Source of the DNA: Syntrophomonadaceae bacterium
GTDB taxonomy: Bacteria > Bacillota > Syntrophomonadia > Syntrophomonadales > Syntrophomonadaceae
Reading direction: 5' to 3'
Length of the DNA stretch: 34,281 nt
Assembly: GCA_012518685.1 (NCBI GenBank)
Contig: JAAYRQ010000110.1
Coordinates: forward strand, 1 to 34,281
Shown: positions 1 through 34,281 of the stretch, piece after piece
Position numbering within the stretch: position 1 is the stretch's first letter
Layout of the letters: the number at the start of each line of letters is the position of its first letter
Program-made: the position numbers and the translations under genes
Notes under the pieces: model-generated
Databases searched by the model: none
What the model was told of the DNA's origin: nothing
The model's input: the letters and a program-made list of their open reading frames with translations, nothing else

Positions 1-402
1 GCATTTAACTTGGGTAAAGAGGAATATGCCGTAGATGTTTTAAATGTTCAAGAAATAGAGCGATTACTTAATATTACTAGGGTGCCTAGGACTCAGGATT
101 ATATTGAAGGTGTGATTAATTTAAGGGGTAATATAGTGCCTGTTGTTAATTTACACAAGAAATTCTCCTTAGAAAGTATAGGTGTTGAAGATGATAAAAG
201 AATTATAGTTTTTCAATTTGAAGAATTGCAAGTAGGTATAATTGTTGACGAGGTATCAGAAGTACTTAGATTAAATGTCAATGATATAGAGGAAACAGCT
301 AAAGTATATAGTTCTATTAGTGCTGAACACATTAAAGGGATCGCTAAAATTAATGATAGATTATTAATTCTTTTAGATTTACTGAGAATATTGGAAATAT
401 AG
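1..402 (+). CDS. cheW: Chemotaxis coupling protein CheW (5' end outside window)
   Basis: The reading frame is open from base 1, so the gene begins upstream and only its C-terminal 133 residues are visible. CheW is the cytoplasmic adaptor that links methyl-accepting receptors to the histidine kinase CheA. The visible part has the CheW fold signatures: LGKEEYAVDV near the start, then VINLRGNIVPVVNL, then VGIIVDEVSEVL, and the C-terminal LLILLDLL. About 20 residues are probably missing on the left. The first in-frame start-like codon inside the window, TTG at 10, lies within the conserved first strand and is not the true start. It is followed by cheC with a 19-base gap, the order seen in Bacillus-type fla/che operons. 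Family assignment is firm; a CheV or CheA C-terminal fragment is less likely given the neighbours. Confidence 0.9.
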   Translation, partial: AFNLGKEEYAVDVLNVQEIERLLNITRVPRTQDYIEGVINLRGNIVPVVNLHKKFSLESIGVEDDKRIIVFQFEELQVGIIVDEVSEVLRLNVNDIEETAKVYSSISAEHIKGIAKINDRLLILLDLLRILEI

Positions 403-421
403 GGCGGGGTGGTGAAACAAC

Positions 422-1048
422 TTGGTAGAAGACTTCAATGAGTTATCATCTATCCAAATCGATGCTTTAAAGGAAATTGGCAACATAGGGGCTGGAAATG
501 CTGCTACAGCTTTAGCCCAAATGGTTAATGCTAAAATTGACATGAATGTCCCTAAAGTTAATATATTACCATTTGCAGAGGTGCCTGACTTGATTGGTGG
601 GGCGGATTCGCATGTTGTAGGAATATACTTTAATGTTACTGGCCGTGCACCTGCTAGTATTTTATTTATTCTGCCTATAGACAAGGCTATAATACTTTGT
701 GATATGCTTTTTGGTAAAAATATTGGCGACACATCAGCTGATGATTTTGGTGAAATGGAAATGTCTGCTATGATGGAATTGGGCAATATATTATCTGCCA
801 CTTATTTAAATGCTTTAGCTATGTTTACTAATATAGATTTTATACCTTCTGTGCCAGCCCTAGGTATAGATATGGCAGGTGCTATTATTGATGCTGTCTT
901 AGCCCAATTTGGAGAAGTTGCCGATCATGTGTTAGTACTAGATACTGAATTTAAAAAAGAAGCTACAGATGTGGTAGGTTATTTTTTCTTACTTCCAGAG
1001 CCTGGCTCTTTAAGTAGTATTTTATCTGCACTTGGGGTGAATTTTTAA
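422..1048 (+). CDS. cheC: CheC, CheY-P phosphatase
   Basis: CheC dephosphorylates CheY-P and partners with CheD in receptor adaptation in Gram-positive chemotaxis. The 208-residue product has the two phosphatase half-sites typical of CheC: E18 and N21 in DALKEIGNIGAGNA, and E119 and N122 in MMELGNILSA. CheX-type proteins have only one. The start is a TTG at 422, 9-18 bases after a G-rich stretch (GGGCGGGGTGG). No ATG occurs near the family N-terminus, so TTG is well supported. It sits between cheW and cheD, and the cheC stop codon abuts the cheD ATG, suggesting translational coupling. The family assignment rests on paired motifs, length and context. Confidence 0.93.
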   Translation: MVEDFNELSSIQIDALKEIGNIGAGNAATALAQMVNAKIDMNVPKVNILPFAEVPDLIGGADSHVVGIYFNVTGRAPASILFILPIDKAIILCDMLFGKNIGDTSADDFGEMEMSAMMELGNILSATYLNALAMFTNIDFIPSVPALGIDMAGAIIDAVLAQFGEVADHVLVLDTEFKKEATDVVGYFFLLPEPGSLSSILSALGVNF

Positions 1049-1534
1049 ATGGGAAAAATAATTCAAGTAGGTATGGCTGACTTAAAATTAGCAAAAACTC
1101 CAGATAAATTGATGACAGCTGGTCTAGGCTCTTGTATCGGGATTTGCGTTTTTGATAAAAATGTCGGTGTGGGGGGGTTGGCTCATATTATGCTACCTTC
1201 TAGTACTTTGGCAAAAAGCAATCTCAACCATGCTAAGTTTGCTGATACTGCTATTGTGCTTTTATTAGATGAATTAGAGAAAATGGGTTGTAGCCGTAGT
1301 AGATTACAGGCTAAATATGCTGGCGGTTCCCAAATGTTTAAGTTTTCTGGGGATAGCGATATTATGAAAATTGGACCTAGAAATGCTGAAGCTGTTGGAG
1401 AGCACTTAAATAAACATCGTATTCGTGTTTTAGCAAGTGATACAGGCGGTAATTATGGTAGAACTATTACCTTTGATCCTAAAACAGGGGATTTATTAGT
1501 AAGGACTATTGGACATGGGGAGAGAATTATTTAA
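1049..1534 (+). CDS. cheD: CheD, chemoreceptor glutamine deamidase
   Basis: CheD deamidates glutamines on chemoreceptors and is regulated by binding CheC. The 161-residue protein contains the catalytic cysteine in GLGSC (C29) and the catalytic histidine in GLAHIMLP (H46), in the order and spacing of the family. The later blocks AKYAGGSQMF and VLASDTGGNYGRT are also typical. The ATG immediately follows the cheC stop codon and the cheD stop overlaps the start of the sigma factor gene by one base (TAATG), so the three genes are tightly coupled. Length matches the family (about 160 residues). Confidence 0.95.
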   Translation: MGKIIQVGMADLKLAKTPDKLMTAGLGSCIGICVFDKNVGVGGLAHIMLPSSTLAKSNLNHAKFADTAIVLLLDELEKMGCSRSRLQAKYAGGSQMFKFSGDSDIMKIGPRNAEAVGEHLNKHRIRVLASDTGGNYGRTITFDPKTGDLLVRTIGHGERII

Positions 1535-2307
1535 TGGCCGCTGATTTAACAAATCTGTGGATAGAATATAAAGAAAATAATTCTATTGAGGCAAGAGATG
1601 AATTAATAATCCATTTTGCACATTTGGTTAAGTATGTTGCCAGTAGGTTAGCTATTAATTTATCATCAGTTGTAGAATTTGATGAATTAGTTTCCTATGG
1701 CATTGAAGGCCTTATAGATGCTATTGAAAAATTTGATTATAAAAGAAATATAAAATTCGAAACTTATGCAATAACCAGGGTCAGAGGTTCAATGATTGAC
1801 GGTCTTCGGGCTATGGATTGGGTACCAGTATCTGTCCGACAAAAAAGTAAAGAGGTTGAAAAAACCTATGCCAGACTAGAAAGTGAATTAGCTCGCACTC
1901 CTACTGATAATGAAGTCGCTGAGGCAATGGGTATTAGCATAGATGAATTATTACATATATTAAAAGAAATTGCGGGGACGGCGATAATATCATTAGATGA
2001 TTTTTTACCTGGTGAAGATACAGGTGATAAGAAGAAGCGTATAGTGGACATTATTGAAGATGATAATAATCCAGATATACTAGAATTACTTGAACTATCC
2101 GATACAAAAGATATTCTAGCCAATTCTATTTCTCGGTTGCCAGAAAAGGAAAAATTAGTGGTGTATTTTTATTATTATGAGGGTTTAACTTTAAAAGAAA
2201 TTGGAGCGGTTTTAAACTTGTCTGAATCTAGGATATCACAACTTCATACAAAAGCTATTTTAAGATTGAGGGGTAGCCTTAGTAAGAAAAAGAACTTAGT
2301 TGTGTAA
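1534..2307 (+). CDS. fliA: Flagellar RNA polymerase sigma factor (SigD/FliA/WhiG family)
   Basis: This is an alternative sigma-28-type factor that directs RNA polymerase to late flagellar, chemotaxis and autolysin promoters. The 257-residue protein shows region 2 (VVEFDELVSYGIEGLIDAI, then FETYAITRVRGSMIDGLR), a region 3 block (ARTPTDNEVAEAMG) and a region 4 helix-turn-helix (LTLKEIGAVLNLSESRISQ). Its DWVPVSVRQK segment is characteristic of the FliA/WhiG group. The ATG overlaps the cheD stop. In Bacillus the same place after cheD is occupied by sigD, so SigD is the best functional name; the fliA symbol is the general one. There is no sign of truncation. Confidence 0.95.
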   Translation: MAADLTNLWIEYKENNSIEARDELIIHFAHLVKYVASRLAINLSSVVEFDELVSYGIEGLIDAIEKFDYKRNIKFETYAITRVRGSMIDGLRAMDWVPVSVRQKSKEVEKTYARLESELARTPTDNEVAEAMGISIDELLHILKEIAGTAIISLDDFLPGEDTGDKKKRIVDIIEDDNNPDILELLELSDTKDILANSISRLPEKEKLVVYFYYYEGLTLKEIGAVLNLSESRISQLHTKAILRLRGSLSKKKNLVV

Positions 2308-2326
2308 TTTTGTAGGGGGTTTATAT

Positions 2327-3730
2327 ATGAGTGAAAATCAAGTAAATAAAGATGGGGACATAAAAATATTATTTAATAATAATAAACTTAAAGCTTTCTT
2401 AGAAATTGTACCGCCCTTAGGCGAAGGGAAAGTTCCTACCGAAGAAGATGTTTTAAAAAAAGTTGCAGAACTAAATATTGTGGATGTAAAAAATGATGCC
2501 ATCAAAGAGGCTTTATTAGAAAAAAACTGGGGCGAAAAATTCTTAATTGCTGAAGGACGGTCGGCCATAGATGGTGTAAGCGCTAAAGTGGAGTTTAAGT
2601 TTCCCTCTTTGGCAGAACGTTTGGGTCCTAAAATTGATGCTGAGGGAATAGCAGATTACCACAATCTAGGGCTAGTGTATAATGTTAAAATGGGCGAAGT
2701 GTTAGCGATAAAAACCCCAGCTACTGAAGGAACACCTGGGGCGGATGTTACTGGTAAAGAGATTCCTGCCAAAAAAGGTGTGGATCTAAGAATACCCCTA
2801 GGAAAAAATACTATATGTGATGAAAATGAAACTCGGGTTTTAGCTGCAATAGATGGCAATGTTAATGTAAGGGATAGCAAAATAGTGGTTGACCCAGTTT
2901 TTGAGGTTAATGGAGATCTTGATTTTTCCATAGGTAATATTGATTTTGTGGGTGATGTTATAATTAATGGTAATGTCAATACAGGCTTTATGATTAATGC
3001 TGGGGGTAACATAGAAGTTAAAGGTTTTGTAGAGGGAGCCAAGTTGCTTGCTGATGGTGATATAATAATTAGAGGTGGTATTACTACTGGTCATAAAGGT
3101 CTAGTTAAAGCTAATGGCGATATATCAGCCCGCTTTGTAGAAAATTCACAAATCGAAGCAGGTGGGGATGTGATTGTTAGGGAAGCTATTATGCAATCTT
3201 TAGTTAAAGCAGGTCGTAATGTTAAGGTAACAGATAGAAAAGCTACTATTTTAGGGGGGACAGTTCAAGCAGCTGAAGAAGTTGAATCAAGGGTAATTGG
3301 CTCGCAATTAGCTACTAAAACCACTATTGAGGTAGGGGTTAATCCTCATTATAGGGAAGAATTATATGTCTTAAATAAAGAAAGAAATGAAAAAAGACTA
3401 GTAATGGATAACCTTAATCATAATTTGCAGATATTTCAAAGAAGTGGTGTTAATCCCGAGAACCTAACTCCTAAAAGAAAATTAGCCCTAGTTAAAATGT
3501 TAGATAATTTTAAAAATATTAGAAAAGAAGTTAAGGAAATTGAAGAAAGAATAATATTTTTAGAAAATGAATTTAATAAAATACAAAATGCCAAGGTCAA
3601 GGCTGTAGATATAGTATATCCAGGAGTAAGAATTACGATAGGGCAAGCCAATTACTTAATTAATGATCCTATTAAATTTTCAGCTTTTGTACTAGACGAG
3701 GGGGAAGTTAGAACTGCTGCTCTAGATTAA
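2327..3730 (+). CDS. fapA: FapA/DUF342 family protein, flagellar-operon associated
   Basis: The 467-residue product matches the FapA (DUF342) family. It has an N-terminal alpha/beta region, then a central repetitive part rich in Gly-Asp-Val/Ile turns (for example GDVIINGNVNTGFMINAGG and ADGDIIIRGGITTGHKG) that would form a right-handed beta-helix. A C-terminal charged coiled coil spans roughly residues 345-425. FapA proteins are linked to polar flagellar assembly and protein localisation in some bacteria; the biochemical role is not settled. I chose the ATG at 2327 because AGGGGG lies six bases before it. A longer in-frame version from 2300 would overlap the sigma gene and has no ribosome binding site. 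Bacillus subtilis does not have this gene between sigD and swrB. Confidence 0.85.
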   Translation: MSENQVNKDGDIKILFNNNKLKAFLEIVPPLGEGKVPTEEDVLKKVAELNIVDVKNDAIKEALLEKNWGEKFLIAEGRSAIDGVSAKVEFKFPSLAERLGPKIDAEGIADYHNLGLVYNVKMGEVLAIKTPATEGTPGADVTGKEIPAKKGVDLRIPLGKNTICDENETRVLAAIDGNVNVRDSKIVVDPVFEVNGDLDFSIGNIDFVGDVIINGNVNTGFMINAGGNIEVKGFVEGAKLLADGDIIIRGGITTGHKGLVKANGDISARFVENSQIEAGGDVIVREAIMQSLVKAGRNVKVTDRKATILGGTVQAAEEVESRVIGSQLATKTTIEVGVNPHYREELYVLNKERNEKRLVMDNLNHNLQIFQRSGVNPENLTPKRKLALVKMLDNFKNIRKEVKEIEERIIFLENEFNKIQNAKVKAVDIVYPGVRITIGQANYLINDPIKFSAFVLDEGEVRTAALD

Positions 3731-3744
3731 AGGAGGGCGATTTA

Positions 3745-4023
3745 ATGACTATTAGAAGTATTGATTTACAAGTTTTAGTACAAAAAACAGCAGAAGTATC
3801 TAAAATACAGCAGGCTATGCAGTCACAGGCTAATAGCAAACAACAAGAAAACTTGCAACAAATTACGGATTTTAATAAGAATGTTTCCCAAACAGTTACT
3901 AAGAACAGGGAAACTGAGCATAAGCGGGTTCGAGATGAGGAAGAAAAAGAAAGAAAAAGAAAAAATAAATCCGAAAATAAAAAAGATGAAGATGATAATC
4001 AAGGTATAGATATTATTGTATAG
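3745..4023 (+). CDS. Small charged coiled-coil protein, unknown function
   Basis: The 92-residue protein is not one I recognise. An excellent AGGAGG lies seven bases upstream of its ATG, and it fits the operon with a 14-base gap after fapA, so it is surely expressed. Residues 1-45 are polar and Gln-rich with a heptad-like pattern (helical). Residues about 50-85 are almost entirely Lys, Arg, Glu and Asp, followed by a short hydrophobic end (GIDIIV). There is no signal peptide, membrane segment or cysteine. Its place between fapA and the SwrB-like gene in a flagellar operon suggests a helper role in flagellar assembly or localisation, but that is inference from position only. Confidence 0.75.
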   Translation: MTIRSIDLQVLVQKTAEVSKIQQAMQSQANSKQQENLQQITDFNKNVSQTVTKNRETEHKRVRDEEEKERKRKNKSENKKDEDDNQGIDIIV

Positions 4024-4046
4024 CTTAGCATAGGGAGGTGTTTTCG

Positions 4047-4682
4047 ATAGTTGAGTTACTAATTGCAATAACTATATTATTAATCGGACTAGTTATTTAT
4101 AGCGTTTTTACACAAAAAAATAGTATTGATAGTTTTTCATCTGAATTTATAGAAGTAATAGAAGAAGCTAATTATCTAAGGGATGAATTGAAATTACTTA
4201 TGGAAAATGCTATAGAAATTTCGGGGGTTATTGTTGATGGGGTTGACAAAAGGATAAGCATTGATAATAGTGATAGCTTAGCAAAAAACAAGCTGGTTTT
4301 AGATGAGCTTAGTTTACAAAATCTGGCCAAACAATATGGTTTAACTACAGAACAGGTAGATAGCTTATTAAAAGATCTTGAAAATAATTATACTAATACC
4401 ACTACTGATATTTTAAAAATAGAGTTTGAAAATACAGATACCAACTTCATAAATCCAGAAGATAATGTGTTCTATCCAAAATCTAATAAAAATAATTTCT
4501 TAACGGTTGTTAATGAAACTAATAATGATTCATTTTGGGCAGATAAGGAATATATTACTGCAGAAATAATAGATTTACATAATCAAGGGTATTCTATTAA
4601 AGAAATCGCTAAACTTTTGAATAAAGGTCAAGGTGAAATTAGTTTATTATTAAACTTGTCTAAAAACTTTAAAGCTATATAA
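4047..4682 (+). CDS. SwrB-like membrane-anchored protein, probable ATA start
   Basis: The protein has one N-terminal membrane segment (about residues 2-21, VELLIAITILLIGLVIYSVF), a helical region, and a helix-turn-helix-like C-terminus (YSIKEIAKLLNKGQGEISLL, residues 182-201). A similar segment lies at about 93-110. The layout and the position between the flagellar sigma gene and rpsB match SwrB of Bacillus subtilis, which promotes flagellar basal-body assembly and swarming. Similarity beyond architecture is weak, so homology is inferred. Start: the Shine-Dalgarno AGGGAGG (4032-4038) points to an ATA at 4047, with 8 bases between. The alternative GTG at 4038 overlaps that Shine-Dalgarno and has none of its own. 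A strong terminator begins at its stop codon, so this is the last gene of the flagellar operon. Confidence 0.75.
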   Translation: MVELLIAITILLIGLVIYSVFTQKNSIDSFSSEFIEVIEEANYLRDELKLLMENAIEISGVIVDGVDKRISIDNSDSLAKNKLVLDELSLQNLAKQYGLTTEQVDSLLKDLENNYTNTTTDILKIEFENTDTNFINPEDNVFYPKSNKNNFLTVVNETNNDSFWADKEYITAEIIDLHNQGYSIKEIAKLLNKGQGEISLLLNLSKNFKAI

Positions 4683-4717
4683 GATTTATTTTAAAATTAA
4701 AATAAGTCTTTTTTTTT
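4681..4717 (+). terminator. Intrinsic terminator closing the flagellar/chemotaxis operon
   Basis: A 12-bp stem (4681-4692 with 4699-4710, one G-U pair, loop AAAATT) is followed by an uninterrupted run of nine T (4709-4717). The stem is AT-rich but long, and the U-tract is perfect. The last two bases of the upstream stop codon are part of the stem. Confidence 0.88.
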
Positions 4718-4735
4718 GCAAAATAATATGGAATC

Positions 4736-4765
4736 TTGCAAAACCTATTATGGTTGTGGTATATT
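4736..4765 (+). promoter_or_regulatory. Housekeeping promoter for rpsB operon, extended -10
   Basis: TTGCAA (4736-4741) and TATATT (4760-4765) are separated by 18 bases, and a TG at 4757-4758 one base before the -10 makes it an extended -10 site. It lies directly after the terminator of the previous operon. The predicted start point is about 4772, giving a leader of roughly 107 bases before rpsB. Confidence 0.75.
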
Positions 4766-4771
4766 AATTTT

Positions 4772-4878
4772 TGGTAATTACACACGCTAAAGGATTTAGT
4801 AAAAGGTGCTAGAAGTTTTTTCTTGTCTTTACTAAAGATGAAATTAGCGGAGGAATAAAACTATAAGGAGGTAAGATA
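4772..4878 (+). promoter_or_regulatory. Structured rpsB leader RNA (candidate autoregulatory element)
   Basis: Two nested helices can be drawn by eye. The outer is CGCTAA (4785-4790) with TTAGCG (4844-4849). The inner is a perfect 9-bp pairing of TTTAGTAAA (4795-4803) with TTTACTAAA (4828-4836), capped by a small hairpin AGAA/TTCT (4811-4823). The outer helix ends right at a first GGAGG-like sequence (4849-4853) that has no start codon after it. The real ribosome binding site AGGAGG follows at 4866-4871. Such a leader upstream of a ribosomal protein gene suggests feedback control by S2, but only the pairing is seen. Confidence 0.55.
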
Positions 4879-5577
4879 ATGTCAGTAATTACTATGAAAC
4901 AACTCTTAGAAGCGGGGGTTCATTTCGGTCATCAAACTCGTAGATGGAACCCTAAAATGGCACCTTACATTTATATGGAGAGGAATGGCATCTATATTAT
5001 TGATTTGCAACAAACTGTCAAAAAGTTTGAAGAAGCTTATGACTTTGTGAAAAATGTGGTTGCAGATGGACAGGATGTACTATTTGTAGGTACCAAAAAG
5101 CAAGCTCAAGAAACAACCATGGAAGAGGCTATCCGCTGTGATATGCACTATGTTAACCAGCGTTGGCTGGGTGGTATGTTGACCAACTTCAAAACTATTA
5201 AAAGAAGGGTCCTGAGATTAAAACAGTTAACCGAGATGGAAGAGTCAGGTGCCTTTGAAGTATTAACTAAAAAAGAGGTTGCTAAGCTTATTAATGAAAG
5301 GGAAAGGCTAGAAAGATTTTTGGGTGGTATTAAGGATATGGAAAAACTGCCTGGGGCTATTTTTGTAGTTGATCCTAGAAAAGAAAGAATAGCAGTGGCT
5401 GAAGCTAGAAAACTTAACATCCCTGTAGTATCTATTGTTGATACTAACTGTGATCCCGATGAGATTGATTATGTTATTCCTGGTAATGATGATGCCATAA
5501 GGGCAGTAAAACTTATTACAGCTAAGATAGCTGATGCTGTTATTGAGGGCAGACAAGGGGAACAAGGGATTAGTTAA
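4879..5577 (+). CDS. rpsB: 30S ribosomal protein S2
   Basis: S2 is a primary component of the small ribosomal subunit. The 232-residue protein opens with [22 protein letters not shown], the classic S2 signature, and contains [15 protein letters not shown] and the C-terminal signature block [12 protein letters not shown]. Length is normal for Firmicutes. The ATG follows AGGAGG by seven bases. It is the first gene of a new transcription unit after the flagellar operon, and a hairpin terminator separates it from tsf, so S2 and EF-Ts can be made at different levels. Confidence 0.98.
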
Positions 5578-5588
5578 ATAGAAATTTT

Positions 5589-5620
5589 AGGGGTGTTAAT
5601 TCCAATATGCACCCCTTTTT
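5589..5620 (+). terminator. Intrinsic terminator between rpsB and tsf
   Basis: AGGGGTG (5589-5595) pairs with CACCCCT (5610-5616) around a 14-base loop and runs into TTTTT. The large loop suggests a partial terminator that lets some polymerase continue into tsf, because I find no convincing separate tsf promoter in 5621-5665. Confidence 0.75.
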
Positions 5621-5673
5621 AAAATAACTTTTTGATAAATAATTATTAAAATAAAACTTAGGAGGTTTTTAAC

Positions 5674-6321
5674 TTGGTAACTGCGGCAATGGTGAAAGAA
5701 CTGCGAGAAAGAACAGGCGCAGGTATGATGGATTGTAAAAAAGCCTTAGTAGAAACTAACGGTGATATTGAAAAAGCTATAGATGAGTTAAGAACTAAAG
5801 GGCTGGCTAAAGCTGCTAAGAAAGCAGGAAGAATAGCTAGCGAAGGTGTAGTAATTTCTTATATCCATGGTGGTGGTAGGATTGGAGTATTAGTAGAAGT
5901 AAACTGTGAAACAGACTTTGTGGCTAAAACTGATGAATTTAAACAATTAGCTTATGATATAGCTATGCAAGTAGCTGCCTCTAATCCAGAATATATAAGC
6001 CGCGAAGAAGTACCTGAAGAGGTAATTATTAGGGAAAAGGAAGTATTAAAAGCCCAAGCACTTGAAGAAGGCAAACCCGAAAAAATAATAGACAAAATGA
6101 TTGAAGGTAGAATTGAAAAGTTCTATAAAGAGAAATGTTTAGTAGAACAGGACTTTATAAAGGAGCCTGATAAAACAGTTCAGGAATTAGTACATGAAAA
6201 TGTTGCGAAAATAGGCGAAAATATATCTATACGCAGGTTTTCTAGATATGAAGTAGGAGAAGGCATAGAAAAAGATACAGTTGACTTTGCTACTGAAGTT
6301 ATGTCGCAAATTAAATCATAG
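5674..6321 (+). CDS. tsf: Translation elongation factor Ts (short form)
   Basis: EF-Ts regenerates EF-Tu-GTP by driving GDP release. The protein begins with the family N-terminal domain ([20 protein letters not shown]) and has the core motif [19 protein letters not shown], whose TDF residues contact EF-Tu. At 215 residues it is much shorter than the Bacillus and E. coli proteins (about 290) and closer to the short Thermus type, so part of the duplicated core or coiled-coil region is reduced. The start is a TTG after TAGGAGG with an 8-base spacer; no ATG is available at the family start. Gene order rpsB-tsf-pyrH-frr is standard. Confidence 0.96.
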
Positions 6322-6339
6322 TTAATGGGGGTTAGTATT

Positions 6340-7056
6340 TTGCAACAACCCAAATATAGAAGAATTGTATTAAAGCTAAGTGGTGAAGCTTTAGCAGGTA
6401 CTGATGGACATGGTATAAATCATGAAATCCTGACATCCATATCTAAGCAGATTGTAGAAGTAATAAATCTTGGAGTTGAGGTAGCTGTAGTAGTAGGCGG
6501 AGGTAACATCTGGCGTGGAGTAGCGGGAAGTGCCAGGGGTATGGATAGAGCTACTGCTGATTATATGGGCATGTTAGCTACCGTTATAAATGCCTTAGCT
6601 TTACAAGATGCCCTAGAGAATTTAGATATGGGCACTAGGGTTTTATCAGCTATAGAAATGAAAGAGATTGCAGAACCATATATAAGGAGAAGGGCTATTA
6701 GGCATTTGGAAAAAGGCAGGGTAGTTATTTTTGCTGCAGGTACGGGGAACCCTTATTTTTCCACAGATACCGCAGCAGCTCTTAGATCAGCAGAAATTGA
6801 AGCGGATGTAATATTAATGGCTAAAAAAGTAGATGGAGTGTATGATTCAGACCCTATTAAGAATCCTAATGCTAAAAAATATGAGGATTTAGAATATATT
6901 GAGGTTCTGAATAAGGGTTTAGGGGTTATGGATTCTACTGCTGCCTCATTGTGTATGGATAATGAAATACCTATTATTGTTTTTGATTTAACCAGGGAAG
7001 GCAATATTATGAAAGCAGTAATGGGCGAAGATATTGGTACCTATGTAGGGAGGTAA
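6340..7056 (+). CDS. pyrH: Uridylate kinase (UMP kinase)
   Basis: PyrH phosphorylates UMP to UDP, feeding RNA synthesis and, in turn, UDP-sugars. It belongs to the amino-acid kinase fold, seen in [11 protein letters not shown] (phosphate loop), [11 protein letters not shown], and [19 protein letters not shown]. The later block [19 protein letters not shown] is diagnostic of bacterial UMP kinases. I prefer the TTG at 6340 (238 residues), since GGGGG lies eight bases upstream and the protein then begins MQQPKYRR as expected. An in-frame ATG at 6325 would add five residues but lacks a Shine-Dalgarno and sits three bases after the tsf stop. Confidence 0.96.
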
Positions 7057-7060
7057 TTTT

Positions 7061-7618
7061 ATGGTTAGTGATATTTTAATAGACGCGGAAGAGCGTATGC
7101 AAAAATCTATTGAATACCTTAAAGAAGATTTGGCAACCTTAAGGGCTGGTCGTGCTAATCCCGCTATGTTAGATAAGATTATGGTTGATTATTATGGTGA
7201 GCCTACTCCTATTAATCAGTTAGCAAATATAACTATTCCAGAAGCTAGGTTAATTGTAATACAACCTTGGGATAAATCTAGCATGCCAGAAATAGAAAAG
7301 GCTATTTTAAGATCTGATTTAGGAGTTAATCCTAATAATGATGGTAATGTAATTCGCATAGCTATTCCACAACTAACTGAGGAAAGACGGAAAGATATTG
7401 TAAAAGTTGTAAGGAAAAAGGCTGAGGAGGGAAAGGTAGCTGTCCGTAACATTAGAAGGGAAAGTAACGATTTACTTAAAACTAGTGAAAAAGACAAACT
7501 AATATCTGAAGATGAAAATAAAAAAGCGACTGATGATATTCAGAAGTTGACAGATAAATACATTAAGGAAATTGATCTTGTATTGCAAGCTAAGGAAAAG
7601 GATATAATGGAAGTATAA
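7061..7618 (+). CDS. frr: Ribosome recycling factor
   Basis: RRF, together with EF-G, splits post-termination ribosomes. The 185-residue protein has the conserved segments [14 protein letters not shown] near residue 30, [21 protein letters not shown] near 60, and [23 protein letters not shown] near 95, followed by the long helical domain. The length is exactly that of the family. The ATG at 7061 follows GGGAGG with a good spacer, four bases after the pyrH stop. A GC-rich terminator follows, marking the end of this group. Confidence 0.97.
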
Positions 7619-7652
7619 AATTACTTCTATTATAATATTGAATAGTAACTTT

Positions 7653-7680
7653 AAACCCCCTTCTATATAGGGGGTTTTGT
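7653..7680 (+). terminator. Intrinsic terminator after frr
   Basis: AAACCCCC (7653-7660) pairs with GGGGGTTT (7670-7677) around a 9-base loop, followed by a short T-rich tail (TTTTGT). It is strong in stem stability but has a modest U-tract. It separates the translation-factor cluster from uppS. Confidence 0.85.
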
Positions 7681-7724
7681 ACTAAAAATTATTTATTATT
7701 ATGCTTTTGAAAAGAGGGGTCTTT

Positions 7725-8474
7725 TTGTCTAAAGGAACATCTAATATTAAAAAGTTAATTAATCCTGAAAAAATACCTCGGCATATAGCTATTATAATGG
7801 ATGGGAATGGTCGCTGGGCAAAGAAAAAGTTTATGCCTAGAACTATGGGACATCGTGCTGGAATGACCTCATTAAAAAAAGTAGTAATGGCAGCTTCTGA
7901 ATTAAAAATCCCTATACTAACTGTCTTTGCTTTTTCGACGGAAAACTGGAAAAGACCAGAAGAAGAAGTAAGCTACTTAATGAACCTGTTAGTAGAATAC
8001 TTAAATAAGGAATTAGAAGAACTACATCAAAATAATATAAAAATACAAATGTTAGGTAATAACCAAAACTTACCTAATAATTGTAGTTTAGAAATAGATA
8101 AGGCTATAGCAAAGACTGCTAATAATAAGGGCATGGTTTTTAATATTGCACTTAATTACGGTGCTAGGGACGAAATATTATCGGCAGTTAAAACCTTATA
8201 TGGTAAAATACAAACTAAGGAAATTATGCTCGAAGATATTAATGAGAAATTATTTTCTAGTTACTTATCTACTAGTGGTATGGTTGATCCTGACTTGCTC
8301 ATAAGGACTGCGGGGGAAAAGAGAATAAGTAATTTTTTATTATGGCAGATTGCCTACAGTGAATTATGGTTTACTAAGGTTTTATGGCCAGATTTTACCG
8401 AAGGTGATTTATGGAAAGCAATTTATGATTATCAACAAAGAGATAGAAGATTTGGCGGATTAAGTTTAAAATAA
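7725..8474 (+). CDS. uppS: Undecaprenyl diphosphate synthase (cis-prenyltransferase)
   Basis: UppS extends farnesyl diphosphate with isopentenyl units to make the C55 lipid carrier for peptidoglycan and other wall polymers. The 249-residue protein has the catalytic Asp (D26 in IIMDGNGRWAKK), the FAFSTENWKRP block, and the C-terminal LLIRTAGEKRISNFLLWQ with the substrate-binding arginines. I place the start at the TTG at 7725, since AGAGGGG lies just before it and the numbering then matches the family. An upstream ATG at 7701 adds eight unusual residues and has no Shine-Dalgarno. It is followed by cdsA with a 15-base gap. Confidence 0.96.
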   Translation: MSKGTSNIKKLINPEKIPRHIAIIMDGNGRWAKKKFMPRTMGHRAGMTSLKKVVMAASELKIPILTVFAFSTENWKRPEEEVSYLMNLLVEYLNKELEELHQNNIKIQMLGNNQNLPNNCSLEIDKAIAKTANNKGMVFNIALNYGARDEILSAVKTLYGKIQTKEIMLEDINEKLFSSYLSTSGMVDPDLLIRTAGEKRISNFLLWQIAYSELWFTKVLWPDFTEGDLWKAIYDYQQRDRRFGGLSLK

Positions 8475-8489
8475 TTGAGTGAGGAAGCA

Positions 8490-9266
8490 ATGTTAAAAGA
8501 ACGCATTATTAGTGGCATTATTGGCATAAGTATTATTTTAGCTATCCTTTATACTGGAGGGGTATATTGGATAGTGTTTTTTGCTTTATTGGGCATAGCA
8601 GCTTTATATGAGTTTCACCGTATGTTGCAATTTAATTATAATCCTTCATTATTATTAAGTCTTATATTTTTTTTATTAATTATGTTTTACAATTATAATA
8701 ATTGGTTTATATACTCTTTAGTTCTTTTTATGTTTTTTTTAGTCATATATTTGGTTATAGGCTATCCTAGAATAAATATTGTTGACATAGCATTAAGCAT
8801 ATTTCCCGCATTATATATAGGTTTTGCTTTAAGTTTTGTTTTATTAATTTTGGATAATTCTCAATCTTTTCTAATAATGTTAGCCATATTTTTGCTTACT
8901 TGGAGCAGTGATATAGGTGGCTATCTGTTTGGAAGCCTATGGGGGAAACGGAAGATTGCACCAATTATAAGTCCTAATAAAACATTAGCAGGCTCTATAG
9001 GTGGTGTTTTTCTGAGCTTTCTAGTAATTTTAGCTTTTTTAAATTTAGTTTCATTAGGTAAATATGATAATGTAAGCATGATTATTTTAGCAGTGCTTGC
9101 TAGCCTTGCTGCACAGTTGGGGGACTTGTTTATTTCTAGTGTAAAAAGGGCTTTTACTATAAAGGATACTGGCAGTCTAATTCCAGGACACGGTGGTGTT
9201 TTGGATAGGTTTGATAGCTTTTTTTTGGTCTTACCTATAGTATATTGCCTACTTAATATTCTATAG
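8490..9266 (+). CDS. cdsA: Phosphatidate cytidylyltransferase (CDP-diglyceride synthase)
   Basis: CdsA converts phosphatidic acid and CTP to CDP-diacylglycerol, the branch point to the main phospholipids. The protein is very hydrophobic, with about eight membrane segments, and contains the CDS family signature near the C-terminus (SSVKRAFTIKDTGSLIPGHG followed by GVLDRFDS). The S...KR...KD...HGG..DR.D residues are all present. I use the ATG at 8490 (258 residues, MLKERIISG), five bases after GAGG. A TTG at 8475 would add five residues and lacks a ribosome binding site. Confidence 0.95.
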   Translation: MLKERIISGIIGISIILAILYTGGVYWIVFFALLGIAALYEFHRMLQFNYNPSLLLSLIFFLLIMFYNYNNWFIYSLVLFMFFLVIYLVIGYPRINIVDIALSIFPALYIGFALSFVLLILDNSQSFLIMLAIFLLTWSSDIGGYLFGSLWGKRKIAPIISPNKTLAGSIGGVFLSFLVILAFLNLVSLGKYDNVSMIILAVLASLAAQLGDLFISSVKRAFTIKDTGSLIPGHGGVLDRFDSFFLVLPIVYCLLNIL

Positions 9267-9282
9267 ATTAGGGAGGAAAGAT

Positions 9283-10401
9283 ATGTTAGAACCTGATTTG
9301 GTAAAGTATTTAAAGACTTTAACTAAATTGACTATTTTCGTAATGGCACTAGTAGCTATTTATCTTTTATTTACTTTCGTTTTCCCTATTTTAGGAAAAA
9401 CTTTAGCTTATATTCCTACCCTTATTCTACCTTTTATATTAGCTGTTATTATTGCGGTTTTAGTTGAACCTGTAGTAGTTTTTTTTGAAACCAAGGCTAG
9501 AATGAAAAGGGGATTAGCTGTGGCAATTAGCTTGTTTGTGGTAGTGGGTGGTTTTTTTTATATAGTTTCTTTGTTAATTACAAAAATTATTTATGAAATT
9601 ACAGGAATGACCCCTCAGATTGTAGCTTATTCTGATATCGTTGCCCAAAAAATTGTTACGGCCATTGCTGATTTGAAAGTTTTTTATGTAGGGATGAACT
9701 TGCCTTCCGAAGCACAGAGTGCCATTCAAGATAATTTACAAAATACTATTCTTTTGTTTAGACAGCTTTTAGAAAGCTTAGTAAATTCCTTGGCAAAAAT
9801 ATTAACAGCCTTACCTGGTATGTTTGTATTCTTACTTATTGCTACTGTAGCTACTTTTTTTATTATTAAAGATAGGGCCTTACTGAGAAGTTTTTTCTTG
9901 CAGATTATTCCCATTAATGCTAGGGGCAAGACCAGAGAAGTTATTGTAGAACTTTTTAATTCCTTGGTAGGTTTTCTTAAAGCTTATAGTATTTTAATTA
10001 CTATTACTATGATTACTACTATGATTGGTTTAAAAATTTTAGGGGTTAAGTATGTCTTAACTATTGGAATTGTTACGGGATTACTGGATATTTTGCCTAT
10101 TCTAGGTCCAGGGACACTTTTTATACCCTGGATTTTATGGGAGTTTATCTCTGGCAATACAGGCTTAGGTGTTAGTCTATTAGTCTTATATGGCACTATT
10201 TCTGTGGTTAGACAGTTTTTAGAACCTAAGATTATTGGTGATAACATTGGTTTGCACCCTTTAGCGACTTTATTTTCTTTATATGTAGGTTTAAAATTGG
10301 GGGGAGTAGTAGGTATGATACTAGGTCCTGTTACGGTAGTAATTATTATGGCTTGTTTTAGGGCGGGGGTTTTTGATAGTTTAAACTGGAGGAAAGATTA
10401 G
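9283..10401 (+). CDS. AI-2E family transporter-like membrane protein (YtvI/PerM type)
   Basis: The 372-residue protein has two N-terminal membrane helices (about 18-65), a third near 75-100, a long soluble stretch (about 105-170), and then several helices to the C-terminus. The block ITGLLDILPILGPGTLFIPW and the later QFLEPKIIGDNIGLHPLATL are hallmarks of the AI-2E/PerM family. Members include exporters and ion antiporters and the sporulation protein YtvI; the substrate here cannot be told. It starts with ATG after GGGAGG and its stop codon overlaps the dxr GTG by one base. Bacillus does not have it between cdsA and dxr. Confidence 0.85.
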   Translation: MLEPDLVKYLKTLTKLTIFVMALVAIYLLFTFVFPILGKTLAYIPTLILPFILAVIIAVLVEPVVVFFETKARMKRGLAVAISLFVVVGGFFYIVSLLITKIIYEITGMTPQIVAYSDIVAQKIVTAIADLKVFYVGMNLPSEAQSAIQDNLQNTILLFRQLLESLVNSLAKILTALPGMFVFLLIATVATFFIIKDRALLRSFFLQIIPINARGKTREVIVELFNSLVGFLKAYSILITITMITTMIGLKILGVKYVLTIGIVTGLLDILPILGPGTLFIPWILWEFISGNTGLGVSLLVLYGTISVVRQFLEPKIIGDNIGLHPLATLFSLYVGLKLGGVVGMILGPVTVVIIMACFRAGVFDSLNWRKD

Positions 10402-11555
10402 TGATAAATGATAAACAAAATATTGTAATATTAGGCTCTACAGGCTCTATTGGTACCCAAGCATTGGAAATAGTTGATAACCATCCAGATAAATTTCAGG
10501 TAGTTGGTTTAGCTGCCAAAGATGAAGTTAAAGAAGTATCTTATCAAATTCAAAAATATAATCCCCATATAGTAGCCATTGGTTCTGAAATAGCTTATCG
10601 GGAACTCAAGCGGGAATGGGGAAATAAGGCTAATATTGTTATGGGTATAGAGGGTTTATCTGAAGTAGCCGCCTATGATCTAGCGGATATCACCTTGGTA
10701 GCTTTAAGTGGTGCAATTGGCATTTTGCCTACTTTAGCAGCAATTAGAGCTAAAAAAAGGATTGCCTTAGCTAATAAAGAAACCTTAGTAGCAGCAGGGG
10801 ATATTGTGATGGAGGAAGTAAATACTAATGGGGTGGAATTAATTCCTGTTGATAGTGAACATTCTGCCGTATTCCAGTGTCTATTAGGGGAGGAAAAGTA
10901 TTTAGAAAATATTTGGCTTACAGCTTCTGGAGGACCATTTAAAAATTATTCTCAGGAAGAATTAGAACAGGTCACTGTTAAAATGGCTTTAAAACATCCT
11001 AATTGGTTGATGGGGCCTAAGATTACAATTGATTCGGCTACCTTAATGAATAAGGGCTTGGAAGTAATAGAAGCCCATCACTTATTTGCTACTGCTTATG
11101 ATAATATTAAGGTGGTTGTTCAACCTGAAAGTATTATACATTCAATGGCTGAATTTAGTGATGGTTCTGTTCTAGCACATTTAGGTACCCCGAATATGAA
11201 AATTCCTATTCAGTATGCTTTTACTTACCCAAAACGACTCTCAACTATGGTTAATAAGTTGGATTTTACTGAATTGGGGCAATTACATTTTGCTAAGCCT
11301 GATGTAAAACGCTTTCCTGCCTTGCAATTAGCTTATGAGGCAGGTAGGATGGGTGGTAGTATGCCTACAGTTTTAAATGCTGCAAATGAGGTAGCGGTTC
11401 ATAATTTTTTAAATGAAAAGATTTCTTTTACGATGATTCCTACTATAGTTAAAAATGTATTGTATGAACATAAGGTTGTGGTTAAGCCTAGCTTATCAAG
11501 CATATTAGAGGTGGATAGTTGGGCTAGAATTAGAAGTGCTGAATTATGTAGCTAG
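10401..11555 (+). CDS. dxr: 1-deoxy-D-xylulose 5-phosphate reductoisomerase
   Basis: Dxr catalyses the NADPH-dependent conversion of DXP to 2-C-methylerythritol 4-phosphate, the committed step of the MEP isoprenoid pathway. The 384-residue protein shows the NADPH fold (VILGSTGSIGTQAL), the metal and substrate motifs IPVDSEHSAVFQCL and TASGGPFK, then MNKGLEVIEAHHLF and LAHLGTPNMKIPIQYA. All expected catalytic residues in these blocks are present. The start is GTG at 10401, directly after GGAGGAAAGATTA and overlapping the permease stop (TAGTG). With ispG three genes on, the cluster supplies isoprenoids that UppS uses. Confidence 0.97.
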   Translation: MINDKQNIVILGSTGSIGTQALEIVDNHPDKFQVVGLAAKDEVKEVSYQIQKYNPHIVAIGSEIAYRELKREWGNKANIVMGIEGLSEVAAYDLADITLVALSGAIGILPTLAAIRAKKRIALANKETLVAAGDIVMEEVNTNGVELIPVDSEHSAVFQCLLGEEKYLENIWLTASGGPFKNYSQEELEQVTVKMALKHPNWLMGPKITIDSATLMNKGLEVIEAHHLFATAYDNIKVVVQPESIIHSMAEFSDGSVLAHLGTPNMKIPIQYAFTYPKRLSTMVNKLDFTELGQLHFAKPDVKRFPALQLAYEAGRMGGSMPTVLNAANEVAVHNFLNEKISFTMIPTIVKNVLYEHKVVVKPSLSSILEVDSWARIRSAELCS

Positions 11556-11566
11556 GGGGATAGTTT

Positions 11567-12601
11567 ATGTCAATTATATATACGCTTTTAATTATCGCGG
11601 TTTTAGTGTTGGCTCACGAATGGGGCCATTTTATTGTAGCCAGACGAATAGGCATTCCTGTACATGAATTTGCCTTAGGTTTTGGTTATAAACTCTTTTC
11701 GGTAACTAAGAATGGGGTAGAATACTCTTTCCGCCTGATACCTTTAGGTGGATTTGTCCGTATGGCTGGCGAGGATTATGGTGATGATTTTACAGATGCT
11801 GCAGGGTATAGTAGCAGAACTCCTCTGGAAAAGATTAGTGTAGCCTTTGCGGGTCCTTTTATGAATTTTGTTTTGGCCATTGTTATTTTTATTATAATTT
11901 ATGCTTTTGTGGGAATTCCTAATCCTACTGAAGCTCCTATCTTGGGGCAGGTAATGGAAGACAAGCCTGCTTATAGTGCAGGGCTATTAGAAAATGATAA
12001 GATTACAGAGGTAGCTGGAGTAAAAGTAAATAGTTGGCAAGAATTCACTGATATTATTAGTACTACTGAGGCTGGTACTAGCTTAGAAATCTTAGTCAAT
12101 CGTAATAATGAATTAATTACAGTTGTTGTTATCCCTGAATTTGATAAGGGTAGTAATTCTACTATAATTGGGGTATTGCCCTTGGTTAATTATGATAAGC
12201 AAAGTATTTTAACTGCAATTGGGCTCGGTTTGCAACAAACTTATGAATTAACTACTCTTTTATTAGCGGCATTATGGACCTTAGTTACTGGGGGGGCTTC
12301 TATGCAAGATTTAGCTGGGCCCGTTGGTATTACTAAGTTAGTCGGGGAAGTAGCCCAAATAGGCTGGATATTTTTATTAAATTTTGCAGCGTTTTTGAGT
12401 ATTAATTTAGGAATTTTGAATCTATTACCTATTCCAGCTTTAGATGGTAGTAAAATAGTATTTGCGACTATTGAAGGTGTTAGAAAAAAGCCTATTTCAC
12501 CAGAAAAAGAAGGGTTTATCCATTGGTTAGGTTTTCTGTTTTTAATGCTTTTAATCGTAGTTGTAACTTATAATGACATATTAAGATTATTTAAGGGATG
12601 A
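11567..12601 (+). CDS. rseP: Site-2 intramembrane zinc metalloprotease RseP/RasP
   Basis: This protease cleaves membrane substrates within the bilayer, such as anti-sigma factors and signal-peptide remnants. The 344-residue protein has the zinc motif HEWGH (H17, E18, H21) in its first membrane helix and a second motif NLLPIPALDGSK near residue 290, where the Asp is the third ligand. A PDZ domain lies between (about residues 125-190, with AGLLENDKITEVAGVKV). Three to four membrane segments are evident. It lies between dxr and ispG, while Bacillus lacks ispG at this place. It starts with ATG after AGGGGG. Confidence 0.95.
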   Translation: MSIIYTLLIIAVLVLAHEWGHFIVARRIGIPVHEFALGFGYKLFSVTKNGVEYSFRLIPLGGFVRMAGEDYGDDFTDAAGYSSRTPLEKISVAFAGPFMNFVLAIVIFIIIYAFVGIPNPTEAPILGQVMEDKPAYSAGLLENDKITEVAGVKVNSWQEFTDIISTTEAGTSLEILVNRNNELITVVVIPEFDKGSNSTIIGVLPLVNYDKQSILTAIGLGLQQTYELTTLLLAALWTLVTGGASMQDLAGPVGITKLVGEVAQIGWIFLLNFAAFLSINLGILNLLPIPALDGSKIVFATIEGVRKKPISPEKEGFIHWLGFLFLMLLIVVVTYNDILRLFKG

Positions 12602-12607
12602 TAAATA

Positions 12608-13657
12608 TTGAGGCGTGATACTAAAGTCATTACAATAGGTCAGGTCAAGGTTGGGGGGCATAATCCTGTTACTGTCCAGTCTATGACCACTACTGACACT
12701 AGGGATACTGCTAAAACAATTGCTCAAATTAAAGAATTAGAAGGAGCAGGCTGCGAAATTATTAGGCTAGCTGTTATTGATGAGGAGGCGGCTAATAGTA
12801 TTGCGGTTATTAAAGAGGCTATTAACATTCCTTTAGTAGCTGATATTCATTTTGATTATAAATTAGCCTTACTTAGTGCTAAGGCTGGGGCTGATGCTTT
12901 GCGAATTAATCCTGGTAATATTGGAGAAAAGTATAAGGTGCAAGAAGTGGTTAATATATGCAGTGATCTAGGTCTGCCCATTCGTATAGGGGTTAATGCT
13001 GGTTCCTTAGATAAAAAGATTCTAACTAAGTATGGTGGAGTTAATGCTTTAGGCATGGTTGAAAGTGCCCTAAATAATATTCATATATTAGAAGATATGA
13101 ATTTTGATAATATTAAGATTTCTCTAAAAGCCTCTTCTATCTTTTTAACTGTAGAAGCATATGAGCTAATGGCCGAAAAAGTTAGATATCCATTACACTT
13201 GGGCATTACTGAAGCTGGAACTAAAGATAGGGGATTAATAAAATCTGCTATGGGCTTGGCTTTGCTATTGAATGAAGGGATTGGAGACACTATAAGGGTT
13301 TCTTTGACTGCTGATCCTCTAGTTGAGGTGTGGGCAGGCTATGAAATATTAAAAAACCTGGGTTTACGACAAAGGGGTATCGAATTAATATCTTGCCCTA
13401 CCTGTGGTAGGTGTGAAATTGATTTAATTAATATTGCTAATGAAGTAGAAACAAGGCTACAAGGTTATAGTAAACCACTTAAAATAGCGGTTATGGGCTG
13501 TGTAGTAAATGGACCAGGCGAAGCTAAAGAAGCTGATTTTGGTATTGCAGGTGGCCGGGGTTTTGGACTATTGTTTAAAAAAGGAAAAGTAATACGCAAG
13601 GTACAGGAAGACTTACTCGTTAATGAACTTATTAAGGAAATAAACAATTCAATCTAG
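12608..13657 (+). CDS. ispG: 4-hydroxy-3-methylbut-2-enyl diphosphate synthase (IspG/GcpE)
   Basis: IspG converts ME-cyclodiphosphate to HMBPP, the next-to-last step of the MEP pathway. The 349-residue protein begins with the TIM-barrel segment VKVGGHNPVTVQSMTTTDTR and ends with the 4Fe-4S domain. The cluster ligands are visible as C263 and C266 in CPTCGRC, C298 in MGCVVNGPGEA, and the ligand Glu E305. The start is TTG at 12608, six bases after the rseP stop, with GGGATG as a modest Shine-Dalgarno; no ATG is available nearby. Together with dxr it indicates that isoprenoids come from the MEP route, not mevalonate. Confidence 0.96.
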   Translation: MRRDTKVITIGQVKVGGHNPVTVQSMTTTDTRDTAKTIAQIKELEGAGCEIIRLAVIDEEAANSIAVIKEAINIPLVADIHFDYKLALLSAKAGADALRINPGNIGEKYKVQEVVNICSDLGLPIRIGVNAGSLDKKILTKYGGVNALGMVESALNNIHILEDMNFDNIKISLKASSIFLTVEAYELMAEKVRYPLHLGITEAGTKDRGLIKSAMGLALLLNEGIGDTIRVSLTADPLVEVWAGYEILKNLGLRQRGIELISCPTCGRCEIDLINIANEVETRLQGYSKPLKIAVMGCVVNGPGEAKEADFGIAGGRGFGLLFKKGKVIRKVQEDLLVNELIKEINNSI

Positions 13658-13669
13658 GAGGAAATTATC

Positions 13670-15364
13670 GTGAAAGCATCAGAACTATTTTATCCTACAC
13701 TTCGTGAAGTGCCTAGTGAGGCTGAAATTATTAGCCATCAATTATTATTAAGGGCGGGCTTTATTAGGAGAACAACTGCAGGGGTATATAGTTATTTACC
13801 TTTGGGTTATCGGGTTATTAGAAAAATAATGCAGATTGTGCGAGAAGAAATGGATAGGGCAGGCGGACAAGAAGTATTAATGCCTATTATTCAGCCTAAG
13901 GAATTATGGGAAAAATCGGGTCGTTGGGAAGTTTATGGTGATGAAATGTTTCGTCTTATTGATAGGCATAATAGGGGATTTTCTCTTGCACCTACCCACG
14001 AAGAGTTAATTACCACTTTGGTAGATGCGGATGTTCATTCCTATAGGGATTTGCCTTTACTTATATACCAAATGCAAAATAAATATAGGGATGAAGTTAG
14101 ACCGCGTTTTGGTTTAATGCGGGGACGGGAATTTATTATGAAAGATTTATATTCTTTTGATATTGATGAGAATGGATTAGATATATCTTATCATAAAATG
14201 TATGATGCTTATAAGCGTATTTATGAAAGGTTAAACTTAAAATTCAGGGTAGTAGAAGCTGATAGCGGTGCTATAGGCGGTAATGAAAGTCATGAGTTTA
14301 TGGTATTAGCTGATAATGGAGAATCAGAGATTGCTTACTGCGAAAACTGCAATTATGCAGCAAATGTAGAAAAGGCTGAAACTATTTTGCTAGAGCAGGA
14401 TAAAGAGGACTTATTAGAATTAACTAAAATACATACTCCTGGTGAAAGAACTATTCAAGACATAGTGGATAATTTTAATATCCCTGCCTTTAAGCAAATT
14501 AAAACTTTAATGTATATGGCTGATGAAGAAGTAGTTGCCGTAATATTAAGAGGTGATAGGGAATTAAATGAAATCAAACTAAAAAACTTTTTGGCTTGTC
14601 AGGATTTGTATATGGCTGATGAAAATACTGTTAGGGCTAATTGTGGAGCTAGTTTTGGCTCACTCGGGCCAGTAGGTCTTAACTTAAAAGTCTATGCTGA
14701 TACGGAAGTAACCGCCATGTATAATTTCGCCTGCGGTGCTAATGTGGATGATTATCATTATATTAATGTTAATGTGGGGCGGGATTTTGTCCCCGAAAAA
14801 ATATTGGATTTAAGAAATGTAGTAAAAGGTGATATATGCCCTGAATGTGGCGAATTGCTAGATATAATAAGGGGAATAGAAGTGGGGCATATTTTCAAAT
14901 TAGGCACTAAATACTCGGAAAGTATGGAAGCGACTTTTTTAGATGCTTCTGGGCAAGCTAAACCTTTTGTAATGGGTTGTTATGGCATTGGCATTTCTAG
15001 GACAATGGCAGCCGCTATAGAACAGAATTATGATGAAAATGGTATTATATGGCCACTACCCATTGCTCCTTATCAAGTAATTATTGTTCCTGTAAATGTA
15101 AAAAACGCGGAACTATTAAAGGCGGCCTTATCATTGTACGAGGAGTTAAATCAGGCAGGTATAGAAGCAATAATAGATGACAGGGATGAGCGTGCAGGGG
15201 TTAAGTTTAAGGATGCTGATTTAATAGGTATTCCTATTAGGATTACTCTAGGTCCAAAGTCTTGGCAGGAAAAACAAGTAGAAATGAAGAAAAGATGGGA
15301 AAAGGATGTAGAATTTATTAATAGGGATGAAGTCTTAGCAAAAGTTAAAGCTATTATTTATTAA
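13670..15364 (+). CDS. proS: Prolyl-tRNA synthetase, bacterial type with editing insertion
   Basis: ProS charges tRNA-Pro. The 564-residue protein has class II motif 1 (EVLMPIIQPKELWEKSGRW), motif 2 (YRDEVRPRFGLMRGREFIMKD) and motif 3 (GIGISRTMAAAIEQ), and a C-terminal anticodon-binding domain. Between motifs 2 and 3 it carries the bacterial editing domain, about residues 225-405. Cysteine pairs CENC and CPEC flank that insertion. The start is GTG, seven bases after AGGAGG. It lies twelve bases after ispG. Confidence 0.96.
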   Translation: MKASELFYPTLREVPSEAEIISHQLLLRAGFIRRTTAGVYSYLPLGYRVIRKIMQIVREEMDRAGGQEVLMPIIQPKELWEKSGRWEVYGDEMFRLIDRHNRGFSLAPTHEELITTLVDADVHSYRDLPLLIYQMQNKYRDEVRPRFGLMRGREFIMKDLYSFDIDENGLDISYHKMYDAYKRIYERLNLKFRVVEADSGAIGGNESHEFMVLADNGESEIAYCENCNYAANVEKAETILLEQDKEDLLELTKIHTPGERTIQDIVDNFNIPAFKQIKTLMYMADEEVVAVILRGDRELNEIKLKNFLACQDLYMADENTVRANCGASFGSLGPVGLNLKVYADTEVTAMYNFACGANVDDYHYINVNVGRDFVPEKILDLRNVVKGDICPECGELLDIIRGIEVGHIFKLGTKYSESMEATFLDASGQAKPFVMGCYGIGISRTMAAAIEQNYDENGIIWPLPIAPYQVIIVPVNVKNAELLKAALSLYEELNQAGIEAIIDDRDERAGVKFKDADLIGIPIRITLGPKSWQEKQVEMKKRWEKDVEFINRDEVLAKVKAIIY

Positions 15365-15383
15365 TAATGGTTAGGATGGTAAG

Positions 15384-16049
15384 ATGACAGTTTATGAAGT
15401 AATTATAAGACTATCTTTAGCTTGTATTTTAGGAGCTTTAATAGGCTTAGAACGGGAAAGTTTAAACAGACCAGCTGGCCTTAGGACCTATACTTTAGTA
15501 TGTGTTGGTTCAGCCTTAGCCATGATTGTTTCCTTAGATATGTATTTTAAATATTATCAAACGGTTAATGCTGATCCTGGGAGAATAGCAGCTCAAGTTA
15601 TAAGTGGGATAGGTTTTTTAGGTGCTGGAACTATTATGCGAGAAGGTGCTACTGTTAGGGGTTTGACTACTGCGGCAGGTTTATGGGTAGTAGCCTGTAT
15701 AGGGCTAGCAGTAGGGGCTGGACTTTATATTCCCGCGATTGCGACTACAGTTATTATACTATTTATACTGATTTATTTCATGAGATTTGAACATATGTTT
15801 ACGGGCATGAGGGAGTATAAGGGATTGCTTCTAGTTATTGAGGATAGACCTGGACAGATAGGAATCATAGGAGTACTTTTAGGAGAATTAGGTATATCTA
15901 TTAAAAATATTCATATGTCCCGTGCCGAGGATGATAATTACCTAGAGATAGAGCTGTTATTGCAATTACCACCTAATGTTTTGATTAGTGAAGTAGTATA
16001 TGAACTATCTAGTATTTCTGGTTTGAAAAATGTTGAACGGCTTAATTAA
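15384..16049 (+). CDS. MgtC/SapB family membrane protein
   Basis: The 221-residue protein has an N-terminal membrane domain of four to five helices (residues 1-135) with the MgtC signatures ALIGLERESLNRPAGLRT and GIGFLGAGTIMREGATVRG, then a C-terminal ACT-like soluble domain (about 145-221). MgtC proteins aid growth at low magnesium and modulate ATP synthase or membrane potential in pathogens; in soil or anaerobic Firmicutes the role is unknown. It sits between proS and polC, which are neighbours in Bacillus, so it is an insertion in the conserved order. The Shine-Dalgarno AGGATGG is modest. Confidence 0.85.
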   Translation: MTVYEVIIRLSLACILGALIGLERESLNRPAGLRTYTLVCVGSALAMIVSLDMYFKYYQTVNADPGRIAAQVISGIGFLGAGTIMREGATVRGLTTAAGLWVVACIGLAVGAGLYIPAIATTVIILFILIYFMRFEHMFTGMREYKGLLLVIEDRPGQIGIIGVLLGELGISIKNIHMSRAEDDNYLEIELLLQLPPNVLISEVVYELSSISGLKNVERLN

Positions 16050-16074
16050 TCATAGTTAAGGGGGAAAAGGATTA

Positions 16075-19000
16075 ATGCCCCAAGATTTTAAGGATTTTTT
16101 TTATAAGCATACTAATAAAATGGCTGCAGCTTGTTGGGCAAATACCAAAATAGTAAAAACGGAAGTTTTTACTAATAGGGGTTTGTGGCGAATACATATA
16201 AATATTACTTACCCAATTAATGTTGAGGAAATAAACCTAGTTAAAAAAGAATTATTAGAAAAATTTTATTTTTTAAATGACATCGAGATAGTACCGCTTA
16301 TTAGTAAGTCAGAGGTATTAAGAGATTTAGTGTTACAAAATAAGGATGAACTGTCATACTTATTATTTTCTAACTCTAAAATAGCTTCATTAGTTGAATG
16401 GAAGGTAAACGATTTACGGGTTGATTTGGTAACGGAAGATAAAAAAACTTATCTTTATCTTATTGAAAATGATATATGTAATAAGTTAGCTAGTTGGGTA
16501 GAGGATAATTATTCATTAAGAGTTATTGTTAGGGCCATACCCTCAGCTAATCAAATAGTAAACCAAAACACCACTTCTTTTATTTCTCATAAGAAACCAG
16601 ATATTATCGTAAACGAAAGCTATCAGGTTAATAAATTCTCCGAGCCTAACAACAATTATAGAAGAGCCCAAAATAAGAGGTCTAAAGCAGCTTCCATAAC
16701 TCCTGATAGCAAAACTATTGCTATATCGGATGTTCAAGAAGGTATGAGAACAGCTATTGTGATGGGGGAAATATGGCATAAGGAAATTAATTCTCTTAGA
16801 GATGGGCGTTTTGTTGTTAGTTATTATTTAACTGATTATCAGGATACTATTTTAATTAAAAGTTTTTTAGATAAGTTAGCTGATGATACGATTAATATTG
16901 GTGATTGGTTAAAGGTAGAAGGTAGTGTAAGATACGATAATTATGCAGGTGAAGTAATCTTATATCTTAATTCACATCTGCTTTCCGAAAAAACAGAACG
17001 ACAGGATGTAAGTGATGAAAAAAGGGCGGAATTGCACTTACATACTAAAATGAGTGCTATGGATGGCTTGACAGATATTGACAAAATTATAAAAAGGGCT
17101 GCTAAGTGGGGGCATTCAGCTATAGCTATAACCGATCATGGCTGTACTCAAGCATTTCCACAAGCTTATAAAGCTAGTAAGAAATATAATATAAAAGTTA
17201 TTTATGGGGTAGAGGCATATTTAGTAAATGATGATAAAAAGGAAAAACCGCATCATATAATTTTACTAGCCCAAAATTATACGGGTTTAAAAAACTTATA
17301 TAAATTAATAAGTATTTCTTACTTAGATTATTTTTATCGTCATCCTAAAATACCTAAAAAAATATTACTAGAAAACCGTGAAGGGATTTTAATAGGCTCT
17401 GCCTGTGAAGCTGGGGAACTGTATAGTGCTTATATTAATAAATCCAGCCTTAATGAAATCGAGGAAATAGCCCGATTTTATGATTATCTAGAAATTCAGC
17501 CCTTGCAAAATAATAGTTTTTTGATTAGGGATGGATTAGTGAAAAATGAGGAAGAATTAAAAACTATTAATAGGGAAATTCTTCAACTAGGTGCTAAGTT
17601 AGATATTCCTGTAGTTGCTACTGGTGATGTTCATTTTTTAGACCCTAGTGACGAAATCTACCGGAAAATTATTATGGCTGGACAAGGTTATAAGGATGTT
17701 GAAAATGAATTACCTTTGTATTTTAAAACTACTGAAGAGATGTTAGATGATTTTAGTTATTTAGGAATTGCGGATGCTAAAAAGGTAGTTATTGATAATT
17801 CTTTGTTAATTGCTAACAAAATAGAAGATCTTAAACCAGTACCTGATGGCTTTTATCCACCTAAAATTGCCGCAGCCGAGGATGATATTAATCAACTTAC
17901 TTGGCAAGCTGCAAACGAAAAATACGGTCTTGATTTGCCTACTATGGTTGTGGAAAGGATTAATAAGGAATTAGGGGCCATTAATAACCACGGTTTCAGT
18001 GTTTTATATCTAATTGCCCATAAATTAGTTAAAAAATCTAATGAGGATGGCTATACAGTAGGTTCTAGGGGCTCGGTAGGATCTTCCTTAGTAGCTTATT
18101 TAACAGGCATAACGGAGGTTAATCCTTTGCCACCTCATTATAGGTGTCCCAAATGCAAAAACTCAGAATTTATTTCTGATGGAAAGGTGGCGGCAGGGGC
18201 TGATTTACCTGATAAGGATTGTAGTATTTGTGATACTTTGTTAATTAAAGATGGTTTTGATATTCCTTTTGAAACTTTTTTAGGTTTTGAAGGTGATAAG
18301 GTACCTGATATTGACTTGAATTTCTCGGGTGAATATCAAAGTAAAGCCCACCAATATGTGGAGGAATTATTCGGGAGTAGTAATGTTTTTCGGGCTGGTA
18401 CTATTTCAACTATTGCCGAAAAAACTGCTTACGGCTTTGTAAGAAAGTATATGGAAGGTATTAATAAGGTCATAAAAAATTCAGAAATTAACCGTTTGGT
18501 AAAAGGTATTACTGGGGTTAGGCGAACTACAGGTCAGCATCCTGGTGGCTTAATAGTATTACCCCAAGATAAAAATATTTATGAATTCACTCCTTTACAA
18601 TATCCTGCCGATAAAAAGGATGCTGGGGTAATTACTACCCATTTTGAATATAATGCTATAGAGGATCAATTAGTTAAGCTGGATATTCTGGGACACGATG
18701 ATCCAACAGTAATTAAAGAATTAGAGGATTTAACGGGAATAAATGCTGCTAATATTAGTTTAAGTGAGAATAAAACTATGCAGATTTTTTCATCGGTAGA
18801 GCCTCTAGGGCTAAAACCCGAAGATATTAATTCTAGTGTAGGCACTTTTGGTATTCCTGAGTTTGGTACTAAATTTGTTAGGCAGATGCTAGAAGCCACT
18901 AGACCGACAACATTTTCGGAATTAGTAAGAATAAGTGGTTTGTCACATGGTACTGATGTGTGGCTTAATAATGCTCAAAAACTAATTAGTGAAAGAACTG

Positions 19001-19728
19001 CGGAATTGAGTGAAGTAATTTGTACTAGGGATGATATTATGACCTTTTTAATATATAAAGGAATAGAAAAAAAACAAGCCTTCAAAATAATGGAGAAGGT
19101 TAGAAAAGGGCAAAGTCTTACAGCGGATGACGAAAAAGTTATGCGGGAGAATCAAGTACCCGAATGGTACATTGACTCCTGTAATAAAATTAAATATATG
19201 TTTCCTAAGGCTCATGCAGTAGCTTATGTAACCATGGCTTACAGGATTGCTTTTTTCAAGGTTTATTATCCTTTAGCCTTTTATGCTAGTTTTTTTAGTA
19301 TTAGAGCTGAGGATTTTGAGGCTGAAACAATTTTATCAGGTTATGAGGCTATAAAAAACCGTATTCAAATGATAGAAAGTCAAGGATATTCGGCTATTCC
19401 CAAAGACAAGAAATTATTACCTATATTAGAATTAAGTTTGGAAATGTATGCTAGGGGTTTTAGCTTTTTACCTGTAGATATTGAGCTTTCTTCCGCCCAT
19501 AAATTTGTTATTAAAAATAATAGCTTGATTATTCCCTTTTCAGCTTTACCTAATGTAGGCACTAATGCTGCCCGAGATATTGCTAAAGCTGTTAAGAAAG
19601 GTAGTTTTGTATCGGTGGAAGATTTCCAGATTAAGACTAATTTAAACAAAACTGCTATGGAGGAATTAAGAAAATCGGGTTGCTTTAAGGGCTTACCTGA
19701 AAGTACACAAATTAGCTTGTTTGGCTAG
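16075..19728 (+). CDS. polC: DNA polymerase III alpha subunit PolC lacking the exonuclease domain
   Basis: PolC is the main replicative polymerase of Firmicutes. Visible domains are: N-terminal domain (1-200), OB fold (about 220-305, from DVQEGMRTAIVMGEIW), PHP domain (E319 LHLHT, AITDHG at 351-356, GVEA at 378-381, VATGDVHF near 517), a zinc module (C691, C694, C716, C719), the catalytic site VPDIDLNFSGEY (D745, D747), GTDVW in the fingers, and the C-terminal QISLFG beta-clamp motif. The usual length is about 1430; this has 1217. The approximately 190-residue exonuclease normally inserted in the PHP domain is missing, since GVEAYLVNDD runs straight into HHIILLAQN at 394-401, with no DxETTG anywhere. 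The frame stays open and all flanking motifs are intact. Start ATG after AAGGGGG. Confidence 0.97.
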   Translation: MPQDFKDFFYKHTNKMAAACWANTKIVKTEVFTNRGLWRIHINITYPINVEEINLVKKELLEKFYFLNDIEIVPLISKSEVLRDLVLQNKDELSYLLFSNSKIASLVEWKVNDLRVDLVTEDKKTYLYLIENDICNKLASWVEDNYSLRVIVRAIPSANQIVNQNTTSFISHKKPDIIVNESYQVNKFSEPNNNYRRAQNKRSKAASITPDSKTIAISDVQEGMRTAIVMGEIWHKEINSLRDGRFVVSYYLTDYQDTILIKSFLDKLADDTINIGDWLKVEGSVRYDNYAGEVILYLNSHLLSEKTERQDVSDEKRAELHLHTKMSAMDGLTDIDKIIKRAAKWGHSAIAITDHGCTQAFPQAYKASKKYNIKVIYGVEAYLVNDDKKEKPHHIILLAQNYTGLKNLYKLISISYLDYFYRHPKIPKKILLENREGILIGSACEAGELYSAYINKSSLNEIEEIARFYDYLEIQPLQNNSFLIRDGLVKNEEELKTINREILQLGAKLDIPVVATGDVHFLDPSDEIYRKIIMAGQGYKDVENELPLYFKTTEEMLDDFSYLGIADAKKVVIDNSLLIANKIEDLKPVPDGFYPPKIAAAEDDINQLTWQAANEKYGLDLPTMVVERINKELGAINNHGFSVLYLIAHKLVKKSNEDGYTVGSRGSVGSSLVAYLTGITEVNPLPPHYRCPKCKNSEFISDGKVAAGADLPDKDCSICDTLLIKDGFDIPFETFLGFEGDKVPDIDLNFSGEYQSKAHQYVEELFGSSNVFRAGTISTIAEKTAYGFVRKYMEGINKVIKNSEINRLVKGITGVRRTTGQHPGGLIVLPQDKNIYEFTPLQYPADKKDAGVITTHFEYNAIEDQLVKLDILGHDDPTVIKELEDLTGINAANISLSENKTMQIFSSVEPLGLKPEDINSSVGTFGIPEFGTKFVRQMLEATRPTTFSELVRISGLSHGTDVWLNNAQKLISERTAELSEVICTRDDIMTFLIYKGIEKKQAFKIMEKVRKGQSLTADDEKVMRENQVPEWYIDSCNKIKYMFPKAHAVAYVTMAYRIAFFKVYYPLAFYASFFSIRAEDFEAETILSGYEAIKNRIQMIESQGYSAIPKDKKLLPILELSLEMYARGFSFLPVDIELSSAHKFVIKNNSLIIPFSALPNVGTNAARDIAKAVKKGSFVSVEDFQIKTNLNKTAMEELRKSGCFKGLPESTQISLFG

Positions 19729-19783
19729 AAATAGGATTTTATTATAATTTTTAATTTTATTAACTAGAATAAGTCTAGTAAAC

Positions 19784-19813
19784 TTGAATAATGGTATGCA
19801 ATCATGCTATAAT
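19784..19813 (+). promoter_or_regulatory. Promoter of the rimP-nusA-infB operon, extended -10
   Basis: TTGAAT (19784-19789) and a perfect TATAAT (19808-19813) are 18 bases apart, and the -10 is preceded by TGC (extended -10). The predicted start point is about 19820, giving a leader of about 90 bases. An imperfect dyad AATGG/CCATT (19790-19794, 19814-19818) is centred on the promoter. Confidence 0.8.
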
Positions 19814-19841
19814 CCATTGTAGCTAACCAATAATACAAACT

Positions 19842-19866
19842 AAAAGTGGGTGTGCACCCACTTTTT
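19842..19866 (+). terminator. Leader hairpin/attenuator upstream of rimP
   Basis: AAAAGTGGGT (19842-19851) and ACCCACTTTT (19856-19865) form a perfect 10-bp stem around loop GTGC, with TTTTT at 19862-19866 as the U-tract. It lies between the promoter and the rimP start, not after polC alone. It could therefore terminate most leader transcripts and act as an attenuator, as well as stop polC read-through. Confidence 0.75.
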
Positions 19867-19911
19867 CTATTGTATAACTGGATATAAGCTATATTTTTAG
19901 GGGGGAACAAG

Positions 19912-20367
19912 GTGGCGAAATTAAAAGCTAGGGAAATTGAAGAATTACTTTTGCCTATATTTGCCGATTTACAAGTTGAATTGGTTGACATTGAGTACCG
20001 CCTGGAAGATAAGGCACAGATGCTAAGGATTTTTATTGACCATGTAAACGGAATAGATTTAGAAATATGTACTGATGTTACTAAGGTAATAAAGAAGTTC
20101 TTAGATGATGAAGATATTCATTATGAACAATTAGAAGTTTCCTCACCTGGATTAAATAGGATTATTAAAAAGCATCATGATACCAGCAGGTTTATTGGTA
20201 AACAAGTTAAGGTAAAAACTATGAAAAGTTATGAGGGACCCAGAAACATTACAGGTATTTTAAATAATATTAGTGATGAAAATATTAATATTGTGAATGA
20301 TGATAATAATTATCTTATACCTTGGGATGTTGTGTCTAATTTAAGATTACATCCAGATTTTAAATAG
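19912..20367 (+). CDS. rimP: Ribosome maturation factor RimP
   Basis: RimP assists 30S subunit assembly. The 151-residue protein shows the family blocks LVDIEYRLEDKAQMLRIFID and the LEVSSPGLNRII motif at about residues 79-90, followed by an SH3-like C-terminal domain ending in the WDVVSNLRLHPDF region. The start is GTG after AGGGGGG with an 8-base spacer. It is the first gene of the nusA-infB operon, and the gene order rimP-nusA-rnpM-ylxQ-infB is universal in Firmicutes. Confidence 0.95.
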   Translation: MAKLKAREIEELLLPIFADLQVELVDIEYRLEDKAQMLRIFIDHVNGIDLEICTDVTKVIKKFLDDEDIHYEQLEVSSPGLNRIIKKHHDTSRFIGKQVKVKTMKSYEGPRNITGILNNISDENINIVNDDNNYLIPWDVVSNLRLHPDFK

Positions 20368-20377
20368 GAGGAGGAAA

Positions 20378-21571
20378 ATGGCAAACGATTTTATTCAGGC
20401 ATTAGATGAAATTGAAAAGGAACGGGGTATTCCCAAAGATATTCTAATTGATGCAATTAAATCAGCCCTTAATACAGCATATAAAAGGAATTTTGGAGCA
20501 AGCCAGAACTTTAGTGTGGAATTTAATGAATTGTCTGGGGAATTTAAAGTGTTTTCCCAAAAGGCTGTTGTAGAGGAATTAAAAGATGACACAACTGAAA
20601 TTAATATAGAAGATGCTAGGGAATTATATCCTAATTCTAATATTGGGGATATGATTTATGTGGAGACTACCTCGGATAAATTTGGGCGTATTGCTGCTCA
20701 AACAACAAAACAAGTAGTAGTGCAAAAGATTAGAGAAGCTGAAAGAAGCTTGATTTATGAAAAGTTTTTAGAAAGGGAAGGCGAAATAGTAACGGGCATT
20801 ATCCAGAGGATAGAGGGTAAAACTATATATGTTAGTTTAGGTAGAACTGAAGGAATTATGTTGTTACCTGATCAAGTTCCTACGGAAAATTATGAAATAG
20901 ACCAGAGGATTAAAACTTATATTTATGAAGTTAAAAATACGACTAAGGGCCCTAATATCTTCTTATCTAGATCACATCCCTTTTTCTTAAAAAGATTATT
21001 TGAAATGGAAGTTCCTGAAATATTTGATGGAGTAGTGGAAATAAAATCTATTGCTAGGGAAGCGGGATATAGGTCTAAAATCGCGGTATATTCCTTAGAT
21101 GACAAGGTTGATTCTGTAGGAGCCTCGGTTGGACCAAGGGGTTTAAGGGTACAAAATATTGTAAATGAACTAGGTGGGGAAAAAATAGACATTATTAAAT
21201 ATGATAAGGAGCCTGCTAGGTTTATAGCTAACGCTTTAAGCCCTGCCAAGGTTTTAGGAGTATATGTCGATGAAGAAGAGAAAATAGCCCAAGTAATAGT
21301 ACCTGATTATCAATTATCTTTAGCTATTGGAAAAGAAGGACAAAATGCTAGATTAGCAGCGAAATTAACTAATTATAAAGTTGATATAAAAAGTGAAAGC
21401 CAATTAGATGAAAGTGATTACTTTCTTAATATAGAAGAAGAAAATGATTTTGGGGAAGAAGAATATCTCGAACAGGATAATAATGACGACTTCAATGAAA
21501 TTTTCGACGAATCCGAAGAAACTGATACTGATGATGATATGAATATTAAAACAGGTGATGATAATGGCTAA
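20378..21571 (+). CDS. nusA: Transcription termination/antitermination factor NusA
   Basis: NusA binds RNA polymerase and stimulates pausing and intrinsic termination. The 397-residue protein has the N-terminal polymerase-binding domain (1-125), an S1 domain (about 134-200, from EGEIVTGIIQRIEGKTIYV), then two KH domains (about 205-340) with VGPRGLRVQNIV and IGKEGQNARLAAKL as GxxG loops. After residue 345 it has an acidic tail very rich in Asp and Glu, somewhat longer than the Bacillus form (about 370). It lacks the C-terminal repeats found in proteobacteria. The last codons overlap the next gene. Confidence 0.96.
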   Translation: MANDFIQALDEIEKERGIPKDILIDAIKSALNTAYKRNFGASQNFSVEFNELSGEFKVFSQKAVVEELKDDTTEINIEDARELYPNSNIGDMIYVETTSDKFGRIAAQTTKQVVVQKIREAERSLIYEKFLEREGEIVTGIIQRIEGKTIYVSLGRTEGIMLLPDQVPTENYEIDQRIKTYIYEVKNTTKGPNIFLSRSHPFFLKRLFEMEVPEIFDGVVEIKSIAREAGYRSKIAVYSLDDKVDSVGASVGPRGLRVQNIVNELGGEKIDIIKYDKEPARFIANALSPAKVLGVYVDEEEKIAQVIVPDYQLSLAIGKEGQNARLAAKLTNYKVDIKSESQLDESDYFLNIEEENDFGEEEYLEQDNNDDFNEIFDESEETDTDDDMNIKTGDDNG

Positions 21572-21845
21572 AGCTCGTAAGGTCCCTTTACGCATGTGTG
21601 TGGGCTGTCGAGAAATGAAAGTGAAGAAAGAATTAATTAGGATAGTACGGAGTCCAGAAGGCATGCTAGCTATTGATACTACTGGTAAAAAACCAGGCAG
21701 GGGGGCTTATATTTGTCCTAACATAGACTGTTTTAATGAAGCGATTAAAGGCAAAAGGATACAGAAGGCTTTGGAAAAGGAATTAACTTTAGAAATAGAA
21801 AACAGTCTCAAGGAACAAATTGAAGGTCTTAGCTCTGAGTTATAA
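21564..21845 (+). CDS. rnpM: RnpM (YlxR), RNA-binding protein
   Basis: The 93-residue protein has the YlxR signature RMCVGCREMKVKKELIRIV and GRGAYICPNIDCFNEA. YlxR was recently named RnpM because it binds and modulates RNase P in Bacillus; earlier it was only known as a nucleic-acid binding fold. The ATG at 21564 overlaps the last eight bases of nusA and is six bases after AGGTG. A GTG/ATG pair just upstream (21555, 21558) is less well placed. Expect coupled translation with nusA. Confidence 0.92.
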   Translation: MAKARKVPLRMCVGCREMKVKKELIRIVRSPEGMLAIDTTGKKPGRGAYICPNIDCFNEAIKGKRIQKALEKELTLEIENSLKEQIEGLSSEL

Positions 21846-21858
21846 GGTGTGTGATATA

Positions 21859-22203
21859 TTGCAAAAAGTGTATAGTTTGTTAGGTTTTACCCAAAAGGCT
21901 GGGCAATTATCAGCGGGAAATGAAGCAGTTAAAGCTAGTCTAAGTAATGGTAAAGCTAGTTTACTAATTATTAGTAATGATATAGCAGATAATTCCAAAA
22001 AAGAGTTGCTAAATATTAGCCAAAAAGCTAATATTCCCTATATTGTAGTGGGTAGTAAGTACGAATTAGGCTTAAGTATAGGCAAGGCTCATCGAGTAGC
22101 AGTAACTATAAATAATAAAAAAATGGCTGCAGCTATTTTAAAGGCTTTCCAGTGGACGGGAGAAATAAGAGAAACTATGGGGGTGGTTGAATGGCCAAAA
22201 TAA
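21859..22203 (+). CDS. rplGA: L7Ae-family ribosomal protein (YlxQ)
   Basis: YlxQ is an L7Ae-like RNA-binding protein of uncertain role; homologues can bind kink-turn RNA. The protein has the family start [20 protein letters not shown] and the later block [21 protein letters not shown] place the start at TTG 21859, since AAGGTG (21844-21849) is about nine bases before it and the family begins there. Upstream GTG or ATG options (21847, 21820) would overlap rnpM and add residues the family lacks. The symbol follows the common Bacillus name for YlxQ and may be used differently elsewhere. Its end overlaps infB by 13 bases. Confidence 0.88.
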
Positions 22204-24506
22204 GAGTACATGAGTTAGCTAAAGAATTAGGTTTACCAAGTCGTGAATTAGTCAGTGCTTTGCAAAAATTAGGATTAGATGTTAAAAATCATATGAGTAC
22301 TATGGAAGAATCTCAGGTAAAATGGGTCAAAAATCAACTAGACAAACAGGATAAACCTGTATCTAAACATAAAGACGATAAAGTAGTTGATAAAAAACCA
22401 CCACGGGATAAAGATAATAAGACTGTACAAGCTGCAAAAAATCAAGACAAACCTACTTCCTCTCGTCCAGTGACTAGAAAAGATAAGGAGCAGACTGATA
22501 AAAGGGATGTAAATAGGTCTAATCAAAGAACAATGCCTAAAAGTAAAGATGATAGAACTAAAGGGGCAGTTAAGCCTAATCTTAATGTTGTTTCTAAAGA
22601 AAAGAAAGCAGATACTAAAGATACTGTTACAAGGGATAAAAAACATAATAAAAACACTAAGAAGCAAAGAACAACTGATATCCCTGCCCCAAGGAAAGAC
22701 TATAGTCGCCAAGTAAGAAAGCCTAAAAAAAGAAAAAAAGAAGAAGTTATAGAAAAGACACCCGAGTTAATTTCTATTGAGGATAGCATTACAGTTAGAG
22801 AATTAGCAGAACTATTAGTGAAAAGTCCTGCCGAACTAGTAAAAAAGCTTATGGAATTAGGGACTTTGGCTACGGTTAATCAAGATATTGATTATGAAAC
22901 TGCAGAAATATTAGCTAGCTTTTATGAAGTTAAGGTAGAACGGGTAATTTCTGAAGAAGATAAATTATTAGAAGAAATTGTAGATGATGAAAAATCAATG
23001 CAACTTAGACCGCCTATAGTCACGGTTATGGGACATGTTGACCATGGCAAAACATCCTTACTTGATAGAATCAGAAGTGCGGATGTAGTGTCAGGTGAAG
23101 CTGGTGGGATAACCCAACATATTGGAGCATATCAAGTTACCGTTAATGATAATAAAATTACTTTTATAGACACACCTGGTCATGAAGCGTTTACAGCTAT
23201 GAGGGCTAGAGGGGCTAACCTAACTGATATTGTAATTTTAGTTATTGCTGCTGACGATGGGGTTATGCCGCAAACTGTGGAGGCTATCAACCATATCAAA
23301 GCGGCTGGGGTTCCATTCGTAGTAGCTGTTAATAAGGTTGACAAACCTACTGCAGATCCAGATAGAGTTATGCAACAACTCACAGAATATGGCATTGTAC
23401 CAGAGGAATGGGGCGGAGATACTATTTTCGTACCAGTTTCGGCTAAAACTGGTGATAATATTGAAGGATTATTGGAAATGGTTTTATTAGTGGCGGAAGT
23501 CCATGATATTAGGGCTAATCCTAATCGAGTAGCTGAAGGTGTTGTCATAGAAGGGGAACTTGATAAAGGTCGAGGACCAGTTGCCACGGTCTTAGTCCTT
23601 AAAGGTACCTTAAATGTAGGGGATTTTCTAATATGCGGTAATAGCCTATGCAAGGTAAGGGCTATGAGTGACTACAGAGGACGCAAGGTAGAGAAAGCAC
23701 TGCCTTCTATGCCTATTGAAATAATGGGTTGGTCTGATGTCCCCGAAGCTGGTGCTAGGGTACAGGCTTGTGATGAAAAGGTAGCTAAAGAAGTATTAAG
23801 CTTAAGAGAGAATGAAAGAAAATTAGAAGAACAAAAGAGAAGCAGTAAGGTTTCCTTAGATGATTTCTTTAAACAGATGCAAGATGCGGAAGTTAAGGAG
23901 TTAAACTTAATTATAAAAGGTGATGTGCAAGGTTCTATTGAAGCACTAAGCCAATCATTAATAAGATTATCAACTAACGAAGTTAAGGTAAGTGTCATAC
24001 ATTCTGCGGTAGGGGCTGTTACAGAAACTGATGTTATGTTGGCTACAGCATCTAATGCTATTATTATAGGCTTTAATGTAAGGCCAGACAGCAATGCCCG
24101 TAAAAGTGCGGAACTAGAAAATATTGATGTTAGATTATATCGGGTTATATATGAGGCCATAGAAGATGTGAAGAAAGCTATGGTAGGCTTGCTTGACCCC
24201 GAATATAAAGAAAAGTTTATAGGCAGGGCTGAAGTTAGAACAACTTTTAAAGTACCCAATGTAGGTACTGTCGCGGGTTCTTATGTAATTGATGGGAAAA
24301 TGCAGAGAAATGCCAATATCAGGGTGTTAAGGGATGGAGTAATTATTTACGAAGGTAGCTTATCCTCATTAAAAAGATTTAAAGATGATGTTAGAGAAGT
24401 AGCAGAAAGCTATGAATGTGGAATAGGTATCAAGGATTTTAATGATATTAAAGATGGTGATGTAATTGAAGCATTTACTATGGAAGAAATCCCCAGGGAA
24501 CTATAA
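22191..24506 (+). CDS. infB: Translation initiation factor IF-2
   Basis: IF-2 is the GTPase that places fMet-tRNA on the ribosome and joins the subunits. The 771-residue protein has an N-terminal helical IF2-N domain (1-50), a Lys/Asp-rich disordered linker (about 50-195), a second IF2-N (about 200-250), then the G domain: GHVDHGKTS (281-289), [24 protein letters not shown] and SAKTG, all intact. Domains II, III and C2 follow. The ATG overlaps ylxQ. Initiation in this organism may have to cope with many TTG/GTG and possible ATA starts. Confidence 0.98.
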
Positions 24507-24533
24507 TTAATTTTAGATTTAGGAGGGTTAATT

Positions 24534-24887
24534 ATGAGTCGCAGACAAGAAAGAATGGCGGAAGAAACTAAAAGATTATTAGCCCAAATATTACAGAATT
24601 TAAAAGATCCTAGACTTAACTTATCAACCATAACTATCACTAGAGTAGATATTTCTAATGATTTGGGTCATGCTAAAATTAATGTAAGTATTCTAGCTAA
24701 TGAAGAAGAGCAAAAAACTGCTTTTAATATTATACAAAAAGCTAAAGGCTTTATTCGGACGGAGCTGGCTAAACAATTAGATGTTAGATATGCACCTGAA
24801 TTAGAATTTAGGTTAGATAAGTCCATTGAACATGGGATTAAGATTTCCCATTTATTAGATGAAATTAAGGAAGGAAAACAAAATTAG
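24534..24887 (+). CDS. rbfA: Ribosome-binding factor A
   Basis: RbfA assists 16S rRNA maturation and cold adaptation by binding the 30S subunit. The 117-residue protein begins MSRRQERMAEETKRLLAQIL and includes LKDPRL and a TITRVDISNDLGHAKINVSI block and the VRYAPELEFRLDKSIEHG motif, as expected of the family. ATG follows AGGAGGG by 7 bases. The small gene ylxP that Bacillus has between infB and rbfA is absent here; only 27 bases separate the two genes. Confidence 0.96.
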   Translation: MSRRQERMAEETKRLLAQILQNLKDPRLNLSTITITRVDISNDLGHAKINVSILANEEEQKTAFNIIQKAKGFIRTELAKQLDVRYAPELEFRLDKSIEHGIKISHLLDEIKEGKQN

Positions 24888-24892
24888 CCATA

Positions 24893-25861
24893 ATGAACAA
24901 TAATATTCAAGAAATAGCTGCAGAATTAAAAAGCAGGAACCATTACCTTTTACTAGGGCATGCTATTCCCGATGGCGATTGCATAGGTTCTATATTAGGG
25001 TTATACCAAGGATTAATGGCCATTAACAAAAAGGTCACTATGTTCATTTATGATGATATTCCTAGTATTTATAGCTATCTATCTGATATAGAAAAAGTTA
25101 GCAATAATCTACCATCAGGGGAAAAAGTAGAAAATATAGTTTTTTTAGATTGTAGTGATCAAAACAGGATTAATGAAGGAATATTTGATAGACTACCTAA
25201 AAATGCTACAATTTTTAATATTGACCACCATGTAAGTAATAATTTTTTTGGTGATTATAATTATGTGCTGCCCTTAGCATCTGCTACGGCTGAAATTGTT
25301 TATGAATTATTAGTAGAAATGCAGATTCCTATAAATAATGTGATGGCTAATTCCTTATATGCGGGAATTGTAATGGATACGGGTAATTTTAAATATAACA
25401 ATACTACTGCAAAAACGCACCATATTGCTGCAGAGCTTATCGCTAAAGGGGCCAACTTAGAAGAGGCCAGAATTAATCTGTTTGAATCTAAGCCTTTAAC
25501 TGAAGTTTTATTATTAGGAAAGGCATTACAGAACCTTTACCTTAGTGAAGATGGTAAAATTGCTTGGATCTTATTATCTTATAATGATATTAATGAATTA
25601 GGGGCAAAAGGCTTGCACCCTGAAGGTTTAATTAACTATACTCGTATGATTAATGGAGTAGAAGTGGGTATGATATTCAGGGAGATAGAACCTAATCTGA
25701 TAAAAATAGGTTTCAGATCAAAAAGGAAGATAGATGTAGAGGCTATAGCTGCAGAATTAGGTGGCGGGGGCCATAAGCTGTCCGCGGGTGCCAAACAAGA
25801 AGGAAACCTAAATTCTGTCGTCGAAAAAGTATTGCAAATTGTGCAAAAAGCGGTGTTATGA
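24893..25861 (+). CDS. nrnA: DHH-family bifunctional oligoribonuclease/pAp phosphatase NrnA
   Basis: NrnA degrades short RNAs of 2-5 nucleotides and dephosphorylates pAp. The 322-residue protein has the DHH motifs: HAIPDGDCIG (H23, D27, D29), FLDCSD (about 83-88), NIDHHVSNN (D111, H112, H113) and MDTGNFKY. The C-terminal DHHA1 domain ends with the GGGGHKLSAGA motif that binds substrate. The ATG is six bases after the rbfA stop with no good Shine-Dalgarno, so it is probably translated by coupling. It overlaps truB by four bases. It lies between rbfA and truB, which in Bacillus are adjacent. Confidence 0.92.
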   Translation: MNNNIQEIAAELKSRNHYLLLGHAIPDGDCIGSILGLYQGLMAINKKVTMFIYDDIPSIYSYLSDIEKVSNNLPSGEKVENIVFLDCSDQNRINEGIFDRLPKNATIFNIDHHVSNNFFGDYNYVLPLASATAEIVYELLVEMQIPINNVMANSLYAGIVMDTGNFKYNNTTAKTHHIAAELIAKGANLEEARINLFESKPLTEVLLLGKALQNLYLSEDGKIAWILLSYNDINELGAKGLHPEGLINYTRMINGVEVGMIFREIEPNLIKIGFRSKRKIDVEAIAAELGGGGHKLSAGAKQEGNLNSVVEKVLQIVQKAVL

Positions 25862-26757
25862 TGGATGGTTTCCTAGTGATTAATAAACCTGCTAATATGA
25901 CTTCTTATGATGTAATTAGAAAGCTAAAAAAGTTATTGCCTAGAAAAACTAAAATAGGACATTTAGGAACCCTTGATCCAATGGTTACAGGGGTTTTACC
26001 TATTGCTGTAGGAAATGCTACGAAGATTATACCATTTATTGAAGATGAGACTAAGGAGTATGTGGCGACTTTGACTCTAGGTGGTCATTCTGATACGGAG
26101 GATGCTTGGGGAAATATTACTTATAGCTATGATTTTGCAGTAAATGAGGAGCAAATAATAGATGTAATTAATAGTATGGTTGGTGAAATTGAACAAACGC
26201 CGCCTATGTATTCTGCTATACACCATGAGGGTAAAAAGTTATACGAATTAGCAAGGCAAGGGATAACTATAGAAAGGGCTAGCCGCAAAGTCAATATATA
26301 TGAAATTGAAATAATAAATATTAATCTTAATGTAAAACTCCCACGGGTAGAATTCAGGGTCCTTTGTTCTAAGGGGACTTACATTAGAACCTTATGCAAG
26401 GATATAGGTGAGAAATTAGGAATAGGTGGTTATTTATCTAGTCTAGTTCGGACTAAATCTGGTGTTTTCGCTATAAATCAAAGTCAGAAACTAAAAGATA
26501 TCATAGAATACGCTGATTTTATGGATAAATATAAGCTACCACTAGATTATCCTATACTTGATTGGCCTATTTATCAGCTTAAAAATGAAAATGAATGGTT
26601 TGCTATTATTAATGGCAACACTATTAATATAGAATTAGGAGAAAAACTGCCACTAGGTCATATTAGGATATATTATAATAATTTTTTAATAGCTTTAGCG
26701 AAGGTAGTTGAAGAAGGTTTAGCCATTAAACCAGTAAGAGTATTTAATACAGTTTAA
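25858..26757 (+). CDS. truB: tRNA pseudouridine(55) synthase TruB
   Basis: TruB makes pseudouridine 55 in the T loop of tRNAs. The 299-residue protein has the catalytic segment HLGTLDPMVTGVLPIAVG with catalytic D40, and KPANMTSYDVI at the N-terminus, and the YSAIHHEGKKLYELAR and SKGTYIRTLCKDIGEKLG blocks. A C-terminal PUA-like region (about 230-299) follows. The ATG overlaps the nrnA stop (ATGATGG), with no strong Shine-Dalgarno, so reading is likely coupled. Confidence 0.96.
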   Translation: MMDGFLVINKPANMTSYDVIRKLKKLLPRKTKIGHLGTLDPMVTGVLPIAVGNATKIIPFIEDETKEYVATLTLGGHSDTEDAWGNITYSYDFAVNEEQIIDVINSMVGEIEQTPPMYSAIHHEGKKLYELARQGITIERASRKVNIYEIEIININLNVKLPRVEFRVLCSKGTYIRTLCKDIGEKLGIGGYLSSLVRTKSGVFAINQSQKLKDIIEYADFMDKYKLPLDYPILDWPIYQLKNENEWFAIINGNTINIELGEKLPLGHIRIYYNNFLIALAKVVEEGLAIKPVRVFNTV

Positions 26758-26769
26758 GGGAGAATATAA

Positions 26770-27714
26770 ATGGAAATTATCAGGGAAATTACTAATTACC
26801 AAACTAATAATAAACCATTATATTTGGCTTTAGGTAATTTTGATGGGGTACATAAAGGTCACAAAAAACTACTTAGTGAGGCAGTCAAAATTGCCCAAGA
26901 TAATAATGGTTTTGCAGCTGCCTTAATTTTTGATCCCCACCCTAATAAAGTGCTTAATCCTGATAGGAATTTTAAGTTAATTACTAAAAATGATAAACAA
27001 GCAGAACTATTACGGGAAATAGGCATAGATATTTTAATATATAATTCTTTTAATAAGGAAATTTCCCAGTGGATTCCAGAAGACTTCGTAAAAAAAGTTA
27101 TAATTTCTAAGTTAAATGCAAAACATGTTTTTGTGGGATTTAACTATTCTTTCGGTTATAAAGGGCAAGGTACGCCCGAATTATTAAAGAAATTAGGGGA
27201 TAAGTATAATTTTGCGGTTAGTATAATTCCGCCTGTTAGTCAAAATAATCAAGTAGTATCAAGTAGTATAATTAGGGAAATGATAGAAAACGGACAGATT
27301 AAAAAGGCCAAAAATCTATTGGATTATTATCCTGTAGTAACAGGCATAGTTGTCGAAGGAGATAAAAGGGGCGGGGATAAGATAGGCTTTCCTACGGCTA
27401 ATCTTAAAGTAGATGGGGACATTATAATCCCAGCTACGGGTGTGTATGCAGCTAAGGCAAAGCACAAAGGAACTCTTTATAATTGTGTGGTTAATGTAGG
27501 AAGGAAACCTACATTTCACGATAATCATCCTGTAACTATAGAAGCACACATAATTGATTTTTCGACCGATATTTATGGTGATGGCTTAGAAATTATATTT
27601 TTAGATAAGATTAGGGATGAAATGAAGTTTGCAGATATTGATAGTTTGGCAAAACAGATTAGTATAGATAAAGACACAGCTAAAAGAATATCTTCCGCAA
27701 CTAAGCTAGGTTAA
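26770..27714 (+). CDS. ribF: Bifunctional riboflavin kinase/FAD synthetase
   Basis: RibF makes FMN and FAD from riboflavin. The 314-residue protein has the N-terminal FAD synthetase nucleotidyltransferase domain (LALGNFDGVHKGHKKLL, DPHPN, and SSSIIREMIENG) and a C-terminal riboflavin kinase domain (about 185-310) with GGDKIGFPTANL and NVGRKPTF. Length matches the family. The ATG is seven bases after AAGGGAGA. It is the last gene of the rimP-nusA-infB set; a separate rpsO promoter starts just after its stop. Confidence 0.96.
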   Translation: MEIIREITNYQTNNKPLYLALGNFDGVHKGHKKLLSEAVKIAQDNNGFAAALIFDPHPNKVLNPDRNFKLITKNDKQAELLREIGIDILIYNSFNKEISQWIPEDFVKKVIISKLNAKHVFVGFNYSFGYKGQGTPELLKKLGDKYNFAVSIIPPVSQNNQVVSSSIIREMIENGQIKKAKNLLDYYPVVTGIVVEGDKRGGDKIGFPTANLKVDGDIIIPATGVYAAKAKHKGTLYNCVVNVGRKPTFHDNHPVTIEAHIIDFSTDIYGDGLEIIFLDKIRDEMKFADIDSLAKQISIDKDTAKRISSATKLG

Positions 27715-27716
27715 AG

Positions 27717-27745
27717 TTTACTTTTAGCCCTTACTATGCTAAAAT
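27717..27745 (+). promoter_or_regulatory. Candidate promoter for rpsO
   Basis: TTTACT (27717-27722) and TAAAAT (27740-27745) are 17 bases apart and the -10 is preceded by TGC, an extended -10 element. It lies just after the ribF stop. The -35 is weak (4 of 6), so confidence is moderate. Confidence 0.5.
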
Positions 27746-27768
27746 AACTAGGGTTATTATTAGTTTAG

Positions 27769-27839
27769 AGCGGTCAGATTTTGTGTATTATGATAGGTTT
27801 TATGAACCATTAGCTCGGGCTGGCGAAGTCACCGACGCT
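27769..27839 (+). promoter_or_regulatory. Possible S15-binding leader of rpsO
   Basis: A three-way junction can be drawn: AGCG (27769-27772) with CGCT (27836-27839), hairpin GGTT/AACC (27796-27799, 27805-27808), and TCGG/CCGA (27815-27818, 27832-27835). The last arm continues into TGGC/GTCA (27821-27824, 27828-27831), giving adjacent G-C and G-U pairs. S15 recognises a three-way junction and a GU/GC motif in 16S rRNA, so this resembles the autoregulatory leaders seen in Geobacillus. The stems are short, so the fold is a model. Confidence 0.5.
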
Positions 27840-27879
27840 TTTCTTAGTTAATGGCGATTATTAATGAGGAGGTGAAATC

Positions 27880-28149
27880 ATGGCATTAAGTCAAGAAAGA
27901 AAGCTGGAGTTAATTAAAAGTTTTCAAATCCATGAAAACGATACTGGTTCTCCAGAAGTACAAATTGCTATTTTAACTGAAAGAATTAATTATCTTAATG
28001 AACATCTAAAAAGTAATAAAAAAGACCATCATTCTAGGCGTGGTCTATTAAAAATGGTAGGACAAAGAAGAGCCTTATTAGACTACCTAAGAGATAATGA
28101 TTTTGATAGGTACAGAAACATCGTAACTAGATTAGGCTTAAGAAGGTAA
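27880..28149 (+). CDS. rpsO: 30S ribosomal protein S15
   Basis: S15 is a primary binder of the 16S rRNA central domain. The 89-residue protein contains the signature [20 protein letters not shown] and [19 protein letters not shown] and has the family length. ATG follows GAGGAGG by a spacer of about eight. The stop codon is built into the stem of the terminator that follows. It is placed upstream of pnp as in most bacteria, and the two may share transcripts. Confidence 0.98.
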
Positions 28150-28177
28150 AGAGCGGAAACTGCCGCTCTTTAGTTTT
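28147..28177 (+). terminator. Terminator between rpsO and pnp
   Basis: TAAAGAGCGG (28147-28156) pairs perfectly with CCGCTCTTTA (28163-28172) around loop AAACTG; the tail GTTTT is short. The rpsO stop codon TAA is the base of the stem. The weak U-tract suggests incomplete termination, with some read-through into pnp. Confidence 0.8.
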
Positions 28178-28208
28178 ATGTAAATACTTGAAAGGAGGAA
28201 TTTTTTAA

Positions 28209-30308
28209 GTGCAACTATTTGAAACTGAAGTTGGTGGTCGTAAGTTAATAGTGGAAATTGGCAAACTTGCTAAACAAGCCAACGGTGCTGCTCTAATGCG
28301 TTATGGTGATACGGTAGTATTAGTTACCGCAACTGCTTCTAATGAACCACGCGAAGGCATTGATTTTTTCCCTTTAACTGTAGATTTTGAAGAACGACAG
28401 TATGCAGCTGGTAAAATACCTGGAGGCTTTATTAAAAGGGAGGGTAGGCCTACTGAATTAGCCACTTTAAGTGCTAGATTAATTGATAGACCTATGCGCC
28501 CTATGTTTCCAGAAGGGTATCGCAATGATGTGCATATTGTAGCGACAGTCTTATCTGTAGAGTTAGATAATGCACCTGACATTACTTCTATTATAGGAGC
28601 CTCAATAGCATTATCTACATCAAATATACCTTTTAATGAGCCAGTTGCTGCAGTAGTAGTAGGTTTGGTGGATGACGAATTTATAATCAACCCCACTGTG
28701 GAGCAGAGTAAATTAACGGAACTTACGATAATCGTAGCAGGCAGCAAGGATGCAGTTATAATGGTAGAAGGTGGGGCTAATGAGATACCTGAAGCCAAGG
28801 TCATAGAAGCCATATATTTTGCCCATGCAGAAATTAAAAAACTATGTGCATTTCAAGAAACTATCATAGCCGCACTACAACCAGAGAAAGCATCTGTCAT
28901 TTTATTAGAAGTTAATGAAGAACTAGAAACTGAAGTAAAAGATTTTGTAACTGAAAAAATGATGGCAGCAGTTAAAAATCCCGATAAAAAGACTCGGGAA
29001 AGTCAAATGGATGCTGTAAATCAATTAGCAAAGGAACATTTTGCGGAGATATATCCTGAAGAAGGCAAGCAAGTAGAAACCGTACTTGATAAGGTCTTAA
29101 CAAATATTATTAGGAAAATGATCATTGAAGACCAAGATAGAGTTGATGGTAGAAAGCTTGATGAAATTAGAAAAGTTACCTGTGAAGTGGGTTATTTACC
29201 AAGGCCACATGGTTCTGGATTATTTACCCGTGGACAAACCCAAGTATTATCTGTAACAACTTTAGGTTCTATGAGTGAAGAGCAGGTATTAGATGGCTTG
29301 GGCGTAGAGGAATCTAAAAGATATATCCATCATTATAACTTCCCTCCATTTAGCGTAGGGGAAACTAGACCGATGAGGGGACCTGGTCGTAGGGAAATAG
29401 GGCATGGTGCATTAGCCGAGCGGGCTTTAGTACCTGTAATACCTGACCAAGAAAATTTTCCATATACTATAAGGGTTGTTTCAGATGTACTAGAATCTAA
29501 TGGTTCTAGCTCTATGGGTAGTGTATGTGGAAGTACCTTGTCTTTGATGCACGCAGGAGTTCCCATTAAGGCCCCTGTTTCGGGCATTGCGATGGGCTTA
29601 GTTAAGGAAGGGGAAAAGTTTGCAATTTTAAGTGATATCCAAGGTATTGAAGATGCTTTAGGTGATATGGACTTTAAAGTAACTGGTACTGAGCAAGGAA
29701 TTACGGCCCTGCAAATGGATATCAAAATAACTGGTGTTAATAGAGAAATAATTGAACAATCACTTGCCCAAGCAAAAGAAGGTAGAATGTTTATTATGGG
29801 CAAAATGCTAGAAGCTATAGATAAACCTAACCCAGACATTTCGCCTTATGCACCCCAATTACTAAAAATGAAAATTAAGACTGATAAAATTAGGGATGTT
29901 ATAGGGCCAGGTGGTAAGGTCATTCATAAGATAGTTGACGAAACTGGCTGTAAAATTGATATTGAAGATGATGGCACCTTGTATATCATAGGCAATGATC
30001 AAGCCGCTAGTCAAAAGGCTAAGTCCTTAATTGAAGCTATTGTTGCAGAAGTTGAAGTAGGCAAAATCTATAGTGGTACCGTAAAAAGGATTATGGATTT
30101 TGGTGCCTTTGTAGAAATAATTCCAGGGGTATTAGGCAACCAAGGTAAAGAAGGATTAGTTCACATATCGCAACTAGCTGAACAAAGAGTAGAAAAAGTA
30201 ACTGATGAAGTAGATGTGGGAGACATAATCGATGTAAAAGTAACCGAGATAGATAGACAAGGAAGAATTAATTTATCCAGAAAAGCAGTATTAAGAGAAC
30301 AAAAATAG
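28209..30308 (+). CDS. pnp: Polyribonucleotide nucleotidyltransferase (PNPase)
   Basis: PNPase degrades RNA 3' to 5' using phosphate. The 699-residue protein has two RNase PH-like domains (roughly 1-225 and 315-545, with [20 protein letters not shown] and [14 protein letters not shown], and [20 protein letters not shown]), a KH domain (about 560-610, [19 protein letters not shown]) and a C-terminal S1 domain (about 620-690). All domains are complete. The start is GTG about ten bases after AGGAGG; no ATG fits. It follows rpsO, its usual partner. Confidence 0.98.
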
Positions 30309-30333
30309 TTTAATAGTTTTTAAAAATATAAAG

Positions 30334-30364
30334 TAAACCGAGCTAACTCGGTTTATTTGTATTT
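30334..30364 (+). terminator. Intrinsic terminator after pnp
   Basis: TAAACCGAG (30334-30342) pairs perfectly with CTCGGTTTA (30347-30355) around loop CTAA, followed by the T-rich tail TTTGTATTTT. It ends the rpsO-pnp unit before the sporulation-type genes. Confidence 0.85.
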
Positions 30365-30393
30365 TATGGATAAATACATATATGTCTGTCAAA

Positions 30394-30422
30394 TTGCATA
30401 ATTATGTAAGAGAATTATGCAA
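30394..30422 (+). repeat. Perfect 10-bp inverted repeat upstream of the PdaB-like gene
   Basis: TTGCATAATT (30394-30403) and AATTATGCAA (30413-30422) are exact inverted copies with a 9-base spacer. The right arm touches the Shine-Dalgarno AAAGGGGG. There is no T-run after it, so it is not a terminator. It may be an operator or an RNA hairpin affecting initiation. Confidence 0.6.
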
Positions 30423-30438
30423 AGGGGGTTAAATTAAG

Positions 30439-31209
30439 ATGAAAGTATTTTATTTTAGCAAAAGAAATTTAATTAGTATAGGGATTGTTTGCTTATTATT
30501 AGTGGCTTTTTTAGCTTTGTCCTTTACTTATTTAAGTAAAATGGGAATAGCCTCACGAATGAATGAGCCAATTTATCAAGGTAATACGGGTAAAAAGGTA
30601 ATGGCTATTACGGTTAATGTGGATTGGGGTGAAGAATATATTCCCCAAATGTTAAAGATTTTTGATGAACATAAGGCAAAGGTTACTTTTTTTGTAACGG
30701 GAGTCTGGGCTGAAAAGCATTCCGAAGACCTAAAAATGATGGCGGAAAAAGGGCATAGTATTCAAAATCATGGTTATAAACATGTGCATTTTAATTCATT
30801 ATCGGAACAAGAAGCGATTAAGCAGATAAAAAAGGCTGAGGATATAATATTTGAGCATACGGGGAAAAGGAGTGAATTTTTTGCTTCTCCTTATGGTGAA
30901 CAAAATAGGCAGCTAATGAAGGCGGTTTCTAGTATTAATTATGATTTAGTTATGTGGAGTATTGACACGATTGATTGGCAAAGACCTAGTCCTGAAACTA
31001 TAACTAAAAGGGTTATAAATAAACTGCATAACGATGCGATTATTCTTATGCACCCTACTGAGCCTACCGTAAAAGCATTACCTAGTATGCTAGAAACTAT
31101 AAAGGAAGAAGGCTACCAGCTAGTTACAATTAATAATATAATAATAGCAAATGATGATAAAGCTAAGGATAAAACAAAGAAAGCTAATAATAATGATAAG
31201 AAAAACTAG
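30439..31209 (+). CDS. PdaB/YlxY-like polysaccharide deacetylase family protein
   Basis: The 256-residue protein has one N-terminal membrane or signal segment (about 11-32) and a NodB-type deacetylase domain (55-240). In Bacillus the gene after pnp is ylxY, of this family, and PdaB is a sporulation relative. The motifs are altered. The usual TFDD is TVNVDWG (58-64), with Asn60 and Val61 at the aspartates and D62 nearby. The histidines are present (NHGYKH, H111 and H115), but the RPPYG arginine is A149 in FASPYG. WSIDTIDW and the MHP histidine remain. Activity is therefore doubtful, and it may bind rather than deacetylate glycan. The last 19 residues are Lys/Asn/Asp-rich and overlap the next gene. 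Confidence 0.8.
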   Translation: MKVFYFSKRNLISIGIVCLLLVAFLALSFTYLSKMGIASRMNEPIYQGNTGKKVMAITVNVDWGEEYIPQMLKIFDEHKAKVTFFVTGVWAEKHSEDLKMMAEKGHSIQNHGYKHVHFNSLSEQEAIKQIKKAEDIIFEHTGKRSEFFASPYGEQNRQLMKAVSSINYDLVMWSIDTIDWQRPSPETITKRVINKLHNDAIILMHPTEPTVKALPSMLETIKEEGYQLVTINNIIIANDDKAKDKTKKANNNDKKN

Positions 31210-32305
31210 TCTTACTATTTTTTTAGGGTTTATTTTTTTAATATTTAATTACACTTATGTTAATGCAGCACCGTATTTAGCTACTAACTATTTTTGTTTA
31301 ATAGATAAAGACTCGGGTCAGGTTTTATATGAAAAAGGACAAGATGAATTAAGGGCAGTGGCTAGTACCACTAAAATGATGACAGCTATTCTGGTAGCAG
31401 AATATGCTAAGCCGAATGATCTTGCTATAGTGTCTATAAAAGCAGCTAAAACACCAGCTTATTCAATAGGCTTGAAGGCAGGGCAAGAAATAGAAGTGGA
31501 TGAACTATTAAAAGCTAGCTTAATTCGTTCTGCAAATGATGCAGCAGTGGTATTGGCTGAACATGTTGCTAGTGATGAGAAATTCTTCGCCTATTTAATG
31601 ACTAAAAAAGCCTTTGCTATTGGAGCGGTTAACACAAATTTTACAAATGCCTCAGGTTTACCTAATGATGAACATTATAGCACTGCTTATGATTTAACTG
31701 TTATAGGTAGTTATTTATTAAATCAGGAAAAGCTCCAAAAAATAGTAGCTACACCCAAAACAACTTTTGCACACCCTAGCTATAGGATACCTTTGGATAT
31801 TATTAATACTAATAAGTTGTTAGGTAACTATTCTGGTGCTAATGGCATCAAGACAGGGACTACTAATCTAGCTGGTAACTGTCTGGTTGCTTCTGCTAAA
31901 AGGCAAGACAAAAATCTTATAGCAGTGGTTCTTAAATCACACGATAGAACTGGTGATTGTAGAAGGTTGTTAGATTATGGGTTTAATAATACTAAATATA
32001 TAAAAGTAATAGATAGAAAAACCGCATTTAAAACATTAAATGTAAATAATGCTATTAAACCTTTTATAGAATTATTCCCTGGTAAGGATTTATACCTATG
32101 GGAAGTAGGAGATGGGGTAAGTATAGAAAAAAGAGTTAGGCTAAATTATCTTATCGAAGCTCCGATAAAAAAGGGGCAAAAATTAGGCCATATAGACATT
32201 TATGTTAATAATAAGTTTTTTAGTACTATTCCCTTAATTTCTATGGAAGATAATTATAAAAAAAGCAACATTTATCAATGGTTAAAAGAAAATCTATTTT
32301 ATTAA
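31193..32305 (+). CDS. dacF: D-alanyl-D-alanine carboxypeptidase (DacF/DacB-like PBP)
   Basis: This serine enzyme trims the terminal D-alanine from peptidoglycan stem peptides. The 370-residue protein starts with a signal peptide (about 1-25, ending near YVNAAP), and has the S11 motifs: SxxK as S58-T-T-K61, SxN as S113-A-N115, and KTG at 220-222. A C-terminal PBP5-type beta domain (about 275-355) follows. I chose the ATG at 31193 because the signal peptide then begins at MIRK; the longer frame from 31151 adds a basic stretch. It overlaps the upstream gene by 17 bases and lacks a good Shine-Dalgarno, so it is likely coupled. DacF-type enzymes act in spore cortex formation; DacA is the alternative. 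Confidence 0.88.
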   Translation: MIRKTSLTIFLGFIFLIFNYTYVNAAPYLATNYFCLIDKDSGQVLYEKGQDELRAVASTTKMMTAILVAEYAKPNDLAIVSIKAAKTPAYSIGLKAGQEIEVDELLKASLIRSANDAAVVLAEHVASDEKFFAYLMTKKAFAIGAVNTNFTNASGLPNDEHYSTAYDLTVIGSYLLNQEKLQKIVATPKTTFAHPSYRIPLDIINTNKLLGNYSGANGIKTGTTNLAGNCLVASAKRQDKNLIAVVLKSHDRTGDCRRLLDYGFNNTKYIKVIDRKTAFKTLNVNNAIKPFIELFPGKDLYLWEVGDGVSIEKRVRLNYLIEAPIKKGQKLGHIDIYVNNKFFSTIPLISMEDNYKKSNIYQWLKENLFY

Positions 32306-32379
32306 AAACAAATACTAATAAAGGATTACTATGTTATTAGAAGAATTAGTTAAGGTACTTATTTATGGGAGGTAGTTGT

Positions 32380-33651
32380 ATGATTAATTATTGGAATTTA
32401 GATAGTAATTCTACTTTAGTAGTAGAAGAAATACCTTACTTAAAATCGGTAGCTATAGGGATATATATTAAAGTAGGTTCTAGGCATGAGTTAGATTATA
32501 TGGCTGGTGCTAGCCATTTTATTGAACATATGGTTTTTAAAGGTACTCATAATCGAAGTGCTAAAGATATTGCGGAAAGTTTTGAAGGAATAGGAGGTCA
32601 ACTTAACGCCTTTACCGCTAAGGAATATACTTGTTTATATGCTAGAACCCTAGATGAAAATTGTCATGAAGCTATAGATATTTTGTTTGACATGGTTTTT
32701 AATTCGGCTTTTTCGGTTAAGGATTTTGCTACGGAAAAAGGAGTAGTAATAGAAGAAATAAACATGTATGAAGATTCTCCAGATGATTTAATTCATGATG
32801 TTTTTGCCGAAAAATTATGGGCAGGACATGCTATGGGAATACCTATTTTAGGTACACTTGATTCTATTAATAGTTTGGCAAGGGATGATGTATATAATTT
32901 TTATAAACAATCTTATACTCCTGAAAATTTAATTATTTCTATTGCTGGTAATGTTAAAAATGAAGGAATTAAAGAAAAAATAGAAAACATCTTAATTAAC
33001 GAAGCTAATGGATCGAATAAGCTTAAGACTGATAAGGTTAACATTAACAATTCTTCTTTTATTAGTTTGCATAATAAAGAAACGGAACAAGTGCAGCTAT
33101 GTATAGGAGGCTTGGGGATTAATTATTATGATGATAATCGCTACACACAAAATGTTATGAACAGCATTTTAGGAGGCGGGATTAGTTCTAGATTGTTCCA
33201 GAAAATGCGGGAGGAACTAGGTTTAGCTTACTCTGTTTATTCTTATCCTTCTACTTATTCTGATACGGGTTCCTATGCTATATATATTGGAACAAGCAAG
33301 GCTAATATAAAACCTTTTTTCAATGCTTTAAACGGAGAATTAGAAAAATTCAAAAATGATGGTGTTACAGAAAGTGAAGTAGAACGGGCTAAAAAGCTGA
33401 TGAAATCTAGTATTTATTTGGGTATGGAAAGTGCTACTAATCGTATGAGTCGCTTAGGTAAGACTGCTTTAATGTATGATAAATTAATACCCGTAGAAGA
33501 TGTTATAGCCAAAATTTCGGCGGTGACTCTGGATGAAGTAGGCAGTCTAGCTAACACCTTACTAGATCATAGCAAAATATCCTTAGCGGCTATTGGTTCA
33601 GAAGAAATATTATCTGAAGTTGAGCAAGAGTTTACTAGATATTTTAGATAA
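32380..33651 (+). CDS. mlpA: M16 family zinc peptidase MlpA (YmxG)
   Basis: The 423-residue protein is an M16 peptidase of the processing-peptidase type. It has the inverted zinc motif HFIEH (H46, E49, H50) and the downstream ligand Glu in VVIEEINMYEDSPDD (E125/E126), plus the C-terminal half with GGGISSRLFQKMREELGLAY. Its position after the pnp/ylxY block and before dut and ylmC matches mlpA of Bacillus, where it affects protease regulation. The ATG at 32380 has GGGAGGT with a 7-base spacer; an upstream ATG at 32365 overlaps the Shine-Dalgarno and is rejected. Confidence 0.93.
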   Translation: MINYWNLDSNSTLVVEEIPYLKSVAIGIYIKVGSRHELDYMAGASHFIEHMVFKGTHNRSAKDIAESFEGIGGQLNAFTAKEYTCLYARTLDENCHEAIDILFDMVFNSAFSVKDFATEKGVVIEEINMYEDSPDDLIHDVFAEKLWAGHAMGIPILGTLDSINSLARDDVYNFYKQSYTPENLIISIAGNVKNEGIKEKIENILINEANGSNKLKTDKVNINNSSFISLHNKETEQVQLCIGGLGINYYDDNRYTQNVMNSILGGGISSRLFQKMREELGLAYSVYSYPSTYSDTGSYAIYIGTSKANIKPFFNALNGELEKFKNDGVTESEVERAKKLMKSSIYLGMESATNRMSRLGKTALMYDKLIPVEDVIAKISAVTLDEVGSLANTLLDHSKISLAAIGSEEILSEVEQEFTRYFR

Positions 33652-33681
33652 GTAAAAAATTCACCGAAAGGGGTTAGAGTT

Positions 33682-34119
33682 TTGCAGGTTAAACTTAAAC
33701 GCTTACATGCTAACGATTTACCTTTACCGCAATATATGACTAAAGGCTCTTCGGGCTTAGACCTATATGCAGCCATAGATGCTCCCTTAACTATAGGCGT
33801 AGGAAAATTTATCTTAATTCCTACGGGGATTGCCATAGCAATCCCTGTGGGATATGAGGCCCAAATTAGACCTCGGAGTGGTTTGGCTATCAAATACGGT
33901 ATTACTGTACTTAATACCCCTGGAACTATTGATGCAGATTATCGCGGGGAAATTAAGGTTATTGTTATAAATTTAGGAAATGATGAGTATCTTTTAAATA
34001 GGGGAGAAAGAATTGCCCAAATGGTATTTACCAAAGTGGAACAGGCTAATTTGATTTTAGTGGATGAGCTAGATGATACTAATCGGGGTAGTGGTGGCTT
34101 TGGTCATACGGGCATATAG
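33682..34119 (+). CDS. dut: Deoxyuridine 5'-triphosphate nucleotidohydrolase (dUTPase)
   Basis: Trimeric dUTPase removes dUTP and yields dUMP for dTMP synthesis. All five family motifs are seen in the 145-residue protein: [42 protein letters not shown], and [10 protein letters not shown] at the end. The start is TTG at 33682 after AAAGGGG; no ATG fits. Its stop codon is 12 bases before the presumed start of ylmC, and the ylmC Shine-Dalgarno overlaps it. Lacking dUTP removal would raise uracil in DNA, which fits beside the unusual polymerase, but no link can be seen. Confidence 0.97.
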
Positions 34120-34131
34120 GAGGGATTTTTC

Positions 34132-34281
34132 ATAAGACTTAATGAATTAGTAGGAAAGGAAATGGTTAATATTTATGATGGTTTGAGGATGGGTACGGTT
34201 GGTGATTCAGATATGTTAATAGATGAAAAAACAGGTCAGATTATTTCTATTATCTTACCTAATCGGGGTAATGCTTTTAAC
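34132..34281 (+). CDS. YlmC/YmxH family PRC-barrel sporulation protein (3' cut), probable ATA start
   Basis: The frame runs off the right edge with 50 codons visible. After the start it reads RLNELVGKEMVNIYDGLRMG, then GDSDMLIDEKTGQIISI and ILPNRG, which fits the YlmC/YmxH PRC-barrel family. That family begins MRL..L.GKE, and Bacillus ymxH follows mlpA in this place. Between the dut stop (34117-34119) and the AGA codon there is no in-frame ATG, GTG or TTG. The ATA at 34132 stands exactly where the family Met belongs, seven bases after a perfect AGGAGGG. The next in-frame ATG (34162) would remove ten conserved residues. Either ATA initiates, or a base is miscalled. Confidence 0.85.
   Translation, partial: MRLNELVGKEMVNIYDGLRMGTVGDSDMLIDEKTGQIISIILPNRGNAFN

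Follow-up and report, generated by a model that had tools for sequence, protein, structure and literature searches.

An autoregulatory terminator in the NusA leader of Bacillus subtilis was reportedly described by Mondal in 2016. According to a 2025 review (PMC12288461), B. subtilis NusA is autoregulated via NusA-stimulated termination in its leader; for this and the other papers cited here, our statements hold for the accessible parts of the text. The initial annotation of the present locus had stated that the Bacillus nusA operon is autoregulated by leader termination, and the review bears this out. This kind of leader is widespread and has been described before: in PMC2965389, Naville and Gautheret (2010) call the rimP-leader the most ubiquitous of attenuators; its G-rich/C-rich stem is conserved, it has no antiterminator, and NusA is the effector they propose. 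The Rfam family RF01770 (rimP) resembles our locus in gene context, by name.

We analysed a stretch of 34,281 nucleotides from a Syntrophomonadaceae bacterium (contig JAAYRQ010000110.1), called the window below; judged by NusA, the named genomes closest to it are metagenome assemblies of Syntrophomonadaceae/Syntrophomonas. Its features are collected in Table 1. NusA is intact and is encoded by the second gene of the operon, while ribF, rpsO, and pnp lie further downstream of rbfA.

Table 1. Features of the rimP-nusA leader and its surroundings in the window.
Feature	Position	Strand	Evidence or remarks
polC	16075-19728		upstream of leader
Extended -10 promoter	19784..19813	+	TTGAAT 19784-19789; spacer 18 nt with terminal TGC 19805-19807; -10 TATAAT 19808-19813 (window sequence); TGnTATAnT columns invariant in 22/22 family leaders
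5' leader element conserved at family level; consensus of the family AAGCTTACTAATA, of the window TAGCTAACCAATA	19820..19832	+	conserved as sequence, not by pairing
Terminator hairpin (rimP-leader stem), AAAAGTGGGT-GTGC-ACCCACTTTT	19842..19865	+	sequence, folding, conservation in relatives; 10 bp; 5' arm 19842-19851, loop 19852-19855, 3' arm 19856-19865
U tract TTTTTCTAT, interrupted at C19867 and A19869	19862..19870	+	TTTTT run 19862-19866; TTTTTCTAT in 15/22 family leaders; 6th-position C in 21/22
rimP ribosome-binding site, GGGGGG	19900..19905	+	sequence
rimP	19912..20367	+	Pfam RimP_N and DUF150_C pass cut-off; NCBIfam RimP models fall short of theirs
nusA (NTD, S1, KH; proposed effector)	20378..21571	+	TIGR01953 above cut-off; Pfam NusA_N, S1, KH_5
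rnpM/ylxR, YlxQ-like, infB, rbfA	21555..24887	+	closely packed; RnpM, IF-2, RbfA models above cut-off; YlxQ-type below cut-off
rpsO-pnp intercistronic hairpin TAAAGAGCGGAAACTGCCGCTCTTTA, AAGAGYGG stem type	28147..28172	+	related site outside leader; pattern, conservation

Judged by its sequence, the leader of the window is a member of the published rimP-leader attenuator class (PMC2965389). It stands before rimP-nusA-infB, combines a G-rich 5' arm, a C-rich 3' arm, and a T stretch (GTGGGT-GTGC-ACCCAC followed by TTTTT), and shows no visible antiterminator. The hairpin ends 45-46 nt before the rimP GTG, within the published range of 4-130 nt before the start codon. However, the published stem reads GGGc...gCCC, whereas the window has GGGT...ACCC, so that the inner c/g pair is U-A. 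The Syntrophomonadaceae leaders also carry two extras relative to the published description, an AGC..AATA element and a conserved tail, TTTTTCTATTGT, that is nearly unchanged across the family leaders. By its description, the B. subtilis nusA operon likewise has a terminator in its 5' leader (PMC12288461); the Bacillaceae loci of our set share the stem type of the window. As in the B. subtilis type, the promoter lies upstream and the terminator inside the transcribed leader, as judged in silico and by conservation.

The initial annotation had read TTGAAT, TGC, and TATAAT as an extended -10 promoter, followed after 28 nt (19814-19841) by a perfect 10-bp stem with TTTTT and then 45 nt to rimP; both descriptions are exact to the base. 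The hairpin has a minimum free energy of -12.6 kcal/mol (z -2.97). Simple pattern scans of positions 17000-27000 found no excess of promoters (35 against 40.3 expected from shuffles) or of terminators (5 against 5.3). Such chance-level scans make the single-sequence observation weak by itself, and the promoter and the hairpin are significant because they are conserved in relatives.

Searching with NusA, we obtained 110 loci (L003-L112) and recognised rimP in 107 of them (not in L097, L101, and L109). Upstream of rimP, 95 of these 107 Firmicutes loci, all 22 family-level ones among them, carry the hairpin [AG]GTGGG-loop-CCC[AG]CT or a variant under slightly relaxed rules. The strict form occurs in 90/107 rimP leaders and in none of 1476 control windows (330 nt) from the same loci. 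Twelve of the 107 leaders lacked the motif under this search expression. On reading their sequences, we find that three (L103, L104, and L105) have AGAGTGGG and CCCGCTTTTT arms flanking a long loop; the other nine have a different hairpin or none visible.

Among dereplicated leaders (20 from the family and 53 others), information content is highest at the stem letters and in the tail; the search expression partly fixes the former, not the latter. Across 65 leaders, 97.1% of cells agree with a 9-pair stem. Two-sided changes number 12 in these leaders, and 11 fall on a single outer pair; the 22 family leaders show only 3. The support for the stem comes mainly from invariance and a slide control, not from rich covariation. 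We dropped the asymmetry of the arms, where A/G variation is confined to the 3' arm, as evidence, since the search expression partly builds it in.

A covariance model built from the 65 leaders (R1) was run on 41 genomes. By coordinates, in 36/36 genomes with a NusA match the best hit of the model falls 0.5-0.8 kb ahead of nusA; most of these genomes fed the model, and six (G034 and G036-G040) contributed no sequence. Across the phylum, 279/299 genomes had a match at E 0.05 or better, counted regardless of position and with rough E-values. Secondary matches in 20 regions comprised three rimP leaders (L169, L172, and L174) and four rpsO-pnp hairpins (L164-L167); we rejected them as a regulon, the remaining 13 lying in mixed contexts and looking like ordinary terminators. 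The pattern AGTGGGN3-9CCCACTTTTT gave 21 sites, 20 of which are rimP leaders. The extra AGTGGG...CCCACTTTTT match (L133, about 1500-1530; G022:C84) lies just beyond a MinC/MinD-type cluster, as read from translations; it faces an opposite-strand gene and looks like an ordinary terminator.

The position of the promoter relative to the hairpin is likewise conserved. An extended -10 sits 30-35 nt 5' of the AGTGGG/GGTGGG hairpin before rimP in 22/22 family-level loci. It occurs at most 60 nt upstream of the hairpin in 70 of the 95 hairpin-bearing Firmicutes loci, compared with 4.5% of shuffled stretches, and a promoter motif downstream of the hairpin was found in only one of the 95. With the promoter conserved upstream and almost absent downstream, the hairpin very likely lies within the transcribed leader. 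This placement argues against a reading in which the hairpin merely ends the polC transcript and the rimP promoter lies downstream of it. polC is indeed upstream in 76/95 loci, but 19 of these hairpin-bearing loci have no PolC match, and in 12 of the 19 the upstream sequence covered at least about 2.3 kb. By these comparisons the hairpin tracks rimP, not polC, and we regard the polC-terminator reading as highly improbable. The order of promoter, hairpin, U tract, and operon, together with its conservation, is established here. The initial annotation had proposed a leader attenuator of the rimP-nusA-infB operon, and on sequence grounds this reading is well supported: promoter and hairpin are conserved together, the downstream promoter is nearly missing, and the element is a published one.

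The anatomy of the terminator bears on whether the attenuator responds to NusA. Terminal A-U pairs and distal interruptions of the U tract go with NusA- and NusG-dependent terminators (PMC8060035), and the hairpin of the window has four terminal A-U pairs and distal U-tract interruptions, the features of a suboptimal terminator in that paper. These features are non-specific: the rpsO-pnp hairpins of the same genomes also combine an interrupted U tract with a conserved stem, and neither of the two singles out a site of NusA feedback. A constitutive partial terminator would explain all the sequence features equally; readthrough from its own promoter would then be low and constant, the operon would be shielded from polC read-through, and there would be no feedback. 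In the window, the polC stop lies 116 nt upstream of AGTGGG. However, Firmicutes leaders share the primary sequence of both stem and tail to a degree that a generic terminator would not need, and NusA feedback in the B. subtilis leader is reported (PMC12288461). We consider a fixed terminator rather unlikely.

We examined the rpsO-pnp gap as a control for stem conservation. GAGCGG-loop-CCGCTCTT occurs there in 30/30 family/order loci, mostly straight after the rpsO stop. The pattern AAGAGYGG-N3-9-CCRCTCTT gave 46 sites in 36 of 41 genomes, while the reversed-pattern control matched in 2 genomes. By coordinates, 11 of the 46 sites are rimP leaders, 32 lie directly after rpsO before pnp, and three are elsewhere (G038:C11, G027:C18, and G028:C55). 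The window and most family rimP leaders have a shorter AAGTGGG stem, which this pattern does not match. Over 60 phylum genomes, the rpsO-pnp form appeared in 12 strictly and in 36 loosely; being much less uniform across the phylum, it leaves room for a preference of Bacillota terminators in general for AAAGCGGG...CCCGCTTT, which may partly account for the likeness of the two hairpins. Our search, which was non-exhaustive and included the accessible parts of PMC12350095 and PMC2965389, found no published rpsO-pnp hairpin of this kind.

The rimP leader is not alone in having an invariant stem, which weakens the argument for a dedicated regulator and brings a common one into consideration. The rimP-nusA and rpsO-pnp hairpins could be sister sites that the same sequence-specific factor reads, be it NusA, PNPase, or a cold-shock protein, coupling NusA/IF2 to PNPase expression; we give this idea little credence. 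An attenuator with another effector, for example antitermination by cold-shock proteins or a protein that recognises the sequence of the AGUGGG stem, would also agree with the conserved stem and tail sequence and with the similar hairpin type before pnp. In E. coli, CspA has been proposed to act by antitermination on nusA, infB, rbfA, and pnp (Bae 2000, via PMC6511841). However, the E. coli data in PMC6511841 are inconsistent with this proposal, and nothing comparable for Firmicutes was found in the accessible parts of the literature examined. We find another effector distinctly unlikely.

Elsewhere in the leader, AGC..AATA occurs 8-28 nt upstream of the hairpin in 14/22 family leaders, compared with 0.6% of shuffles, and in 0/73 other Firmicutes leaders. 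GATA stands at the same place in 36 of those 73 leaders (13% of shuffles). The family element lies just after the expected transcript start. Its ACUAAUA motif resembles the NusA KH target reported for Mycobacterium tuberculosis; that NusA binds the element is only a guess.

No conserved antiterminator is visible, and a consensus fold of the 22 family leaders gives no alternative structure; this is expected if a termination factor, not a riboswitch, decides. The 5' arm of the window can form at most 3 contiguous pairs with the upstream leader. At least 6 contiguous pairs (G-U counted) are possible in 9/22 family leaders, and a weak antiterminator may thus exist in some relatives. In some relatives the family element GCTTACT can pair with AGTGGGT (G-U included); we rejected this pairing as a general mechanism, because 13/22 leaders, the window included, have fewer than 6 contiguous pairs. 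The whole leader of the window (19818-19893) also folds into a single long, imperfect hairpin that encloses the terminator (z -4.93). We treat this larger structure as window-specific, the 22-leader consensus fold retaining the terminator hairpin only.

Scanning the window against Rfam, we found no family at gathering level. RF01770 fell below its gathering threshold, and even with the limit relaxed to E 10 it had no hit in the leader of the window; it matched 0/41 relatives and, among 14 control genomes, E. coli only. Low-threshold matches to the leader came from unrelated families with scores far below gathering, and were discarded.

Taking the above together, we favour NusA feedback attenuation of rimP-nusA-rnpM-ylxQ-infB-rbfA by the rimP-leader attenuator as the probable mechanism. 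NusA dependence in this organism is plausible from B. subtilis homology and the anatomy of the terminator. Transcription of the operon would start about 7 nt past TATAAT, near 19820, and RNA polymerase would reach the hairpin within roughly 50 nt. The four terminal A-U pairs and the interrupted U tract would make termination incomplete, and NusA bound to RNA polymerase would favour pausing and the folding of the hairpin. With plentiful NusA, a larger share of transcripts would end near 19870-19873; with scarce NusA, more readthrough into the operon would follow. We infer that the terminator works in vivo, with NusA as the limiting effector and feedback of this sign.

Syntrophomonadales and much of Bacillota have kept the leader terminator of the NusA operon, its sequence included; this Firmicutes form of the leader escapes the Rfam rimP model. 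If the same factor reads the sibling hairpin between rpsO and pnp, the control of transcription termination and RNA decay would be linked via a shared hairpin.
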